This document shows positions 1 through 64,000 of a DNA stretch of 64,000 bases, piece after piece. A program made the position numbers and the translations under genes. The notes under the pieces are model-generated. The model was given only the letters and a program-made list of their open reading frames with translations, had not been told where the DNA came from and made no database searches. Origin of the DNA: Streptomyces puniciscabiei (GTDB lineage Bacteria; Actinomycetota; Actinomycetes; Streptomycetales; Streptomycetaceae); NCBI RefSeq assembly GCF_006715785.1, contig NZ_VFNX01000001.1, forward strand, positions 6,118,001-6,182,000. Direction: 5' to 3'. Numbering within the stretch: the first letter of the stretch is position 1; each line of letters opens with the position of its first letter.

Positions 1-341
1 CCGCGGCCTTCGTACGGCTGATCGGGCTGGTGGCGCGCACACAGCTCACCCTGAGCCAGATCGACGCGCGGATCCCGCGGGCGCACGTCCTCAAGCGGGA
101 CCTGGCCACGCCGTGGGCCGTCAAGGGCCTGGTCATGCGGCGGGTGGTCGAGGCCGCAGGGGATCGCTTCGTCGACACGACGGATGGTGTGCGGGTCGTG
201 GAGACGGACGGGCGCTGGGTGATGGTGCTGCCCGACCCGGCCGAGGCCGTCACCCACCTGTGGGCCGAGGGCCCCGACGACGCCTCGGCGCAGGCCCTGC
301 TGGACGAGTGGTCGGCCGTCGTGGACAGCGCCGGACGGTAA
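1..341 (+). CDS. Mannose-1-phosphate guanylyltransferase / phosphomannomutase-like protein, C-terminal end (truncated by window)
   Basis: Only the last 112 or so codons are present; the reading frame is open from base 3 and ends at TAA 339-341. The fragment has the look of the C-terminal (domain IV-like) part of the large actinobacterial proteins that join a sugar-nucleotidyltransferase to a phosphohexomutase module: a helix-rich stretch, then a strand reading DGVRVVETDGRWVMVLPDP, then a helix ending near the stop. The neighbours fit, since in Streptomyces this gene precedes the DUF881 and small-basic-protein genes that follow here. GDP-mannose supply for glycans would be the expected role. 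The catalytic part lies outside the window, so the call leans on context. Confidence 0.6.
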   Translation, partial: AAFVRLIGLVARTQLTLSQIDARIPRAHVLKRDLATPWAVKGLVMRRVVEAAGDRFVDTTDGVRVVETDGRWVMVLPDPAEAVTHLWAEGPDDASAQALLDEWSAVVDSAGR

Positions 342-474
342 GGGGACGCGCCGGGGGCAAGACCACCGGACGGCAGAACCCCCGCACGCGCGCGTGCCGG
401 ACAAGTGTCCCCCAAGGGGGCCTGTCCGGCACGCGGGTGGGGCCGTTCGGAGGTACTCCTCTCGACATGCGACG

Positions 475-1392
475 ATGTGCGGCATGCCGCAGCAACCCCC
501 CGTTCGGAGCAGCCCCCCGCGGTCGCAGCGCCCGGACGCCTCCATGTCGTTGATCACCAACGTCATGGACCACAGCCTCGACGACGGGTACGCCGAGGCC
601 GCCGCCCGCAGGAAGTCCCAGGGCGAGGGCGGCCTGCCCAGGACCCTCAGGGCGAAGCTCGGTCTCGCGGCCGGCCTCGTCCTCGCGGCGCTGGTCGTGA
701 CCGTCGGGGCGGCACAGACGCAGGCGGCGGCGCCCGTGGTCGCCAAGGAGCGGCAGGAGCTGATCGACCGCATCGACAGTGAGACGGCGAACGCGGACAA
801 GCTGGAGGGCACGGTCGACAGGCTCCGGGACGACGTCAGCGCGCGGCAGCGGGTGGCGCTGAAGTCGAGCGGCGGCAGCGCACAGGCGGACCTGGTGGGC
901 GTGCTGTCGGGCGCCACGGCGGTCCACGGTCCGGGCGTCAAGCTCGTCGTGGACGACGCCAAGGAGGCCAGCTCCGGTGGTGGCGGGACCAACCCGCGGG
1001 AGACCTCCGGATTCTCCGACACCGGCCGGGTGCGCGACCGGGACATGCAGCGCGTGGTGAACGGGCTGTGGCAGTCCGGCGCCGAGGCCGTCTCCATCAA
1101 CGGGCAGCGGCTGACCGCCCTGTCCGCGATCAGGGCCGCGGGAGACGCGATACTGGTCGACAACAGGCCGCTGGTGCCGCCGTACACGGTGCTGGCGGTG
1201 GGGGACGGGCGCAGGTTGAGCACCGATTTCCAGAACAGCGCGGACGGCTTGTATCTGCACGCGCTGGAGCAGGACTTCGGCATCCGCGCCATCATCTCCA
1301 CGGAGGGCGACCTGCGCTTGCCCTCCGCACCGAGTGTGATCGTACGCACGGCACAGCCGGGCACCGAGAAGACTGAGAAGGGCACATCGTGA
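475..1392 (+). CDS. DUF881 family membrane-anchored protein (first copy)
   Basis: About 305 residues. A cytoplasmic N-terminus of about 60 residues is followed by one transmembrane segment (LGLAAGLVLAALVVTVGAA), a coiled-coil-like stretch rich in Glu, Arg and Lys, then the DUF881 domain with the typical GPGVKLVVDDA and GAEAVSINGQR motifs. The family is widespread in Gram-positives beside sbp and division genes; its function is unknown, with an envelope or division-linked role assumed from context. Starts at ATG 475 or ATG 484 are both possible; a GGAGG lies at 449-453, rather far from either. The stop overlaps the GTG of sbp by 4 bases, so the two are translationally coupled. Confidence 0.85.
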   Translation: MCGMPQQPPVRSSPPRSQRPDASMSLITNVMDHSLDDGYAEAAARRKSQGEGGLPRTLRAKLGLAAGLVLAALVVTVGAAQTQAAAPVVAKERQELIDRIDSETANADKLEGTVDRLRDDVSARQRVALKSSGGSAQADLVGVLSGATAVHGPGVKLVVDDAKEASSGGGGTNPRETSGFSDTGRVRDRDMQRVVNGLWQSGAEAVSINGQRLTALSAIRAAGDAILVDNRPLVPPYTVLAVGDGRRLSTDFQNSADGLYLHALEQDFGIRAIISTEGDLRLPSAPSVIVRTAQPGTEKTEKGTS

Positions 1393-1721
1393 TCGCCGTA
1401 CTGGGCCTCGTCGTGGGAGTCGTGGCCGGCCTGTTGGTCCGGCCCGAGGTTCCGGCGGTCGTCGAGCCGTATCTGCCGATCGCCGTCGTCGCGGCGCTGG
1501 ACGCCGTGTTCGGCGGTCTGCGGGCCATGCTCGACGGGATCTTCGACGACAAGGTCTTCGTGGTGTCGTTTCTGTCGAACGTGGTCGTCGCCGCGCTGAT
1601 CGTGTTCCTGGGTGACAAGTTGGGCGTCGGTGCGCAGCTGTCCACGGGTGTCGTGGTCGTCCTCGGCATCCGGATCTTCTCCAACGCCGCGGCGATCCGG
1701 CGGCACGTGTTCCGGGCGTGA
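1389..1721 (+). CDS. sbp: Small basic protein Sbp (DUF1290)
   Basis: 110 residues, the normal size for the family. Three hydrophobic segments are visible: MIAVLGLVVGVVAGLLV at the N-terminus, YLPIAVVAALDAVFGGLRA, then a longer one in the second half, with the conserved DDKVFVVSFLSNVVVAALI pattern and a basic tail IRRHVFRA. Sbp is a conserved membrane protein of unknown biochemical role that sits next to DUF881 genes in Firmicutes and Actinobacteria. It is nested in the operon by 4-base overlaps on both sides (GTGA at 1389 and 1718), which implies fixed stoichiometry with the two DUF881 proteins. Confidence 0.9.
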   Translation: MIAVLGLVVGVVAGLLVRPEVPAVVEPYLPIAVVAALDAVFGGLRAMLDGIFDDKVFVVSFLSNVVVAALIVFLGDKLGVGAQLSTGVVVVLGIRIFSNAAAIRRHVFRA

Positions 1722-2623
1722 CATCGATGAGCGAGCAGAACGAGCAGAACGAGCCGGACGAGCAGCCGGAGCAGCAGAAGACGCCGGAGACGCCGGAGTC
1801 CCCGCAGAAGGCGGGCGAGCCGGAGAACAGGCTGCGCAGGGAACTGCCCGAGGAGGTACCCGCGCGGGCACCGGAGCGGGAGCAGCAGGCCGAAGGGCAG
1901 CTGACCGGACGGCAGCGGCTGATCAAGGGAGTGTGGCCGCCGCGGTTCACCCGGGCCCAACTCATCGTCGCCGTGCTGCTGTTCGGCCTCGGCTTCGGCC
2001 TGGCGGTGCAGGTGGCCTCCAACAGCGACACCGACAGCGCGCTGCGCGGCGCACGCCAGGAGGATCTTGTTCGCATCCTCGATGAACTGGATTCGCGTAC
2101 TCAGCGTCTTGAGGACGAGAAGCAGGGACTCGAGAAGCAGCGCCAGGAACTGCAGAGCAGCTCCGACCAGGCGGCGGAGGCTCGCAAGCAGACGGCCGAG
2201 AAGGAGAAGCAACTCGGCATTCTGGCGGGCACCGTGGCGGCGCAGGGTCCCGGCATCACGATGACGATCGAGGACACGAAGGGGACGGTCAAGGCGGACA
2301 TGCTGCTCGACGCGATCCAGGAGCTGCGCGCGGCCGGTGCGGAGGCGATCCAGGTGAACGGGGTCCGGGTGGTCGCGAGCACCTACTTCACGGACTCGGA
2401 CAACGGAGTCGGCGTCGATGGGAACAAGATCAACGCCCCCTATCGTTTCAAGGTCATCGGCAAGCCACAGGATCTGGAGCCGGCGCTGAACATCCCGGGA
2501 GGCGTGGTGCAGACACTGGAGAAGGAGCAGGCCACGGTGACGGTCCAGCAGTCGGGCAAGATCGTCGTGGACGCCTTGCGACAGGCGAAGCGGCCTGACT
2601 ACGCTCGATCGTCCTCCCAGTGA
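1718..2623 (+). CDS. DUF881 family membrane-anchored protein (second copy)
   Basis: 301 residues. The N-terminal 65 residues are highly charged and low in complexity (many EQ, EP and PE pairs). A transmembrane helix follows around residues 78-95 (LIVAVLLFGLGFGLAVQ), then a predicted coiled coil of about 60 residues (repeated EK, EQ, QELQ) and the DUF881 domain with GPGITMTIEDTKG and GAEAIQVNGVRVV. It is paralogous to the protein at 475-1392; two unlike copies may form a heteromer (inference). The start is GTG 1718, overlapping the sbp stop, or ATG 1727 just downstream. The operon appears to end here, with a 190-base gap before the FHA gene. Confidence 0.85.
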   Translation: MTSMSEQNEQNEPDEQPEQQKTPETPESPQKAGEPENRLRRELPEEVPARAPEREQQAEGQLTGRQRLIKGVWPPRFTRAQLIVAVLLFGLGFGLAVQVASNSDTDSALRGARQEDLVRILDELDSRTQRLEDEKQGLEKQRQELQSSSDQAAEARKQTAEKEKQLGILAGTVAAQGPGITMTIEDTKGTVKADMLLDAIQELRAAGAEAIQVNGVRVVASTYFTDSDNGVGVDGNKINAPYRFKVIGKPQDLEPALNIPGGVVQTLEKEQATVTVQQSGKIVVDALRQAKRPDYARSSSQ

Positions 2624-2813
2624 ACCGGCGGTGCATGGGGGACATCAGGCAGGGGCATGAGGTTGCGGGGGGTCGGCGCACCGAAGGGGTGGTGCGTGGT
2701 GGAAACTGTCCGGTGGATACGGACGTTGTGAGAATGTCCGGCTCGGCCGGTGTAGGCAATCAGGGTTCGTCCTGCCCCACGGGCGGGTCTGTTTCGGTCA
2801 AGGGGAATCGCCC

Positions 2814-3641
2814 GTGAAGTTGTTTGCGAAGTTGTTCCGCAAGAGCGCGCGAGAGGGCAGCGACAACGCGACCGCCCGTCACCGCGCGCAGCCTGACGCG
2901 GAGGGCCAGCGCCCGCTGTTCCGGGACCAGGTGGCTGGTCCGGGCGGTGACATTTCCGGAGGTCAGGGCGGGGCGTCGGTTGACCCTGCCCAGTCCGGCG
3001 GCATAGGTTTCGGGCAACCGTCAACCTCAGGTGCGGGTGGAGGGTTCGCCCCCGGCCCGTACGCGTCCAACGCCCCGGCGGGGCAGCCGCAGGAGGATCC
3101 GTCGATGTCGGTCCTGGTGTGTACGAGGTGCGGTAACCGCAACGCGGAGAACGCCCGCTTCTGCTCCAACTGTGGCGCGCCGCTGCGCCCCGGAGTGGCC
3201 CCGGAGCGTGCCGCCGAGACGACGTCCACGATCTCGATCTCCGGTCTCGAGGCCTACGACTCCGAGGTCACCGGTCAGACCCAGGTGCCGATGCTGTCGC
3301 CGGAGGCGCAGGCCGCGGTGGACGCGCTGCCGATGGGCTCGGCACTGCTGGTGGTGCGCCGCGGACCGAACTCGGGCAGCCGCTTCCTGCTGGACAGCGA
3401 CCTGACCACGGCCGGCCGTCATCCGCAGAGCGACATCTTCCTGGACGACGTCACGGTCTCGCGCCGGCACGTGGAGTTCCGGCGCCACGCGGACGGCTCG
3501 TTCACCGTGGCCGACGTGGGCAGCCTGAACGGCACGTACGTCAACCGCGAGCGGATCGACCAGGTCGCTCTGTCGAACGGTGACGAGGTGCAGATCGGCA
3601 AGTACCGGCTGGTGTTCTACGCGAGCCGGCAGGGCATCTGA
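2814..3641 (+). CDS. FHA-domain regulator, GarA/OdhI-like, with N-terminal zinc ribbon
   Basis: 275 residues. An acidic, Gly-rich disordered N-terminus of about 95 residues is followed by a zinc ribbon (C103-x2-C106 and C117-x2-C120), an ETTS motif at 135-138, and a C-terminal FHA domain from about 185 (GRHPQSDIFLDDVTVSRRHVEF, DVGSLNGTYVNRERI). In GarA and OdhI a Ser/Thr kinase phosphorylates the ETTS threonine, and the FHA domain then binds that site internally, switching off inhibition of 2-oxoglutarate dehydrogenase. The motifs and spacing suggest the same switch here (inference). The start is GTG 2814, preceded by AGGGGA at 2801. A zinc ribbon in place of a short tail is usual for Streptomyces homologues. 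Confidence 0.85.
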   Translation: MKLFAKLFRKSAREGSDNATARHRAQPDAEGQRPLFRDQVAGPGGDISGGQGGASVDPAQSGGIGFGQPSTSGAGGGFAPGPYASNAPAGQPQEDPSMSVLVCTRCGNRNAENARFCSNCGAPLRPGVAPERAAETTSTISISGLEAYDSEVTGQTQVPMLSPEAQAAVDALPMGSALLVVRRGPNSGSRFLLDSDLTTAGRHPQSDIFLDDVTVSRRHVEFRRHADGSFTVADVGSLNGTYVNRERIDQVALSNGDEVQIGKYRLVFYASRQGI

Positions 3642-3685
3642 CCCGCCCCCGGACCGGTGTCCGGGGGGACTCCCAGGGAAGGTCC

Positions 3686-4423
3686 ATGCTTCAAACACCG
3701 AGCGGCGGTGCCGGAAGCGGTACCGCCGCCAGGGACAGTGGGCTGATGAGCATCGGCACGGTGCTGAATGCGCTGCGCGACGAGTTCCCCGAAGTCACCA
3801 TCTCCAAGATCCGTTTCCTGGAGTCGGAGGGGCTCATCGAGCCGCAGCGGACGCCTGCGGGGTACCGCAAGTTCAGCGCGGGGGACGTCGAGCGCCTGGC
3901 GCATGTCCTGCGGATGCAGCGGGACCACTATCTGCCGCTCAAGGTGATCCGAGAACATCTGGACGCCATGGAGCGGGGCGAGGCCGTCCAGCTGCCGGTC
4001 GTCGGCCGTCAGCGCAGCGCCGAGGACGTTCCGGAGCCGGCCGCGGCGCCCACGGTGGCCCGGGTCGGCAGGGCCGAGCTGCTGGCGGCCGCGGAGATCG
4101 ACGAGGGCGACCTCAAGGAGTGGGAGTCGTACGGGCTCATCGCTCCGCTGGCGGACGGGGTGTACGACGCCGAGGCGGTCACCGTGGCCTCGCTCGTGGC
4201 GGAACTGGGCCGCTTCGGTATCGAGCCTCGCCACCTGCGGGTGATGAAGGCGGCCGCCGACCGTGAGGCCGGACTCGTCGACCAGGTGGTGGCCCCCTTG
4301 AGGCGCCACCGCAACCCCCAGACCAGGGCCCATGCCGAGGCCCGGGCGAAGGAGCTGGCGGCGCTCACGGTGAAGCTGCACGCCGCACTGGTGCAGACCG
4401 CGCTCGGGGTGCGGCTGCCGTGA
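3686..4423 (+). CDS. ftsR: MerR-family transcriptional regulator FtsR
   Basis: 245 residues. The MerR winged helix-turn-helix starts near residue 21 (MSIGTVLNALRDEFPEVTISKIRFLESEGLI), followed by PQRTPAGYRKFSAGDVERL, the wing typical of the family. The C-terminal half is helical with no effector motif that I recognise. It matches FtsR, the conserved actinobacterial MerR-like activator of ftsZ expression, which lies between an FHA gene and a bifunctional-nuclease gene as here. The start ATG 3686 follows GGGAAGG with good spacing; ATG 3746 is a weaker alternative. It may be read through from the FHA gene, 44 bases upstream. Confidence 0.85.
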   Translation: MLQTPSGGAGSGTAARDSGLMSIGTVLNALRDEFPEVTISKIRFLESEGLIEPQRTPAGYRKFSAGDVERLAHVLRMQRDHYLPLKVIREHLDAMERGEAVQLPVVGRQRSAEDVPEPAAAPTVARVGRAELLAAAEIDEGDLKEWESYGLIAPLADGVYDAEAVTVASLVAELGRFGIEPRHLRVMKAAADREAGLVDQVVAPLRRHRNPQTRAHAEARAKELAALTVKLHAALVQTALGVRLP

Positions 4424-4496
4424 ACGCCAGGGGCTGCCGGCGGCCGGATCGGGCACCTGTTCCCGGCCCGACTACCCAAACGTCCCGGGCACGGCC

Positions 4497-4502
4497 TAGG
4501 GT
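4497..4502 (+). promoter_or_regulatory. -10 element of a leaderless promoter for the bifunctional-nuclease gene
   Basis: TAGGGT lies 6 bases before GTG 4509, so transcription should begin at or next to the start codon. No Shine-Dalgarno precedes the GTG. This spacing is the hallmark of leaderless mRNAs in actinobacteria. No convincing -35 box is visible. Confidence 0.6.
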
Positions 4503-4508
4503 TGCTGT

Positions 4509-4982
4509 GTGAACGAGCTCGATGTCGTAGGTGTCCGGGTCGAAATGCCCTCCAACCAACCGATCGTGCTCCTGCGCGAAGTGGGAGGCGACCGTTACCT
4601 CCCTATCTGGATCGGGCCGGGGGAGGCGACGGCGATCGCCTTCGCCCAGCAGGGCATGGCCCCCGCCAGGCCGCTGACCCACGATCTGTTCAAGGACGTG
4701 CTGGAGGCCGTCGGCCAGGAGCTGACCGAAGTACGCATCACCGATCTGCGTGAAGGTGTTTTCTACGCGGAGCTGGTCTTCGCCAGCGGCGTCGAGGTCA
4801 GCGCCCGTCCCTCCGATGCCATAGCGCTGGCCCTGCGGACGGGGACGCCGATCTACGGCAGTGACGCGGTGCTGGACGACGCCGGTATCGCCATCCCGGA
4901 CGAGCAGGAGGACGAGGTGGAGAAGTTCCGCGAGTTCCTCGACCAGATCTCGCCCGAGGACTTCGGCACCAGCAGCCAGTGA
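4509..4982 (+). CDS. Bifunctional nuclease domain protein (DUF151/BFN)
   Basis: 157 residues covering the whole BFN family domain: LPIWIGPGEATAIAFAQQG near residue 31, the LTHDLFKDVL helix, then LVFASGVEVSARPSDAIALALRTG, which are the family signatures. The acidic C-terminus (DEQEDEVEKFREFLDQISPEDFG) is also typical. The domain was named from plant BBD nucleases; bacterial roles are poorly known. It lies between two MerR genes in the order conserved across actinobacteria. GTG 4509 is the start, with a leaderless promoter rather than a ribosome-binding site. Confidence 0.88.
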   Translation: MNELDVVGVRVEMPSNQPIVLLREVGGDRYLPIWIGPGEATAIAFAQQGMAPARPLTHDLFKDVLEAVGQELTEVRITDLREGVFYAELVFASGVEVSARPSDAIALALRTGTPIYGSDAVLDDAGIAIPDEQEDEVEKFREFLDQISPEDFGTSSQ

Positions 4983-5151
4983 GGGTGAACGGCCGGTGCG
5001 TGTCGGCGCCCGGTGTGCGGGCATTTGCCACCGGCCAAGGAGAGCGTCCTACGGCTTCCCCCGAAAGCATTCGGCTAGCCTTTCCCCGCGGTGGGGCACG
5101 GGAAACCACTCCTAGGGTGATTATCACTCGGCGTGCCGAGTGTGGCGATCG

Positions 5152-5180
5152 TTGACGCACCCCTGGTGACTGCCTACCGT
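5152..5180 (+). promoter_or_regulatory. Sigma-70 type promoter of the second MerR gene
   Basis: TTGACG (5152-5157), a 17-base spacer, then TACCGT (5175-5180). The predicted start near 5187 leaves a short leader with GGAGGT at 5201 before GTG 5211. It rules out the longer reading frame beginning at 5133, since that start would precede the transcript. Confidence 0.6.
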
Positions 5181-5210
5181 CGTGAAGGCAGGTCAAGGAC
5201 GGAGGTCGGC

Positions 5211-5855
5211 GTGAGAACCAGCGGCGACGGTACGGCTGGGGGTGCCCCCGTGCGCGGTTTCGGGGAGAGCGGTCCGTACCCGGTTCACAGCAGCGCGGTG
5301 GATCACGCTCCGCAACGGCCGACAGCAGTGCCGAACGGCGGAGGGGCGGCGGCCATGACGTCCGAGCAGATCGGCTATCGGGGGCCCACGGCCTGTGCGG
5401 CCGCCGGCATCACCTACCGGCAGCTCGACTACTGGGCCCGCACCGGGCTCGTGGAGCCGAGCGTGCGGCCCGCGTACGGGTCGGGCACGCAGCGGCTGTA
5501 CAGCTTCAGGGACGTCGTCGTCCTGAAGATCGTCAAGCGGTTCCTGGACACCGGGGTCTCGCTGCAGAACATCCGCACGGCCGTGCAGCATCTCAGGGAA
5601 CGCGGTTTCCGCGACCTGGAGCGGATGACCCTGATGAGCGATGGCGCCACGGTGTACGAGTGCACCTCGCCGGACGAGGTCCACGCGCTGCTCCAGGGCG
5701 GTCAGGGCATCTTCGGGATCGCCGTCGGCGTGGTGTGGCGAGACGTGGAAAGCGCGCTCTCCCAGCTGCACGGTGAGCGCATCGACACCGGGGAGACCCT
5801 TGTCGGCCACAATCCCGCGGACGAGCTGGCGCGGCGCCGTAACCGGGCGGTCTGA
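5211..5855 (+). CDS. MerR-family transcriptional regulator
   Basis: 214 residues from GTG 5211, which has GGAGGT five bases upstream. The first 50 residues are low-complexity. The HTH then reads YRGPTACAAAGITYRQLDYWARTGLVEPS, followed by the wing (GSGTQRLYSFRDVVVLKIVKRFLDTGVSLQNIR). This is the second conserved MerR-like regulator of the actinobacterial block that holds ftsR, the BFN gene and gcvP. The C-terminal domain (about residues 130-205) holds no metal-binding cysteines. The regulon is unknown to me; the strong promoter of its own suggests regular expression. Confidence 0.82.
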   Translation: MRTSGDGTAGGAPVRGFGESGPYPVHSSAVDHAPQRPTAVPNGGGAAAMTSEQIGYRGPTACAAAGITYRQLDYWARTGLVEPSVRPAYGSGTQRLYSFRDVVVLKIVKRFLDTGVSLQNIRTAVQHLRERGFRDLERMTLMSDGATVYECTSPDEVHALLQGGQGIFGIAVGVVWRDVESALSQLHGERIDTGETLVGHNPADELARRRNRAV

Positions 5856-5929
5856 CACCGGTCCGGCGGTTCGCGCGGGCCCCCAACGCGGCGGGGGCAT
5901 TGTCAGTGCCGTGGTGCAGCATCGGAGAT

Positions 5930-7366
5930 GTGAGAAACGCGCCCACGATCCTGCATCTCGACATGGATGCCTTCTACGCCTCGGTGGAGCAGGCATCCAA
6001 GCCGAGCCTGCGCGGGAAGGCGGTCGTCGTGGGCGGGCTCGGGCCGCGCGGGGTGGTGGCCACCGCGTCGTACGAGGCCCGTGTCTTCGGGGTCCACTCG
6101 GCGATGCCCATGGCCCAGGCGCGCCGGCTGGCACCCCACGCCGCGTATCTGGTGCCGCGCTTCACCGTGTACCGGGCGATCAGCGAGCAGGTGATGGCGC
6201 TGCTGCGGGAGCTGTCGCCGCTGGTGGAGCCGCTCAGCCTGGACGAGGCGTTCGTGGATCTGGAGGCCGGGGGGACGGCCTGGGACGAGGAGTCGGCGCG
6301 GCTGGCCGGGATCAAGCTGCGCGCGGACATCCGGGCGGTCACGGGGCTGACCGGATCGGTGGGGCTCGCCGCCTCGAAGATGCTCGCGAAGATCGCCTCG
6401 GAGCAGGCCAAGCCGGACGGCCTGGTGCTCATCGAGGCGGGAACCGAGCGGGCGCTGCTGGGGCCGATGCCGGTGCGGACGCTGCCGGGGGTCGGGCCGG
6501 CCACCGGCGACCATCTGCGCCGAGCCGGGATCACGACGGTCGAGGAGCTGGCCGAGGCGGGTGAGGACGAGCTGGTCCGGCTGCTCGGCAAGGCGCACGG
6601 GCACGCGCTGTACGCCATGGCCCTGGCCCATGACGAACGGCCCGTGGTGGCCGAGCGTGAGGCGAAGTCGGTGTCGGTCGAGGACACCTACGACGTGGAC
6701 ATCCACGACCGGCTGCGGATCGGGCTGGAGGTGCAGCGGCTCGCCGACCGGTGCGTGGGAAGGCTGCGCGGGGCGGGATTGTCGGGGCGGACGATAGTCC
6801 TCAAGGTGCGCAGGTACGACTTCTCGACCCTGACCCGCTCCGAGACGCTCAGAGGGCCCACGGACGATCCGGCGGTCGTGCGGGAGGCGGCCGCACGGCT
6901 GCTGGACTCCGTGGACACCACGGGCGGGGTACGGCTGCTGGGCGTGGGCGTCTCCGGGCTCGCCGACTACACCCAGGAGGACCTGTTCGCGCAGGCCATG
7001 CCCTCGCGGGCGGCGGAGGCGGCGGAGGAGGCCGTGGTCGAGGCCGTCGTGGAGCGGCCGGAGCCGGTGGAACGCCACTGGCGGGCGGGACAGGACGTGC
7101 AGCATACGGAGTACGGGCACGGCTGGGTGCAGGGGAGTGGGCTGGGGCGGGTGACCGTGCGGTTCGAGACGCCGCAGTCCCCTCCGGGGCGGGTGCGGAC
7201 GTTTTTTGTCGATGATCCAGCGCTGGAGCCCGCCGAACCGTTGCCCTTGGTTTTGGATCCTTCCCGCCCGCCCGCCCGTGTGGAGGCTCAGGTCTCCTCC
7301 GAACCCGCCAGCTTGCCGAAGTCGTGGTCGGGGACCGAGGGGGGTGAGGCCACGTCCAGGCCGTAG
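5930..7366 (+). CDS. dinB: DNA polymerase IV (Y-family translesion polymerase)
   Basis: 478 residues. Palm-domain metal ligands are visible: LHLDMDAFYAS (Asp11, Asp13) and SLDEAFVD (Asp105, Glu106). Helix-hairpin-helix motifs (LPGVGPATGDHLRRAGI) and the little-finger region follow. It would copy damaged or misaligned DNA in the cytoplasm. The start is GTG 5930 with GGAGA just upstream; TTG 5900 is an alternative. The C-terminal 80 or so residues are a Streptomyces-type extension with no clamp-binding motif that I can point to. The last 79 bases overlap the 3' end of the PRC-barrel gene on the other strand, an unusual convergent overlap. Confidence 0.9.
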   Translation: MRNAPTILHLDMDAFYASVEQASKPSLRGKAVVVGGLGPRGVVATASYEARVFGVHSAMPMAQARRLAPHAAYLVPRFTVYRAISEQVMALLRELSPLVEPLSLDEAFVDLEAGGTAWDEESARLAGIKLRADIRAVTGLTGSVGLAASKMLAKIASEQAKPDGLVLIEAGTERALLGPMPVRTLPGVGPATGDHLRRAGITTVEELAEAGEDELVRLLGKAHGHALYAMALAHDERPVVAEREAKSVSVEDTYDVDIHDRLRIGLEVQRLADRCVGRLRGAGLSGRTIVLKVRRYDFSTLTRSETLRGPTDDPAVVREAAARLLDSVDTTGGVRLLGVGVSGLADYTQEDLFAQAMPSRAAEAAEEAVVEAVVERPEPVERHWRAGQDVQHTEYGHGWVQGSGLGRVTVRFETPQSPPGRVRTFFVDDPALEPAEPLPLVLDPSRPPARVEAQVSSEPASLPKSWSGTEGGEATSRP

Positions 7367-7659
7367 TGGTGGTAGAGCTGCAGCTCCTGTTCGGGGGAGA
7401 GATGGCGGCCGACGCCGAAGTCCGGGGCGTCCTTGATCAGGGCGCGGTCGAAGGGGACGTGGAGGGAGCCCTCGATCAGTTCGCTCGGCTCCAGGGGGAC
7501 GAAGGCGTCACGGGAGAACAGGCCGGTGCGTATGGCCGCCCACTCGGGCACGCCGGTCGCGTCGTCGAGGTACACCTCGTCGATGGTGCCGATCTTGGTG
7601 CCGTTGCGGTCGAACGCCTTGCGGCCGATCAGGTTGCGCGGATCGATCTCGGTCTGCAC
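7288..7659 (-). CDS. PRC-barrel domain protein
   Basis: 123 residues. The PRC barrel covers the N-terminal half: IDPRNLIGRKAFDRNGTKIGTIDEVYLDDATGVPEWAAIRTG. Then comes a short region ending in ELIEGSLHVPFDRALIKDAPDF, typical of the actinobacterial PRC plus tail family. The barrel is a small beta fold found in photosynthetic reaction-centre H subunits and RimM; in Streptomyces such proteins are of unknown function, often stress-linked. The start is GTG 7659 with GGAGGGAG eight bases before it. The gene converges on, and overlaps, dinB, so antisense interference between the two is possible. Confidence 0.85.
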   Translation of the reverse strand: MQTEIDPRNLIGRKAFDRNGTKIGTIDEVYLDDATGVPEWAAIRTGLFSRDAFVPLEPSELIEGSLHVPFDRALIKDAPDFGVGRHLSPEQELQLYHHYGLDVASPPSVPDHDFGKLAGSEET

Positions 7660-7760
7660 GGTCCGTCTCCCTCCACTTGGTCGCAACTCATCCGTAAGCA
7701 CTACGAAAGAGCACATTCAGGGAGGCGGCCACTCGAGGACCCGTGCGTTGACCTCGCTGG

Positions 7761-7766
7761 TAGGCT
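7761..7766 (+). promoter_or_regulatory. Possible -10 element for the glycine riboswitch transcript
   Basis: TAGGCT would place transcription start near 7773, just before the first aptamer at 7785. A TTGACC at 7748 is too close to act with it as a -35. Position relative to the riboswitch is the main support. Confidence 0.35.
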
Positions 7767-7784
7767 GACAGCGGCTGCTGACCC

Positions 7785-7980
7785 CGTGCGGGAGAGTCCT
7801 CCGACCACCTCGGAGGCGCCGAAGGAGCAAATCCTCCCCGGAATCTCTCAGGCCCACGTACCGCACGGACGAGGTCACTCTGGAAAGCAGGGCGGGTGTC
7901 GACGGCTCCCGCTCTCACCGACGGTGAAAGCCGGGGCGTACCCGGTGAAGCTCTCAGGTTGAGATGACAGAGGGGGAGGC
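7785..7980 (+). promoter_or_regulatory. Tandem glycine riboswitch
   Basis: Two glycine aptamers stand in series. Aptamer 1 is closed by GTGCGG (7785-7790) and CCGCAC (7861-7866) and has the core pieces GGAGAGTCC, CGCCGAAGGAGCAA and ATCTCTCAGGC. Aptamer 2 (about 7870-7980) has CACTCTGGAAAGC, CACCGACGGTGAAAGCC, GAAGCTCTCAGG and GACAGAGGGGGAGG. These are the conserved glycine-binding cores. The element ends about 60 bases before gcvP, so it most likely turns on gcvP when glycine is high. I see no clear intrinsic terminator between aptamer 2 and the start codon, so control may be at translation or by Rho. Confidence 0.93.
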
Positions 7981-8040
7981 CGTCCGGGCACCCGCGCCGT
8001 GGTGCCCTCGAAGGTCGCGTCAGACCAGGAGGCCTCCGCA

Positions 8041-10926
<2,886 letters not shown>

Positions 10927-10944
10927 GCGAGCGGTGCTGTTCAG

Positions 10945-10971
10945 GGCCCCGTCCGGTTTCCGGGCGGGGCC
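10945..10971. terminator. Hairpin terminator between gcvP and the Mop gene
   Basis: GGCCCCGTCCGG (10945-10956) and CCGGGCGGGGCC (10960-10971) form a 12-pair stem with one G-U pair and a 3-base loop. It lies between convergent genes and could serve both. A U-run is lacking, as is usual in Streptomyces. Confidence 0.7.
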
Positions 10972-10979
10972 TCGCCGTG

Positions 10980-11399
10980 TCACGCGGTCGCCAGGGACAC
11001 CTCGGTCGCCTTGATCAGGGCGACCACGTCGGAGCCCACGAAGAGACCGAGGTCGGCGACCGCGTCCTTGGTGATCGCCGCGGTCAGTTCGCCGCCGTCG
11101 ACGGAGATCTTCACGGAGGCCATGACGGCGCCGGTGGTGAGGCCGGTGATCGCGCCGGGAATCTGGTTGCGGATCGACAGTCCCGACACCCGCTGGGTGG
11201 CCAGGGAGACCTCGGTCGACTTCACCAGCGCGCGGACGGGTGTGCCGGGGGCGAGGGAGAGCTCCTCGGCGGACTCCTTGGTGATGGCGGCCATGAGGTT
11301 CTGGCCGCCGTCGAGACGCAGTCGGACGGTGGCCATGGCCTCGCCCGGGTGGACCTCGGTGACGGTGCCGGGGAGCTGGTTGCGGATGCTCAGGGTCAT
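10980..11399 (-). CDS. Tandem molybdenum-pterin/molybdate-binding (Mop, TOBE) protein
   Basis: 139 residues made of two Mop domains in tandem (about residues 2-66 and 73-138). Each opens with LSIRNQLPGTV or LSIRNQIPGAI and contains a ...ITKxSAEEL- or ITKDAVADL-type strand-helix pair and ends with a VKSTEVSLAT- or IKATEVSLAT-type strand. Such proteins bind molybdate in oligomers and buffer it in the cytoplasm. It follows modC by about 30 bases. ATG 11399 has TAGCGT eight bases before it on this strand, suggesting a start of its own; GTG 11405 is an alternative. The context with modABC makes a storage role likely. Confidence 0.88.
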   Translation of the reverse strand: MTLSIRNQLPGTVTEVHPGEAMATVRLRLDGGQNLMAAITKESAEELSLAPGTPVRALVKSTEVSLATQRVSGLSIRNQIPGAITGLTTGAVMASVKISVDGGELTAAITKDAVADLGLFVGSDVVALIKATEVSLATA

Positions 11400-11407
11400 G
11401 GGCACTC

Positions 11408-11427
11408 ACGCTAGAGCGCCCGCCCTT

Positions 11428-11436
<9 letters not shown>
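11408..11436 (-). promoter_or_regulatory. Hairpin at the modC stop and leaderless -10 of the Mop gene
   Basis: CCCGCC (11419-11424) and GGCGGG (11431-11436) form a 6-pair hairpin across the modC stop codon. TAGCGT (complement of 11408-11413) follows, eight bases before ATG 11399. Together they could lower read-through from modC and give the Mop gene its own leaderless transcript. Short elements, so tentative. Confidence 0.35.
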
Positions 11437-12554
<1,118 letters not shown>

Positions 12555-12558
<4 letters not shown>

Positions 12559-13415
12559 ACTCCCGTCAGCCAGCGGTCCCGCAACCCCGCCAGCACCGCG
12601 ATCGACACCGCCAGCAGGACCAGGCTGAGGGAGATCGCGGCGTCGGGATCGTTCTGCAGGGCCAGGTAGACCGCGAGGGGCATGGTCTGGGTGCGGCCGG
12701 GGAAGTTGCCCGCGAAGGTGATCGTCGCGCCGAACTCGCCGAGCGCGCGCGCCCAGGCGAGGACCGCGCCCGCCGCGATGCCGGGCGCGATCAGCGGCAG
12801 GGTCACCCGGCGGAACGCGGTGAAGCGGGACGCGCCCAGCGTACCGGCCGCCTCCTCGAAGCGCGGGTCGGCCGCGCGCAGCGTGCCCTCGACGCTGATG
12901 ACCAGGAACGGCATCGCGACGAACGCCTCCGCGATCACGACCCCGGTGGTGGTGAACGGCAGGGTGATCCCGAACCAGGTGTCCAGCCACTTGCCGATCA
13001 CGCCGTTGCGGCCGAGGGCCAGCAGCAGCGCCACACCGCCGACCACCGGCGGCAGCACGAGCGGGAGCGTCACCAGGGCCCGTACCAGGCCCCGGCCGGG
13101 GAACTCCGTCCGGGCCAGCAGCCAGGCCAGCGGCACGCCCAGGACGAGGCTCACGGCCGTTGCCGCTGTGGCGCTGACCAGCGACAACTGGAGCGCCTGC
13201 CACACCTGCGGGCTGGACAGCTGGTCCGGCAGACTGCGCCAGGGCGCGCGGACGAGCAGCGCGACCAGCGGCAGCAGCAGGAACGCCAGCGCCAGCAGAC
13301 CCGGCAGCAGCAGCGGCAACGGCACCCCGCGCCGGCCCCCCGCGCCGACGCGGCGACGCCGCGGCCCGTCCGTGCGGGGACCGGTCGCGGCGCCGGGCTG
13401 GTGGAGCGAGGTCAC
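12555..13415 (-). CDS. modB: Molybdate ABC transporter permease
   Basis: 286 residues. Five or six transmembrane segments are visible, beginning LPLLLPGLLALAFLLLPLVAL. The binding-protein-dependent permease loop reads EEAAGTLGASRFTAFRRVTLPLIAPGI, the EAA motif that docks on ModC. LARTEFPGRG and LPLVLPPVVGGVALLLALG are typical of ModB/CysT permeases. The first 30 residues are Arg-rich and cytoplasmic. GTG 13415 overlaps the modA stop (GTGA). The overlap with modC on the other side makes modA-modB-modC one tightly coupled operon. Confidence 0.92.
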
Positions 13416-14233
13416 GGCTTGAGGAACCCCGCCTCGCTGAGCACCTTCTGGCCCTCGGCGGACCGCACCAGGGCGATGAACGCCTTGGCCGCCTGGGCGT
13501 TCGGCGCGTCCTTCAGCAGGACGATCGGGTAGGCGTTGATCGCCTTGGCGGACTCGGGGAACTCCACGCCCTCCACCTTGCCACCCGCGGACTTCACATC
13601 GGTCTTGTAGACGACCGCCGCATCGGCCTCCTTCAGCTCCACCTTGTTCAGAGCGGACTTGACGTCCTGCTCGTAGGAGACCGGGGTGAGCTTGAGCTTG
13701 GAGGCGTCCAGTGCCTTCTGGGCGGCGGCGCCGCACGGCACGGTCTTGTCGCACAGCACGACCTTCAGACCGGACTTGGTGAGGTCCTTCAGCGAGGACA
13801 CCTTGTCGGGGTTGCCCGGCAGGGTGGCGATCTCCAGCTGGTTGCGCACGAACGTGTCCGGGGTGCCGGCCGCGTCCTTCTTGTCCGTCACGAGCGCCAT
13901 CGTCTTGGGGCTGGCGGCGGCGAAGACGTCGGCCGGCGCACCGCCGGTGATGCTCGCGGCGAGGGTGTCGCTGCCGCCGAAGTTGAAGTTGACGTGGGTG
14001 CCCGGGTGCTGCTGCTCGAACTCCTTGCCCAGGGCCGTGAAGCTCTCCTTCAGGGAGGCGGCGGCGAACACGGTGACGTCGCCGGACAGCTTCGGGGAGG
14101 CGGAGTTCGACTTGTCCGACTGCGCGGGGGACGAGTCGGAGGACGAGGAGCAGGCGCTGAGTGCCATCAGGGCGGCGGCTCCCGCACCGGCCAGCTGCAG
14201 CATCCGCCGGGTCCGGCGCACGGAACGGGTCAT
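13412..14233 (-). CDS. modA: Molybdate-binding lipoprotein
   Basis: 273 residues. An Arg-rich N-region precedes a lipoprotein signal with lipobox LSAC (mature Cys at about residue 25), then a Ser-rich linker. The mature domain is a class II periplasmic-binding fold with VTVFAAASLKESFTALGKEF, NFGGSDTLAASI and GAPADVFAAAS, the oxyanion-binding signatures of ModA. It would sit on the outer face of the membrane and deliver molybdate to ModB. The start ATG 14233 follows GAGGAG. First gene of the mod operon; diverges from the molybdopterin-domain gene at 14440. Confidence 0.93.
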   Translation of the reverse strand: MTRSVRRTRRMLQLAGAGAAALMALSACSSSSDSSPAQSDKSNSASPKLSGDVTVFAAASLKESFTALGKEFEQQHPGTHVNFNFGGSDTLAASITGGAPADVFAAASPKTMALVTDKKDAAGTPDTFVRNQLEIATLPGNPDKVSSLKDLTKSGLKVVLCDKTVPCGAAAQKALDASKLKLTPVSYEQDVKSALNKVELKEADAAVVYKTDVKSAGGKVEGVEFPESAKAINAYPIVLLKDAPNAQAAKAFIALVRSAEGQKVLSEAGFLKP

Positions 14234-14307
14234 CACGGATCTACTCCTCAGGTTCTGTCGAACGACGGTCGCGCCCTGCCACGGCGGCCACCACCGACCG
14301 TGCCGCG

Positions 14308-14335
14308 ATGATACTGCCGCATCTGCCAGCCGTAA
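14308..14335 (-). promoter_or_regulatory. Candidate promoter of the modABC operon
   Basis: On the minus strand TTACGG (14330-14335), a 16-base spacer, then TATCAT (14308-14313) lie about 75 bases before modA. The -10 is good; the -35 is weak. Confidence 0.35.
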
Positions 14336-14363
14336 GTCTCCTGTTGCATCGCATGAGCTGCGC

Positions 14364-14384
14364 ACTTGTGACTTGTAGCTTGCA
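14364..14384. repeat. Three 7-base direct repeats in the modA / molybdopterin-gene divergent region
   Basis: ACTTGTG, ACTTGTA and GCTTGCA follow one another without gaps (14364-14384) and run into the palindrome GCATATGC (14382-14389). The array lies between the two divergent starts, where a shared operator would be expected. Head-to-tail sites suit excisionase-like HTH proteins such as the one encoded at 15035-15430 (inference). Confidence 0.45.
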
Positions 14385-14439
14385 TATGCGTTTGTACGGC
14401 ACTTCGCGGCGGGTACGGTCCTGCGGGAGGTGGTCGCCG

Positions 14440-14931
14440 ATGACGCTCGCAGAACTCGCCCTGACCGGCGATCTGGCCCGGCCCGCCCGGCTGACCGTGC
14501 CGGACCTGCTCCGCTGGCCGCAGCAACGGGTGGACGTCAGCTTCGAGTGCGCGACCAGCGGCACCCAGCACCACCGCTTCGCGGGCCCGCGCCTGTACGA
14601 CGTCCTCGCCGACGCGGGACCCGGCTTCGACCCGGCGCGGCGCAAGGACCGGCTCCGCTTCCTCATCGCGGTCACCGGCACGGACGGCCATCACGCGATG
14701 CTGTCCTGGGCCGAGATCGACCCGGACTTCGCGCACGCCCCCGTCCTGCTGGGCGTGCGCATCGACGACACCCCGCTGGACGCGGCGGGGCCCCAGCTGG
14801 TGCTGCCGCAGGACCGGTGCGGGGCCCGGCACATCAGCGGGATCACGGCGATCCGGTTGGACGGCGGCTACCGCTGCGGCGGTCCCGCGCCCGCCGGACC
14901 AGCCGGTCACGCGGCAGCGGCACCTCGGTGA
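14440..14931 (+). CDS. Molybdopterin-dependent oxidoreductase, small sulfite-oxidase-fold protein
   Basis: 163 residues, a single oxidoreductase molybdopterin-binding domain: ARLTVPDLLRWPQQRVDVSFECATSGTQHHRFAGPRLYDVLADAG, then MLSWAEIDPDFAHAPVLLGVRIDD and LVLPQDRCGARHISGITAIRLDGG. The Cys in VSFECATSG is where sulfite-oxidase-type proteins carry the Mo-ligating cysteine. No signal peptide and no heme or dimerisation domain is present, so this is a minimal cytoplasmic version. Start ATG 14440 with GGGAGG at 14425-14430. It diverges from modABC, which supplies the metal, and probably shares its control. Confidence 0.75.
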   Translation: MTLAELALTGDLARPARLTVPDLLRWPQQRVDVSFECATSGTQHHRFAGPRLYDVLADAGPGFDPARRKDRLRFLIAVTGTDGHHAMLSWAEIDPDFAHAPVLLGVRIDDTPLDAAGPQLVLPQDRCGARHISGITAIRLDGGYRCGGPAPAGPAGHAAAAPR

Positions 14932-15034
14932 GGCCGGCAGCCGGCCGGCGCGGGGCGGGCGGCGCGCAGGTGACCTGGCCGGGGTGCTGAGTTCCCCGGC
15001 CGCCGTCCGCTCGGGCGGTGTTGTCGGTGACGGG

Positions 15035-15430
15035 TCAGACGCGGTCGATGTGCACGTTGGTGGACTTAACGCGCGCGGTGGCCTCCATGCCGACCTCCAG
15101 GCCCAGTTCCTCGACGGCCTCCCGGGTCAGCAGCGACACCAGCCGGTGGGGGCCCGCCTGGATCTCCACCTGGGCGGCGACGTCGCCGAGCTTGATCGCC
15201 GTGACGATGCCGGGGAAGGCGTTGCGGACGGAGGTGTAGGAGGCGTCCTCCTCGCCGCCGCCCGCCTTGGCCAGTTCCACGGAGAACGCGGCGAGATCCC
15301 TGCCGTCGATGAGCCGCCGTCCGGACTCGTCGCGATGGGTCGCCACCCGGCCCGCGTCGGCCCAGCGGCGGGCGGTGTCGGGGCTCACGCCGAGCAGCCG
15401 TGCCGCCTGGCCGATCGTGTAGGACTGCAT
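15035..15430 (-). CDS. Molybdate-sensing regulator: excisionase/BldC-like HTH fused to a TOBE (Mop) domain
   Basis: 131 residues. Residues 1-50 form a MerR-like/excisionase HTH (YTIGQAARLLGVSPDTARRWADAGRVATHRDESGRRLI). Residues 65-131 form one Mop/TOBE domain (SVRNAFPGIVTAIKLGDVAAQVEIQAG, LLTREAVEELGLEVGMEATARVKSTNV), the same fold as the Mop protein at 10980. This is ModE logic with a different DNA-binding head. It probably senses molybdate and controls modABC and its neighbours (inference from domain content and from lying about 600 bases from modA). Start ATG 15430. Confidence 0.82.
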   Translation of the reverse strand: MQSYTIGQAARLLGVSPDTARRWADAGRVATHRDESGRRLIDGRDLAAFSVELAKAGGGEEDASYTSVRNAFPGIVTAIKLGDVAAQVEIQAGPHRLVSLLTREAVEELGLEVGMEATARVKSTNVHIDRV

Positions 15431-15487
15431 GCCGGTCACGATAGGGGCCGTTCCCGGGAACCGTTGGACGGGGGTTGGCCGTTGGGT

Positions 15488-15507
15488 ATAACGCGATATA
15501 ACGTTAG
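15488..15507. promoter_or_regulatory. Putative operator: TATAACG direct repeat ending in TAACGTTA palindrome
   Basis: TATAACG occurs at 15488-15494 and again at 15498-15504, one helical turn apart, and the second copy ends in the palindrome TAACGTTA (15500-15507). It lies between the divergent starts of the HTH-TOBE regulator (15430) and the DUF1707 gene (15555). The half-site resembles the CGTTATA-type half-sites of classical molybdate operators, so autoregulation is plausible. Confidence 0.45.
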
Positions 15508-15554
15508 TTGGTGACGATGCCCCTCGCGGGGCAGTGCCGAATCGGGGTGAGGGT

Positions 15555-16136
15555 ATGGCGGCCGAACTGCTGCACACGGAGATGCCGGCCGGGCTGCGTG
15601 CCTCGCACGCGGACCGGGACCGGGTGGTGGACGTGCTGACGGGCGCCGCGGCCGACGGCCGGATCACGGCCGAGGAACTGGACGAACGTGTGACGGCCGC
15701 CCTGTCCGCCCGCACGCTCGGCGAACTGGCGGTGCTCACCGCCGACCTGCCGGAGGAGTCCGGCGTCGCACCGGCCAAGGACGTCGTGCGGATCGAGCAG
15801 CAGGGTGCGTCAGCCGTACGCGCGGACGGCTGGGCGGTGCCGCGCCGGATGGAGATCACCTCGGCCTGGGGGGATGTGACTCTCGACTTCTCCAGCGCGG
15901 TGATCACCCACGACAGCCTCCGCATCGACCTCGACATGCGCGGCGGCACACTGCGGCTGATCACCCGGGCCGGTGTCGTCGTGGACGCCGACGCGCTCGT
16001 GATCGGCTACGGCAAGACGAAGGTGCGGCCCGCCGGCGATCCAGGGGCGCCGGCCGTGCTCCGCGTGGAGATACACGGCCGGCTCAGCCTGGGGCGGCTG
16101 GAGGTACGGCCGCCCAGGCGCTGGTTCGGCCGGTAG
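15555..16136 (+). CDS. DUF1707 (SHOCT-like) domain protein
   Basis: 193 residues from ATG 15555. The N-terminal 55 residues are the DUF1707 motif: RASHADRDRVVDVLTGAAADGRITAEELDERVTAALSARTLGELAVLTADL. In actinobacteria this element caps membrane-associated or stress proteins. The rest is a beta-rich domain (MEITSAWGDVTLDFSSAVI, LRIDLDMRGGTLRLITRAGVVVDAD), as in cell-wall-active-antibiotics-response (LiaF-like) proteins. It has no membrane segment. Function unknown; response to envelope stress is the usual guess. GTG 15534 is an upstream alternative start. Confidence 0.82.
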   Translation: MAAELLHTEMPAGLRASHADRDRVVDVLTGAAADGRITAEELDERVTAALSARTLGELAVLTADLPEESGVAPAKDVVRIEQQGASAVRADGWAVPRRMEITSAWGDVTLDFSSAVITHDSLRIDLDMRGGTLRLITRAGVVVDADALVIGYGKTKVRPAGDPGAPAVLRVEIHGRLSLGRLEVRPPRRWFGR

Positions 16137-16185
16137 AGCGAGCGCGGCGCTGCCGCCTGCCTCGGGCGTCGCCTCCCGCCCGGTC

Positions 16186-18144
16186 TCAGCCGGTGTGCAC
16201 CCGCGGCCGGAGTTCCCGGTTCGGTTCCGCCTCGCGCAGCACCTCGCGGGTGACGGGGGCGACCTCGCCCTGGCCGAAGAGGAAGAAACGCAGGAAGTTG
16301 GCGAAGGGGTTGCCCTCGGTCCACTCGAAGTAGATGTGCGGGGTGCAGCCGGTGGCGTCGCGCACATGGAGGAGGAGCGCGGCGAGGGCGTTGGGGATGG
16401 AGGAGGACTCCAGGGTGAGCACACGGTAGCGGTCGTGCAGGACCTCGCCGCGTACGGTGAGCCCCGCCTCGAACTCGGAGGGGTCGGTGACCGTGACCTC
16501 GACGAAGACGAAGTCCTCCTGTTCCGGCATGTCGTTGTCGGCCCGGATCTGCTCGACCTTGTCCCGGTACTCGGCCTTGTCGCGATGGCCGGGCTCGTTG
16601 GCGATGAACCGTATCTTCCGGCTGGCCATGTCCCGGACGAATCGTTCCGCCATCGGATCGAGGGTCACGCTGGTCACGCGCAGTTCGAAGGCGCGGGCGA
16701 GCCGGGACAGCAGCGAGACCAGGATGATGCCGACGATAAAGCAGGCACCGATCTTCACACCGTCCGGGCGCTCGATGACGTTCACCACGGTCGTGTAGAG
16801 GAACACCGCGGAGATCACGGCGAACCCGACGGTCCACTTGCGCTGCCCCGCCTTGCGCGCGGCGATGGTCACCGCGATCGCCGCGGAGCTGATGAGCACC
16901 AGCACGCCGGTGGCATAGGCGCCGCCCTGCGCGTCGACGTTGGCGTCGAAGATCCAGGTGACCAGGAAGGCGATGAGCGTGAAGACGATGACCATCGGGC
17001 GCACGGCACGGGCCCAGTGCGGGGCCATGCCGTAGCGCGGCAGGTAGCGCGGCATCAGGTTCAGCAGACCGGCCATGGCGGAGGCGCCCGCGAACCACAG
17101 GATCGCGATGGTCGAGACGTCGTAGACCGTGCCGAAGGCGCCGCCGAGGTACTCGTGCGCGAGGTAGGCGAGAGCGCGCCCGTTGGCCTGACCGCCGGTC
17201 TTGAACTCGTTCTCCGGGATGAGCAGCGTGGTGACGAAGCTGGAGGCGATGAGGAAGGCGCTCATGATCAGCGCGGCCGTGGTGAGCAGCTTCTTGGTGT
17301 CCCGGATCCGGCCGGTCGGCTTCTCCTCGGTGTCCTCGGGATCTCCCTGGACGTGCGGCATGACGGCGACGCCGGTCTCGAAGCCGGACAGGCCGAGGGC
17401 GAGTTTGGGGAAGACGAGCAGCGCGAGGCCGATCATGACGAAGATGTTGCCGTGCTGGGCGGTCAGCGCGCTGGACCAGTCGGTGATCACATGTCCCGCG
17501 GTGACCACGTGATACAGGCCGACGGCCACGACGACGACGTTCAGCGCGAGGTAGACGCCGACCAGCGCGGTCGCGACGCCGATCGCCTCCAGGAAGCCCT
17601 TGAGGAACACCGCGCCGAGCAGCGCCACCAGGACCAGGGTGATCAGCATCTGCCTGCCGTGCAGCGCGTTGGTCAGGTGCGGGTTCTCCACCAGGTGGGT
17701 GGAGGCGTCGGCGGCCGACAGGGTGATGGTGATCAGGAAGTCGGTGGCGGCGAAGCCCAGCAGCGTGAGCACGAAGAGCTTGCCCTGCCAGAAGGACAGC
17801 AGCCGCTCCAGCATGGCGATCGAACCCTCGCCGCGCGGGCTCTCCTCGGCGACCCGGCGGTACACGGGAAGCGCGCCGGCCAGGGTGACGATGACGAGGA
17901 CGATGGTCGCGATCGGCCCCAGCAGTCCCGCCGCGAGCGCCGCGATGCCCGGCTGGTAGCCGAGGGTCGAGAAGTAGTCGACACCCGTCAGGCACATCAC
18001 GCGCCACCAGCGCTGGCCCTGGTGGGCGGGCTCCGGCTCGGCGTGCGGGCCGGTGTGGCCCCCGGCCTTGCCCATGTCGGACAGCCCCTCCAGCATCCAG
18101 GTCCGGAGGCGGTTGGTACTGGGAGGCTGCTCGGTCGTGGCCAT
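16186..18144 (-). CDS. APC-superfamily permease with large C-terminal cytoplasmic domain
   Basis: 652 residues. About twelve transmembrane segments span residues 50-470. Signatures include [40 protein letters not shown] and [16 protein letters not shown]. The C-terminal 170 residues are soluble ([46 protein letters not shown]). The fold is APC (amino-acid or cation uptake); relatives of this layout include potassium importers as well as amino-acid permeases, so the substrate is not settled. Start ATG 18144 with AGGAG upstream. Convergent with DUF1707; no clear terminator is visible in the 49 bases between them. Confidence 0.75.
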
Positions 18145-18510
18145 CAGTGGGCTCCTGTGTGCGGCTCAGCTCTTTTCCGGCCATCACGCGGATGGCGGCA
18201 TCAGCGTAAGCAGAGAGTGACGCCTCGGCCCACGGATACGGGCCCGGAGCGCGTCAATCTTGCGTTAAGAATGACCCGGTGACGCCAGACCCGCATCAAG
18301 AAGCTGAGGCCGGAGAGGTGGTGCCGGGAGCGGGTCCGTCCCGGTCGCAGGTCGCGCCGCCGCCCCGTGGGCGGCCACCGAGTGTCATCCGTGTCCCCGG
18401 CCGAGTGCCCGTGGGCGTCGTTTCGCAGCCCTCGCCCGAGCGGCACGCCGGCGCCCGGGCTCCCTGACTCCAGCGAGCCTGGTCGAGCCGTCGACGCGCG
18501 GGGCCGGGCC
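18145..18510. other. Intergenic stretch between the APC permease and the universal stress protein
   Basis: 366 bases. The left part is the upstream region of the permease gene, with an AT-richer patch (TTGCGTTAAGAATGAC near 18260-18276) that may hold its promoter. I see no supported gene; reading frames through it lack coding character and start signals. Confidence 0.5.
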
Positions 18511-19041
18511 TCAGAGGCGGCGGATGTCCATGCGCAGATGCCAGGTGTTGCGCCGGTGGACGGACAGCAGCTCCGACTCCAGCGGGGACGGGGGCACCGC
18601 GAGCACCGGGCACACGGCGTGAGCCAGGCAGTGCCGGGAAACGCGGCCCGAGAAGGCGCGCTGCAGACCGCGCCTGCCGGCGCCCACCACCAGGACGTCG
18701 CCCTCCCGGTCCGCCGTGGCCACGAGCGCGGGGCCGGCGGCGCCGCGGACGACGACGGCGTGCATCGGTACGCCGGGGGCCTCCCCGCCGAAGATCTCCT
18801 CGAGGACCGAGGCCAGTCGCTGCCTGGCCAGTCGCTGCCAGTCCTCGACCAGCAGGCCGGCGGCGGGGGAGCGGCGCGCGGCGGCGTCACCGCCCGGTGG
18901 TTCCCAGGCCAGCACCGGCCAGAGCTCCGCCCCCAGCCGGCGGGCAAGCGCAGTGGCCCGCCGCAGGGCCGTGACGCTGCCCAGGGAGCCGTTCACACCG
19001 ACCACCACCCGGGTGGTCGCCGAGGCGTCGTAACCGGACAT
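18511..19041 (-). CDS. Universal stress protein family (UspA)
   Basis: 176 residues, one Usp domain. The N-terminal strand and loop TTRVVVGVNGSLGSVTALRRATALARRLGAEL and the C-terminal ATP-loop-like GDVLVVGAGRRGLQRAFSGRVSRHCLAHAVCPVLAVPP match the family; the G-2x-G-9x-G pattern of ATP-binding Usps is nearly kept. Cytoplasmic, function in stress or dormancy not defined. Start ATG 19041 preceded by GGTGGAG; GTG 19044 directly before it is also possible. It diverges from the xylan operon, with 456 bases between. Confidence 0.85.
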   Translation of the reverse strand: MSGYDASATTRVVVGVNGSLGSVTALRRATALARRLGAELWPVLAWEPPGGDAAARRSPAAGLLVEDWQRLARQRLASVLEEIFGGEAPGVPMHAVVVRGAAGPALVATADREGDVLVVGAGRRGLQRAFSGRVSRHCLAHAVCPVLAVPPSPLESELLSVHRRNTWHLRMDIRRL

Positions 19042-19382
19042 CACTCCACCGTTCCTCGCGGGCGACGCCAGGGCGTCTCGCGCGCGGACGTGCCCGCCCT
19101 GCAAGGCCCTTGCTTCCTTCCATCCCACTCCTGTACCGGCGATCGGACCAGCCCGGCGGACGATGTCTTCGCGAGCGGCTTCCGTTCGGCGCCGAGCGTC
19201 GAAAGTTTCGAGATCGGGCCAGGCCGCTGCCGATGCGGTCCGGCATCGGCTTCCGGAAGCGGGCCGCGCTGGTGGTACCGGCTGCTCGCCGGGACGACTT
19301 CACCGCTCCGCCGCTCGCGCAGCACCGGTTGCCCCCGCGCCGCCTGGTTTCACCTCGCACCCACGACCTCCTGCACGACACC

Positions 19383-19411
19383 TTGACGCTCCCCACGTGC
19401 GTTCCTAGAGT
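19383..19411 (+). promoter_or_regulatory. Strong sigma-70 type promoter of the xylan-use operon
   Basis: TTGACG (19383-19388), a 17-base spacer, then TAGAGT (19406-19411); start predicted near 19418. The rest of the gap back to the stress-protein gene (19042-19382) shows nothing I can name. Confidence 0.7.
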
Positions 19412-19414
19412 CGC

Positions 19415-19485
19415 CGTTCGGAACGTTCGGAATTTCCTTCGAATGTTTCGGAACCACCCCTGTGAAGCCACTCCGAAATTTTTCG
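19415..19485. promoter_or_regulatory. Operator cluster of the xylan-use operon
   Basis: Palindromes cover the predicted transcript start and leader: CGTTC-G-GAACG (19415-19425), overlapping GAACGTTC (19421-19428), TTCGAA (19438-19443) and CGAAA-TT-TTTCG (19474-19485). The last resembles the CGAAA/TTTCG sites bound by LacI-type xylan and xylobiose repressors in Streptomyces. All lie at or downstream of +1, the position for a roadblock repressor. No LacI gene is beside them. Confidence 0.6.
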
Positions 19486-19497
19486 AAGGAGCGCAAG

Positions 19498-20793
19498 ATG
19501 GGCGACCCTGCACTGTCCCGCCGCGGCTTTCTGGCGGCCTCCGTCGCCGCCGGTCTCGGTGGGACCGCACTCAGCGGCTGCGGCGGCGGCTCGGACGGGG
19601 GGTCGTCCTCGGGGACGACCACGATCGAGTGGTGGAACATCTCGACCACCGAACCCACCAAGACCGTGTGGGCCGGTCTCGCCAAGAAGTTCGAGGCCCA
19701 GAACCCCAAGGTCAAGGTCAAGATCGTCCAGCTGGAGAACGACGCCTACAAGTCGAAGATGACCGCGCTGATCGCCTCCGGGAAGCTGCCGGACATCTTC
19801 CACACCTGGGGCGGTGGCGTACTCAAGCAGCAGGTGGACGCCGGGCTGGTCGAGGACCTCACCGACCGCACCAAGCCCTGGGCCGACGGACTGCTGTCGG
19901 TGGCCAAGCAGCCGTACCTCATCGACGACAAGCTGTACGGCATCCCGTTCGACATCGGCATGATCGGCTTCTGGTACAACAAGGCGCTCTTCAAGAGGGC
20001 CGGGATCAGCGCGCCCCCGACCACCTGGAGCGGCTTCCTGGACGCCGTGAAGAAGCTCAAGTCCGCCGGGATCACCCCGCTGGCGCTCGCCGGCAAGGAG
20101 AGCTGGACCGGCATGTACTACTGGGCGTACCTCGCGATGCGGACAGCGGGGGTCGACGCGCTGCGGAAGGCCAATGAGAAGAAGGACTTCAGCGACGCCG
20201 GATTCGTCCAGGCCGGGCAGCACCTGAAGGACCTGGTCGATCTCCAGCCCTTCCAGAAGGGCTTCCTCGGGGCGGCCTACTCCTCCCCGACCGGGCAGGC
20301 TGCGACCGTCGGCAACGGCAGGGCCGCCATGGAACTCATGGGTCAGTGGGCGCCGGTCGTGGAGGCGGACGCGGGCAAGGGGCTCGGCGCGAACCTCGGC
20401 TTCTTCCCGTTCCCCGAGGTCGAGGGCGGCGCCGGGAAGATCACCGAGGTGTTCGGCGGAGGCGGCGGCCACGCCCTGCGCAAGGGTGCCCCGCAGGCGG
20501 CCGTGGACTTCCTGAAGTTCTTCGCCTCTGAGACCACCGACAAGGAGCTGGTGAAGAGGACCGGTGTGCTGCCCCTGGTGCCGGCGGCCGAGAGCGTCCT
20601 CACCGACCCCAACCTCAAGGCGGTGCAGGCCCAGTTGAAGGGCGCCACCGGCTTCCAGCTCTACCTCGACCAGGCCTACGCCCCCGCCCTCGGCCAGCAG
20701 GTCAACGACAGCGTGGCCGGGCTGATCGCCGGCTCCAAGTCCCCGCAGCAGGTCACGCAGGCGATCACCAGCACCGCGAAGCAGGAGCAGTAG
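19498..20793 (+). CDS. Sugar ABC transporter substrate-binding lipoprotein (xylo-oligosaccharide type)
   Basis: 431 residues. The signal has a twin-arginine look (SRRGFLAASVAAG) and a lipobox (ALSGC, Cys at about 26), so it is probably exported folded by Tat and lipidated. The mature protein is a cluster B binding protein (TTIEWWNISTTEPTKTVWAGLAKKFE, then GKLPDIFHTWGGGVLKQQVDAG). Start ATG 19498 with AAGGAG at 19486-19491; GTG 19462 is excluded by the operator lying between it and the ribosome-binding site. The downstream GH10 xylanase suggests xylobiose or xylotriose as ligand. No ATPase gene is in the operon, so a shared ATPase such as MsiK is likely used. Confidence 0.85.
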   Translation: MGDPALSRRGFLAASVAAGLGGTALSGCGGGSDGGSSSGTTTIEWWNISTTEPTKTVWAGLAKKFEAQNPKVKVKIVQLENDAYKSKMTALIASGKLPDIFHTWGGGVLKQQVDAGLVEDLTDRTKPWADGLLSVAKQPYLIDDKLYGIPFDIGMIGFWYNKALFKRAGISAPPTTWSGFLDAVKKLKSAGITPLALAGKESWTGMYYWAYLAMRTAGVDALRKANEKKDFSDAGFVQAGQHLKDLVDLQPFQKGFLGAAYSSPTGQAATVGNGRAAMELMGQWAPVVEADAGKGLGANLGFFPFPEVEGGAGKITEVFGGGGGHALRKGAPQAAVDFLKFFASETTDKELVKRTGVLPLVPAAESVLTDPNLKAVQAQLKGATGFQLYLDQAYAPALGQQVNDSVAGLIAGSKSPQQVTQAITSTAKQEQ

Positions 20794-20801
20794 GCCGCCC
20801 G

Positions 20802-21818
20802 ATGACCTCCACCTTCCTCTCGGATCAGCGGGGCGAACGGGGTGGACGAAGCGGGCCCGGCGCCGTCCCACCCGCCCCGGCGGCCGACGCCGGCCGGCAG
20901 CGCGCGCGTCGGCGTGCCCTGCACTGGCTCACCGCCGTCGGCCTGCAACTGCCCGCCCTCGTGCTCTTCGGCGCCCTGGTCCTGCTGCCGATCCTGTTCG
21001 CGCTGTACGCGTCCTTCTTCCGCTGGGGCGGCTTCGGGATGCCGTCCGACTACACCGGCACCGACAACTTCAGCCGGCTGCTGCAGGACCCGGTGTTCCT
21101 CGGCGACCTGTGGCGCATGCTGCTGCTGGTCGTGCTGTCGCTGGCGCTGCAACTGCCGTTCGCGCTCGCCATGGCCGTCCTGCTCAACCAGAAGGTGCGC
21201 GGCCGGGCGGTGTACCGGATGCTGTTCTTCGCGCCGTACGTGCTGTCCGAGGCCATCACCGGCGTGCTCTTCGGCATGATCTTCGCCCCGGACCAGGGTC
21301 TGGCCGACCACGTCCTGAAAGCCATCGGCCTCGACGGGCTCGGCGGCCAGTGGTTCGCCGGTACCTCCACCGTCATGGCCACGCTCTTCCTCGTCATGAT
21401 GTGGAAGTACTTCGGCTTCCACATGATGCTCTATCTGGCCGGACTGCAGTCCATACCGGCAGAGTTGACCGAGGCGGCGATCGTCGACGGCGCGAACCCC
21501 TGGCAGCGCTTCCGGCACGTCACCCTGCCGCTGCTCGCGCCCACGCTGCGGATCAGCGTGTTCCTGTCCGTGATCGGGTCGATCCAGCTGTTCGACCTGG
21601 TCTGGGTGGTCACCGCGGGCGGTCCCGACCACCACTCCGAGACGATGGCCGTGACCATGTTCCAGTACGGCTTCAAGCGCTACCAGGTCGGCTACGCCAG
21701 CGCGATCAGCGTGGTCATGTTCGCCATCAGCCTCGTCTTCGCCCTCGCCTACCAGCGGTTCGTCCTGCGCCGCGACCTCGAAGGGGCCACCACGAACATG
21801 AGGGGAGCCGGAGCATGA
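20802..21818 (+). CDS. Sugar ABC transporter permease (MalF-type)
   Basis: 338 residues. A soluble N-terminus of 45 residues is followed by six transmembrane segments, starting LQLPALVLFGALVLLPILFALYA. The EAA loop is TEAAIVDGANPWQRFRHVTLPLLAPTL. The family motif near the third helix is FFAPYVLSEAITGVLFGMIF. It forms the membrane channel with the next protein. The gene follows the binding protein after 8 bases, and its stop overlaps the next start (ATGA at 21815). Confidence 0.9.
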   Translation: MTSTFLSDQRGERGGRSGPGAVPPAPAADAGRQRARRRALHWLTAVGLQLPALVLFGALVLLPILFALYASFFRWGGFGMPSDYTGTDNFSRLLQDPVFLGDLWRMLLLVVLSLALQLPFALAMAVLLNQKVRGRAVYRMLFFAPYVLSEAITGVLFGMIFAPDQGLADHVLKAIGLDGLGGQWFAGTSTVMATLFLVMMWKYFGFHMMLYLAGLQSIPAELTEAAIVDGANPWQRFRHVTLPLLAPTLRISVFLSVIGSIQLFDLVWVVTAGGPDHHSETMAVTMFQYGFKRYQVGYASAISVVMFAISLVFALAYQRFVLRRDLEGATTNMRGAGA

Positions 21819-22645
21819 GTGTCCGCCGCAGGGGTCGTACGCTCCCGCTGCACGTCGTCCTGGTGGCGGTCGGCGCCGTCATGGCCGTACCGCTGCTGTA
21901 CGCGCTGCTCTCCGGCTTCAAGTCCACCGACCAGCTCTCCCGCAACCCGGTCGGGCTGCCCAAGCCGTGGGTGTTCTCCAACTACGGCGACATCCTCGGC
22001 TCGGGCTCCTTCTGGCGGCTGGTCGGCAACAGCACGCTGATCGCGGTCGGTACGACGGTGATCGTCGTCGCGGTCTCGGCGCTGGCCGCGTTCTCCTTCG
22101 CGCGGTTCGCCTTCCGGGGGCGTGAAGCGCTGTTCACGCTGTTCACGATGGGGCTGATGTTCCCGTTCGCGGTGGCGGCGCTGCCGCTGTTCCTGCTGCT
22201 GCGCTCGATGGGCCTGCTGGACAACCCGCTGGGCGTGATCCTGCCGCAGGCCGCGTTCGGGCTGCCGATGACGATCATCATCCTGCGCGGCTTCTTCCGG
22301 CAGATCCCCGGCGAACTGGAGGAGGCGGCCACGCTCGACGGCTGCGGACCGCTCGGCTTCTTCTGGCGGGTGCTGCTGCCGATGGCCCGGCCCGCGCTCG
22401 GCACGGTCTCCGTGCTCGCGGTCGTCACCAGCTGGAACAACTTCTTCCTGCCGCTGCTGGTGTTCACCGACAACACCTGGTGGACCATCCCGATCGGCGT
22501 GCAGCAGTTCCAGGGCCAGTACTCCGCCGACACCGCACGCGTCTTCGCCTACCTCGTCCTCGCCATGGTCCCCGCCCTCGCCTTCTACTCGGTCGCCGAA
22601 CGCCAGCTCGTCGGCGGCCTCACCGCGGGCGCCACCAAGGGCTGA
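21815..22645 (+). CDS. Sugar ABC transporter permease (MalG-type)
   Basis: 276 residues, six transmembrane segments from LHVVLVAVGAVMAVPLLYALLS on. The MalG-like EAA loop reads EEAATLDGCGPLGFFWRVLLPMARPAL, and the C-terminal end VQQFQGQYSADTARVFAYLVLAMVP is typical of carbohydrate importers. ATG 21815 overlaps the stop of the partner permease, which implies a heterodimer made in equal amounts. Expected to work with the binding protein at 19498. Confidence 0.9.
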   Translation: MSVRRRGRTLPLHVVLVAVGAVMAVPLLYALLSGFKSTDQLSRNPVGLPKPWVFSNYGDILGSGSFWRLVGNSTLIAVGTTVIVVAVSALAAFSFARFAFRGREALFTLFTMGLMFPFAVAALPLFLLLRSMGLLDNPLGVILPQAAFGLPMTIIILRGFFRQIPGELEEAATLDGCGPLGFFWRVLLPMARPALGTVSVLAVVTSWNNFFLPLLVFTDNTWWTIPIGVQQFQGQYSADTARVFAYLVLAMVPALAFYSVAERQLVGGLTAGATKG

Positions 22646-22671
22646 CACCCTTCAGAGACAGGAGTCGCACC

Positions 22672-23727
22672 ATGCCCAGCAAGAGCACGCGTCTCAGAGT
22701 CGCCGGGGCCCTCGCGGCCGCCCTCGTCGCCGCCGCACTCGCCGCCCCCGCCGCGCAGGCCACCCCGGCTCACGCACGGCAGCCCACTCTCGCCGACCTG
22801 GCCGAACGCCACGGCCGGTACTTCGGCAGCGCCACCGACAACCCCGAACTCACCGACAGCGCCTACACGAAGATCCTCGGTGGCGAGTTCGACATGATCA
22901 CGCCCGGCAACGGCATGAAGTGGTACGCGACCGAGCCGCAGCAGGGCGTCTTCGACTGGACCGACGGCGACCAGATCGTGAACCTGGCCCGGAGGAACCA
23001 CCAGCGGGTCCGCGCCCACACCCTGGTCTGGCACAGCCAGCTGCCCGACTGGCTCACCTCCCGGCAGTGGACCGCGAGCGAGCTGCGGGCCGTGCTGAAG
23101 AAGCACATCACCACGGAAGTACGGCACTACCGGGGCAAGGTGTACTCCTGGGACGTCGTCAACGAGGCCTTCAACGAGGACGGGACCTATCGCGAGACCC
23201 TCTGGTACAAGACCCTCGGCCCCGGCTACATCGCCGACGCCCTGCGCTGGGCGCACCAGGCCGACCCGCACGCGAAGCTCTACCTGAACGACTACAACAT
23301 CGAGGCGGTCGGCCCGAAGAGCGACGCCTACTACACGCTGGCCAAGGACCTCAGGGCCCGCGGCGTGCCGCTCGACGGCATCGGCTTCCAGACCCATCTG
23401 GCCCTGCAGTACGGCTATCCCACCAGCCTCCAGGACAACCTGCGCCGCTTCTCCGGCCTTGGCCTGGACACCGCCCTCACCGAGGTCGACGTACGGATGC
23501 AGCTGCCGGCGACCGAGGAGAAGCTGGCCGAGCAGGCGAGCTGGTACCGGCAGCTGACCCTGGCCTGCCTGGCGGTGCGCAGGTGCGTCGGCGTGACCAT
23601 CTGGGACTACACCGACAAATACTCCTGGATCCCGGCCGTCTTCCTGGGCGAGGGCGCCGCTCTGCCGTGGGACGAGCAACTGAACCCCAAGCCGGCGTAC
23701 CGGGCACTGCGGGAGGCACTGCGCTAG
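22672..23727 (+). CDS. Secreted endo-1,4-beta-xylanase, glycoside hydrolase family 10
   Basis: 351 residues. A Sec signal peptide (about 35 residues, Ala-rich, cut near AQATPAHA) precedes a single GH10 barrel. The acid/base is Glu165 in WDVVNEAFNE and the nucleophile Glu271 in LTEVDVRM; HTLVWHSQLPDW and GVTIWDYTDKYSW are further GH10 signatures. No carbohydrate-binding module or linker is present, so this is a catalytic-only enzyme cutting xylan to short oligomers. Start ATG 22672 with AGGAG. Only 26 bases from the permease gene, hence probably the last gene of the operon whose transporter takes up its products. Confidence 0.93.
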   Translation: MPSKSTRLRVAGALAAALVAAALAAPAAQATPAHARQPTLADLAERHGRYFGSATDNPELTDSAYTKILGGEFDMITPGNGMKWYATEPQQGVFDWTDGDQIVNLARRNHQRVRAHTLVWHSQLPDWLTSRQWTASELRAVLKKHITTEVRHYRGKVYSWDVVNEAFNEDGTYRETLWYKTLGPGYIADALRWAHQADPHAKLYLNDYNIEAVGPKSDAYYTLAKDLRARGVPLDGIGFQTHLALQYGYPTSLQDNLRRFSGLGLDTALTEVDVRMQLPATEEKLAEQASWYRQLTLACLAVRRCVGVTIWDYTDKYSWIPAVFLGEGAALPWDEQLNPKPAYRALREALR

Positions 23728-23766
23728 CGCCCGGTCACGCCCGGTAGCCATCTCTGGACGCACATC

Positions 23767-23803
23767 GGGGCCGGTGCGCACCTCACCGGGTGCGGCCGGC
23801 CCC
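23767..23803. terminator. Two-part hairpin terminator after the xylanase gene
   Basis: GGGGCCGG (23767-23774) pairs with CCGGCCCC (23796-23803); inside it GCACC (23778-23782) pairs with GGTGC (23789-23793). It lies between convergent genes. Confidence 0.6.
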
Positions 23804-23827
23804 TCGGGTCGTTCGCCCGCGCTCCGC

Positions 23828-24064
23828 TCAGGCGGCGGTCATCACCTGCTCCGCACCGAGCGGGCGGTGCGGAGCGATGATCCGGCCGTCGGGCAGCAGC
23901 TCACCGGTGTCCTCGAAGAGCAGGACGCCGTTGCACAGCAGACTCCATCCCTGCTCCGGGTGGTGCGCCACGAGACGGGCGGACTCCCGGTCGGCGGACT
24001 CGGCTGGCGGACACGGTGGCTGGTGCTGGCACATGGGTGGGATCTTTCGCTCTGTCGTGGTCAT
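23828..24064 (-). CDS. Small conserved actinobacterial protein (DUF5999-like)
   Basis: 78 residues from ATG 24064, which has GGGGGA upstream; ATG 24034 would give 68 residues. The recognisable core is MCQHQPPCPPAESADRE, then HHPEQGWSLLCNGVLLFEDTGELLPDG and IIAPHRPL. The three Cys and several His residues near the start (CQHQPPC, then LLC) hint at metal binding, which is inference. Homologues are common in Streptomyces and of unknown function. Confidence 0.7.
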   Translation of the reverse strand: MTTTERKIPPMCQHQPPCPPAESADRESARLVAHHPEQGWSLLCNGVLLFEDTGELLPDGRIIAPHRPLGAEQVMTAA

Positions 24065-24310
24065 GGCCGTCCCCCGTGGTGATAGTCGGTCGGAACCCAG
24101 TGTTGCCCTCTCGGCGTCATTCCGCAGGGATTTCGCAGCACCGCTTCTCACAGGTTCATGACGCGTCACCCGGGCGGACGGTTCAGTCCAAGTGCACGGT
24201 CACTTCGGATGGTTCGCGGTGGCCGGAACGGGCTAGTCCCTGCAGGCCGGACCCCTGACATGGAGGTACCCCGCCTGCCGGCCGGGCAAGCGGGGTACGC
24301 GGGCGATCGG

Positions 24311-24913
24311 TCAGGCGGCGGGGGAGTCCAGGACGGGCGCGCCGAGCAACGGCAGCGGGGTCGCGCGATGGGTCAGCACCGGCAGCAACTCGGCGACGCG
24401 GAACGGACGGTGCGCCGGTATACCGGGCGGCGCCGGCGCCAGCGGGACGAGCAGATCGGTGTCGGCCGGCTGTCCCTGGGCTCCGTCGGCGGTGATGTCG
24501 CCGTGCAGCCACAGGGTGAGCATGTACAGGTCGGGCACGGACAGCAGCCGGGCCTGGTAGGGCTGTTGCAGCGCCTCGGCCTGCTGCAGGGCGCGCTCGG
24601 TGGAGGGGACGTAGGGGCCCTCGAAGAAGTGTGAGAAGGCCCAGCCGTCGGGGGTCAGCATGGTGTCCGCCGCGGCCACCGCCCGGTCGCCGCAGCGGAT
24701 CAGGAAGCGCCAGCCGGCCAGCCGGGTCGCGGACAGGCCCGGTGCGGTGATGCGCTCCAGTACATGCACGGGCAGCGGCAGTTCGGGTGTCGTCGGCCCC
24801 TGCGCGGCGCGCAGGGAGGGGGTGCGGGCCTCACGGACCGCGGTGGGCGAACCGAGGGCGGTGAGGACGGAACGCAGGGCAGGCGCGGGGGCGGAGGGCA
24901 CGTGCAGCGGCAT
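24311..24913 (-). CDS. Conserved hypothetical protein (Streptomyces)
   Basis: 200 residues. No family that I can name. The first 50 residues are Pro/Ala-rich; the middle (ERITAPGLSATRLAGWRFLIRCGDRAVAAADTMLTPDGWAFSHFFEGPYVPSTERALQ) looks like a compact alpha/beta fold; the end is Pro-rich. No signal peptide or membrane segment. Codon use is strongly coding (G/C third positions), and ATG 24913 follows a GAGAGAGG purine tract. It stands alone, with 246 featureless bases before the DUF5999 gene. Confidence 0.6.
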   Translation of the reverse strand: MPLHVPSAPAPALRSVLTALGSPTAVREARTPSLRAAQGPTTPELPLPVHVLERITAPGLSATRLAGWRFLIRCGDRAVAAADTMLTPDGWAFSHFFEGPYVPSTERALQQAEALQQPYQARLLSVPDLYMLTLWLHGDITADGAQGQPADTDLLVPLAPAPPGIPAHRPFRVAELLPVLTHRATPLPLLGAPVLDSPAA

Positions 24914-25482
24914 GTGGGTCGCCTCTCTCGTACGACAGGCGCAGCGGCGCGAGGAGGGGTGGGGCGGACGGCGCTGTCTGCTCACGGAAGGCCGGAAGGG
25001 TTAAGGCCCAGGTTGGTGAACATGGGTACGGCTCGGCCTGCCGCCCGTCACCGGGACGGCCTGGACACGGCAGGAACCAGGACCGAGGCGTCAACCTTCT
25101 GCCTTGTGGGCGAAGTTTATATGACGCTTGTTCGGCCGTTGTTTCGTCTATCCCATTTCGGGAAGTCGCGCAAGGCGGTAATACGCCGGAGTTTTGCGGG
25201 GCTCCTCCCGTTTCCCGGTCCCTCCGCCGCCGCTGACCTCGGAATACGCGCCGGTAACGGTCGGCCGAATGTCGTCGGCGTTTTTCACGAGGTGCTGCGG
25301 GAACCCGTGGGTGCAGACCGAGGCATGCCCCGTGAATGTGCCGCGGGGAACATTCCGACACAGTAGCGGGTGCCGGGCCCGCGCGGGACGTTATCGATCG
25401 CTTCCACTGGGCATCATCCCCCCTGCACCCGGGAGCCCGGCGGCCGGATCGTCGGCCCGCCCATCCGAGGAGGGACACTTCG
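24914..25482. other. Long intergenic region upstream of the GCS2-type ligase
   Basis: 569 bases without a supported gene. Bases 25110-25200 are clearly AT-richer than the surroundings (GTTTATATGACG, TTGTTTCGTCTATCCC) and are the likely promoter zone for one or both divergent genes. I could not fix a -35/-10 pair with good spacing. Confidence 0.5.
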
Positions 25483-27000
25483 ATGGGGGAGAAGGTCGTG
25501 GCGGGGCGGTTCGACCTGTCCGATCGCCAGCGCTACCGAGAAAAGCTCCAGAAGTGCCTCGCGGGGCTGGAGCGACTGCTGCGGGAGAAGCGGTTCGATC
25601 GTCCGAAGAACCTCATGGGAGTCGAGATCGAATTGAATCTCGCGGGGCCTGACGGCATGCCGAAAATGTTGAACGGGCAGGTACTGGAGCGCATCGCGAG
25701 CCGCGATTTCCAAACAGAACTTGCCATGTTCAACCTGGAAGTCAACATAGCCCCACACCGGTTGGGTGGCCGGGTATTCGACCGGCTCGCCGAGGAACTG
25801 CGAACCTCCCTCGCCTACGCGGACCGCAAGGCGGGCGAGGTGGACGCCGGCATCGTCATGATCGGCATCCTGCCCACGCTCGACCGCGACGACCTGGTCT
25901 CCTCCAACCTCTCCGAGAACGACCGCTACACCCTGCTCAACGACCAGATCGTGGCCGCGCGCGGCGAGGACTTCCGGCTCGACATCGACGGCGTGGAACA
26001 CCTCGTCTGCACCTCCAAGTCGATCGTCCCCGAGGCCGCCTGTACCTCGGTACAGCTGCACCTGCAGGTCACCCCGGCCCGGTTCGCCGACGTGTGGAAC
26101 GCGGCACAGGTGGCCTGCGCCGCGCAGATCGCCGTCGGCGCCAACTCCCCGTTCCTGTTCGGTCACGAACTGTGGCGCGAGTCCCGGCCCCCGCTGTTCC
26201 TGCAGTCCACCGACACCCGCCCACCCGAGCTCCAGGCGCAGGGCGTACGGCCGCGGATCTGGTTCGGCGAGCGGTGGATCAGCTCGGTCCAGGACCTGTT
26301 CGAGGAGAACCTGCGCTACTTCCCCGCCCTGCTGCCCATCTGCGACGACGAGGAGCCGCTGGAGATCATCGAGGCGGGCGGCACACCCAGGCTGGCCGAG
26401 CTGGTGCTGCACAACGGCACGATCTACCGCTGGAACCGGCCGGTGTACGGCATCGCCGACGGCGTCCCGCACCTGAGGGTGGAGAACCGGGTGCTGCCGG
26501 CCGGGCCGACCATCACCGACGTGATCGCCAACGCGGCCTTCTACTACGGCCTGGTCCGCGCCCTGGCCGAGGAGTCCCGCCCGGTGTGGACCCGGCTGCC
26601 CTTCGCCGTGGCCGAGGCCAACTTCGACGCCGCGTGCCGGTACGGCATCGACGCGCGGTTCGTGTGGCCCCGGCGGGGACGCTACGGCGGCACGGGCGAG
26701 GTCGACGCGGTCACCCTGGTCCGCGACGAGCTGCTGCCGCTGGCCTCGGCCGGGCTGGACGCGTGGGGCGTGGAGGCGGCCGACCGCGACCTCTACCTGG
26801 GCGTCATCGAGGAGCGCTGCCGGCGGCGGGTGAACGGGGCGGCCTGGCAGGCGGCCACGTTTCACCGTGCCCTGGAACAAGGGCTGTCCCGTCAGGCGGC
26901 GCTGGCGGCCACGACGCGGCGTTATGCCGAGCTGATGCATGTGGGGGAGCCGGTGCACATGTGGCCGGTGGGGCTGCCGGAGGCGGTGCCCTTGGGATGA
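25483..27000 (+). CDS. Glutamate-cysteine ligase family protein (GCS2)
   Basis: 505 residues. GCS2 signatures: MGVEIELNLAGPDGMPKMLNG (Glu ligands for Mg-ATP), FQTELAMFNLEVNIAP, TSVQLHLQVTPARFADVWNAAQ and VENRVLPAGPTITDVIANAAFYYGL. Such enzymes join glutamate and an amine or cysteine through a gamma-carboxyl phosphate. Streptomyces make mycothiol rather than glutathione, so the real substrate of this common paralogue is unknown. Start ATG 25483 with GAGGAGGGA eight bases upstream. Monocistronic by spacing, though the CPBP gene follows after 120 bases. Confidence 0.85.
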   Translation: MGEKVVAGRFDLSDRQRYREKLQKCLAGLERLLREKRFDRPKNLMGVEIELNLAGPDGMPKMLNGQVLERIASRDFQTELAMFNLEVNIAPHRLGGRVFDRLAEELRTSLAYADRKAGEVDAGIVMIGILPTLDRDDLVSSNLSENDRYTLLNDQIVAARGEDFRLDIDGVEHLVCTSKSIVPEAACTSVQLHLQVTPARFADVWNAAQVACAAQIAVGANSPFLFGHELWRESRPPLFLQSTDTRPPELQAQGVRPRIWFGERWISSVQDLFEENLRYFPALLPICDDEEPLEIIEAGGTPRLAELVLHNGTIYRWNRPVYGIADGVPHLRVENRVLPAGPTITDVIANAAFYYGLVRALAEESRPVWTRLPFAVAEANFDAACRYGIDARFVWPRRGRYGGTGEVDAVTLVRDELLPLASAGLDAWGVEAADRDLYLGVIEERCRRRVNGAAWQAATFHRALEQGLSRQAALAATTRRYAELMHVGEPVHMWPVGLPEAVPLG

Positions 27001-27120
27001 CGGAGGGGTGACGAGATCACGGAGGTGCCGGCCGCCCCGGGCGCGAAGAAAAGGGTGTACGCCCTCCTCACATCTCCTTCTGCGATCCTTGCCGGGCAGA
27101 GGTGGGTCAGTCAGGGGCCC

Positions 27121-27942
27121 ATGAGCCGGATGGAGGCAGGGGTGCAGGTGGAGGCTGACTCGGTGGCCGGTTCCGGGGCGCGGCAGCGCGACCCGCGGCG
27201 CATCCTGCGGGACGAGACGCTGCTCGTCCTGGCGCTGTCGCTGGGAGCGAGCGGGGTCTCCGCGCTGATCAGCTTCATCGGCGCCGTCACCAAGCCGGGC
27301 GGCCTGAAGGACCAGGCGGCCACTCTCAACGCCTCGGCCGCGCCCGGCCGCCCCTGGCTCGACCTGGCCTGGCAGCTGTTCGGCATCGCCACCGCGCTGG
27401 TCCCCGTCGCCCTGGTCGCCCATCTGCTCATCCGCGAGGGCGGCAGCCTGCGCACCCTCGGCTTCGACCGCACCCGGCCCTGGCCGGACCTGGGCCGGGG
27501 TGCCGGGATCGCGGCCGTGATCGGCAGCACCGGGATCGCCTTCTACCTGGCCGCCCGCGGCCTCGGCTTCAACCTCACGGTCGTGCCCGAGGCGCTGCCG
27601 GACGTGTGGTGGAAGTTCCCGGTGCTGATCCTGTCCGCCCTGCAGAACGCGATCCTCGAAGAGGTCATCGTGGTCGGCTATCTGCTGCGCAGACTGGGGC
27701 AGTTGGGCTGGACCCCGGGGACCGCCCTGGTCGCCAGCGCGGTCCTGCGCGGCTCGTACCACCTCTACCAGGGCGTCGGTGGCTTCATCGGCAACATGGT
27801 GATGGGCGTGGTGTTCGTGTACCTGTACCGCCGCTGGGGGCGGGTCGGCCCGCTGGTCGTCGCGCACTCCCTGCTCGACATCGGCGCGTTCGTCGGCTAC
27901 GCCCTGCTCGCGGGCAAGGTGGGCTGGCTGCCGACGGCCTGA
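27121..27942 (+). CDS. CPBP-family intramembrane protease homologue
   Basis: 273 residues, about seven transmembrane segments. Motif 1 is LEEVIVVGYLLRR: the two Glu of EExxxR are kept but the Arg position is Gly. Motif 2 appears as GSYHLYQG and motif 3 as VAHSLLDIGAF (H-x3-D). This is a common actinobacterial variant of the CAAX protease/bacteriocin-processing group; proteolysis is likely but unproved for it. The start is uncertain: ATG 27121 or ATG 27130 fit the end of the charged N-terminus. Confidence 0.78.
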   Translation: MSRMEAGVQVEADSVAGSGARQRDPRRILRDETLLVLALSLGASGVSALISFIGAVTKPGGLKDQAATLNASAAPGRPWLDLAWQLFGIATALVPVALVAHLLIREGGSLRTLGFDRTRPWPDLGRGAGIAAVIGSTGIAFYLAARGLGFNLTVVPEALPDVWWKFPVLILSALQNAILEEVIVVGYLLRRLGQLGWTPGTALVASAVLRGSYHLYQGVGGFIGNMVMGVVFVYLYRRWGRVGPLVVAHSLLDIGAFVGYALLAGKVGWLPTA

Positions 27943-27959
27943 GCACCGGGACCGCCCGC

Positions 27960-28772
27960 TCAGGCGTGCAGTTCGCCCTCGATGACCGTGACCGCGCGGC
28001 CGGTGAGCAGGGTGCGCTCGCCGCGCAGAGCGGTGCGGACCAGGCCGGTGCGGCGGGAGGCCTGCAGCCCGGTGAGGTCGTCGCGGCCCAGGCGGGCGGA
28101 CCAGTGCGGGGCGAGCGCGGTGTGGGCGCTGCCGGTGACCGGGTCCTCGTCGATGCCGACGTTCGGGAAGAAGCAGCGGGAGACGAAGTCGTAGCCGCGG
28201 GACGGGTCGTCGGCGCGGGCGGTGGCGATGATGCCGCGCGTGGAGAAGGCGCCGAGCGCCCTGTGGTCCGGCGCGAGGCCCAGGACCGTCTTCTCGTCGG
28301 CCAGCTCCACCAGCAGGTCCCCCACGTTCGGGCCGGTGTCGAAGGCGGCGACCGGCTCCGCGCCGAGGGCCTCGGCGACCCCGGCCGGGATCTCGGCCGG
28401 GGTGAGCGGGGCCGTCGGGAAGTCGAGGGTGATCGAGCCGTCCGGGGCGGGCGTGGCGATGAGCACGCCGCTGCGGGTGGTGAACCGCACCGGGCCCTCG
28501 TGGGCGCCGGTGGTGTGCAGGACGTGGGCCGTGGCGAGCGTGGCGTGCCCGCACATCGCGACCTCGGCGACGGGCGTGAACCAGCGCAGCGCCCAGTCCG
28601 CCTCGCCGCCCTGGGGCAGCGGGTGGGCGAACGCGGTCTCGGCATGGTTGACCTCCATGGCGACGTTCTGGAGCCAGTCGTCGTCCGGGAAGACGTCGTC
28701 GAGGAGCAGGACCCCGGCCGGGTTGCCGGCGAAGGGGCGGTCGGTGAAGGCGTCCACGATTCGCATGCGCAT
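27960..28772 (-). CDS. PhzF-family isomerase/epimerase
   Basis: 270 residues, the usual length. FTDRPFAGNPAGVLLLDD (N-terminal signature), catalytic Glu45 in NHAETAF, TPVAEVAMCGHATLATAHVL, and the second-half partner DEDPVTGSAHTALAPHW. Members share a diaminopimelate-epimerase-like fold and catalyse proton shifts on small molecules; outside phenazine operons the substrate is usually unknown. No phenazine genes are here. Start ATG 28772 (ATG 28766 two codons on). Converges with the CPBP gene, 17 bases apart. Confidence 0.88.
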   Translation of the reverse strand: MRMRIVDAFTDRPFAGNPAGVLLLDDVFPDDDWLQNVAMEVNHAETAFAHPLPQGGEADWALRWFTPVAEVAMCGHATLATAHVLHTTGAHEGPVRFTTRSGVLIATPAPDGSITLDFPTAPLTPAEIPAGVAEALGAEPVAAFDTGPNVGDLLVELADEKTVLGLAPDHRALGAFSTRGIIATARADDPSRGYDFVSRCFFPNVGIDEDPVTGSAHTALAPHWSARLGRDDLTGLQASRRTGLVRTALRGERTLLTGRAVTVIEGELHA

Positions 28773-28816
28773 GGCGCCGACGCTAGTGCTCCGACGGACG
28801 CCCGCCCAAGGCCAAT

Positions 28817-29260
28817 TCACGAGTTCTGGCACGTTTTCCGCACGGTGGCGGCACGCGGCCGCGCCCACGGGGTGAGTTGGGCGACGCCGAACGACACCTC
28901 CACCACCAGGAACGGCCACAGCACCCCGGGCCCACCGTGCGCCAGCGCGTACGCCTGCCACAGGGAGAACAGGACGCGCGCGGTGCCGTCGAGGAGGCCG
29001 TGCAGGGGAAGGGGCCGGACGACGCGCAGGACGGACCAGACCACCACCACCGAGCCCATCAGGTTGGCGTAGAGGGTCTGCATGGGGGTGAGCGCGGGCA
29101 TGGTCCCGAGGCCGGCCGCCGCGCCGCCGGCCGACAGCAGGCGGTGCACCAGTGCGTACGTCCAGGGCGTCGCGAAACCGGCGGTGATGATCAGGTCGTA
29201 CCAGCCGCTCGTACGGACGAGGCGCAGATAGGACGAGGTGGCAGGGGCGGCAGGGATCAC
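28817..29260 (-). CDS. Four-helix membrane protein, probable target of the divergent MerR regulator
   Basis: 147 residues with four hydrophobic segments (YDLIITAGFATPWTYALVH, MQTLYANLMGSVVVVWSVL, VLFSLWQAYALAHGG, VLWPFLVVEVSFGVAQL). I do not recognise the family; the layout recalls small DoxX-like or DUF4345-like proteins. Start GTG 29260 with GAGGAGC upstream. Its promoter region (29300-29330) has the long spacer and central palindrome of MerR-activated promoters, and the merR gene is divergent, so this is most likely the regulated gene of the pair. Confidence 0.7.
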   Translation of the reverse strand: MIPAAPATSSYLRLVRTSGWYDLIITAGFATPWTYALVHRLLSAGGAAAGLGTMPALTPMQTLYANLMGSVVVVWSVLRVVRPLPLHGLLDGTARVLFSLWQAYALAHGGPGVLWPFLVVEVSFGVAQLTPWARPRAATVRKTCQNS

Positions 29261-29299
29261 CTGGGGGCTCCTCGGGTCGGCTCGCTTGGGCGCCGCCCA

Positions 29300-29330
29300 C
29301 GCTAAACAGTGGAGTACGCTCCAAGGTCAA
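29300..29330 (-). promoter_or_regulatory. MerR-type promoter with 19-base spacer and internal palindrome
   Basis: On the minus strand TTGACC (29325-29330) and TTAGCG (29300-29305) are 19 bases apart. The spacer contains TGGAGTACGCTCCA (29310-29323; arms TGGAG and CTCCA). Over-long spacers with a central palindrome are the rule for promoters that MerR proteins activate by unwinding DNA. Confidence 0.75.
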
Positions 29331-29367
29331 GTCGGCCTGGTCGTGGGGTAGTCGGGGCGGGGGAGTC

Positions 29368-29730
29368 ATGCGCATCGGAGAACTGGCCGCGCGCACGGGG
29401 CTGTCGAAGGACACCCTGCGCTTCTACGAGCGCGTCGGCCTGCTCGACGGCGACCGTCTGCCCAACGGCTACCGCGACTTCCCCCCGGAGACCGTGATCT
29501 GGCTGCGCTACGTCCGCACCGCTCAGGCGCTCGGCTTCACCCTGGCCGAGATCGCCCGGCACGGTGAGGAACTGCGGGAGGCCCCCGACAGCGCCGAGGC
29601 CCTGTCCGCACTGTTCGAGGACAAGATCCGGGTCATCGACGCGCGCATGGCCGAACTGAGCGCACTCCGCGCGGACCTCACCTCGCGTGTCGGCACCGGC
29701 TGCCCGCTGCGAGCGGCTGACCAGCAGTAG
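29368..29730 (+). CDS. MerR-family transcriptional regulator
   Basis: 120 residues. HTH MRIGELAARTGLSKDTLRFYERVGLL, wing RLPNGYRDFPPETVIWLRYVRTAQALGFTLAEI, then a dimerisation helix (residues 75-107). The only Cys is in GTGCPL at the C-terminus, so it lacks the paired or spaced Cys of metal-sensing MerRs; the ligand may be organic. Start ATG 29368 with GGGGGAG. Divergent from the membrane-protein gene that it is expected to activate, while repressing itself from the same site. Confidence 0.87.
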   Translation: MRIGELAARTGLSKDTLRFYERVGLLDGDRLPNGYRDFPPETVIWLRYVRTAQALGFTLAEIARHGEELREAPDSAEALSALFEDKIRVIDARMAELSALRADLTSRVGTGCPLRAADQQ

Positions 29731-29761
29731 CGCCCCGGGCAGCCAACTTTCGGTACGGGGC

Positions 29762-29790
29762 TTGGTATGCGATCGGTTCCGATATATCGT
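29762..29790 (+). promoter_or_regulatory. Promoter of the PadR gene
   Basis: TTGGTA (29762-29767), 17-base spacer, TATCGT (29785-29790). The -10 overlaps a perfect palindrome, which fits autorepression. Confidence 0.5.
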
Positions 29791-29815
29791 TGAGACATCG
29801 CGAACGATACGCGAT
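29780..29815. promoter_or_regulatory. Putative PadR operators
   Basis: CGATATATCG (29780-29789) is a perfect 10-base palindrome over the -10. ATCGCG-N7-CGCGAT (29797-29815) is a perfect inverted repeat around the predicted transcript start. Both lie 40-75 bases before the PadR start codon, the usual autoregulatory site. Confidence 0.6.
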
Positions 29816-29854
29816 GCAGACGTGACAGATCATCGATGGAATGGAGTGATCACG

Positions 29855-30481
29855 ATGCGTACCCATGGACATGAGCGTGGACATCGGCACGAGGGCCCCG
29901 GCCTGCGGGGCTTCGGTGGATTCGACGGGCGGCGCGCCGCCTTCGGGCCCTTTGGTCCGGGCGGTCCGGGGTTCGGCCCCGGCGGCCCCGGTTTCGGGTC
30001 CGGCCCCTGGGGACCCCGGGGGCGCGGCGGCCCGAGGGGGCGGGCCCGGCGCGGTGATGTGCGGGCCTCGATCCTGGCCCTGCTCAAGGACCGCCCCATG
30101 CACGGCTACGAGATGATCCAGGAGATCGCCGAACGCAGCGGCGGCGCCTGGAAGCCCAGCCCGGGCTCGGTCTACCCCACGCTCCAGCTGCTGGAGGACG
30201 AGGGCCTGATCGCCAGCGAGAGCGAGGGCGGCAAGAAGCTGTTCGCGCTCACCGAGGCCGGACGCGCCGCCGCCGACGAGGGCCCGGAGGCTCCTTGGGA
30301 GGAGGCCTCGCGCGGGGTCGACTGGGAGGCGCTCGGCGAGATCCGCCAGGCCGGCTTCGGTCTGATGGAGGCCTTCGGTCAGGTCTGGAAGACCGGCAGC
30401 AAGGAACAGCGCGAGAAGGCGCTGGGTGTCATCAACGACGCCCGCAAGAAGCTGTACCTCATCCTCGCCGACGAGCACTGA
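29855..30481 (+). CDS. PadR-family transcriptional regulator with Gly/His-rich N-terminus
   Basis: 208 residues. The first 65 are disordered: HGHERGHRHEGPG, then repeats of PGGPGFG and a run of Arg/Gly. The PadR winged helix begins at about residue 68 (DVRASILALLKDRPMHGYEMIQEIAERSGGAWKPSPGSVYPTLQLLEDEGLI, then SESEGGKKLFALTEAG), followed by a C-terminal dimer helix. The His-rich head could bind a metal or DNA (inference). Start ATG 29855 with GGAG upstream. It likely represses itself through the palindromes at 29780-29815. Confidence 0.88.
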   Translation: MRTHGHERGHRHEGPGLRGFGGFDGRRAAFGPFGPGGPGFGPGGPGFGSGPWGPRGRGGPRGRARRGDVRASILALLKDRPMHGYEMIQEIAERSGGAWKPSPGSVYPTLQLLEDEGLIASESEGGKKLFALTEAGRAAADEGPEAPWEEASRGVDWEALGEIRQAGFGLMEAFGQVWKTGSKEQREKALGVINDARKKLYLILADEH

Positions 30482-30499
30482 GCGCGTACGACGGTCCGA

Positions 30500-30529
30500 G
30501 CGCCCCACGGAAGCACCTCCGTGGGGCGC
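30500..30529. terminator. Perfect hairpin terminator after the PadR gene
   Basis: GCGCCCCACGGA (30500-30511) and TCCGTGGGGCGC (30518-30529) form 12 perfect pairs with a 6-base loop. It lies between convergent genes and can serve both strands. Confidence 0.8.
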
Positions 30530-30545
30530 CTTCCCGTGTCCCGGC

Positions 30546-30974
30546 TCAGGCGACCAGGCCGGCCAGCTTGCGCAGCGACTCGTTCAGCGCGGCCGTCGCC
30601 GAGTCCTTCAGCTTGCCCGCCATCAGTGACACCGCGGCGCCGGTGAACTCGCCGTCGATCCGGACGGCCGTCGCGTCGCCGTCGGGTGTGAGGGTGTAGC
30701 GGGTGGCGACCGTCACCGCCATCGGGCCCTTGCCCCGGATGGCGAACACCCGTGCCGGCTGTAGCTCCTCGATGGTCCAGTCGACCTCGGCCGGGAAGCC
30801 CATCAGCTTCATGTTCTCCTGGAAGGTCCCGCCCACGGCCAGGTTCTCCGGGCCTCCTTCGGGGAAGTTGGTGTGGGTGGCGTTCCACTCTCCGTACGAC
30901 GACCAGTCGGTGAGCTGGGCCCACACCTTCTCGGCCGGTGCCTGGATGCGTGCCTCGGCGCTGACTTCGGCCAT
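30546..30974 (-). CDS. SRPBCC-family (polyketide cyclase/CoxG-like) protein
   Basis: 142 residues, one START-like helix-grip domain: EARIQAPAEKVWAQLTDWSSYGEWNATHTNFPEG, LMGFPAEVDWTIEELQPARVFAIRGKG, and a long C-terminal helix (SLMAGKLKDSATAALNESLRKLAGLV). The domain binds a hydrophobic ligand in a deep pocket; no specific ligand can be read from the sequence. Start ATG 30974. It ends 16 bases past the shared terminator. Confidence 0.85.
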   Translation of the reverse strand: MAEVSAEARIQAPAEKVWAQLTDWSSYGEWNATHTNFPEGGPENLAVGGTFQENMKLMGFPAEVDWTIEELQPARVFAIRGKGPMAVTVATRYTLTPDGDATAVRIDGEFTGAAVSLMAGKLKDSATAALNESLRKLAGLVA

Positions 30975-31355
30975 GCGACCACCCCTTCGGATCGGGCGTA
31001 GCGGGCTAGGGTGTCGCGGAACGTAGCCGCAGGGGCGCGAACATTCAATACTGATGAACCGTCAGGAATCCGCGGCCGAAGGGGCACGGCGTCCTCGGGG
31101 ACGTACACCCCGTACACGTACTGCTTGCCGCCGGCCGGCACCCGCCCACGCTCTCCACGCAGGGGCGGGACGAGTGAGGGCGCGCAGTGGTTGCGTAAGG
31201 GCGCGTGGCAAGGCGGCGCGCGCCCCTCGGGTCGGATCGGCCGAATCTCCTCCGTAAGGATGAGATCGCGAACGCCGAGGTCCACTCTGTGTGGGACGCG
31301 AAGATGGTTCCCCTCGTGGATGACTCGGCCCGCTGAGGCTGATGGGGTGGGGGTT
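30975..31355. other. Intergenic region before the Clp-N protein
   Basis: 381 bases. It holds the upstream region of the SRPBCC gene and an AT-richer spot (ACATTCAATACTGATGAACC, 31041-31060). A GTAC-rich stretch (GTACACCCCGTACACGTAC, 31100-31118) forms a short imperfect palindrome. No supported gene. Confidence 0.45.
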
Positions 31356-31934
31356 GTGCACCCCCGTACAGCCCCCTGGACCGCCCCTGACGAGACGGCC
31401 GCGCACCTGGACGACGATGCCGTGCTCGGCGCCGAGCTGGCAGCGGTGGTCGCCGGTGCCCGCCGCAGGGCCGTCCGGGACGGGGACCGCCAGACCGACA
31501 CCGCCCATCTGCTGCACTCCCTCCTGGAGCTCGACCCCGAGGTCCGCGCCGCCGTCGGCGGCCCGCAGCAGCTCGCCCGGCTGCTCGGCTACCTCGTGCA
31601 GCGCAGCATCGGCTACGGGCTGCGCTGGCAGGGCAGCGTCGAGGACTCCGGCGCGCTTCCCGCCGTTCCCGCCCCGGCCGTTCCCGCGCCACGCGAGCCG
31701 AAGGACACGGCCGGGTGGTCGCCCGCGGCCGCCGCGGCCCTCGCCGCCGCCCGCGAGCGGGCCAGGCTGCGTGGCGAGCCCCGCGTCAGCGGCATGGACC
31801 TCCTCGCCGCGCTCACCGCGGACCCGGGTTCGCGGGCCGTGGAGGTTCTCGAACACGCCGGAATCCGCGAGCTGAACGCCCCGCTCGAACCGGGCGTGGA
31901 CGAGTGCGCCGGCGACGCCGGGCCGATCCACTGA
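31356..31934 (+). CDS. Clp N-terminal repeat domain protein without ATPase domain
   Basis: About 192 residues. Two Clp-N repeats are visible: the first with AVLGAELAAVVAGARRRAVRDGDRQTDTAHLLHSLLELDP, the second with AAAALAAARERARLRGEPRVSGMDLLAALTADP, joined by a Pro-rich linker (residues about 100-120). In ClpA/ClpC this domain receives substrates or adaptors; stand-alone proteins may act as adaptors or decoys (inference). The start is uncertain: GTG 31356 has a G-rich tract upstream; ATG 31320 would add 12 residues. Confidence 0.72.
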   Translation: MHPRTAPWTAPDETAAHLDDDAVLGAELAAVVAGARRRAVRDGDRQTDTAHLLHSLLELDPEVRAAVGGPQQLARLLGYLVQRSIGYGLRWQGSVEDSGALPAVPAPAVPAPREPKDTAGWSPAAAAALAAARERARLRGEPRVSGMDLLAALTADPGSRAVEVLEHAGIRELNAPLEPGVDECAGDAGPIH

Positions 31935-32081
31935 CGCCCGCGGGCCGATCCACCGACGCCGGCGGACGTCGAGCCCCTGCGGTTCGTCCTCTTCGTGGCC
32001 ATCCCTCGAGGTCCATCACCTGAGACAGGTGTCAACGGGGATGACGCTCATGTCGCCGCCTGTCATCATGTGCCGGTGCAT

Positions 32082-33074
32082 ATGTCAGAGAGCAGTCAGG
32101 GCAGCCGCGGCAAGGGCGTCGGGCTCGGTCTGGCGCTGGCCTCGGCGCTCGCCTTCGGCGGGTCCGGGGTGGCAGCGAAGCCGCTGATCGAGGCGGGACT
32201 CGACCCGCTCCACGTGGTCTGGCTGCGGGTGTCCGGCGCCGCCGTCGTCATGCTGCCCGTCGCCGTACGGCACCGCGCGCTGCTGCGCCGCCGTCCCGCG
32301 CTGCTCGCCGGGTTCGGACTCCTCGCCGTCGCCGGCGTCCAGGCCTGCTACTTCGCCGCGCTGTCCCGTATACCGGTGGGCGTGGCCCTGCTCATCGAGT
32401 ACCTGGCTCCCGCGCTGGTGCTCGGCTGGGTCCGGTTCGTGCAACGGCGGCCCGTGACGCGCGCCGCCGCGCTCGGCGTGGTCCTGGCCGCCGGTGGCCT
32501 CGCCTGTGTGGTGGAGGTCTGGTCGGGCCTGAGCTTCGACGCTCTCGGCCTGCTCTTCGCGCTCGGCGCCGCCTGCTGCCAGGTCGGCTACTTCGTCCTG
32601 GCCGACCACGGTGGCGACGCGGGCGACGAGGCACCGGACCCGCTCGGCGTCATCGCCTACGGCCTGCTCGTCGGCGCCGTCGTACTGACGCTCGTCGCCC
32701 GCCCCTGGGGCATGCGCTGGTCGGTGCTGACCGGTTCGGCGCACCTCGACGGCACCGCCGTACCGGCCCTCGCGCTGCTGGGCTGGATCGTGCTGATCGC
32801 CACCGTCGTCGCGTACGTCACCGGGGTGCTGTCCGTGCGCCGTCTCTCCCCGCAGGTCGCCGGTGTCGTCGCCTGCCTGGAGGCGGTCGTCGCGACCGTG
32901 CTGGCCTGGGTGCTGCTCGGTGAGCACCTGTCGGCGCCTCAGGTGGCCGGCGGCGCGATCGTCCTGGTCGGCGCGTTCATCGCCCAGTCCTCGACTCCCG
33001 CGAAGGGCTCGGCCGAGCCGGTCGCCGCGGGCGGCGTCGAAAGGGATTTGTCGCCCCGGGGCACGACTGCATAA
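32082..33074 (+). CDS. EamA/DMT-family transporter
   Basis: 330 residues, ten transmembrane segments in two EamA halves (first ALASALAFGGSGVAAKPLIEAGLDPLHVVWLRVSGAAVV, second near AYVTGVLSVRRLSPQVAGVVACLEAVVATVLAWVLLGEHL). Drug/metabolite transporters of this group usually export amino acids or small metabolites. Start ATG 32082; GTG 32076 is possible. Its TAA stop (33072-33074) is the first half of the -10 hexamer of the promoter that serves the next EamA gene. Confidence 0.85.
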   Translation: MSESSQGSRGKGVGLGLALASALAFGGSGVAAKPLIEAGLDPLHVVWLRVSGAAVVMLPVAVRHRALLRRRPALLAGFGLLAVAGVQACYFAALSRIPVGVALLIEYLAPALVLGWVRFVQRRPVTRAAALGVVLAAGGLACVVEVWSGLSFDALGLLFALGAACCQVGYFVLADHGGDAGDEAPDPLGVIAYGLLVGAVVLTLVARPWGMRWSVLTGSAHLDGTAVPALALLGWIVLIATVVAYVTGVLSVRRLSPQVAGVVACLEAVVATVLAWVLLGEHLSAPQVAGGAIVLVGAFIAQSSTPAKGSAEPVAAGGVERDLSPRGTTA

Positions 33075-33077
33075 GGT
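33048..33077 (+). promoter_or_regulatory. Promoter for the leader peptide and downstream EamA gene
   Basis: TTGTCG (33048-33053), 18-base spacer, TAAGGT (33072-33077). The predicted start is at about 33085, the A of an ATG. The -10 overlaps the stop codon of the upstream EamA gene. Confidence 0.6.
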
Positions 33078-33084
33078 GCCGCTC

Positions 33085-33126
33085 ATGCCGTCGAACGCAC
33101 TCGTCCTTCCGCCCCCGGCCGCCTGA
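33085..33126 (+). CDS. Leaderless 13-residue leader peptide ending in Leu-Pro-Pro-Pro-Ala-Ala
   Basis: ATG 33085 to TGA 33124-33126 encodes MPSNALVLPPPAA. The ATG lies 7 bases after a TAAGGT -10 box, so it should be the 5' end of a leaderless mRNA and be read efficiently. Three consecutive prolines near the end are a known slow point for ribosomes. The stop codon is in the loop of a hairpin (33117-33134). The coding region is followed by 141 untranslated bases able to form exclusive pairings before the EamA exporter. Function as an attenuator peptide is inference; position, promoter and structure agree. Confidence 0.55.
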   Translation: MPSNALVLPPPAA

Positions 33127-33262
33127 GGCGGGCCTCCGGGACATCAGCCCCGCGCATCCGCGCCGGGCGGGACGGTGCTGCCCGCAGACGAAGTCCGTGC
33201 GCCCCGCTGAAGCGGGCCGCCTTCGAACTTCCGCACCTCCGGGTGCGTTTCTGCGGAAGAGA
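33117..33262 (+). promoter_or_regulatory. Attenuator-like leader RNA with Shine-Dalgarno-sequestering hairpin
   Basis: GGCCGCC (33117-33123, last codons of the leader peptide) can pair with GGCGGGCC (33127-33134). The same heptamer GGCCGCC recurs at 33215-33221 and can compete for that partner, but 33215-33216 also belong to a CCCGC-TGAA-GCGGG hairpin (33203-33216). Further on, CTTCCGCA (33228-33235) pairs perfectly with TGCGGAAG (33252-33259), which contains the Shine-Dalgarno of the EamA gene; the alternative CGCACC/GGTGCG (33232-33237, 33242-33247) would free it. Mutually exclusive pairings like these are diagnostic of attenuators, though energies were not computed. Confidence 0.55.
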
Positions 33263-33267
33263 TTCCC

Positions 33268-34218
33268 TTGACGACGTCGAACGCTGCTTCCGGCCTGCCC
33301 GTCGGGCGTGGCCTGCTCTATCTGATCATCACCGGTGCCGCCTGGGGCACCGCGGGCGCCGCCGCCTCCCTGGTCTACCGGACCAGTGACATGGGCGCCT
33401 TCGGACTGTCCTTCTGGCGCTGCGCACTGGGCCTGGTCCTGCTGCTCGCCGGACGCGGACTGCGCCCCTGGACCCGCCCGGCCGGCACCGAACCCCTGCT
33501 GCGCAGGGCCGGGAAGGTCCTCGCCACCGGCCTGGGCCTGGCGGTGTTCCAGACCGCCTACTTCGCCGCCGTGCAGTCGACCGGCCTGGCCGTGGCCACC
33601 GTCGTGACCGTCGGCGCGGGCCCCGTCCTCATCGCGCTCGGCGCCCGGCTGCTGCTCGGCGAACGGCTCGGCGCCGGCGGGGTGCTGGCCGTCGCGGGGG
33701 CGCTCGCCGGGCTGGCCGTGCTGACCTTCGGCGGCTCGGCGGCGACCGTACGGCCGGCGGGCGTGCTCCTGGCGCTGGTCTCCGCCGCGGGCTACGGCGC
33801 CATGACCCTGCTGACCCGCTGGTGGGGGAGGGGCGGCGGCACCGACGCCTCCGACACCACCGTCGGGGCCTTCGCGGTGACCGGGCTGTGCCTGCTGCCG
33901 TTCGCACTGCACGAGGGCCTGCTCCCGCACACCGCCCACCCGGCGCGGCTGCTGTGGCTCGTGCTCTACATCGCCGCCGTGCCCACGGCCCTCGCGTACG
34001 CCCTGTACTTCGCCGGGGCGGCCGTCGTACGGTCCGCCACCGTCTCCGTGATCATGCTGCTGGAGCCGGTGACCGCGGCCGTGCTCGCCGTCGTGCTGCT
34101 CGGTGAGCGGCTCACGGCGACCACCGCGGCCGGCACGCTGCTCCTGCTCGGCGCGGTCGCGGGCCTGGCGGTGAGCGAGGCCCGCGGGGGCGGTGGCCGG
34201 GAGTCGGTCCCCGTGTGA
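33268..34218 (+). CDS. EamA/DMT-family transporter under leader-peptide control
   Basis: 316 residues, ten transmembrane segments ([21 protein letters not shown] at the N-terminus, [27 protein letters not shown] in the second EamA half). Start TTG 33268 with GGAAGAGA at 33255-33262; a TTG start plus a hidden ribosome-binding site points to low basal translation. Likely exporter of an amino acid or toxic small molecule. The leader (33085-33262) suggests induction when translation of the leader peptide slows. It is the second of two adjacent EamA genes but has its own promoter. Confidence 0.85.
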
Positions 34219-34237
34219 CTCCCGCCGAATCCGGGCC

Positions 34238-34918
34238 CTACAGGGCCTTCAGGTAGTCCGGCAGCTCGATGCCCGGCGCCAGATCGGCGTTGGGCAGCGG
34301 CGCGTCGTAGCCCTTCCGGAGCGGGACGACGCCGGCCCAGTGCGGCAGGGCGAGGTCCTCCGGGTCGTCGTTCGCGCCGCCCGTGCGGACCTTGGCCGAG
34401 ACCTCGTCCAGGTCCAGCCGGATCACCGCGGTGGCGGCCAGCTCCTTCTTGTCGGCGGGCCGGGAGTCCGCGGACCGGCCCGGCACGACGTGGTCCACCA
34501 GCGCGTCCAGGGCCAGCCGCCGCTCCTCGGGGTCGGTGACCTGGCGCGCGATGCCGTGCACCACCACGGAGCGGTAGTTGATGGAGTGGTGGAAGGCGGA
34601 GCGGGCCAGCACCAGCCCGTCGACGTGGGTCACCGTCAGGCACACCGGCAGGCCCGGGTCGGTCCCGCCGGTCATCCGCAGTGGGCGGGAACCGGTGGAT
34701 CCGTGCACGTACAGGCGCTCGCCGACCCGGCCGTACAGGGTCGGCAGCACCACCGGGGCGCCGTCGCGGACGAAGCCGAGGTGGCAGACGTACCCCTCGT
34801 CGAGTATCGCGTGCACCAGTTCCCTGTCGTACGACGCCCGGTCCGCGGAGCGCGTGGGTACGGTGCGGTCGGTCGGGGTGTAGGCGGCGGCCCGGTTCTC
34901 CTCGGTCGTCCCCTGCAT
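34238..34918 (-). CDS. Pyridoxamine 5'-phosphate oxidase-related FMN-binding protein
   Basis: 226 residues with a split-barrel flavin-binding fold: ELVHAILDEGYVCHLGFVRDGAPVVLPTLYGRVGERLYVHGSTGSRPLR, then VDGLVLARSAFHHSINYRSVVVHGIARQVTDPEERRLALDAL. This is the Nim-like branch of the family (NimA nitroreductase relatives) rather than true PdxH. Start ATG 34918 with GGAGGGAC six bases upstream. Divergent from a MocR regulator, a common pairing in which the regulator, itself a PLP protein, controls the oxidase-like gene. Confidence 0.82.
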   Translation of the reverse strand: MQGTTEENRAAAYTPTDRTVPTRSADRASYDRELVHAILDEGYVCHLGFVRDGAPVVLPTLYGRVGERLYVHGSTGSRPLRMTGGTDPGLPVCLTVTHVDGLVLARSAFHHSINYRSVVVHGIARQVTDPEERRLALDALVDHVVPGRSADSRPADKKELAATAVIRLDLDEVSAKVRTGGANDDPEDLALPHWAGVVPLRKGYDAPLPNADLAPGIELPDYLKAL

Positions 34919-34945
34919 GTCGGTCCCTCCATCGGCGAACAACAA

Positions 34946-34987
34946 CGATCTGGCGATCTGGCGATGTCTATTGCACTAGTGCATAAT
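34946..34987. promoter_or_regulatory. Divergent control region: MocR operators and leaderless promoter
   Basis: CGATCTGG is repeated at 34946-34953 and 34954-34961 and begun a third time at 34962 (CGAT); MocR proteins often bind direct repeats. TGCACTAGTGCA (34972-34983) is a perfect 12-base palindrome. TGGCGA (34959-34964), 17 bases, then CATAAT (34982-34987) form a promoter whose start falls at GTG 34995. Confidence 0.55.
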
Positions 34988-34994
34988 GTCTTTT

Positions 34995-36326
34995 GTGCTA
35001 GGAGAGTATCCCATCGAAGGGCGTGGCGCAGCCGAGATCGCGGCCAGCGTCGAGCGCGCGGTCGGCGCCGGTACGCTGCAGCCGGGTCAAGCCCTGCCTC
35101 CCATGCGGGAGTTGGCGACCCGGCTGGGCGTGAATCCGAACACCGTGGCGGCCGCCTACCGCACCCTGCGCGAGCGCGGGGTCATCGAGACGGCCGGCCG
35201 GCGGGGCAGCCGGGTCCGGCCCAAGCCGGCCACCACCGGCCGCGAGGAACTGCGCGTGGAGGTCCCCGCCGGGGGCCGCGACCTGTCGGCGGGCAACCCG
35301 GACCCGGCCCTGCTCCCCCGCCTCGCCCCGGCGCTCGCCGCGGCGGCGCAGGAGGGCGACAGGCGGCCCGTCCTCTACGGCGACGACCCGGTCGAGCCCG
35401 AACTCGTCCGCACGGCCCGCGCCGAACTCGACGCCGACGGCGTCCCGGAGGGCCCGCTGACCGTGACGTCCGGCTCCCTCGACGCCATCGAGCGCGTCCT
35501 CGCCGCGCACCTCAGGCCGGGCGACGCGGTCGCCGTCGAGGATCCCGGCTGGGGCAGCGTCCTCGACCTGGTCCCGGCGCTGGGCCTGTGCACGCTCCCG
35601 GTCGGTATGGACGACGACGGACCGCGCCCGGAGGACCTGCGCCGGGCCCTGGAGTCCGGGGCCCGCGCGCTCATCGTCACCGACCGTGCGCAGAACCCCA
35701 CCGGGGCCTCGGTGACCGCCACGCGCGCGCGTGCCCTGCGTGCGATCCTGCGCGACCACCCGCGCACCCTGCTGATCGAGGACGACCACGGACACGGCAT
35801 CGTCGACCTCCCGTTGCACCCCCTCGCGGGCGTCACCCACCACTGGGCCGTCGTCCGCTCCGCCTCCAAGGCCTACGGTCCCGACCTGCGTGTGGCCGTC
35901 GTCGCCGGCGACCCGGTCACCGTCGACCGGGTACGCGGCCGCCAGCGCCTCGGCCCGGGCTGGGTGAGCCTGCTGCTGCAGCGAGCCGTGGTCCGGCTGT
36001 GGGCCGAGGGCGCGGTGGACCGGGCGGCGGTGGCGAAGGCGTACGGCGCCCGGCGGGACGCGCTGGTCGACGCGCTCGCGGAACGCGGGGTCGTCGCCCA
36101 CGGCCGCAGCGGCATGAACGTGTGGGTACCGGTCCCCGACGAGACCGGTGCGGTGGCCCGTCTGCTGCAGGCGGGCTGGGCGGTGGCCCCGGGGGCCCGC
36201 TTCCGCGTCTCCTCCCCACCCGGCATCCGCATCACGATCTCGACCCTCGCGGAGCAGGACATCAGCCTGCTGGCAGACGCGGTGGCGGCAGCGGTACGAC
36301 CGTCACCGGCGCGTGTCTACGGCTGA
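34995..36326 (+). CDS. MocR/PdxR-type regulator: GntR HTH fused to an aminotransferase-like domain
   Basis: 443 residues. GntR winged helix at residues 1-70 (GAAEIAASVERAVGAGTLQPGQALPPMRELATRLGVNPNTVAAAYRTLRERGVIET), linker, then a fold-type I aminotransferase domain (GSLDAIERVLAAHLRPGDAVAVEDPGWGSVLDLV, AQNPTGASVT, PLP lysine Lys292 in SASKAYGPD). Such proteins sense PLP or an amino-acid/PLP adduct. GTG 34995 is preferred over ATG 34986 because CATAAT lies 7 bases before it and no Shine-Dalgarno is present, so the mRNA is leaderless. The 3' end overlaps the convergent EamA gene by 24 bases. Confidence 0.88.
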   Translation: MLGEYPIEGRGAAEIAASVERAVGAGTLQPGQALPPMRELATRLGVNPNTVAAAYRTLRERGVIETAGRRGSRVRPKPATTGREELRVEVPAGGRDLSAGNPDPALLPRLAPALAAAAQEGDRRPVLYGDDPVEPELVRTARAELDADGVPEGPLTVTSGSLDAIERVLAAHLRPGDAVAVEDPGWGSVLDLVPALGLCTLPVGMDDDGPRPEDLRRALESGARALIVTDRAQNPTGASVTATRARALRAILRDHPRTLLIEDDHGHGIVDLPLHPLAGVTHHWAVVRSASKAYGPDLRVAVVAGDPVTVDRVRGRQRLGPGWVSLLLQRAVVRLWAEGAVDRAAVAKAYGARRDALVDALAERGVVAHGRSGMNVWVPVPDETGAVARLLQAGWAVAPGARFRVSSPPGIRITISTLAEQDISLLADAVAAAVRPSPARVYG

Positions 36327-37286
36327 GGGCAGGTGAGCGGTTCCGCCGCGTGGGCGCGACAAGCGCCCCCGAACCTGTGTCAGAGCCGCCCCCGTCAGAA
36401 CGATCACCGCTCCCACCGGCGTCGTCCACCGCAGCGACTCCCCCAGAATCGCAACGCCCGCGCCCGTGGCGATGACGGGAATGAAGTACGTGACCATCTG
36501 CGCGGTGGTCGGCCCGACCTCGGCGACCAACCCGTACTGAATGAGAACCGCCACCCCCGTGCCCAGCGCGCCCAGCGCGGCGATCGCCAGCAGCGGAACG
36601 AGCGGGAAACGCGTGGGGAAGCTGGTGAAGAAGGGCGTCACAACGGCCAGTTGAAGCGCTGCGAGCATCAGCTGCGCGCCCGTCATCGACAGATGCGAGT
36701 TCCCCGTCCCGGCCAGTGTCCGCCGGACATAGATCCAGCCGACCGGGTAGCTCAGTGACGCCAGCAGAGCCATCGCCGTGCCCTTGGCGTCCAGTCCGTG
36801 GAAGCCCTGCCACGCGCCCAGCACCGTCAGGACGCCCAGGAAGCCCAGCCCGAGCCCGGCCACGCGGACCCGGGTCGGCCGGTCCTCGGAAAGGGCGACC
36901 AGGGACAGGGCCATGCCCCACAGGGGAGAGGTGGCGTTGCAGATGCCGGCCAGCGTGGACGGGATCGTCAGCTCGGAGTAGGCGAAGAGGGAGAACGGCA
37001 GGGCGTTCAGAAAGAACGCGGCGACGGCCATGCGGCCCCACAGCCGGACCCCGCGCGGCAGCCTCTCCCGTTTGAAGGCCATCGCCGCCGCCAGTACCGC
37101 CGTACCGAACACCAGACGCCCGAGGGTGACCTGGAAGGGCGCGTAGCCCTCGGTGCCCAGCTTGATCAGCAGGAAGCTGAAGCCCCAGATCAGGGACAGG
37201 GCGCCGAAGCGGAGTCGCCAGTCGAGGCGGGCGCGGGGGCTGGCGGGGGCGGGGGACTGGGTCCGGGGTGCGGTGGCCGTGCTCAT
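36303..37286 (-). CDS. EamA/DMT-family transporter, divergent from a LysR regulator
   Basis: 327 residues, ten transmembrane segments (LRFGALSLIWGFSFLLIKLGTEGYAPFQVTLGRLVFG, then GTGVAVLIQYGLVAEVGPTTAQMVTYFIPVIATGAGVAILGESL). Start ATG 37286. The last 30 or so codons run through a piece of a dispersed repeat (36337-36364), giving an Arg-rich tail after the final helix, so the natural C-terminus may have been lengthened by repeat insertion. Divergent from a LysR-type regulator, the classic arrangement for inducible amino-acid exporters (LysE/ArgO logic). Confidence 0.85.
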   Translation of the reverse strand: MSTATAPRTQSPAPASPRARLDWRLRFGALSLIWGFSFLLIKLGTEGYAPFQVTLGRLVFGTAVLAAAMAFKRERLPRGVRLWGRMAVAAFFLNALPFSLFAYSELTIPSTLAGICNATSPLWGMALSLVALSEDRPTRVRVAGLGLGFLGVLTVLGAWQGFHGLDAKGTAMALLASLSYPVGWIYVRRTLAGTGNSHLSMTGAQLMLAALQLAVVTPFFTSFPTRFPLVPLLAIAALGALGTGVAVLIQYGLVAEVGPTTAQMVTYFIPVIATGAGVAILGESLRWTTPVGAVIVLTGAALTQVRGRLSRPRGGTAHLPSAVDTRR

Positions 37287-37324
37287 GGTCTCTACGATGC
37301 CGAAGGCAACCTCGTAGCACAATC

Positions 37325-37353
37325 GAGATTTCTCACGAGGTATCTCTTAGAAT
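37325..37353. promoter_or_regulatory. LysR-type binding site and leaderless promoter of the LysR gene
   Basis: GAGAT (37325-37329) and ATCTC (37342-37346) form an inverted repeat with a 12-base centre, of the T-N11-A class. TAGAAT (37348-37353) lies 7 bases before ATG 37361, indicating a leaderless transcript. Binding at this site would both block the lysR start and reach the divergent EamA promoter. Confidence 0.55.
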
Positions 37354-37360
37354 CACTTAC

Positions 37361-38263
37361 ATGTTGAACCTGGAGCGCCTGCGCACCCTCGATGCCCTGG
37401 CCCGGCACGGCTCGGTGAGCGCCGCCGCCGACGCGCTGCACGTCACCACGTCCGCCGTCTCCCAGCAACTGGGCAAGCTGGAGCGCGAGATCGGCCAGCG
37501 GCTGCTCGCCAAGAACGGCCGTGGGGTACGGCTCACGGACGCCGGCCGGCTGCTGTCGGAGCACGCGGCACGCATCCTGTCGCAGGTCGAACTCGCCGAG
37601 TCCGACCTCGAGGCCCACCGCGGCCAGGTCGTCGGCGAGCTCAGGCTGTCCGCGTTCCCGACCGCCGCCCGCGGGCTCTTCCCGGTCGCGCTCGGCGCGC
37701 TGCGGGCCGAGCACCCCGGGCTGCGGGTGCGCTCCAGCGAGCTGGAGCCGGAGGGGGGCGTCGCCGGTGTCGTCCGCGGCGACCTGGATCTCGCCGTGGT
37801 CCTGGACTGGTACAACAAGCCGATGCCCGTGCCCGACGGCCTGGTCAAGGCACCCCTGCTGGACGACCCGGCCGATGTCGCCATGCCGGTCGGACACCGG
37901 CTCGCCGCGCGGGACGAGGTGGACCTCACGGAGTTCGCCGAGGACGAGTGGATCACCTGGGGCGAGGGCGAGTTCTGCCACGAGTGGCTGATGTTCACGC
38001 TGCGCTCCAAGGGAGTCGAGCCGATCGTCGGCCACCGCGCGGGCGAGACCCACACCCAGCTCGGCCTGGTCGCCGCGGGACTGGGCGTGTGCATCGCGCC
38101 GCTGCTGGGCCGGCACCCGGTCCCCGAGGGCGTGGTCCTCGTGCCGCTCAGGCAGCGGGTGCGCCGGCACGTGTACGTCGTCTGGCGCGCGGACGCCGAC
38201 CGCCGCCCCTCGATCAGGGCGGCGGTGGACGCCCTGCGTACCGCCGCGCAGAAGGTCGGGTGA
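37361..38263 (+). CDS. LysR-family transcriptional regulator
   Basis: 300 residues. N-terminal HTH MLNLERLRTLDALARHGSVSAAADALHVTTSAVSQQLGKLEREIGQRLLAKNGRGVRLTDAG; effector domain from about residue 90 (GELRLSAFPTAARGLFPVALGALRAEHPGLRVRSSELEP, LDLAVVLDW). The effector domain is the type seen in regulators of amino-acid exporters. ATG 37361 is leaderless. It probably activates the divergent EamA exporter when its ligand accumulates, and represses itself. Confidence 0.9.
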   Translation: MLNLERLRTLDALARHGSVSAAADALHVTTSAVSQQLGKLEREIGQRLLAKNGRGVRLTDAGRLLSEHAARILSQVELAESDLEAHRGQVVGELRLSAFPTAARGLFPVALGALRAEHPGLRVRSSELEPEGGVAGVVRGDLDLAVVLDWYNKPMPVPDGLVKAPLLDDPADVAMPVGHRLAARDEVDLTEFAEDEWITWGEGEFCHEWLMFTLRSKGVEPIVGHRAGETHTQLGLVAAGLGVCIAPLLGRHPVPEGVVLVPLRQRVRRHVYVVWRADADRRPSIRAAVDALRTAAQKVG

Positions 38264-38266
38264 GCC

Positions 38267-38737
38267 CTACGCCGACCCCAGCTTGCGGAAGTCCCAGGAG
38301 ACGATCTTGTCCGGCGTCAGCCGTGCCCACGCGTGGCGGCCGTCGTGCGGCATCTCGTCCAGGCCGAAGTTCTTCCGTGCGAACAGCGTCTCGGCCGTGT
38401 CGAGCTCGGCGCGCAGCTCCCCGGTGCGCGGCACCTCGCCGACGAACTCCACCCGGCCGGACAGCTCGACCCCGCGCAACTGGTCGTACTCCTCGCCCGA
38501 GTCGACCACGACGGCCACCCGAGGATCGCGGCACAGCTGCGACCAACGCCTGCTGCGCACCACCGAGTACAGCCACAGCGAGGTGCCGTCCCAGGCGAAC
38601 CACAACGCGCTGACATGCGGAGTGCCGTCAGCCGAGACGGTCGCGACCCGGCAGGTGCGCTGACTGGTGAGGAACTCGTCCAGCTCGCCGGGCGTCATCA
38701 TGATCTTCCGGCCCCGGCGCTGCTGAGTGACGGTCAT
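38267..38737 (-). CDS. PPOX-class (split-barrel) flavin or F420-binding protein
   Basis: 156 residues. MTPGELDEFLTSQRTCRVATVSADGTPHVSALWFAWDGTSLWLYSVVRSRRWSQLCRDPRVAVVVDSGEEY is the split barrel typical of actinobacterial PPOX-class F420-dependent enzymes; the C-terminus (AWARLTPDKIVSWDFRKLG) is the usual dimer closure. FMN or F420 cannot be told apart by eye. Start ATG 38737 with AGAGGGGG. It ends 3 bases after lysR (convergent) and diverges from the cysteine hydrolase. Confidence 0.83.
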   Translation of the reverse strand: MTVTQQRRGRKIMMTPGELDEFLTSQRTCRVATVSADGTPHVSALWFAWDGTSLWLYSVVRSRRWSQLCRDPRVAVVVDSGEEYDQLRGVELSGRVEFVGEVPRTGELRAELDTAETLFARKNFGLDEMPHDGRHAWARLTPDKIVSWDFRKLGSA

Positions 38738-38791
38738 GCGGCCCCCTCTTCTCCCACGTCGTGCCAGAGAACTATCGTGTCGTGGTGATCC

Positions 38792-38808
38792 TCTGACATC
38801 ACGTCAGA
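38792..38808. promoter_or_regulatory. Inverted repeat TCTGAC-N5-GTCAGA between divergent genes
   Basis: Perfect 6-base arms (38792-38797 and 38803-38808) in the region between the PPOX-class gene and the cysteine hydrolase. A reasonable operator for one or both genes; no regulator gene is adjacent. Confidence 0.4.
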
Positions 38809-38823
38809 AAAGAGAACAGGCCG

Positions 38824-38871
38824 TCCTCGTAAGTCCTCATAACTCCTTGTGAGTCCTCGTACGGTTCCTCG
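38824..38871 (+). repeat. Four TCCTCGT-like repeats at exact 10-base steps before the cysteine hydrolase
   Basis: TCCTCGT (38824), TCCTCAT (38834), TCCTTGT (38844), TCCTCGT (38854), with a further TTCCTCG at 38865. The spacing of one helical turn would put bound proteins on one face of the DNA. As RNA, the TCCT cores could pair with the AAAGGAGG ribosome-binding site at 38873-38880. Confidence 0.5.
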
Positions 38872-38885
38872 AAAGGAGGCGTGCC

Positions 38886-39530
38886 ATGCCGTCGTACGCA
38901 CAACTCGGCGAACTCCTCGACCCCGTGAGCACCGTCCTGCTCACCGTGGAGTGCCAGCAGGGGGTCGTCGGCCCGGACAGCGCCCTGCCCGAACTCGCCC
39001 GCGCGGCCCGGTCCTCCGGTGCGCTGCGCAATGTGGCCCGGCTGGTCGCCGCCGCCCATGAGACCGGTGTCCAGGTGGTCCACGCGATCGCCGAGCGCCG
39101 TCCGGACGGCCGGGGCGCGAGCCGCAACGCCCGGCTGTTCCGCGCCGCCGAACGGCTCCCCGTGCAGCAGCTGTCCGGCACCACCGCGGTCCGCGTCGCG
39201 CCCCCGATCGAGGTCACCGAAGAGGACATCGTCGTACGGCGGCTGCACGGCCTGTCCCCGATCCACGGCACCGATGTCGACGCCCTGCTGCGCAACCTCG
39301 GCTGCCGGACACTGATCGTCACCGGTGTCTCCGCCAACGTGGCCATACCCAACGCGGTGTTCGACGCCGTCAACCTGGGCTACACCGCCGTCGTCCCGGC
39401 CGACGCCATCGCGGGGGTGCCCGCCGATTACACCCCCGCGATGATCCGTCACACCCTCGCGCTGGTCGCCACGGTCGCGACCACCGACGAGGTGCTCGGC
39501 TGCCTCGGACGGCGGCGCGGGCGGGCGTGA
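38886..39530 (+). CDS. Isochorismatase-like cysteine hydrolase
   Basis: 214 residues. The first catalytic Asp position reads TVLLTVECQQGVV, where most members have D-x-Q; here Glu-Cys-Gln-Gln replaces the usual pattern. The Cys nucleophile position is VTGVSANVAIPNAVFDAVNLGY, with Ser-Ala-Asn where others have x-x-x-x-C. These changes suggest an inactive or altered relative. The KVV-like Lys is also not obvious (IVVRRLHG). Start ATG 38886 with a very strong AAAGGAGG. Cytoplasmic; substrate unknown. Confidence 0.75.
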   Translation: MPSYAQLGELLDPVSTVLLTVECQQGVVGPDSALPELARAARSSGALRNVARLVAAAHETGVQVVHAIAERRPDGRGASRNARLFRAAERLPVQQLSGTTAVRVAPPIEVTEEDIVVRRLHGLSPIHGTDVDALLRNLGCRTLIVTGVSANVAIPNAVFDAVNLGYTAVVPADAIAGVPADYTPAMIRHTLALVATVATTDEVLGCLGRRRGRA

Positions 39531-39536
39531 GACCGC

Positions 39537-40052
39537 TCAGGCCAGCTTGATCTCGTCGCCGGATACGGCGATCTTCGCTGCCGGCAGCGGCTGGGTCGCG
39601 GGACCCTGCTTCACGCTGCCGTCCTCGGCGGAGAAGTGGCTGTTGTGGCACGGACAGACGATCACGCCGTTCGCCACGCTGCCCACGGCACACCCCTGGT
39701 GGGTGCACTTGGACGAGAACGCCTTGAACTGGCCCGCTGCCGGCTGGGTGACGACGACACCCTGGTCCTTGAAGACCTTGCCGCCGCCCTCGGGGATGTC
39801 GGAGGTCTTGGCGAGCGCGGTGCCGCCGGCCGAACCGCCGCTGCTCTGCGAGGCCCCCGTGGAGCCGGTGCTCCCCGTCGACCCGGTGGAGCCGGTCGAG
39901 CCGGAGGAACCGGACCCGGTGCTGGCCGTGTCCGCCGAGTTGTCGCCCGAACCGCAGGCGGTCAGCGCGGCGGCGAGCCCCGCCGCTCCGGCCGCCGCCA
40001 CGACGGTACGGCGGGCCGGTCCGGCATGGGGCTGGGGCGATGCGCTGGTCAT
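39537..40052 (-). CDS. Rieske [2Fe-2S] lipoprotein
   Basis: 171 residues. Tat-like signal (ARRTVVAAAGAAGLAAALTACGSG) with lipobox LTAC, so probably exported folded with its cluster and lipid-anchored. A Ser/Gly/Thr linker with five GST-type repeats follows (about residues 45-70). The Rieske domain has both cluster boxes, CTHQGC and CPCHNSHF. It resembles the small orphan Rieske proteins of Streptomyces, not the cytochrome bc subunit QcrA. Electron partners are not in the window. Start ATG 40052. Confidence 0.9.
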   Translation of the reverse strand: MTSASPQPHAGPARRTVVAAAGAAGLAAALTACGSGDNSADTASTGSGSSGSTGSTGSTGSTGSTGASQSSGGSAGGTALAKTSDIPEGGGKVFKDQGVVVTQPAAGQFKAFSSKCTHQGCAVGSVANGVIVCPCHNSHFSAEDGSVKQGPATQPLPAAKIAVSGDEIKLA

Positions 40053-40223
40053 GTGGGGTTCCCTTCCGCGGAGCTTCTCGTGATCCGTCCAGGGGTACGG
40101 CGCCGGGACGCCACCCGTTCAGACGGGCACCCAGATCCTTGCCGTCCGGGCATGAGACGCCCGTGAGCCACAGCTGTCGATCCGCTGTCGGCCTCACCCC
40201 CCGGCAACCCGGTGTGGTCCCGG

Positions 40224-40229
40224 TAACCT
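40224..40229 (+). promoter_or_regulatory. -10 element of a leaderless promoter for the HipA-like gene
   Basis: TAACCT ends 6 bases before ATG 40236 and no Shine-Dalgarno is present. Typical leaderless spacing. Confidence 0.5.
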
Positions 40230-40235
40230 GGGTCG

Positions 40236-41000
40236 ATGCTCAAGGAAGTCACCGCGACCCGCTACATCACGCCCCTGCGTGAGGGCGGCTCGCTGCCGGG
40301 GCTCGTCGAGGCCGACGACTTCGGGATCTACGTACTGAAGTTCACCGGCGCCGGACAGGGCCGCAAGACACTGGTCGCCGAGGTGGTGTGCGGCGAACTC
40401 GCCCGCCGCCTCGGACTCCGGATGCCCCGGCTGGTCACCGTCCGGCTGGACCCGGTCCTCGGCCTCGGCGAACCCGAACAGCAGGTGCAGGACCTGCTCA
40501 GGTCCAGCGGCGGCACCAACCTCGGCATGGACTTCCTCTCCGGCGCCCTCGGCTACGACCCGCTCGCCTTCCCGGTGAGCCCCGAGGAGGCCGGCCGGAT
40601 CGTCTGGTTCGACGCGCTGATCAACAACGTGGACCGCTCCTGGCGCAACCCCAACCTCCTGGTGCACCGCGGCGCACTGTGGCTCATCGACCACGGCGCG
40701 ACGATGATCTGGCACCACAACTGGCCCTCGGCTCCAGACTCCGCGGCCCGCCCCTACGACGCCTCCGACCACGCCCTCGCCCGCTTCGCCCCGGACGTCG
40801 CCGCCGCGGCGGCCGACCTGGCGCCCCGGGTCACCGAGGACCTGCTCGCCGAGGTCACCGCCGAGATCCCGGACGCCTGGCTCACCGGGGAGCCCGGCTT
40901 CGACACCCCCGACGACCTGCGCCGGGCCTACGCCGGGCCGCTGCTCGCGCGGGCGAAGGCCGTCCACGAACGCATCACCGGCATCGAGGGGACCAAGTGA
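40236..41000 (+). CDS. HipA-like kinase-fold protein
   Basis: 254 residues. Kinase-like pieces: YVLKFTGAGQGRKTLVAEVVCGELARRLGL (ATP-binding lobe), LINNVDRSWRNPNLLVHRGALWLIDHGATMIWHH (N-x-D-R-x3-N catalytic loop and ID metal site). The catalytic Asp and the metal-binding Asp are both present, so it could be active. It lacks the HipA N-terminal domain and a HipB partner. The next gene, DUF3037, overlaps it by 4 bases and is a constant partner in actinobacteria. A toxin role should not be assumed. Leaderless start at ATG 40236. Confidence 0.82.
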   Translation: MLKEVTATRYITPLREGGSLPGLVEADDFGIYVLKFTGAGQGRKTLVAEVVCGELARRLGLRMPRLVTVRLDPVLGLGEPEQQVQDLLRSSGGTNLGMDFLSGALGYDPLAFPVSPEEAGRIVWFDALINNVDRSWRNPNLLVHRGALWLIDHGATMIWHHNWPSAPDSAARPYDASDHALARFAPDVAAAAADLAPRVTEDLLAEVTAEIPDAWLTGEPGFDTPDDLRRAYAGPLLARAKAVHERITGIEGTK

Positions 41001-41446
41001 GCGAGACCCACATCCACATGGCCGGCCATGTCACCGAGCGGCACATCACCCGGGCGGGGCAGGGCGGCGACCGGGACGTGTTCGAGTACGCGCTGCTCAG
41101 GATCGTACCGCGGGTCGAGCGCGGGGAGTGCATCAACGCGGGCGTCGTCGTCTACAGCCGTGCCAAGGCCTACGTCGGCGCCCGTACCCACCTGGACGAG
41201 GCCCGGCTGCTCGCGCTGGACCCGGAGGCGGACGTGGCCGGGATCAGGGCCGCGCTCGGTGCGATCGAGCGGCACTGCGCGGGCGGCGAGGAGGCGGGGC
41301 AGGCGGCCGGGGACGACGCCGGGCGCCGCTTCCGCTGGCTGATCGCGCCGCGTTCCACGATCGTGCGGCCCGGTCCCGTGCACACCGGTCTGACCGCAGA
41401 CCCGGCGGCCGAGACCGAGCGGTTGCTGGACCTCTTGGTGAGGTAA
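40997..41446 (+). CDS. DUF3037 family protein
   Basis: 149 residues. DVFEYALLRIVPRVERGECINAGVVVYSRAKAYVGARTHLDEARLLALDP is the DUF3037 core, followed by a helical tail ending AAETERLLDLLV. The function of the family is unknown. GTG 40997 overlaps the stop of the HipA-like gene (GTGA), so the two proteins are made together and may act as a pair. The N-terminal 25 residues are His/Thr-rich (SETHIHMAGHVTERHITRAG). Confidence 0.85.
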   Translation: MSETHIHMAGHVTERHITRAGQGGDRDVFEYALLRIVPRVERGECINAGVVVYSRAKAYVGARTHLDEARLLALDPEADVAGIRAALGAIERHCAGGEEAGQAAGDDAGRRFRWLIAPRSTIVRPGPVHTGLTADPAAETERLLDLLVR

Positions 41447-41471
41447 TGGATCACACGCACCCGGTGTGCCG

Positions 41472-41532
41472 TTGACACCGGGTGCCAGGGCTTCTAGCGT
41501 CACCTCTGCTGAAGGTACTAAGCGGTCGCTCA
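41472..41532 (+). promoter_or_regulatory. Promoter and operator of the SDR operon
   Basis: TTGACA (41472-41477), 17-base spacer, TAGCGT (41495-41500): near-consensus. Start predicted near 41507. TAAGCGGTCGCTCA (41519-41532), built on AGCG-GT-CGCT, lies just downstream of +1 and looks like a TetR-type operator of the kind seen before acyl-CoA genes. Confidence 0.65.
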
Positions 41533-41595
41533 CCGCATGAGGGGCTCACTGCCAAGGGCCCCGACAGGTTCTCTCAAGGGCGAGGAGAAGCAGCA

Positions 41596-42357
41596 ATGTC
41601 CACCACTGAACAGCGGGTCGCGGTAGTCACCGGCGCGGCGCGCGGCATCGGCGCCGCCACCGCCGTACGGCTGGCCGCCGAGGGCCGTGCCGTCGCCGTG
41701 ATCGATCTCGACGAGGCCGCCTGCAAGGACACCGTCGAGAAGATCACCGCCGCCGGCGGCAGGGCCGTCGCGGTCGGCGCCGACGTCTCCGACGAGGCGC
41801 AGGTCGAGGCGGCCGTCGCCCGGATCGTCGAGGAGCTGGGCGCCCCGACGATCCTCGTCAACAACGCGGGCGTCCTGCGCGACAACCTGCTGTTCAAGAT
41901 GAGCGTCTCCGACTGGGACACCGTCATGAACGTCCATCTGCGCGGCTCGTTCCTGATGACCAAGGCCGTCCAGAAGCACATGGTCGACGCGGGCTTCGGC
42001 CGGATCGTCAACCTCTCCTCCTCCTCGGCGCTCGGCAACCGCGGCCAGGTCAACTACTCCGCCGCCAAGGCGGGCCTGCAGGGCTTCACCAAGACCCTCG
42101 CCATCGAGCTGGGCAAGTTCGGCATCACCGCCAACGCCGTCGCCCCCGGCTTCATCGCCACCGAGATGACCAAGGCCACGGCCGACCGCGTCGGCATGGG
42201 CTTCGAGGACTTCAAGAAGGCCGCCGCCACCCAGATCCCGGTGCAGCGCGTCGGCGAGCCCGAGGACATCGCCAACGCCATCGCCTTCTTCACCGGCGAA
42301 GCGGCCGGCTTCGTCTCCGGCCAGGTGCTGTACGTCGCCGGCGGACCGCTCAACTAA
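41596..42357 (+). CDS. 3-oxoacyl-ACP/acyl-CoA reductase, SDR family (FabG-like)
   Basis: 253 residues. NAD(P) site TGAARGIG (residues 13-20), NNAG, catalytic Ser in NLSSSSALGNRG, Tyr-x3-Lys in YSAAKAG, and the C-terminal VSGQVLYVAGG. The LVNNAGVLRDNLLFKMSVSDWDTVMNVHLRGSFL stretch is close to FabG. Asp37-Leu-Asp after strand 2 suggests NADH rather than NADPH preference (inference). Start ATG 41596 with GAGGAG. First gene of a two-SDR operon; probably acts on beta-keto thioesters in degradation or a side pathway, since the fab operon is elsewhere. Confidence 0.88.
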   Translation: MSTTEQRVAVVTGAARGIGAATAVRLAAEGRAVAVIDLDEAACKDTVEKITAAGGRAVAVGADVSDEAQVEAAVARIVEELGAPTILVNNAGVLRDNLLFKMSVSDWDTVMNVHLRGSFLMTKAVQKHMVDAGFGRIVNLSSSSALGNRGQVNYSAAKAGLQGFTKTLAIELGKFGITANAVAPGFIATEMTKATADRVGMGFEDFKKAAATQIPVQRVGEPEDIANAIAFFTGEAAGFVSGQVLYVAGGPLN

Positions 42358-42370
42358 GGGACACAGGTAC

Positions 42371-43141
42371 ATGACTTCCGCTGAACTGCCCGAGCTGTCG
42401 GGCAAGGTCGCCCTCGTCACGGGCGCCAGCCGCGGCATCGGCTACGGCGTCGCCGAGGCGCTCGTCGCCCGTGGCGACCGCGTGTGCATCACCGGCCGCA
42501 ACGAGGACGCGCTGAAAGAGGCCGTGGACCAGCTCGGCGCGGACCGGGTCATCGGCGTCGCCGGCAAGGCGCACGACCTGGCCCACCAGGCCGAGGCCGT
42601 CGAGCGCACCATGGAGGCCTTCGGGCGCCTCGACTTCCTGGTCAACAACGCGGGCACCAATCCGGTCTTCGGCCCGATCGCCGACCTCGACCTGGACGTC
42701 GCCCGCAAGGTCTTCGAGACCAACGTGATCTCCGCGCTCGGCTTCGCCCAGAAGACCTGGCACGCCTGGCAGAAGGACAACGGCGGCGCGATCGTCAACA
42801 TCGCCTCGATCGCCGGCCTCGCGCCCTCGCCGTTCATCGGCGCCTACGGCGTCAGCAAGGCCGCGATGATCAACCTGACCCAGCAGCTGGCGCACGAGTT
42901 CGCGCCGAGGGTGCGGGTCAACGCGATCGCTCCGGCCGTGGTCAAGACCAAGTTCGCGCAGGCTCTGTACGAGAACCGGGAGGAGGAGGCGGCCGCCGCC
43001 TACCCCCTCGGCCGGCTCGGCGTGCCCTCCGACATCGGCGGCGCCGCCGCCTTCCTCACGTCCACCCAGTCCGACTGGATCACCGGTCAGACGCTCGTCG
43101 TGGACGGCGGCATCTTCCTCAACGCCGGCGTGGGAGCCTGA
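42371..43141 (+). CDS. SDR family oxidoreductase
   Basis: 256 residues. TGASRGIG, NNAG, catalytic NIASIAGLAPSPFIGAYGVSKAA (Ser, Tyr-x3-Lys), C-terminal ITGQTLVVDGG. About equal in length to the gene before it but clearly diverged, so not a recent duplicate. Starts 13 bases after it; co-transcribed. A strong terminator follows. Substrate unknown; the pairing with a FabG-like reductase suggests successive steps on one acyl substrate (inference). Confidence 0.87.
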   Translation: MTSAELPELSGKVALVTGASRGIGYGVAEALVARGDRVCITGRNEDALKEAVDQLGADRVIGVAGKAHDLAHQAEAVERTMEAFGRLDFLVNNAGTNPVFGPIADLDLDVARKVFETNVISALGFAQKTWHAWQKDNGGAIVNIASIAGLAPSPFIGAYGVSKAAMINLTQQLAHEFAPRVRVNAIAPAVVKTKFAQALYENREEEAAAAYPLGRLGVPSDIGGAAAFLTSTQSDWITGQTLVVDGGIFLNAGVGA

Positions 43142-43151
43142 GAGCAACCTT

Positions 43152-43185
43152 ACGGGCGCCGATTTTCGGACGGATCGGCGCCCGT
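43152..43185 (+). terminator. Perfect 12-pair terminator of the SDR operon
   Basis: ACGGGCGCCGAT (43152-43163) and ATCGGCGCCCGT (43174-43185) with a 10-base loop, beginning 11 bases after the stop codon. Confidence 0.8.
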
Positions 43186-43330
43186 GAGGCCCCCTGGAAT
43201 CCGCACAGCGGACTGACAACGTCGTCATCGTGAAATCGATCAAGAAGCCCCGTTTCCGGGGAGGTTCAGGGCTGCGAACGCTGCGGTATGGTCTGCCGAC
43301 CCTTGGTATGGCAGATCGAGGAGCGTGCGC

Positions 43331-44908
43331 GTGTTCAACCGGAACCGATTCCTGCGGAGAGTCGCGGCGATCGCGTCCATATCCCTGGTGGCCGGCTGCA
43401 GCCTGCTGTCCGACGGCGGCGGCGACAGCAAGGGCCCGATCGTCGTCGGTACCACCAGCGCCCCCAGCACGCTGGACCCCGCCGGAGCCTACGACGGCTC
43501 CTGGGAGCTGTACCGCAACATCTTCCAGACACTGCTCGCCTACCCCAGCGGTGCCACCACCCCCCAGCCCGACGCCGCCCAGAGCTGCGCCTTCACCGAC
43601 TCCTCGAGCCGCACCTACCGCTGCACCCTGCGCGCGGGCCTGAAGTTCGCCGACGGCAACACCCTGAACGCCCAGGCCGTCAAGCACTCCATCGACCGCA
43701 TCCGCACCATCAACGCCCCGGGCGGACCCGCCCCGCTGCTCGGCAGCCTGGACCGGGTGCAGGCCCTTGGCGACCGCGAGATCGTCTTCCACCTCAACCA
43801 GCCCGACGCCACCTTCCCCTTCGTGCTGGCCACGCCCGCGATGTCGATCGTCGACCCGGACGACTACCCCGCGCGCTCCCTGCGCAAGGACAACAGCGTC
43901 TACGGCTCCGGGCCGTACAAGCTCCAGTCCTACGACGAGGACAAGCAGGCCGTCCTCGTCGCCAACGGCAACTACCAGGGCTTCGCCAAGCGGCAGAACG
44001 ACGCCGTGACCATCCGCTACTTCCAGGACTCGGCCCAGATGGTCAAGGCCCTGCGGGACAAGCAGATCGACGTCACCTACCGCGGTCTCGCCGCCGACGA
44101 CATCCTCACCCTCCAGCAGCACGCCGACAGCAACCTCCAGCTGGTCGACGGCTCCGGCATCGACATCAGCTACCTGGTGTTCAACCCCAAGGACCCCTGG
44201 GCCAAGGACCCCGCCGTACGCAAGGCCGTCGCCCAGATCGTCGACCGGGGCGCCATCGCGCACAAGGTCTACAAGGACACCGTCGACCCGCTGTACTCGA
44301 TGGTCCCCAAGGGCCTGACCGGGCACAGCACCGGCTTCTTCGACAACTACGGCGACCCGAGCGCCCCCAAGGCCCGCAAGATCCTCTCCGACGCGGGCAT
44401 CCACCAGCCGGTCCCGCTCACCCTCTGGTACACCACCGACCGGTACGGCTCCGAGACGGGGCTGATGTTCCAGGAGCTGAAGCGGCAGCTGGAGGCCTCC
44501 GGGCTGTTCACGATCACGCTCAAGAGCCGCCCGTGGAAGACGTATGTGGTCGGCTACCAGAACGGCGAGTACCCGGTGTTCGGCCGCGGCTGGTTCCCCG
44601 ACTTCCCCGACGCGGACAACTTCATCGCCCCCTTCGTCGGCGATCACAACGCCCTCGGCACCCCCTACCCGGCCAAGGAGATCACCGACAAGCTGCTGCC
44701 CCACTCCCGCGCCGAGAGCGACCGCGCGCAGACGGTCAAGGACATGGAGCAGGCCCAGCAGATCCTGGTGAACGACGCCCGGCTGATCCCGCTGTGGCAG
44801 GGCCGGCAGTTCATCGCCGCCAGCGAGGACATCTCCGGCGGCGAACAGTCCCTCGACCCGTCGACGATCATGATGATGTGGGCACTGCACCGCAAGACCA
44901 GCTGGTGA
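43331..44908 (+). CDS. ABC transporter substrate-binding lipoprotein, peptide/nickel type (SBP_bac_5)
   Basis: 525 residues. Signal with lipobox LVAGC (Cys at about 21). The mature protein starts IVVGTTSAPSTLDPAGAYDGSWELYRNIFQTLLAYPSG, the cluster C signature, and contains LRAGLKFADGNTLNAQAVKHSIDRI, typical of oligopeptide-binding proteins. GTG 43331 sits 7 bases after GAGGAG; GTG 43325 is too close to it. No permease or ATPase genes follow, so it is an orphan that would share a transporter or act as a sensor. Confidence 0.88.
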   Translation: MFNRNRFLRRVAAIASISLVAGCSLLSDGGGDSKGPIVVGTTSAPSTLDPAGAYDGSWELYRNIFQTLLAYPSGATTPQPDAAQSCAFTDSSSRTYRCTLRAGLKFADGNTLNAQAVKHSIDRIRTINAPGGPAPLLGSLDRVQALGDREIVFHLNQPDATFPFVLATPAMSIVDPDDYPARSLRKDNSVYGSGPYKLQSYDEDKQAVLVANGNYQGFAKRQNDAVTIRYFQDSAQMVKALRDKQIDVTYRGLAADDILTLQQHADSNLQLVDGSGIDISYLVFNPKDPWAKDPAVRKAVAQIVDRGAIAHKVYKDTVDPLYSMVPKGLTGHSTGFFDNYGDPSAPKARKILSDAGIHQPVPLTLWYTTDRYGSETGLMFQELKRQLEASGLFTITLKSRPWKTYVVGYQNGEYPVFGRGWFPDFPDADNFIAPFVGDHNALGTPYPAKEITDKLLPHSRAESDRAQTVKDMEQAQQILVNDARLIPLWQGRQFIAASEDISGGEQSLDPSTIMMMWALHRKTSW

Positions 44909-45006
44909 ACAGGCTTTCTTGGGCCGGTTGTCAGTGGTCGCCTGTAGGTTCTGAACCCTGGAAGTGACCACAGGCCGTAGTTGATCGACATCGTGAGGAC
45001 GTTGAC

Positions 45007-45690
45007 GTGACCGACATCGCCATGCTGCCCGAGTCCTGGCGCGGGGTTCTGGGCGACGAGCTGCAGCAGCCCTACTTCAAGGAGCTGACCGAGTTCGTCG
45101 AGGAGGAGCGGGCGAAGGGTCCCGTCTACCCGCCGCGCGAGCAGGTCTTCGCCGCGCTGGAGGCGACGCCGTACGAGCAGGTCAAGGTCCTCGTCCTCGG
45201 TCAGGACCCGTACCACGGCGAGGGCCAGGGCCACGGCCTGTGCTTCTCGGTGCGCCCCGGAGTGAAGACCCCGCCCTCCCTGCGCAACATCTACAAGGAG
45301 ATGCAGGAGGAGCTGGGCCTGCCCATCCCCGACAACGGCTACCTCATGCCGTGGGCCCGCCAGGGCGTGCTGCTGCTCAACGCGGTCCTCACGGTCCGCG
45401 CCGGCGAGGCCAACTCGCACAAGGGCAAGGGCTGGGAGAAGTTCACCGACGCGGTGATCCGCGCGGTGGCCTCCCGCCCGGACCCGGCGGTCTTCGTGCT
45501 GTGGGGCAACTACGCCCAGAAGAAGCTGCCGCTGATCGACGAGGAGCGGCACGTGGTGGTCAAGGGCGCGCACCCCTCCCCCCTGTCCGCGAAGAAGTTC
45601 TTCGGCTCCCGCCCCTTCACCCAGATCAACGAGGCGATCGCCGCGCAGGGACACGAGCCGATCGACTGGCGGATCCCGAATCTGGGCTGA
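45007..45690 (+). CDS. ung: Uracil-DNA glycosylase, family 1
   Basis: 227 residues. Water-activating Asp67 in GQDPYHG, the uracil-binding FSV, and the DNA-intercalation loop with His189 in HPSPLS: all family 1 signatures are intact. It removes uracil from DNA as the first step of base excision repair. Start GTG 45007 with GTGAGGA upstream. The preceding 98 bases hold a small inverted repeat GGTTC-T-GAACC (44947-44957). Followed by a terminator that is part of a dispersed repeat. Confidence 0.95.
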   Translation: MTDIAMLPESWRGVLGDELQQPYFKELTEFVEEERAKGPVYPPREQVFAALEATPYEQVKVLVLGQDPYHGEGQGHGLCFSVRPGVKTPPSLRNIYKEMQEELGLPIPDNGYLMPWARQGVLLLNAVLTVRAGEANSHKGKGWEKFTDAVIRAVASRPDPAVFVLWGNYAQKKLPLIDEERHVVVKGAHPSPLSAKKFFGSRPFTQINEAIAAQGHEPIDWRIPNLG

Positions 45691-45712
45691 GGGCTGAAGG
45701 GGCCGGGGGAAA

Positions 45713-45790
45713 GCGCCCCCGAAGGGGGCGCGGGGCCGTGTCGATATGCGGCTCCGCCGCGTGGGCGCGACCAGCCGCAACGGACCCGCA
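45713..45790. repeat. Dispersed intergenic repeat with terminator hairpin (copy 1)
   Basis: GCGCCCCC-GAA-GGGGGCGC (45713-45731) is a strong hairpin, followed by a conserved tail with GTCGATATGCGGCTCCGCC and GCGCGACCAGCC (to about 45790). Nearly the same sequence occurs in reverse orientation at 59490-59569, and a shorter piece at 36337-36364. It acts as the ung terminator here. Confidence 0.75.
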
Positions 45791-45892
45791 GTCGACCCCC
45801 GGCTCACGGCACAACGGCGCCGCCTGGCCCAGAATCCGGGCGGCGCCGTTTAACGTCAGCACCACACGTCGGTCGACAGCCCGGAGGGCCCC

Positions 45893-46348
45893 GTGGCGGA
45901 GCAACAGGAGCAGGCGGCACCCGATGCCCTGCTGACGCGGATCGGGCAGGTCGTGATGCTGCACCACGGCGGCGACCGCGAGGAGGCCCGCAGCCGCTTC
46001 CTGAACCTGTGGGCGGAGATCTGCGAGGACGGCGACCCGCTGCACCGCTGCACCCTGGCCCACTATCTGGCCGATACCCAGGAGGACCCGGAGGACGAGC
46101 TCGCCTGGGACCTCAGGGCGTTGTCGGCGGCGGAGGAGCGGGGCGCTCCGCGGAGCGTGCGGGGGTTGTTCCCCTCGCTCCATCTCAATCTCGCCGCCGA
46201 CTACGTGAAACTGGGCCGGGACGAGGCGGCCCGCAGCCATCTGCACCGGGCACGCGAGTTCGCCGCCGCGCTGGCCGACGACGGGTACGGCGATGGGGTG
46301 TGGGCGGCCATCGACCGAATGGAGTGGCGGCTGGGGGAGGGCGCCTAG
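45893..46348 (+). CDS. Tetratricopeptide-repeat-like protein
   Basis: 151 residues, all alpha. Helix pairs are visible as ARSRFLNLWAEICEDGDPLHRCTLAHYLADTQEDPEDELAWDLRALSAAEE and LFPSLHLNLAADYVKLGRDEAARSHLHRAREFAAAL, the latter a good TPR unit. Likely a protein-binding scaffold; partners unknown. Start GTG 45893 with GGAGGG. Common in Streptomyces as a short stand-alone gene. Confidence 0.8.
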   Translation: MAEQQEQAAPDALLTRIGQVVMLHHGGDREEARSRFLNLWAEICEDGDPLHRCTLAHYLADTQEDPEDELAWDLRALSAAEERGAPRSVRGLFPSLHLNLAADYVKLGRDEAARSHLHRAREFAAALADDGYGDGVWAAIDRMEWRLGEGA

Positions 46349-46383
46349 GAGCGTGCCGGGCCGTCCCGTCGTGCCGGTGCGGC

Positions 46384-46848
46384 TCAGTGGCCGTACGTCT
46401 GTTCGCAGATCCTCGCCTCGGCGCTGTCGTCGCGCCAGCCGCCGTACTGTTTGCCCAGGGCGCACACGTTCGGGGCCCGGGGGGCCGTGTTCGGGAGTTC
46501 CGGGGCGGTGGGGTGCGGCTGCCGGGGGTGCTCGCGGTGACGCGGGGAAACCGGCGGGGCGGCCGGCGGACGGTGGGCGACCGGCGGTACCTCGGCCGGG
46601 TGCCGCGGGGCCGCCGGAGGCCGGTGCTTCGGATGCGGGGACGGGCCCGTCATCTCCAGGGCCTCCTGGGCCGGTGCCTGCACCGCCCGGGGTTCGGTGC
46701 TGCCGTCCGGCCGGGGTGCCGTCGGGAGCGAGGGGGCTGTGTCCCCCGGCGGCGCGGGGGTCGCGGGGCGCGGTACCGTCACACAGCCGGAGAGGGCCGA
46801 GACGGCCACGGTGACCAGGAGCGCTGCGGTCGTCGTCGTTCGATGCAC
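46384..46848 (-). CDS. Small Pro-rich lipoprotein
   Basis: 154 residues. Signal TTTTAALLVTVAVSALSGC with lipobox LSGC (Cys at about 23), then roughly 100 residues rich in Pro, His and Ala (PPAAPRHPAEVPPVAHRPPAAPP) that should be an extended spacer through the peptidoglycan, and a short C-terminal part (VCALGKQYGGWRDDSAEARICEQTYGH) with two Cys that may form a disulfide. The tail motif recurs in many small Streptomyces secreted proteins of unknown function. Start GTG 46848, with CAGAGT 7 bases before it, possibly leaderless. Confidence 0.7.
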   Translation of the reverse strand: MHRTTTTAALLVTVAVSALSGCVTVPRPATPAPPGDTAPSLPTAPRPDGSTEPRAVQAPAQEALEMTGPSPHPKHRPPAAPRHPAEVPPVAHRPPAAPPVSPRHREHPRQPHPTAPELPNTAPRAPNVCALGKQYGGWRDDSAEARICEQTYGH

Positions 46849-46963
46849 CCGGTCAACTCTGCTGGTTCCAGGCCCGGGTTGGGGCCAGGGAGCCGAGGTT
46901 GATGCCCCCGCACGGGTGATCTCGTGCCCCGTACGGAGGGTTTTGGTGTGCCGGGGCTGACGC

Positions 46964-47476
46964 TCAGTCCCCGGTGGCGCCGTCGATCCGCTCACGGATC
47001 AGGTCGGCGTGGCCGTTGTGCCGGGCGTACTCCTCGATCATGTGGGTGTAGATCCAGCGCAGACTGAAGGGGTCGTCACGGAACCGGCTCTTTCCCCGGG
47101 ACAGGTCGTCGAGCTCGAAGCCGGCCGCGTTGCGCCGGGCGACCTCTATCTCCGCCTGCCAGGTCGCGTACGCCTCCTGCCAGGTGTCGGCCTCGGTGAG
47201 GTGGAACTCGCCGTCCCGGTCCTCCTCCGTGTAGTAGATCGGGCCGGGGTCGTCGCCCACCAGCACCTTGCGGAACCAGCCCCGCTCCACCTCGGCCATG
47301 TGCCGCACCAGGCCCATGAGGGACAGCTCGGAGGGAGGCACGGACGCGGTCCGCAACTGCTCGTCGGTCAGTCCCTCGCACTTCCAGGCCAGGGTCCGGC
47401 GGTGGTAGTCCAGCCAGCCCTCCAGCATGGCGCGTTCACCGGCGTTCTGGTCGGGCTCTCGGCGTTCGATCGTCAT
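46964..47476 (-). CDS. DinB-family (DUF664) putative thiol-dependent enzyme
   Basis: 170 residues. The fold has MLEGWLDYHRRTLAWKCEGLTDEQLRTASVPPSELSLMGLVRHMAEVERGWF (first metal His in RHMAEVE) and WIYTHMIEEYARHNGHADLIRERIDG (second and third His in HMIEEYARHNGH). The three His form a metal site in the DinB/YfiT four-helix bundle; in actinobacteria such enzymes often use mycothiol. ATG 47476 is chosen; ATG 47500, with GGAGGGG just before it, would add 8 residues. Confidence 0.87.
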   Translation of the reverse strand: MTIERREPDQNAGERAMLEGWLDYHRRTLAWKCEGLTDEQLRTASVPPSELSLMGLVRHMAEVERGWFRKVLVGDDPGPIYYTEEDRDGEFHLTEADTWQEAYATWQAEIEVARRNAAGFELDDLSRGKSRFRDDPFSLRWIYTHMIEEYARHNGHADLIRERIDGATGD

Positions 47477-47519
47477 GCCCGTATCGTCACCGAAGATCAT
47501 GCCCCTCCACCAGGGGTTT

Positions 47520-48110
47520 TCACCGGCCCAGCAGCCCCGCGAGCAGTTCCCGCAGACCGGTGCGGATCTCCTCGAGGCCCGGTTGCTCGGCGCTGAACGA
47601 GCCCGCCGCGCAGGAGAACATCAGCCCGTCCGCCCAGGCGACCAGGGACAGCACATGCCGGGCCGGGGCCGGGGAGCCCGCGGCGGTGAGCACGGCGGCC
47701 AGCTGTTCCTTGAACACGGCACCGGTCCGGTCGTAGAAGGCCCGCAGCTCGGGGCGGCGCGTGGCCTCCAGGGCGAGTTCGTAGCGGGCGATCAGCAGGG
47801 GGCGCCCCTGGGTCAGGGAGCGGTGCACGGCCAGGGCCAGCCCGTCGGCCAGCGCGTCCGCGCCGCCGCTCGGATCCGGCAGTTCCGCGACGTCCAGCAC
47901 CCGGGCCTCGCGCTCGGCGTGCCGTCGTACCGCCAGTTCCAGCAGGGCCTGCCGGGTGCGCGCCACGTTCGACGTCGAGCCCGGCGGCAGTCCGGCCGTC
48001 TCGTCCACCGCCCGGTGCGTCAGCCCGCGCATCCCGCGCTCGGCGAGCAGGGCGAGGGCGGCGTCGGCGACGAGATCGGCACGGGAGGCGCTGGGCGTGC
48101 GTACGGACAT
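47520..48110 (-). CDS. TetR-family repressor, divergent from an FAD monooxygenase
   Basis: 196 residues. HTH: SRADLVADAALALLAERGMRGLTHRAVDETAGLPPGSTSNVARTRQALLELAV. The ligand-binding domain follows, with RYELALEATRRPELRAFYDRTGAVFKEQLAAVL. Start ATG 48110 has TAGGGT (complement of 48117-48122) six bases upstream, so its mRNA is probably leaderless. It should bind the two ACTAC-N4-GTAGT operators in the 104-base gap and control both itself and the monooxygenase. Confidence 0.9.
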   Translation of the reverse strand: MSVRTPSASRADLVADAALALLAERGMRGLTHRAVDETAGLPPGSTSNVARTRQALLELAVRRHAEREARVLDVAELPDPSGGADALADGLALAVHRSLTQGRPLLIARYELALEATRRPELRAFYDRTGAVFKEQLAAVLTAAGSPAPARHVLSLVAWADGLMFSCAAGSFSAEQPGLEEIRTGLRELLAGLLGR

Positions 48111-48116
48111 GAGGCG

Positions 48117-48122
48117 ACCCTA
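48117..48122 (-). promoter_or_regulatory. -10 element of the leaderless tetR promoter
   Basis: TAGGGT on the minus strand, 6 bases before ATG 48110, with no ribosome-binding site. Confidence 0.5.
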
Positions 48123-48130
48123 TCTGTCTC

Positions 48131-48171
48131 ACTACGGGTGTAGTAGAGTCGCCGTTCACTACAGATGTAGT
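48131..48171. promoter_or_regulatory. Paired TetR operators ACTAC-N4-GTAGT
   Basis: Two copies: 48131-48144 (centre GGGT) and 48158-48171 (centre AGAT), 27 bases apart. TAGAGT (48144-48149), with TATCTG 17 bases before it, is the likely monooxygenase promoter, so the first operator sits in its spacer and the second at +1. Confidence 0.8.
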
Positions 48172-48214
48172 CCGGGTTGAACGCGGATCGCGGAATGGGG
48201 AATCGGGAGGAGCC

Positions 48215-49384
48215 ATGGCTCGGTCGGGACGCGCGGTCGTCATCGGCGGCGGCATCGGAGGTCTGGCCGCGGCGGCGGCCCTGCACCGCAGGGGCTGGGA
48301 CGTGACGGTGCTGGAGCGGGCGCGCTCCCTGGAACCGGCCGGCGCGGCCATCTCCCTGGCCCCGAACGCCCTGCGCGCCCTGGATGTGCTCGGCATCGGC
48401 GAGGAGATCCGTGATCTGGCGGCCTGGCAGGGAGACGGCGGACTGCGCACCCCCGGCGGGCGGTGGCTGTCCCGGACGAGCGCCGAGGCGGCCGCCGCCC
48501 GCTTCGGCGGCCCCCTGGTCCTGCTGCCCCGCGCCACCCTGGTCGACCGGCTCGCCGCCCTGCTCCCGCCCGGTGCCGTCCGCACCGCGGCCGCCGCGTC
48601 CCTCACCGATCCCGGCGACCGCCGGCGGCCCGCCCGGCTGAGCATCGGCGACGACGAACTGGCGGCCGAGCTGGTGGTCGGCGCGGACGGCATCAACTCC
48701 CGTGTGCGCAGCGTCCTCTTCCCGGCTCATCCCGGCCCGGTGTACGCGGGGTTCACCACCTGGCGGATGCTGATCGCGGTGCCCGGCGTGGCGTTCGCCT
48801 CGCACGAGACCTGGGGCCGGGGCCGCATCTGGGGCACCCATCCGCTCAAGGACGGCCGCGTCTACGCCTACGCGGCGGCCATGACCCCGGCCGGCGGACG
48901 GGCACCCGACGACGAGAAGGCCGAACTCCTGCGTCTGTTCGGCGACTGGCACGACCCCGTTCCCGCCCTGCTCGCCGCCGCCCGCCCCGAGGACGTGCTC
49001 CGGCACGACGTCCACCACATCGTCACGCCCCTGCCCGCCTACCACTTCGGCCGGGTGGCCCTGCTGGGCGACGCCGCCCACGCCATGCCGCCGACCCTCG
49101 GCCAGGGCGGCAACCAGGCCATCGAGGACGCCGTGGTGCTCGCGCACCACTGCGACGACCTCGCCGCCTACACCGCCGCCCGGCTGCCGCGCACCACCGC
49201 GATCGCCCGCCGAGCCGTCCGGGTCGCCCGCGTGAACATGGCCGCCAACCCCGTCGCCGTCGCCGTACGCGACACCGTGGTCGCGGCCCTGTCGAAGGCC
49301 GGACCGGCGCTCTTCCTGCGCGGCTTCGACGACATCGCCGACTGGCGGCCCCCGTATGCTGCCGGAGAGGCAACCAAGCGGTAG
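48215..49384 (+). CDS. FAD-dependent monooxygenase (aromatic-ring hydroxylase type)
   Basis: 389 residues. FAD-binding GGGIGGLAAAAALHRRGWDVTVLER at the N-terminus, the DG motif VVGADGINSRVRSVLF, and GRVALLGDAAHAMPPTLGQGGNQAIEDAVVLA, the GD motif of class A flavoprotein hydroxylases. Uses NAD(P)H and O2; substrate unknown. Start ATG 48215 with GGGAGGAG. Regulated by the divergent TetR, most likely induced by an aromatic or antibiotic-like compound. The Gfo/Idh gene follows after 11 bases. Confidence 0.9.
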   Translation: MARSGRAVVIGGGIGGLAAAAALHRRGWDVTVLERARSLEPAGAAISLAPNALRALDVLGIGEEIRDLAAWQGDGGLRTPGGRWLSRTSAEAAAARFGGPLVLLPRATLVDRLAALLPPGAVRTAAAASLTDPGDRRRPARLSIGDDELAAELVVGADGINSRVRSVLFPAHPGPVYAGFTTWRMLIAVPGVAFASHETWGRGRIWGTHPLKDGRVYAYAAAMTPAGGRAPDDEKAELLRLFGDWHDPVPALLAAARPEDVLRHDVHHIVTPLPAYHFGRVALLGDAAHAMPPTLGQGGNQAIEDAVVLAHHCDDLAAYTAARLPRTTAIARRAVRVARVNMAANPVAVAVRDTVVAALSKAGPALFLRGFDDIADWRPPYAAGEATKR

Positions 49385-49395
49385 GGGAGAGGCAC

Positions 49396-50307
49396 GTGAA
49401 GGTCGGCTGCATCGGGCTCGGGGACATCGCGCAGAAGGCGTACCTGCCGGTGCTGGCGGTGCAGCCGGGCGTCGACCTCCACCTGCAGACCAGGACGCCC
49501 GCCACCCTCGACCGGGTCGCGGACAGCCTGCACCTGCCGGCCGGCCGGCGGCACACCACGCTCGACTCCCTGCTCGGCGCCGGTCTCGACGCGGCCTTCG
49601 TGCACGCGCCGACCGCCGTCCACCCCGAGATCGTCACGCGGCTGCTCCAGGCGGGCGTACCGACGTACGTGGACAAGCCGCTCGCCTACGAACTCGCCGA
49701 CTCCGAGCGGCTGGTGACCCTCGCCGAGCAGCGCGGGATCTCCCTGTTCGTCGGCTTCAACCGCCGGTACGCACCCGGATACGCCCAGTGCCTGGAGCAC
49801 CCGCGCGAGCTGATCCTCATGCAGAAGAACCGGATCGGACTGCCCGAGGAACCCCGCTCGATGATCCTGGACGACTTCATCCACGTCGTCGACACCCTGC
49901 GGTTCCTGGTGCCGGGCCCGGTGGACGACATCACGGTCCGCGCCCGCGTCGAAGCCGGGCTGCTGCACCATGTGGTGCTCCAGCTCGGCGGGGACGGTTT
50001 CACGGCCCTCGGCGTGATGAACCGGCTCAGCGGCTCCACCGAGGAGATCCTGGAGGTCTCCGGGCAGGACACCAAGCGTCAGGTGGTCAACCTCGCCGAG
50101 GTGATCGACCACAAGGGCCAGCCGACCGTGCGCCGCCGCGGCGACTGGGTGCCGGTGGCCCGGCAGCGCGGCATCGAGCAGGCGGTCCTCGCCTTCCTCG
50201 ACGCCGTGCGCGCCGGGAAGGTGCTCAGCGCCCGGGACGCGCTGGCGACTCATGAGCTGTGCGAGCGGGTGGTACGAGCGGTTCGGGACCGCTCCGGCGC
50301 GTCCTGA
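49396..50307 (+). CDS. Gfo/Idh/MocA-family oxidoreductase
   Basis: 303 residues. Rossmann start VKVGCIGLGDIAQKAYLPVLA, then VHAPTAVHPEIVTRLLQAGVPTYVDKPLAYELADSERLVTLAEQRG with the E/D-K-P signature as DKP, and LDDFIHVVDTLRFLV in the catalytic domain. NAD(P)-dependent action on a sugar or cyclitol is likely. Start GTG 49396 with GGGGAGAGG. Co-transcribed with the monooxygenase. Its last 83 bases overlap the 3' end of the lnt gene on the other strand. Confidence 0.88.
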   Translation: MKVGCIGLGDIAQKAYLPVLAVQPGVDLHLQTRTPATLDRVADSLHLPAGRRHTTLDSLLGAGLDAAFVHAPTAVHPEIVTRLLQAGVPTYVDKPLAYELADSERLVTLAEQRGISLFVGFNRRYAPGYAQCLEHPRELILMQKNRIGLPEEPRSMILDDFIHVVDTLRFLVPGPVDDITVRARVEAGLLHHVVLQLGGDGFTALGVMNRLSGSTEEILEVSGQDTKRQVVNLAEVIDHKGQPTVRRRGDWVPVARQRGIEQAVLAFLDAVRAGKVLSARDALATHELCERVVRAVRDRSGAS

Positions 50308-51799
50308 GCGCCCGCATCCCCTCGGTGGCGCACCACACGGCCAGCACCAGCAGCGCGCCGTGCACCGGCCAGTCGCCGTAGCGGACGTACGGGGTGATGC
50401 CGTGGGCGAGCGGCACGTCGTACACGCGGGCGCCGCTCGCCTCGGTGCCGAGCCACGGGCCGAGCCGCTGCCCGCCGGGGCCGTACACGGCCGAGACGCC
50501 GGTGAGGGTCGCGTGCACCATCGGGCGGCCGGTCTCGGCGGCCCGCAGCGCGGCCAGCGAGGCGTGTTGCTCCGGGGCCCAGCTGTCCTGGAAGGTGGAG
50601 GTGGCGGACTGGCCGAGCAGGACATCGGCGCCGTCCTCCGCCAGATGCCGGCTCATGTCGGGAAACGCGGTCTCGAAGCAGATCAGCGGGCCGATCCGCA
50701 GCCCGTGCCCGACGTTCATCACGACCTGCTCGGTGCCGCGCCTGCGGTCCTCGGCGGCCGCCTTGCCGACCGAGGTCGCCCAGCCGAGGAGCGAGCGGGC
50801 CGGTATGTACTCGCCGAAGGGCACGAGCCGCATCTTGTCGTACCGGTCACCGGTCAGGCCGTCCGGACCGACCAGCACCGAACTCTTGTAGATGCCGGGC
50901 CGGTCGGAGCGGCGGGCGTCCACGTTCACCAGCACGTCGGCCCCGGTCTCGCGGGACAGGGCCCCGATCCGCCGGGCCAGGTCGGGCCGGTGGCCCAGGT
51001 CGTACCCGACGCTGGACTCGCCCCACACGACCAGGTCGACATCCTGCCCGGCGAGCCGCCGGGTCAGCTGCTCCTCGCGGTCGAACCGCTTCCCGGCGCT
51101 GTCGGGCCCGTCCATGATCCCGGGCTGTACGACGGCGATCCGCACCCGCCCGTCGACGTCCGGGTGCGGTGCCCAGGCCCACGCGGCGGAGGTCGCGGCG
51201 GCCGTGGCGACCAGCGAGGCCACCGCCGGGACGCGGGCCTCGCGCACGGACATCAGCACGGCCGCGGCCACGTTGACGGCCACCACCAGGAAGCTCAGCA
51301 GCCACACTCCGCCGACCGAGGCCAGCCGCAGCGCCGACGACACCTGCCACTGGCTGGCGCCCAGCATGCCCCAAGGCCCGCCCAGGCCCTGCCAGGACCG
51401 CACCAGCTCCACCATCAGCCAGCCGGACGGCAGCACCAGCAGCGCGGCGGCGCCCCGCCCCGGCGTCGGCTGCTCGCCCAGGAAACGGCGCACCAGCCAG
51501 CCCCAGGGCGCCCACAGCGCACCCAGCAGGACGGCTATCAGGAAGATGAACACGTTCAGGCTCGGCAGCAGCCAGTGATGCACGGCCAGCAGGAAGCCGA
51601 AGCCGCCGCTCCAGCCGTCGTACGCCGCGCGGCGCCCGCTCGGCGCCGAGCGGGCCAGCAGGATCCAGGGGACCAGGGCGACGTAGGCGAACCACCACAG
51701 TGCCGGCGCGGGGAACGCGAGCACCGGGAGCGCGCCGGCCAGTGCGGCGATGCCGGAGCGCCGCCAGGGGGAGGTGAGCCAGTGGTTGATCGTCCTCAT
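50225..51799 (-). CDS. lnt: Apolipoprotein N-acyltransferase
   Basis: 524 residues. About seven N-terminal transmembrane segments (RSGIAALAGALPVLAFPAPALWWFAYVALVPWILLARSA on) precede an extracytoplasmic nitrilase domain with the Glu-Lys-Cys triad: Glu in LVVWGESSVG, Lys in YDKMRLVPFGEYIPA, Cys in PLICFETAF. It adds the third acyl chain to lipoproteins. Streptomyces commonly carry two lnt genes. The final helix and a Pro/Arg-rich tail overlap the Gfo/Idh gene. Start ATG 51799 with GGAGGG. Confidence 0.92.
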   Translation of the reverse strand: MRTINHWLTSPWRRSGIAALAGALPVLAFPAPALWWFAYVALVPWILLARSAPSGRRAAYDGWSGGFGFLLAVHHWLLPSLNVFIFLIAVLLGALWAPWGWLVRRFLGEQPTPGRGAAALLVLPSGWLMVELVRSWQGLGGPWGMLGASQWQVSSALRLASVGGVWLLSFLVVAVNVAAAVLMSVREARVPAVASLVATAAATSAAWAWAPHPDVDGRVRIAVVQPGIMDGPDSAGKRFDREEQLTRRLAGQDVDLVVWGESSVGYDLGHRPDLARRIGALSRETGADVLVNVDARRSDRPGIYKSSVLVGPDGLTGDRYDKMRLVPFGEYIPARSLLGWATSVGKAAAEDRRRGTEQVVMNVGHGLRIGPLICFETAFPDMSRHLAEDGADVLLGQSATSTFQDSWAPEQHASLAALRAAETGRPMVHATLTGVSAVYGPGGQRLGPWLGTEASGARVYDVPLAHGITPYVRYGDWPVHGALLVLAVWCATEGMRALRTRRSGPEPLVPPARTAHESPARPGR

Positions 51800-51934
51800 G
51801 TGGGCCCTCCTACCCTGCACTTCTCCCAGTGTGCGCGTCAGGAGCGATCTAGGACAGGGGGCATGGAACCGGTGCGCCTCGGAGCGCGGGTGGTGGCGTG
51901 TCGTGGGGCGTCCGCGGCTCGTCGTTCGTTGATC

Positions 51935-51962
51935 GCGCAGTTCCCCGCGCCCCTTACGGGGT
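51935..51962. repeat. Fragment of a common Streptomyces 3'-intergenic repeat
   Basis: GCGCAGTTCCCCGCGCCCCTTACGGGG, sharing CCCCGCGCCCCTT and CGGGG with the hairpin end of the repeat at 59490-59569. It ends inside the stop region of the SnoaL-like gene. Confidence 0.4.
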
Positions 51963-52448
51963 TGCGGTCCCCGTGGCCGGCAGGCGGCGCCACTTTTCAT
52001 CGACGATCACCTCGCGCAGGCGCCAGCCCTCCGGGGTGCGCAGCAGCCCGAAGTCATACCGGCCACCGCACACCAGGTCCGGCGCCGTCGGGGTGCCGTT
52101 GGTCGCGAAGCGCATCGGGTTGAGGTAGTCGGCCCGTACCGAGGCGGTGTCGCCGGTGTCGTGCTCCAGGAGGCCGAAGCGGACCTGGCGGTTGACGATC
52201 AGGTGCTGGCGCATGGCGAACAGGGCCAGGTTCTCGGCGAGCCATGCGGCGATCTGTCCGGCGTCGCCCTCGATGCCGCCGGCCGATCGGTAGTCGGCCC
52301 GTCCGTCCGCCGTGAACAGCATCCGGTACGCGGGCCAGTCGCCGTCGTCGACCGCCACCGCGTACGCGGTGATCAACTCGTCCACGGCCAGCCGGTCCAT
52401 CACGGTCGCGAGCTCAGCGCGCTGGGTCATCGGCACAGTGTTGGGCAT
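51954..52448 (-). CDS. SnoaL/NTF2-like nuclear-transport-factor fold protein
   Basis: 164 residues. A cone-shaped NTF2-like domain: AVDELITAYAVAVDDGDWPAYRMLFTADGRADYRSAGGIEGDAGQIAAWLAENLALFAMRQHLIVNRQVRFG, then GGRYDFGLLRTPEGWRLREVIVDEKW. Members include polyketide cyclases, dehydratases and ring-hydroxylase small subunits; the exact activity is not readable. Start ATG 52448 or ATG 52430. Its C-terminal codons run into a dispersed repeat fragment. Confidence 0.82.
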   Translation of the reverse strand: MPNTVPMTQRAELATVMDRLAVDELITAYAVAVDDGDWPAYRMLFTADGRADYRSAGGIEGDAGQIAAWLAENLALFAMRQHLIVNRQVRFGLLEHDTGDTASVRADYLNPMRFATNGTPTAPDLVCGGRYDFGLLRTPEGWRLREVIVDEKWRRLPATGTATP

Positions 52449-52540
52449 GGCGGGCGCGGAGCCAAGAGGCGCGCCGGGGCAATCGGTGGTCCGGCGATAT
52501 TCGGTGGGGCGTGGCGGCCCGGAGCCCCGAACCTCTTGTC

Positions 52541-52702
52541 ATGAACGATCAACCCATCGAGCCCGAACCGAAGTTCCGCATCCGCGCTTGGGACACGGAC
52601 TCCACGGTCAGCGTGTATCAGGCCTACCACTCATCGAGCCGCGTCCATGGACCGTCAGCGTGCGAACTCTGTCAACCGACCTGGAAGATCCGGTTCAGAT
52701 GA
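52541..52702 (+). pseudogene. DUF4291-like gene remnant (N-terminal piece only)
   Basis: From ATG 52541, MNDQPIEPEPKFRIRAWDTDSTVSVYQAYHS matches the start of DUF4291 proteins (IRA-x-YDxxTIxVYQAY), which normally run to about 200 residues. The resemblance stops after about 30 codons, and the frame runs on into the tetR gene of the other strand and ends at 52702. Read as a fragment left after deletion or rearrangement next to the incoming tetR/hydrolase pair. Confidence 0.5.
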
Positions 52703-53277
52703 CGATTCAGGATCGCGGCTGCAGACTCCGGGCTGCGCTGGCCGACGAGGATGCTGGTGCCGAGTCCGGCTGACATGGCGAGCAAGCCGGCCGCTTCGTC
52801 TCTCGCATCGATTCCAGGCCCAGTGAGACCGGCCTCTTGCGCCTCCCGGAGGAGCCCGGTGAGGGCGTCCTCGGCGGCATCAGGGTTCGCGATGAAGGGC
52901 TGGGCGGCAAGGGCCTCGTCGGTCACGGCCAGGACGGCGTACGAGGTGTAGAGGAAGTGGAACGTACGGCTTTCGTCATCGGTCGGTAGTGCCGCCATCA
53001 GCAGCGCCTCGATCACGGCGCGTGGGCCCGGACTGCTCCCGGCGGCTCGAACCCGGGCGCTGACCCGTTGTCCGAACCTCTCCGTCAGATGGTGCAGCCC
53101 GAAGAGCAGCAGCTTCTCCTTGGTCTCGAAGTAGTACTGGACCAGCCGGAGTGACACGCCGGCCTCCGCTGCCACATCGCGCATCCCCACGGCGTGCAGC
53201 CCGTTCCGCCCCGCGGCCCTGACGAGTGCCTCGGCGATCTCGGTTCGTCGTTGTGCGTGGTCCACGCGTTTCGGCAT
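52672..53277 (-). CDS. TetR-family repressor, divergent from an alpha/beta hydrolase
   Basis: 201 residues. HTH: RRTEIAEALVRAAGRNGLHAVGMRDVAAEAGVSLRLVQYYFETKEKLLLFGL, then a TetR C-terminal domain like that of BetI/PfmR-type regulators (SPGPRAVIEALLMAALPTDDESRTFHFLYTSYAVLAVTDEAL). Start ATG 53277. The gap to the hydrolase holds two TGATAC-based operators. GC is a little lower than that of the neighbours, consistent with recent arrival. Confidence 0.88.
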   Translation of the reverse strand: MPKRVDHAQRRTEIAEALVRAAGRNGLHAVGMRDVAAEAGVSLRLVQYYFETKEKLLLFGLHHLTERFGQRVSARVRAAGSSPGPRAVIEALLMAALPTDDESRTFHFLYTSYAVLAVTDEALAAQPFIANPDAAEDALTGLLREAQEAGLTGPGIDARDEAAGLLAMSAGLGTSILVGQRSPESAAAILNRHLNRIFQVG

Positions 53278-53323
53278 CGGTTGCGCCTCTCGTCCGTCCG
53301 CGCCGGTTGCTCTGCTGTTTTCA

Positions 53324-53361
53324 TGATACGGCTGTATCAAGTTAATGATACGGTCGTACCA
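53324..53361. promoter_or_regulatory. Paired TetR operators TGATAC-N4-GTATCA
   Basis: Perfect copy TGATACGGCTGTATCA (53324-53339) and imperfect copy TGATACGGTCGTACCA (53346-53361), 22 bases apart, that is two helical turns. They lie between the divergent tetR and hydrolase genes. Confidence 0.8.
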
Positions 53362-53393
53362 CGATCGAGTTGTCGCCTCTGGAGGTGCCTGCC

Positions 53394-54311
53394 GTGTCCG
53401 AGACCACGACCCACGAACGGGTCCGCCCCGACGTAGGGCGGTATGTGAGCGACGCCCTTCGCGAGCGCTACTTCTCCGCGTGCGAAGCCGTGTACGCCAT
53501 GGGTGCGTCGGCTGTCGCGGAGGAAGACGTGGAGACCAGCTTCGGGACGACGCACGTCTACCGGTACGGCCCCGACGACCCGGCCGGCGTCTCCCGCACC
53601 CCGGTGGTCCTGGTACATGGAGCGGGCAGCTGCTCCGCGATGTGGTACCCGAACACCAAGGCGCTCAGCGCCGAGCGCCCCGTCTACGCGATCGACACAC
53701 CAGGCGACCCCGGCCGCAGTGTTCAGCGTGAACCCATTCACCAGCCCGAACGTGCCGCCCAGTGGCTGGACGAGACACTCGCCGGACTCGGCCTCGACCG
53801 CGTCCACCTGGTTGGTTCCTCCTATGGAGGATGGCTCGTTCTGAACCAGGCACACCGCAGGCCCGCACGCCTCGCCTCGGCCACCCTGCTCGACCCAGGC
53901 GGCCTCGAGAAGGTCGGCCTGCGTTTCTTCGTCTGGATTTTCGTCAGCCTCTTCGCGACCTTCGCGCCCAAGGGACTGCGCCCTCGACTGGCGGCCTGGC
54001 TGGAGCAGCCGGTCCTCGTCGTGCCCCAGTTGCGCGCGATGATCAGGGCAGGCGTCCGCGCTTACCGCATTCGCCGCCCGGCTCCGCTGCCCCTGACCGA
54101 AGAGGAACTGTCCACTATTCGCACCCCGCTCTATCTGGTGCTCGGCAAGCGAAGCCTCCTTGTGCATCCGGCGCGGCAAGTGGAGCGTGTTCCGCGGCTG
54201 ATACGGGGCGCCCGGGCCGAGATCGTCTCGAACACCGGTCACGGACCGCAGATCGACCATGCGGACGAGGTCAACCGCCGGATGTTGGATTTCATGGACT
54301 CGATCGGCTGA
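53394..54311 (+). CDS. Alpha/beta-fold hydrolase
   Basis: 305 residues. Oxyanion-hole motif VLVHGAGSCSAMWYPN, nucleophile Ser143 in GSSYGG, a downstream acid region near LYLVLGKRSLLVHPARQVERV, and His in SNTGHGPQID. Cap-domain helices (LRFFVWIFVSLFATFAPKGLRPRLAAWL) are hydrophobic, so a lipophilic ester is a fair guess. Start GTG 53394 with GGAGGTGC. Regulated by the divergent TetR. Confidence 0.88.
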   Translation: MSETTTHERVRPDVGRYVSDALRERYFSACEAVYAMGASAVAEEDVETSFGTTHVYRYGPDDPAGVSRTPVVLVHGAGSCSAMWYPNTKALSAERPVYAIDTPGDPGRSVQREPIHQPERAAQWLDETLAGLGLDRVHLVGSSYGGWLVLNQAHRRPARLASATLLDPGGLEKVGLRFFVWIFVSLFATFAPKGLRPRLAAWLEQPVLVVPQLRAMIRAGVRAYRIRRPAPLPLTEEELSTIRTPLYLVLGKRSLLVHPARQVERVPRLIRGARAEIVSNTGHGPQIDHADEVNRRMLDFMDSIG

Positions 54312-54374
54312 CGGGTGCGGACCCGGGCGGGTCTCGGCCGCGATCTCGGGTCCAGTGACCGTCTCCCGTCAAAG

Positions 54375-54422
54375 GGTTGTGAGCGCGGCTTGACCTGGGT
54401 CATCAAGCCGCGTTTACGGACT
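54375..54422. repeat. 48-base repeat, left copy, with internal hairpin
   Basis: Begins GGGTTGTGAGCG and ends GTTTACGGAC. GCGGCTTGA and TCAAGCCGC inside it form a 9-pair stem. It matches the copy at 55220-55267 at 44 of 48 positions, in the same orientation. Confidence 0.75.
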
Positions 54423-54482
54423 CCAGGGACGCGTTGCTGCCTCCCGGTCTGTATCAACGCTGTTGGGTGAATCCGCCGGAGT

Positions 54483-55127
54483 ATGGATCATGGCTGCGTG
54501 ACGAAGTGGACGAAGAGCGAACCTCCGGTCGAGCAGCCAGGTCCCGAGCCGGAGTTTTCCCCGTACCAGCACGCGATGCGGCAAAGGCTCCTCGCGGCCC
54601 CGGTAGTGCCGGCGCCCGAGCCCTGGCAGCGCATCGCTTACGTCCCGGTCGGCGGACTTCTCGGTATCGGCTTCGCCTCGCACCCCGGCACCGGCCAGGA
54701 CCTGGTGATGGTCGTCTCGCACGACGGTCATGGTCTCTTCGACGCCGCCACGGGAGAGAAGATCGCGCGGGATCGTGACCCGGACGCCGAGGACGGCAAC
54801 CGTGATGCGGATCCCGCTCTGTGGTGTCCTGGGTTGGGACCGGTCGCCGGAAGCAGAGTGCGCATCGCCGGGCTTTTCGGAGGAGGGTTGCACACCACCA
54901 GCGGAGACGGTTGGAAGCTGGAGGTCGTCGCCCCGGCCTGGCCGAACGAGCGTGTCCTGCTCTCCCGCGACGGCGGTTTGCCCCACTCCGGTCCGCACGG
55001 GGAACGCTGGTGGCACATCTTCCACTCCAACTACTCCGAGCTCCGTGCCGCCGGATTCTCGCCCTCCGGGCAGACCCTCGCCGTGGCGACGAGCAGCGAT
55101 CTGTCCCTGTGGACGGCAGTCTGCTGA
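54483..55127 (+). CDS. Hypothetical protein inside a repeat-flanked cassette
   Basis: 214 residues. Not recognised. The middle reads like two or three blades of a beta-propeller: RIAYVPVGGLLGIGFASHPGTGQDLVMVVSHDGHGLFDAATGEKIARD, then GDGWKLEVVAPAWPNERVLLSRDGG and ELRAAGFSPSGQTLAVATSSDLSLWTAVC, the last close to a WD-type repeat. No signal peptide. Start ATG 54483, or GTG 54498. The gene is enclosed by the two 48-base repeats (54375 and 55220). Confidence 0.6.
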   Translation: MDHGCVTKWTKSEPPVEQPGPEPEFSPYQHAMRQRLLAAPVVPAPEPWQRIAYVPVGGLLGIGFASHPGTGQDLVMVVSHDGHGLFDAATGEKIARDRDPDAEDGNRDADPALWCPGLGPVAGSRVRIAGLFGGGLHTTSGDGWKLEVVAPAWPNERVLLSRDGGLPHSGPHGERWWHIFHSNYSELRAAGFSPSGQTLAVATSSDLSLWTAVC

Positions 55128-55219
55128 TTCTCGCCGACCATCGGGTGCGGGCCATGACGTTCCAGGTACGGCCCGTTGCGGTGGTCTGCGGCCGGTCATG
55201 AGTGTCCAGCTCCGCAATG

Positions 55220-55267
55220 GGGTTGTGAGCGCGGCTTGACGTGGGTCACCAAGCCGCGTTCACAGAC
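55220..55267. repeat. 48-base repeat, right copy, with internal hairpin
   Basis: Direct repeat of 54375-54422 with four differences (begins GGGTTGTGAGCG, ends GTTCACAGAC). The internal GCGGCTTG/CAAGCCGC stem is kept. Confidence 0.75.
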
Positions 55268-55269
55268 CC

Positions 55270-55482
55270 TTGCCCTACCGGTCGTTGCAGCTCGGCCTCG
55301 CCGGGGAGGCGGCGGCGCGGTATGCCGACGAGTGGGTCGTGGGCATCGAGGACGTGACGCCGCCGGCCTCCGAGGTGCACGGCCTGGTGCGGGCCGGTGA
55401 ACTGGCGGGGGCGACAGGGCTGTTGCCCGAGGAACGGCCGTATCCGGTGGCGGACGGGGTGCTCGCGCATCTGCGGGCGTAG
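55270..55482 (+). pseudogene. C-terminal gene fragment abutting the right 48-base repeat
   Basis: About 70 codons with normal Streptomyces codon use (YRSLQLGLAGEAAARYADEWVVGIEDVTPP..., ending VADGVLAHLRA), open from just after the repeat, with no ATG/GTG start or ribosome-binding site; only TTG 55270. It looks like the tail of a gene whose front was lost when the repeat or cassette arrived. The parent family is not recognised. Confidence 0.4.
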
Positions 55483-55509
55483 GCCGGTGGCGGCGGGGCA
55501 CCATCCGGG

Positions 55510-55689
55510 TCAGGCGGCCTCGATGACCTCACCGCGAACCGCCTCGGCCCACTCGACCACCAGCAGCTCGTACTCGACGCGCTCCTGGGCCGACAGGGTG
55601 GCGCCCGCACGCAGCCACAGCGCCCGGATCTGCTCGTTCACCTCGGCGGCAGACCGCACGGAACCAGAGGGCGGGACATCGGGGGACAT
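55510..55689 (-). CDS. Small conserved actinobacterial protein, leaderless
   Basis: 59 residues: MSPDVPPSGSVRSAAEVNEQIRALWLRAG, then TLSAQERVEYELLVVEWAEAVRGEVIEAA. Entirely helical by eye; the pattern AAEVNEQIRALWLR is one I have seen in short Streptomyces hypothetical proteins. ATG 55689 has TAGGCT six bases upstream and no Shine-Dalgarno, so the mRNA is probably leaderless; GTG 55695 is the alternative. Function unknown. Confidence 0.65.
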   Translation of the reverse strand: MSPDVPPSGSVRSAAEVNEQIRALWLRAGATLSAQERVEYELLVVEWAEAVRGEVIEAA

Positions 55690-55802
55690 GGGCACAGCCT
55701 AGGGCCAAGCACTGACACTGCGCTACCGCCCGGCTACACAGAGGGGGTGCGGTTGGTCACCGTCGCTGTCGCCGGCCGTCAGGTCGTCAGGTCGTCGGGT
55801 CG

Positions 55803-56342
55803 TCAGTCGATCCAGACCACCACGCACATGCCCTGCCGGTCCGCCTCACGGAAGAAGGCGCGGGTGGCGGCGAAGTGCCCGGCCAGGTAGGCCCGTACGT
55901 CACCGCTGAAGCCGGGGAATCCGCAGGCCGTGGCGGCCGCGGATGGCGTCGTGGGCAGCCGGGCGAGGACGCCGTCCAGGTCGAGTCGGTTCAGGGCACG
56001 GGAGATGTCCGAAACAGCGGCTACGGACAGCAGCCGGGGCGGACCGCCGAATCCGTCGTGTACGTCGGGGTGGTCGAGGAAGCCCACGTCCCCGCCGGCG
56101 TCCCCGCCCCCGCCCCCGCCCGCGTCGCCGCCGGTCACCCGGTCGAGCAGGCGGGCCGCGGCAGGGTCGGCGCCCAGGCCACGGCAGAACCGCAGCAGTC
56201 CCCACAGCGCCCAGTCCGTGTCCAGGGTGCCGCTCTCCGGCGGGTCCCAGCCCGGCGCGGCGTCGGGGGAGTCGAGCGAGGATGCCCGGCACCGCTCCAG
56301 ATACTCGGGAGTGACGCGGGCGAACCGCTGGGTGAGGGCCAT
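55803..56342 (-). CDS. DUF1877 family protein
   Basis: 179 residues. Starts ALTQRFARVTPEYLERCRAS and has LDTDWALWGLLRFCRGLG, DRVTGGD, RLLSVAAVSDISRALNRLDLDGVLARL and a C-terminal FREADRQGMCVVVWID, the order seen in DUF1877 (YfbM-like) proteins. A run of Gly codons (residues about 95-105) is a local expansion in a surface loop. Function unknown. Start ATG 56342 with GGAGAG. Confidence 0.82.
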   Translation of the reverse strand: MALTQRFARVTPEYLERCRASSLDSPDAAPGWDPPESGTLDTDWALWGLLRFCRGLGADPAAARLLDRVTGGDAGGGGGGDAGGDVGFLDHPDVHDGFGGPPRLLSVAAVSDISRALNRLDLDGVLARLPTTPSAAATACGFPGFSGDVRAYLAGHFAATRAFFREADRQGMCVVVWID

Positions 56343-56519
56343 GGACGTCTCTCCGGCCGGACCGTGCCGCGCTCGGTCGCCGAACTGCGCCGCGTGCGGG
56401 CCCAAGGCGCCTGCCTGGACAAGCGCGACGGTAAAAAGTGATCAAACGACGAGAGCAGCGTAGTCGGCCGGAGTCACTGCGCCGAATCGGCGGTCGAACG
56501 GTTCAGCCGCTCCCTGGTG

Positions 56520-56570
56520 TTGACCGGTCCCGGCGCCTCCGCTTACGTTGCAGCGCAGGAGAAAGCGCTT
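56520..56570 (+). promoter_or_regulatory. Promoter and LacI-type operator of the Gfo/Idh-PmoA-cupin operon
   Basis: TTGACC (56520-56525), 17-base spacer, TTACGT (56543-56548); start near 56555. GAAAGCGCTT (56561-56570), with the palindrome AAGCGCTT, is just downstream of +1. It resembles operators of LacI-family sugar repressors. Confidence 0.6.
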
Positions 56571-56636
56571 GCTGAACATGCTCGCCGCATCGTCGGCCCG
56601 CGCGCCCGCCGTACCGGAGGAGTGCTGAACCCGCCC

Positions 56637-57818
56637 ATGCCGCCCTCTCCCCTCCCGCCCAGGCCCGACCGCTCCCGTCCGCCGACCCGGTTCACCGGCC
56701 GCCGTATCCGTGCCGTCGTCATCGGCACCGGCGCCATCGGGCGCGGCTCCCATCTGCCGGCGCTGGCCCAGCTCGCGCGGGAGGGGGAGGTAGAGGTCGT
56801 GGCCGCCGTCGACATCGACCAGGGCGCCGTCGAGGCCTTCTGCGCCGAGGGCGGCATCCCGCACGCCTACACCGACCTCGACCGGATGCTGGCCGAGCAG
56901 CGGCCCGACCTGGTCAGCATCTGCACCCCGCCGACCCTGCACCGCGCGCAGACGCTGGCCGCGCTGCGCGCCGGGGCCTGGGTGTGGTGCGAGAAGCCGC
57001 CGGTGCCCTCGCTCGCCGACTTCGACGCGATCGAGGCGGCGGAGGGCGCGGACGGCGGGCCGTACGCGGCGATCGTCTTCCAGCACCGGTTCGGCTCGGG
57101 ATCCCGGCATGTGCGCCGGCTGCTCGCCGAAGGGGCCCTCGGGCGGCCCCTGGTGGCGCACTGCCAGACCACCTGGTACCGGGACACCGCCTACTACGCC
57201 GTGCCCTGGCGGGGCCGCTGGCACACCGAGGGCGGCGGCCCGGCCATGGGGCACGGCATCCACCAGATGGACCTGCTGCTGGATCTGCTCGGCCCGTGGA
57301 GCGAGGTGCGGGCCATGGCTGGGCGGCTGGTGCACGACGTCGAGACCGAGGACGTCTCCACCGCGCTGGTCCGCTTCGCGAGCGGGGCCCTCGCGACCGT
57401 CGTCAACAGCGTGCTGAGCCCCGACGAGGTCAGCCGCATCCGCATCGACTGCGAGCGCGCGACCGTCGAGCTGACCCACCTGTACGGGCACGCCAACGAC
57501 GACTGGCGCATCACCCCGGCCCCCGACGTACCCGCCGAACTGGCCGAGCGCTGGCGGGACTTCGGCCCGGACGTGCCCAGCTCCCACCTGGCCCAGCTGC
57601 GCGAGCTGGTCGCGAGCATGCGCGCGGGTGAGCGGCCGCGCAGCAGCGGCGCGGACGGGCGGACGAGCCTGGAGCTGATCACGGCCCTGTACAAGTCGGC
57701 GTTCACCGACACGACCGTCCGCGCCGGCGGCATCGGGCCCGGCGACCCCTACTACGCCGCCCTGCACGGCGGCGCCCCCGGCTGGGCGCCGGTGACCGCC
57801 GACGAGGTCCCGGCATGA
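56637..57818 (+). CDS. Gfo/Idh/MocA-family oxidoreductase
   Basis: About 393 residues. Rossmann motif RIRAVVIGTGAIGRGSHLPALAQLA, then SICTPPTLHRAQTLAALRAGAWVWCEKPPVPSLADFDAI with the EKP motif, and WHTEGGGPAMGHGIHQMDLLLDLLGPWSEV with the catalytic H-x3-D. NAD(P)-dependent oxidation or reduction of a sugar is expected. The start is uncertain: ATG 56637 or GTG 56622; the transcript start near 56555 excludes earlier ones. Stop overlaps the next gene (ATGA). Confidence 0.87.
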   Translation: MPPSPLPPRPDRSRPPTRFTGRRIRAVVIGTGAIGRGSHLPALAQLAREGEVEVVAAVDIDQGAVEAFCAEGGIPHAYTDLDRMLAEQRPDLVSICTPPTLHRAQTLAALRAGAWVWCEKPPVPSLADFDAIEAAEGADGGPYAAIVFQHRFGSGSRHVRRLLAEGALGRPLVAHCQTTWYRDTAYYAVPWRGRWHTEGGGPAMGHGIHQMDLLLDLLGPWSEVRAMAGRLVHDVETEDVSTALVRFASGALATVVNSVLSPDEVSRIRIDCERATVELTHLYGHANDDWRITPAPDVPAELAERWRDFGPDVPSSHLAQLRELVASMRAGERPRSSGADGRTSLELITALYKSAFTDTTVRAGGIGPGDPYYAALHGGAPGWAPVTADEVPA

Positions 57819-58744
57819 CCGGCGTACCGCGGGTGGTCCACGCGCACGGCGACCGGATCACCGTCTCCGAAACGGCCACGGGCGTCGACCTGTTCGCCTA
57901 CGTCTACCGCGCCGAAGCCGCCTGGGAGGCGCCCCGCCCCTACCTGCACCCGGTCCGCACCCTCACCGGCGCCGTCGTCACCGACCACCGCCCGAACGAC
58001 CATCGCTGGCACAAGGGCCTGTCCCTGACCGCCTCGCACCTGTCCGGGGCGAATCTGTGGGGCGGCAACACCTATGTGCACGGGCAGGGATACCTCGAAC
58101 TGCCCGAACGGGTGGGTTCGATGCGCCACGCCGGCTTCGACGAGGTCTCGGCGGCCGACGGCCGGGCGGTGATCGCCGAGCGGCTGACCTGGCATCCGTA
58201 CGACGGCGAGCTGTGGGCGGAGGAGGAGCGGCGGATCGAGGTCCATGACATCGACCACGACTCCGGCTCCTGGGCGCTCACCTGGACCAGCGCGATCACC
58301 AACCGGCGCGCCGAGCCGCTGCGCTTCGGCAGCCCCACCACCGCCGGGCGCGAACTGGCGGGCTACACGGGCCTGTTCTGGCGGGGTCCGCGCGCCTTCC
58401 GGGAGGGGCGGATCATCGGCCCGGAGGGGGAGGGCCCCGCACTGATGGGCACCCAGGCGCCCTGGCTCGCCTACTCCGGCGAACACGACGGGATCGACGG
58501 CCACGCCACCCTCGTCTTCGCGCACGCCCCGGAGAACGACCACTCCGGCGCGGGCGGAACCCACCCCGCCCACTGGTTCGTCCGCAACGACCCCTTCGCC
58601 GCCGTCGCCCCCTCCTGGTCCTTCTTCGAGGAGCTGGAGCTCGCCCCCGGCGACGCGCTCCGCCGCCGCTACCGGGTCGTCGTGGCGGACGGTGCCTGGC
58701 AGCGGGCGCACGTCGTCACGTACCTGGAGGCACATCCGTGGTGA
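57815..58744 (+). CDS. PmoA-like (DUF6807) protein
   Basis: 309 residues, beta-sandwich. LHPVRTLTGAVVTDHRPNDHRWHKGLSLTASHLSGANLWGGNTYVHG holds the conserved DHxxHxG-like site, and FGSPTTAGRELAGYTGLFWRGPRAF is a second family motif. Annotated in databases as PmoA after a spurious link to methane oxygenase; found in sugar operons with Gfo/Idh genes, as here. Its exact activity is unknown to me. ATG 57815 overlaps the upstream stop. Confidence 0.82.
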   Translation: MTGVPRVVHAHGDRITVSETATGVDLFAYVYRAEAAWEAPRPYLHPVRTLTGAVVTDHRPNDHRWHKGLSLTASHLSGANLWGGNTYVHGQGYLELPERVGSMRHAGFDEVSAADGRAVIAERLTWHPYDGELWAEEERRIEVHDIDHDSGSWALTWTSAITNRRAEPLRFGSPTTAGRELAGYTGLFWRGPRAFREGRIIGPEGEGPALMGTQAPWLAYSGEHDGIDGHATLVFAHAPENDHSGAGGTHPAHWFVRNDPFAAVAPSWSFFEELELAPGDALRRRYRVVVADGAWQRAHVVTYLEAHPW

Positions 58745-59466
58745 GCTCCGGGAAGCACACGTTCACCGGTCTGCCGGGCGGGATCGCCGTGTCCCGGCTG
58801 TGCGTGTACGACTGGCCCGCCGCCGACGGGGCGCGTGGCGGAACTCCCCATATGCACCTGGCCTGTTCGGAGGCGTACGTCGTCACCGGCGGCCGGGGCG
58901 CCGTGCAGACGCTGACCACGTCCGGCTACGAGGTCACCCCGCTCGCGCCCGGCACGGTCGCCTGGTTCACGCCGGGCACCATCCACCGGCTGGTCAACGA
59001 CGGCGATCTGCGCATCACCGTCCTCATGCAGAACAGCGGGCTGCCGGAGGCCGGGGACGCGGTGCTCACGCTCCCACCGGAGTACCTGGCCGATCCGGAG
59101 GCGTACGCCGCCGCGACCACGATCCCGGCGGACGCGCCGGAGGCGGAGCGGGAGCGGGCCGCTCGCGCTCGGCGTGACCTGGCTCTGGAGGGTTACCGGT
59201 CGCTGCGCGAGGCTTCGGGGCCGGAAGCGCTGGCCGCCTTCCACCGGGCCGCCGTTGCGCTCGTCCGGCCCCGGGTCGCCGAGTGGCGGCGGCGTTGGCG
59301 GAGCGGTGCGCTGGCTGCGTCGGATGCGACAGGCCGGCATCTGGATCAACTGGCGGCGGGCGACGCCGCCCACCTTGCCGAGGCGGTTGTACAGGCGGAA
59401 TTTCCCTTTGAGCAGGGGCGATGGGGGATGTGCGGACGGCTTGACGTCTACGGTACGCCGCTGTAG
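58738..59466 (+). CDS. Cupin-domain protein
   Basis: 242 residues. Cupin motif 1: GGTPHMHLACSEAYVVTGGRGAVQTL; motif 2: PGTVAWFTPGTIHRLVNDGDLRITVLMQNSG, with the metal ligands HxH...E and H. The C-terminal half is helical and charged. Metal-dependent sugar isomerase or binding protein is a reasonable guess from the operon. GTG 58738 or GTG 58741 (GTGA overlap with the PmoA-like gene) with GGAGG upstream. Last gene of the operon; a dispersed repeat supplies the terminator. Confidence 0.82.
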   Translation: MVSSGKHTFTGLPGGIAVSRLCVYDWPAADGARGGTPHMHLACSEAYVVTGGRGAVQTLTTSGYEVTPLAPGTVAWFTPGTIHRLVNDGDLRITVLMQNSGLPEAGDAVLTLPPEYLADPEAYAAATTIPADAPEAERERAARARRDLALEGYRSLREASGPEALAAFHRAAVALVRPRVAEWRRRWRSGALAASDATGRHLDQLAAGDAAHLAEAVVQAEFPFEQGRWGMCGRLDVYGTPL

Positions 59467-59489
59467 GCGCCGCACTGGGCCGTCGAGCG

Positions 59490-59569
59490 GCTGCCGGTCC
59501 GTTGTGGCTGGTCGCGTGCACGCGGCGGAGCCGCATATCGATACAGCCCCGCGCCCCTTCCGGGGCGCT
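59490..59569. repeat. Dispersed intergenic repeat with terminator hairpin (copy 2, inverted)
   Basis: Reverse complement of the element at 45713-45790: GGCTGGTCGCG, GGCGGAGCCGCATATCGA, then CCCCGCGCCCCTTCCGGGGCGC, whose hairpin GCGCCCC-TTCC-GGGGCGC closes the element. It lies between the convergent cupin and HxlR genes. Confidence 0.75.
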
Positions 59570-60048
59570 TACGCCGCTGTCGGTCCGGTCAGAGTCCACC
59601 CCGGCGCCTGCGGATGCGCCGTGAGGTCCTCGTGGCGGACCTCCTCCCCGCAGGCGCGGCAGGTGACGACCGGGACCAGTTCGTTTCCGCAGACGTGCTC
59701 GACGGCCATGGGCAGGTCGGCGCCCTTGCGGATGTGGCGGTCGCCCCACTCCTTGAGGGTCATGAGGACCGGCTCCAGTTCGAGGCCCGCCTGGGTGGGC
59801 CGGTACTCGAAGCGCTGCGGGCGCTCGCTGTAGACCCGCTTGGTGAGGATCCCGGCGTCCACGAGCCGGCGCAGCCGGGTGGCCAGGATGTCGCGGGGGG
59901 CGCCGATGTTGCGCACGAGCTGGTCGAAGCGGCCGTTGCCCAGGCACACCTCGCGCAGGACGAGCAGGGAGTACTTCTCGCCGACCAGCGCGAGCGCGTC
60001 GGCGATGGAGCAGGGGCGCGGGTCGTGGGCGGTCTTTCGTGCGGCCAT
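59569..60048 (-). CDS. HxlR-family transcriptional regulator
   Basis: 159 residues. CSIADALALVGEKYSLLVLREVCLGNGRFDQLVRNIGAPRDILATRLRRLVDAGILTKRVYSERPQRFEYRPTQAG is the HxlR winged helix; the Cys in PCSIADAL is the redox Cys position of HypR/QorR-type members. A C-terminal zinc-knuckle-like C-x2-C (TCRACGEEV) is an extra. Start ATG 60048. Divergent from the thiolase gene; two GGGTTTG-N5-CC repeats in the gap are likely operators. Confidence 0.88.
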   Translation of the reverse strand: MAARKTAHDPRPCSIADALALVGEKYSLLVLREVCLGNGRFDQLVRNIGAPRDILATRLRRLVDAGILTKRVYSERPQRFEYRPTQAGLELEPVLMTLKEWGDRHIRKGADLPMAVEHVCGNELVPVVTCRACGEEVRHEDLTAHPQAPGWTLTGPTAA

Positions 60049-60066
60049 GAGGGCCAGTCTAGAGGA

Positions 60067-60114
60067 GGGTTTGTTTTTCCAACCCGTCAAGCTATGGTGG
60101 GTTTGGATTTCCTA
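60067..60114. promoter_or_regulatory. Putative HxlR operators: two direct repeats 32 bases apart
   Basis: GGGTTTGTTTTTCCAA (60067-60082) and GGGTTTGGATTTCCTA (60099-60114), starting three helical turns apart. The first copy also lies in an inverted repeat GGGTT-N9-AACCC (60067-60085). Placed between HxlR and the thiolase. Confidence 0.65.
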
Positions 60115-60185
60115 CTCACTGGTAGCTGTCGCAGCCCGCCGCCCGGCTCGCTGCGGACAGCCAGGCGGCCAAGGAGGCCCGCGCC

Positions 60186-61364
60186 ATGCGCGACGCAGTG
60201 ATCGTCGAAGCCGTACGCACCCCCATCGGCAAGGGCAAGCCGAACGGCTCCCTCGCCCATGTCCACCCCGTGCAGCTGCTTGCCCACACCCTGCGCACCC
60301 TGGTCGAGCGTTCCGGCGTCGACCCGGCGCTGATCGACGACGTCATCGGTGGCACCGTCGACCAGGTCGGCGAGCAGGCCATGAACACGACCCGGTACGC
60401 GGTCCTCGCCGCCGGCTTCCCGGAGACGGTGCCGGCGACCACGGTGGACCGGCAGTGCGGCTCCTCCCAGCAGGCCGTCCACTTCGCCGCGCAGGGCGTC
60501 ATGTCCGGGGCGTACGACCTCGTCGTCGCCTGCGGTGTGGAGTCGATGAGCCGGGTGCCGATGTGGTCCAACGTGCCCGCAGGAAAGGACCCCTTCGGTC
60601 CCGGCGTCGCCGAGCGCTACCCCGAGGGCCTGGTCCCGCAGGGCATCAGCGCGGAGCTGATCGCCGCCAAGTGGTCCCTCACGCGTACCCGGATGGACGA
60701 GTTCGCCGTCTCCTCGCACCACAAGGCCGCTGCGGCCTGGGACAAGGGCCTGTTCGACCCCGAGATCGCGCCGCTGGACGGCGTCGCCCGCGACGAGTGC
60801 GTCCGCCCCGGCAGCACCCCGGAGATCCTCGCCGGCCTGAAGCCCGCCTACTACGACCCCGCCTTCGCCGAGCGCTTCCCGCAGATCGAGTGGAACGTCA
60901 CCGCGGGCAACGCCAGCCCCATCAACGACGCCGCCTCCGCCGTCCTGATCACCTCCGGTGACACCGCGGCCCGCCTCGGCCTGCGCCCGCTCGCCCGCCT
61001 GCACAGCTTCGCCGTCACCGGCTCCGACCCGCTGCTCATGCTCACCGGAGTCATCCCGGCGACCGAGAAGGTGCTGCACCGGGCGGGACTGAAGCTGGCC
61101 GACATCGACCTCTTCGAGGTCAACGAGGCCTTCTCCAGCGTCGTACTGGCCTGGCAGCAGGAGACCGGCGCCGATCTGGCCAAGGTCAACGTGCACGGCG
61201 GCGCGATCGCCCTCGGCCACCCGCTCGGCGCCAGCGGCACCCGGCTGACCACCACCCTGGTCCACGCCATGCGCGAGCGCGGCGCCCGTTACGCCCTGCA
61301 GACCATGTGCGAGGCCGGCGGACTGGCCAACGCGATGATCCTCGAGGGCCTCCGACCGGAGTGA
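60186..61364 (+). CDS. Acetyl-CoA acetyltransferase (thiolase)
   Basis: 392 residues. Nucleophile Cys91 in DRQCGSSQQAVHFAAQGV, NEAFSSVVLAW, active-site His in GGAIALGHPLGASGTR, and second Cys in MCEAGGLANAMI: a complete thiolase active site. Could work in beta-oxidation or acetoacetyl-CoA metabolism; sequence alone does not settle which. Start ATG 60186. Under likely control of the divergent HxlR. Converges with the TVP38 gene, 3 bases apart. Confidence 0.92.
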   Translation: MRDAVIVEAVRTPIGKGKPNGSLAHVHPVQLLAHTLRTLVERSGVDPALIDDVIGGTVDQVGEQAMNTTRYAVLAAGFPETVPATTVDRQCGSSQQAVHFAAQGVMSGAYDLVVACGVESMSRVPMWSNVPAGKDPFGPGVAERYPEGLVPQGISAELIAAKWSLTRTRMDEFAVSSHHKAAAAWDKGLFDPEIAPLDGVARDECVRPGSTPEILAGLKPAYYDPAFAERFPQIEWNVTAGNASPINDAASAVLITSGDTAARLGLRPLARLHSFAVTGSDPLLMLTGVIPATEKVLHRAGLKLADIDLFEVNEAFSSVVLAWQQETGADLAKVNVHGGAIALGHPLGASGTRLTTTLVHAMRERGARYALQTMCEAGGLANAMILEGLRPE

Positions 61365-61367
61365 CCC

Positions 61368-62135
61368 CTACCGGCGGCGCAGATGGTGACGCTTGCGCCA
61401 GGCCACCACCGCGCCCAGCAGCGCCGGTACGGCGATCCCGGCCATCGCGATCAGGAAGGCGGGGGATGTCGGCGCGGAGGCGCGGGCGCCGGCGACCGCG
61501 TAGGCGGCGGTGTTCGGGATCGAACCGACGGCAGTGGCCAGCAGGAACGGCCACCAGCCCATGCGGGAGACGGCCGCGCAGTAGTTCGCCGCCCAGAACG
61601 GCACACCCGGGAAGAGGCGGGCGGCCAGCATGGACCGGAACCCGTGCCGGCTCAGCTGACCGTCGGCCGCCCTGAGCCAGCGGCCCCGCAGCAGCGGGCG
61701 CAGCGCGTCCTGCCCGAGCACCCGCCCGAGCCCGAAGGCCACGCCCGCCCCGAGCACCGTGCCCGCCAGCGCCGTCGCCAGTCCCAGCTGCGAGCCGAAC
61801 AGCGCGCCCGCCGCCAGGTTGAGCAGGGGGCGCGGCACGAACGCCACGGTGCACAGCCCGTACGCCACGCCGAACACCGCGGCCGCCGCGGCCCCGCCCA
61901 GCTGCGGCGGCCAGCCGTGCGTCAGCAGCCGCTGCGGCTCGAAGACCAGCACGCTCGCGGCGGCACCGGCGAGCAGGGCGAGCAGCAGGGACAGCCGGGC
62001 ACGGGGATGCGCCAGCGCCCGCCCGCACCGACCGGCGAAACCGGCGCGGGGCAGGGGTGACACCGGTACGGCGAGCTCCGTGGCGGCGGCCCGGGGAGGG
62101 GCCGTGGCGGTGCCAGAGCGGTTGGCATCGAGCAT
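61368..62135 (-). CDS. TVP38/TMEM64 (VTT/SNARE-associated domain) membrane protein
   Basis: 255 residues, six or so transmembrane segments. The VTT signature is FVPRPLLNLAAGALFGSQLGLATALAGTVLGAGVAFGLGRVLG, followed by LSRHGFRSMLAARLFPGVPFWAANYCAAVSRMGWWPFLLATAVGSIPNTAAYAVAG, with the Arg and Pro residues conserved in DedA/TVP38 scramblase-like proteins. Lipid transport is the current view of the family. Start ATG 62135. Confidence 0.87.
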   Translation of the reverse strand: MLDANRSGTATAPPRAAATELAVPVSPLPRAGFAGRCGRALAHPRARLSLLLALLAGAAASVLVFEPQRLLTHGWPPQLGGAAAAAVFGVAYGLCTVAFVPRPLLNLAAGALFGSQLGLATALAGTVLGAGVAFGLGRVLGQDALRPLLRGRWLRAADGQLSRHGFRSMLAARLFPGVPFWAANYCAAVSRMGWWPFLLATAVGSIPNTAAYAVAGARASAPTSPAFLIAMAGIAVPALLGAVVAWRKRHHLRRR

Positions 62136-62233
62136 CCGGTGACATTAACCGACGAACGCGTGTGATCGCCGTCAGGTCCGCCGCACCCAGCGGGTCCGGG
62201 CACCCGTGGCGCCCGGACCCGTGGTCCCGTGTC

Positions 62234-63385
62234 TCACGCGGCGAGAGCGTGACCGGGGTGCAGTACCACCTTGGTATAGCCCTCGATCCGCTTGTCGAAC
62301 TTCTCGTACGCCTGCGGCGCCTGGTCCAGCGGCAGCTCGTGGGAGACCACGAAACTGGGCTTGGCGCGCCCGGCGATGATCAGGTCGCGCAGCTGGCGGT
62401 TGTACCGCTTGACGTTGCACTGACCGGTGCCCATCTGCTGGCCCTTCTCGAACATCTTGCCGATCGACACCAGCAGCTGGCCGTGCCTGGCGTGGTCGTC
62501 GGGGCCGCCCGGGTCCGCGGGCACGTACAGACCGGGTACGCCGAGCATGCCCGTCGGCCGTACCGTCTGGACCAGCTCGTTGAGGACGATGGCGGGCTCC
62601 TCGTGGCTGGCGTCGTGCGCCTGGGCCTGGTAGCCGACGGCGTCGACACCCTTGTCGGTGCCCTCGCCTCCCGTCTGTTCCTTGATCTGCTCCGCCGGAT
62701 CGCCCTTGGTGAAGTCGATCGGGATGGCCCCGATCTCCTCCGCCTTGGCCAGCCGCTCGGGCACCCGGTCGACGGAGAACACCTTCGCCGCACCGCGCAG
62801 CAGCGCCGAGTAGGCGGCCATCAGCCCCACCGGTCCGGCGCCGTAGACGGCCACGCTCTCGCCAGGGGAGACCTGGGCGAGTTCGCAACCGTGGTAGCCC
62901 GTCGGGAAGATGTCGGCGAGCAGCACGAAGTCCGTCTCGAACTCGTCGCCCGGAGGCAGCTTCAGACAGTTGAAGTCGGCGTACGGCACCCGCAGCAGCT
63001 CGGCCTGGCCGCCGATGAACGGGCCCATCGCCACATAGCCGTAGGCCCCGCCCGCGAATCCGGGATTGACCGTCAGGCAGAAGCCGGTCTTGCCGGCGAG
63101 ACAGTTCTTGCAGAATCCGCAGGCGACGTTGAACGGCATCACGACACGGTCACCCTGGGACAGGGAGGTCACCCCGCTGCCGACCTCCTCGATGATGCCG
63201 AGGTTCTCGTGCCCGAAGACGATGCCCGACTCGGCCGCCGTGCGGCCCTCGTACATGTGCAGGTCCGAACCGCAGATCGCGGTCGACGTGACGCGTACGA
63301 GCACATCGTTGGGATGCTGGATCCGGGGATCCTGGACGTCCTTCACCACCACGCTGAAGGGCTCTTCGTAGACGACGGCTTTCAC
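62234..63385 (-). CDS. Zinc-dependent dehydrogenase, glutathione-independent formaldehyde dehydrogenase type
   Basis: 383 residues. Catalytic zinc: Cys in STAICGSDLHMYEG, GHENLGIIEEVGSG; structural zinc: CGFCKNCLAGKTGFC (four Cys). Rossmann motif VAVYGAGPVGLMAAYSALLRGAAKVFSVD. The long insert YVPADPGGPDDHARHGQLLVSIGKMFEKGQQMGTGQCNVKRYNRQLRDLI is typical of the FdhA group, which binds NAD tightly. GTG 63385 is preferred because GGAGG sits 8-9 bases before it; GTG 63394 overlaps that site. Confidence 0.9.
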   Translation of the reverse strand: MKAVVYEEPFSVVVKDVQDPRIQHPNDVLVRVTSTAICGSDLHMYEGRTAAESGIVFGHENLGIIEEVGSGVTSLSQGDRVVMPFNVACGFCKNCLAGKTGFCLTVNPGFAGGAYGYVAMGPFIGGQAELLRVPYADFNCLKLPPGDEFETDFVLLADIFPTGYHGCELAQVSPGESVAVYGAGPVGLMAAYSALLRGAAKVFSVDRVPERLAKAEEIGAIPIDFTKGDPAEQIKEQTGGEGTDKGVDAVGYQAQAHDASHEEPAIVLNELVQTVRPTGMLGVPGLYVPADPGGPDDHARHGQLLVSIGKMFEKGQQMGTGQCNVKRYNRQLRDLIIAGRAKPSFVVSHELPLDQAPQAYEKFDKRIEGYTKVVLHPGHALAA

Positions 63386-63519
63386 CTCTGTCACCTCCGC
63401 CGCTTCACCGCCACTACTTCCAGGGAACGCCGGTGCCGAGGGGGGTGCAACCCGCGTCGGAGGGGCGCTGCGCCGCGGTTCGAGGCGCGTGATCGGACAG
63501 CCGTGATCGAACGGGTGTG

Positions 63520-63531
63520 CGATAGTATCGT
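63520..63531 (+). promoter_or_regulatory. Palindrome over the -10 of the AlkD-like gene
   Basis: CGATA-G-TATCG (63520-63530) is a perfect palindrome; TATCGT (63526-63531) within it is 6 bases before ATG 63538, which suits a leaderless, repressor-controlled start. The gap from the dehydrogenase gene is otherwise unremarkable. Confidence 0.45.
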
Positions 63532-63537
63532 TCCTTC

Positions 63538-64000
63538 ATGACCGCCTTGGGTACGGCCCCGCCGCACGTGCCGCCCAGTGCTCTCGCCGACACCGTGCTG
63601 GAGCGGCTGGCGGCCGTGTTCGCGGCCGCCGCCGATCCCGGGCGGGCCGGACCGATGCGGGCGTACATGAAGGACGTGGCCCCCTTTCTCGGCATCCCCA
63701 CGCCGGACCGCCGCACCCTGTCCCGCACCGTCCTCGCGGGCACCCCGCGCCCCGACGAGGCCGACTGCACCGCGATCGCGCTGCGCTGCTGGTCGCTGCC
63801 CGAGCGCGAGTACCACTACTTCGCCGTGGACTACCTGCGCCGGCACGCCGCCCGGTGCTCCTCCGGCTTCCTGCCGGTGGCCCGGCACCTCGTCACGACC
63901 GTCCCCTGGTGGGACACCGTCGATCTGCTCGCCGCCCACGTGGTCGGGCGCCTGGTCGCCGCCGACCCGCGGCTCACCGCCGACATGGACGCCTGGATCA
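63538..64000 (+). CDS. DNA alkylation repair (AlkD-like HEAT-repeat) protein, 5' part (truncated by window)
   Basis: The first 154 codons are present. MRAYMKDVAPFLGIPTPDRRTLSR, ALRCWSLPEREYHYFAVDYLRRHA and TVPWWDTVDLLAAHVVGRLV match the AlkD/AlkC-type glycosylases; WWDTVD contains the catalytic-region Asp and Trp of AlkD. It would excise alkylated bases without flipping them. No Shine-Dalgarno precedes ATG 63538, consistent with a leaderless mRNA. Confidence 0.85.
   Translation, partial: MTALGTAPPHVPPSALADTVLERLAAVFAAAADPGRAGPMRAYMKDVAPFLGIPTPDRRTLSRTVLAGTPRPDEADCTAIALRCWSLPEREYHYFAVDYLRRHAARCSSGFLPVARHLVTTVPWWDTVDLLAAHVVGRLVAADPRLTADMDAWI

Follow-up and report, generated by a model that had tools for sequence, protein, structure and literature searches.

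A conserved proline-rich leader ORF and potentially competing RNA segments suggest a ribosome-operated translational attenuator upstream of a Streptomyces EamA transporter gene

Introduction

How is translation of an EamA-family transporter gene controlled when the gene is preceded by a short proline-rich ORF and by RNA segments that can choose between partners? We addressed this question for the gene E2 of Streptomyces puniciscabiei in a stretch of 64,000 nucleotides (the window, to which all positions refer). A sequence-only reading of this DNA had proposed a leaderless leader peptide and mutually exclusive RNA pairings before the transporter gene, and all sequence elements that it listed were found at their positions, including ATG 33085 and the 13-codon MPSNALVLPPPAA.

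Results

Gene neighbourhood

The genes at the locus are:

32082–33074, + strand: E1, EamA-type transporter gene, start uncertain (Pfam PF00892)
33268–34218, + strand: E2, EamA-family transporter gene with a TTG start (PF00892)
34238–34945, − strand: pyridoxamine 5'-phosphate oxidase-like (PNPOx) gene, a conserved neighbour (PF12900)
34986–36326, + strand: MocR-type regulator gene (GntR + aminotransferase), a conserved neighbour (PF00392/PF00155)

The match of TIGR00950 to E2 lies below the cut-off of that model, and a PDB sequence search with the EamA protein gave no match at E 0.01. E1, the PNPOx-like gene and MocR each occur in all 76 Streptomyces/Kitasatospora loci whose flanks are complete. 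In the 30 loci of a second family, none of the three turned up in the flanking ~1.5 kb of E2, so the leader goes with E2. Genomes of the same genus for which no E2 is listed (G052, G086, G098, G110, G116, G125 and G128) gave no leader match either, and in a search for a second leader copy in this genome the next match after the locus itself reached only E 0.18.

Sequence sets

Three subsets were selected by hand for alignment: A1 with 56 sequences, A2 with 36 and A3 with 41. For the R1 model, 60 weaker places were picked by eye, and L082–L111 lay outside the analysis. Leaders were examined in 141 sequences (80 loci, the window and the 60 places), and 133 were kept. Those dropped were L045, L051 and L074, in which the leader is deleted; L162, which has no leader and was probably a false hit of the model; and L121, L123, L134 and L145, which have the peptide but a shifted sequence downstream of the stop codon. 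The next step dropped L075, L126, L139, L141, L156, L167 and L169, leaving 126, and removal of the mis-anchored L160 left 125. Since segment 3 (see below) was located by motif in this set, its near-invariance is partly the result of selection; L126, L141 and L156, dropped at the motif step, still read GCCCGC.

Rare codons were tallied in 127 leaders and heterozygosity in 157 (81, 47 and 29). The second family yielded 31 matches and from these 30 loci, one of which (L231) is without a leader, and in the third family L256 was read by eye, outside the script pattern. The phylum-wide R2 search gave 6 of 198, all in the same genus; the model counts are lower bounds, because few genomes of the second and third families entered this search and neither family contributed to R2.

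A conserved and probably leaderless ORF

Two features precede the RNA segments:

33048–33077, + strand: putative promoter TTGTCG-N18-TAAGGT, 7 nt before the ATG (sequence; conserved TANNNT spacing)
33085–33126, + strand: leader ORF MPSNALVLPPPAA*, probably leaderless (frame kept across orthologous loci)

The putative promoter consists of TTGTCG (33048–33053), an 18-nt spacer and TAAGGT (33072–33077), and its −10 box is overlapped by the stop codon of E1. A scan with the sigma-70 consensus alone returned no promoter site, so that the assignment rests on conservation: a TANNNT box lies 6–8 nt upstream of the start codon of 126 of 131 leaders, and exactly 7 nt upstream in 108; in leaders with several in-frame starts, the closest start preceded by a box at this distance was counted. 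This spacing makes leaderless translation of the leader likely and, together with the conserved frame, supports the leaderless short ORF that had been read from the sequence.

From ATG 33085 the ORF runs through 13 codons to TGA 33124–33126. Its frame is kept in 77/80 Streptomyces/Kitasatospora EamA loci (a count that takes in L056, without a start codon, and L075, without segment 3), in 29/30 orthologue loci of the second family and in 5/5 loci of one genus of a third family, with adjacent prolines in every case. The peptide frame is thus kept in relatives, and the proline-rich end is under coding-type constraint, with the first two codon bases conserved and the third free. Synonymous third-base changes occur among the conserved leaders, heterozygosity at codon positions 1, 2 and 3 is 0.16, 0.11 and 0.41 (157 leaders), and proline occupies codon −4 in all 157 leaders tabulated. 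Even among the 60 divergent places, where exporter identity falls to ~50%, the core VL[PSA]PP followed by a stop is found in 56, and SPP or SPPP versions occur in two further families. By these comparisons, the leader peptide is genuine and its conservation is deep; of the pairings first drawn from the sequence, only part is conserved.

Rare codons stand at the proposed pause. CCT is the second proline codon in 79/127 leaders, compared with 2.9% of proline codons in the downstream genes; CTT (Leu) occurs in 75/127 leaders against 1.2% of leucine codons there, and GTT (Val) in 68/127 against 1.5% of valine codons. In E. coli, according to passages in PMC8129111, CCC and CCU slow diproline synthesis.

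Potentially competing segments around the stop codon

Three RNA segments follow from the end of the ORF onwards:

33117–33123, + strand: segment 1, GGCCGCC, the last Pro/Ala codons, pairing with segment 2 (98.9% of cells paired in A1)
33127–33134, + strand: segment 2, GGCGGGCC, directly after the stop, core GCGGGC 33128–33133 (CGGGC in 152/154 loci)
33177–33185, + strand: segment 3, GCTGCCCGC, core GCCCGC 33180–33185, complementary to segment 2 (RNAalifold helix)

GCGGGC has alternative partners, either the last leader codons or the near-invariant GCCCGC, and CGGGC occurs together with GCCCGC in 146 of the 154 loci tallied. The pairing of segments 1 and 2 in A1 supports the predicted hairpin over the stop codon, and these conserved segments would be able to compete ahead of a masked ribosome-binding site, as had been suggested. 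The competitor originally named, a second GGCCGCC at 33215–33221, was rejected as unconserved by eye, and GCCCGC 33180–33185 was kept in its place.

RNAalifold placed a single consensus helix on A2, and likewise on the mixed A3, namely the one between segments 2 and 3. This helix is invariant, without a two-sided change, and against permuted pairs its cognate ones do not stand out clearly (118/2000 as good, kinship ignored). On the second family, RNAalifold chose neither this helix nor P4, a hairpin around segment 3, and its consensus held the pairing of leader codons with the Shine-Dalgarno (SD) site and the 1:2 hairpin. The arms of P4 beat permuted arms with z −5.0 in group B and −4.7 in group C (0/5000 each, kinship ignored), two-sided changes are present, and the paired cells amount to 83.9% in A2 and 75.0% in A4, which points to a covarying hairpin in the divergent groups; in the window's own group P4 is unsupported (z −0.3, permutation). 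Rfam 15 gave no gathering-level match at the locus (best E 2.2, an unrelated family). No terminator-like site was found in 31900–33400, the U-run intrinsic terminator of a classical transcription attenuator being absent there.

Possible masking of the E2 Shine-Dalgarno site

The elements concerned are:

33106–33112, + strand: CUUCCGC in Leu-Pro codons, complementary to GCGGAAG over the EamA SD site (7 bp in the window)
33182–33188, + strand: CCGCAGA, possible partner of TCTGCGG over the SD site (sequence; segment-3 permutation)
33190–33194, + strand: GAAGT, possible partner of ACTTC inside the masking structure (MFE; RNAalifold, 17 near relatives)
33227–33231, + strand: ACTTC, possible partner of GAAGT 33190–33194 (MFE; RNAalifold, 17 near relatives)
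33250–33261, + strand: TCTGCGGAAGAG, masked region with the EamA SD site (sequence)

Which partner can mask the SD site depends on the clade; the candidates are segment 3, the Leu/Pro codons of the leader and a run of pyrimidines close by. Complementarity of leader and SD site exceeds that of permuted pairs with z −6.0 over 154 loci, and among 5000 permutations 2, 0 and 22 equalled the real pairs in groups A, B and C, kinship being ignored in both figures. An earlier run on 14 second-family loci, at least one of them (L212) with a wrong SD site, had given 1522/5000; the rerun with all 29 gave 22/5000. The base stem formed by leader and SD site is a consensus helix in A4 and is paired in 74.0% of A2 cells, with no two-sided change in A2 and one such cell in A4. 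For the segment-3 core against the SD site 5/2000 permutations were as good, and for the whole of segment 3, 99/2000, kinship being ignored here too.

The masking proposed from the sequence is supported in part, and not in the exact octamers then named, CTTCCGCA (33228–33235) and TGCGGAAG (33252–33259), which by eye are unconserved, near relatives mostly reading TCTGCGGAGA. The CGCACC/GGTGCG pair, proposed to free the site, was seen by eye in part of Streptomyces, sometimes as CGCGC/GCGCG, and was missing from others such as L015, L024 and L026. A further helix in the window's group, of leader CACUCGUY with RACGGUG, was two-sided at one pair in 22/56 rows; it was rejected, as the changes fall on 3 shared branches once the tree is considered (p 0.06).

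In nested folds, which allow no pseudoknots, the SD site opened on an occupied leader, but to much the same extent with a shuffled stop-to-SD spacer. The gain in groups A, B and C was 0.02, 0.18 and 0.11 for the real and 0.12, 0.17 and 0.16 for the shuffled spacer, and the real gain was the larger in 23/81, 21/44 and 13/29 loci. For the window, predicted opening does not rise (0.36 free and 0.25 stalled).

Discussion

Proposed mechanism

We propose, at a probability of about 0.58, that the leader region is a ribosome-operated translational attenuator of the exporter E2, similar in architecture to the LEU element and equipped with proline codons. The 5' end of the mRNA would coincide with the A of the leader ATG or lie beside it, and ribosomes would start translating the leader with no Shine-Dalgarno site. 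As long as no ribosome is held there, the last codons would pair with the GCGGGC that follows the stop codon, and the SD site of E2 would be covered by segment 3, the nearby pyrimidine run or the leader Leu/Pro codons, according to clade. A pause on the consecutive proline codons would bring the 3' edge of the ribosome to the stop codon; by arithmetic, the second proline codon (33112–33114) in the P site and an assumed reach of 15 nt lead to 33126, the last base of the stop. The paused ribosome would enclose segment 1 and the anti-SD stretch of the leader with segment 2 just outside, and segment 2 could then pair with segment 3 and free the exporter SD site. We infer that: (i) translation starts leaderless, (ii) ribosomes pause, (iii) the pause switches the exporter on and (iv) the signal may be a shortage of prolyl-tRNA or EF-P, which would slow diproline synthesis, or else a small molecule that acts on the growing peptide.

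Tentatively, the pause codons might themselves be the lock: CCN-CCU-CCN holds a CCUCC-like anti-SD sequence, and a ribosome slowed by low EF-P or prolyl-tRNA would uncover the SD site while segment 2 clamps segment 3. If so, at least three actinobacterial families would control an EamA transporter through a sensor of proline translation, and the same principle, a codon run serving as anti-SD, would suggest itself for the unsolved LEU element.

Alternative explanations

The complementarity of leader codons to the SD site in many relatives, the conserved hairpin and the pseudoknot-like helix would also suit an RNA that is itself the sensor, as a riboswitch or protein-binding element, with the ORF only supplying a C-rich anti-SD sequence and its translation incidental; for the similar LEU element, passages of Seliverstov et al. 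(PMC1262725) favour a protein-bound element. We consider this unlikely, since third bases are free while the amino acids are fixed, valine and leucine too, the start codon and the −10 spacing are conserved, and no Rfam family matches. Somewhat less probable again is an arrest peptide V-[LS]-(P)PP-A that stalls, Erm-like, only with a small molecule or translation inhibitor. An exporter would be a sensible target of such control and the residues just ahead of the prolines are conserved within families, but the one next to them is leucine or serine depending on the family, and the N-terminal part of the peptide is free.

To constitutive coupling, in which leader translation would keep the region open and hand ribosomes to the EamA gene without regulation by stalling, we give about the same low weight as to the arrest peptide. 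An occupied leader opens the SD site in the shuffled-spacer folds too, and in L045, L051 and L074, where the leader is deleted, E2 directly follows E1 with a match still nearly full length; yet plain coupling would give no role to the covarying hairpin or to the near-invariant segments downstream of the stop. Conserved promoter hexamers and a single-sequence fold in the window that is only mildly unusual (z −1.93; 7/200 shuffles as good) would agree with conserved promoter or operator DNA and chance pairings in GC-rich sequence, but conservation continues beyond the start to the SD site, with codon periodicity and the covarying hairpin, and this explanation is very improbable.

Relation to known systems

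Erm-type translational attenuators combine a leader peptide with competing segments, and their SD site is freed upon antibiotic stalling. The proposed E2 attenuator would share this layout, whereas its conserved feature is a run of consecutive prolines and its leader seemingly has no SD site of its own.

The likeness to the LEU element of actinobacterial leuA (Seliverstov et al. 2005, PMC1262725), whose mechanism is left unresolved in the passages that describe it, extends to a short leader ORF and occurrence in Actinobacteria, and may include the base stem between codon run and gene SD site, the pseudoknot and the alternative hairpin of that element; the LEU element has leucine codons and leuA where the present leader has consecutive prolines and EamA. 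Mg2+ transporter leaders of Salmonella and E. coli, as portrayed in passages of PMC3641672 and PMC11552253, likewise place a short ORF with proline codons before a transporter gene, and their folding is thought to depend on translation, as proposed here. The mgtCBR case described there is one of transcription control in other bacteria, with other genes and signals, whereas no terminator-like site was found here.

Searches among open-licence papers turned up no description of such a leader-peptide switch. The proposed attenuator would link polyproline pausing to exporter control, add a widely conserved leader-peptide switch and offer a second, testable case of the architecture behind the LEU element puzzle. 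It would also provide an entry to the substrate of a conserved EamA transporter, which in Streptomyces lies near MocR and the PNPOx-like gene.

The leader studied here precedes EamA, not leuA. The leuA gene of this genome (G000:C1:4754156) has its own candidate leader, MRFGLLLLSCRGEGL*, which by eye shows no sequence kinship with the EamA leader; here too a box, TAGGCT, precedes the ATG, by 10 nt.

The leader ORF and its gene neighbourhood

The sequence-only reading had placed a leaderless, proline-rich leader peptide and mutually exclusive RNA pairings ahead of an EamA exporter gene, and each of its sequence items was found in its place. The leader ORF lies between two EamA genes, E1 (32082–33074, + strand) and E2:

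ATG at 33085 to TGA at 33124, + strand: leader ORF, peptide MPSNALVLPPPAA
TTG start at 33268, + strand: E2, second EamA gene

The −10 box of the leader, TAAGGT, overlaps the E1 stop codon (33072–33074). No Rfam family matched in the leader region, and no intrinsic-terminator-like site is present within 31900–33400. Elsewhere in the window, a glycine riboswitch (RF00504) occupies 7779–7873 on the + strand (69.3 bits). E2 is an EamA-family protein (PF00892) that matches the NCBIfam amino-acid exporter models solely below their cut-offs. A conserved block (32082–36326) comprises the two EamA genes, a pyridoxamine-phosphate-oxidase-like gene (PNPOx) and a MocR regulator, whose best NCBIfam match is PtsJ-like, under its cut-off.

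Every one of the 76 Streptomyces/Kitasatospora loci with complete flanks carries homologues of E1, E2, PNPOx and MocR. Among the 60 divergent places, for which flanks were shorter, 40 showed E1, 37 PNPOx and 14 MocR; none of these three was found in the 30 second-family loci. Because these neighbours drop away, the leader belongs to E2.

Distribution of the leader

Conservation of the peptide frame in Streptomyces relatives held up: the leader motif is present in 77 of 80 E2 orthologue loci (the best 80 from a scan of genome contigs, Streptomyces except one Kitasatospora), a count that takes in L056, without a start codon, and L075, in which the downstream pairing segment 3 is lost. Natural deletions have removed the leader in L045, L051 and L074, where E2 directly follows E1, and segment 3 with retention of the peptide in L075 and L167. 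The usual ATG start is lost and the peptide frame kept in L056, L157 and L169, through mutation or sequencing error.

Covariance model R1 matched 126 of 297 family genomes (E ≤ 0.01; 7 of 17 genera), and the broader model R2 matched 140 of 197 genomes of the order, all from the window's genus, and 6 of 198 phylum-wide. VL[PSA]PP precedes the stop codon in 56 of the 60 weaker R1 places fetched (exceptions L129, L139, L162 and L169), among which E2 identity is as low as about 50%. Seven same-genus genomes listed without E2 also show no model match; genome G044 carries E2 with a divergent leader, MNAALVTVSPPPA*, and no match.

Searching 60 genomes of the class with E2 gave orthologues in two members of a further family, f17, and an order search around one of these two genomes gave matches in 31 of 121. 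The leader is present in 29 of 30 second-family loci fetched (e.g. MTPFTVSPPPAR, VTTLIISPPTAR, VPRRLICSPPPAR*), each with a TANNNT box 6–7 nt upstream of an ATG or GTG start chosen by script. A wider search found E2 in 43 of 345 genomes of the class, including a third family, f18 (five genomes, one genus), with the leader in 5/5 (MSSTVLSPPAA* and similar). Two same-genus genomes hold a further copy before an apparent EamA paralogue (L139, MQTFLTPPPPAV; L258, MQLFLTPPPPAA); in the L139 copy (element from base 1001, turned) the segments differ and are still complementary, GGGCAGC/GTTGCCC and, over the Shine-Dalgarno sequence (SD), CCTCGA/TCGAGG.

Coding constraint and proline codons

The 157 leaders comprise 88 distinct nucleotide sequences that encode 27 peptides; averaged over their last seven codons, heterozygosity is 0.16 at the first codon position, 0.11 at the second and 0.41 at the third. 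Codon −4 is invariantly proline. Of 133 rows, 132 have adjacent prolines, as do 29/29 second-family leaders; the sole exception, L160, was mis-anchored, its true leader being MSFPAVLSPPVR*. Rare codons are frequent in 127 leaders (GTT 68, CTT 75, CCT at the second proline 79), with shares of their synonymous sets in downstream genes of 80 loci of 1.5%, 1.2% and 2.9%, respectively. According to PMC8129111, CCC and CCU slow diproline synthesis in E. coli.

Pairing of the leader RNA

We compared the window's own group of Streptomyces/Kitasatospora loci (A), divergent Streptomycetaceae places (B) and the second family (C). Segments 2 (core GCGGGC, 33128–33133) and 3 (core GCCCGC, 33180–33185) are nearly invariant, CGGGC and GCCCGC being found together at 146 of 154 loci, where the position of segment 3 in groups A and B had been set by motif. 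The core CGGGC:GCCCG is pairable in 153 of 154 with G-U permitted. RNAalifold, run without hints, returned helix 2:3 as the only consensus helix on alignments A2 (36 divergent Streptomycetaceae) and A3 (41 mixed sequences). Helix 2:3 showed no two-sided changes in the alignments examined, and its cognate pairs were not clearly better than permuted ones (118/2000 permutations as good). A hairpin, P4, carries segment 3 in its loop in groups B and C, its arms including GTCG/CGAC, ATCG/CGAT, GTCA/TGAC, GTGGTCG/CGACCAC and GAGTGGTTG/CAACCACTC; cognate arms outperform permuted ones in pairing (z −5.0 and −4.7; 0/5000 as good in each group), which is not so in the window's group (z −0.3). The proposed covariation is found in the P4 arms of groups B and C, but not in helix 2:3, without two-sided change, nor in P4 of the window's group.

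In the window's group the E2 SD is predicted to be covered by CCGCAGA:TCTGCGG, with GAAGT:ACTTC inside. Pairing of the segment-3 core with the SD was equalled by 5 of 2000 permutations in 125 Streptomycetaceae loci, and that of whole segment 3 by 99. The leader's Leu/Pro codons also hold stretches complementary to the SD: CUUCCGC:GCGGAAG in the window, CUCCCGCC:GGUGGGAG in L118 and GUCUCUCC:GGAGAGAC in L222. Cognate leader:SD pairs exceed permuted ones (2, 0 and 22 of 5000 as good in groups A, B and C; z −6.0 over 154 loci), in statistics that ignore relatedness among loci; an earlier run on 14 second-family loci gave no significance (1522/5000). Two-sided changes number 0 in A2 and 1 cell in the second-family alignment A4. 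For the second family, RNAalifold predicted the leader:SD helix jointly with the hairpin between segments 1 (GGCCGCC, 33117–33123) and 2; helix 2:3 and P4 were both absent from the prediction.

Proposed model of the switch

With the second proline in the P site, and a 15-nt reach assumed, the 3′ edge of the ribosome would coincide with the final base of the stop codon, and segment 1 would therefore be covered and segment 2 free. Under this assumed reach, the geometry is that of an attenuator pausing at a proline run. Nested-fold calculations agree with the model in predicted direction: over 125 loci, SD openness is 0.23 in free RNA, 0.35 when the P site is three codons upstream of the stop and 0.22–0.26 past the stop. 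At this −3 position the SD is more open than in free RNA at 98/125 loci, and more open than past the stop at 83/125. The expected number of 2:3 pairs goes up from 0.9 to 2.4 (group A) and from 0.2 to 1.1 (group B); the pseudoknot that would result from helices 2:3 and P4 coexisting lies outside what these calculations score. Since spacer-shuffled controls gave SD-opening gains about as large as the real ones or larger, and no opening is predicted in the window itself, we only infer the sign of the switch.

Comparison with known systems

Our literature search, confined to open-licence papers, turned up no description of this peptide or of a leader ahead of an EamA gene. Among described architectures, the nearest is that of the LEU element of actinobacterial leuA (PMC1262725), which comprises a leader ORF with leucine codons, a codon:SD base stem, a pseudoknot and an alternative hairpin. 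The EamA element seems to operate in the manner of the LEU element, although it departs from it in two defining features, the leucine codons and the location at leuA. The window's genome also contains a candidate leuA leader, MRFGLLLLSCRGEGL*, at bases 1316–1363 of L233, a possible LEU element whose ATG follows a TAGGCT box at a distance of 10 nt.
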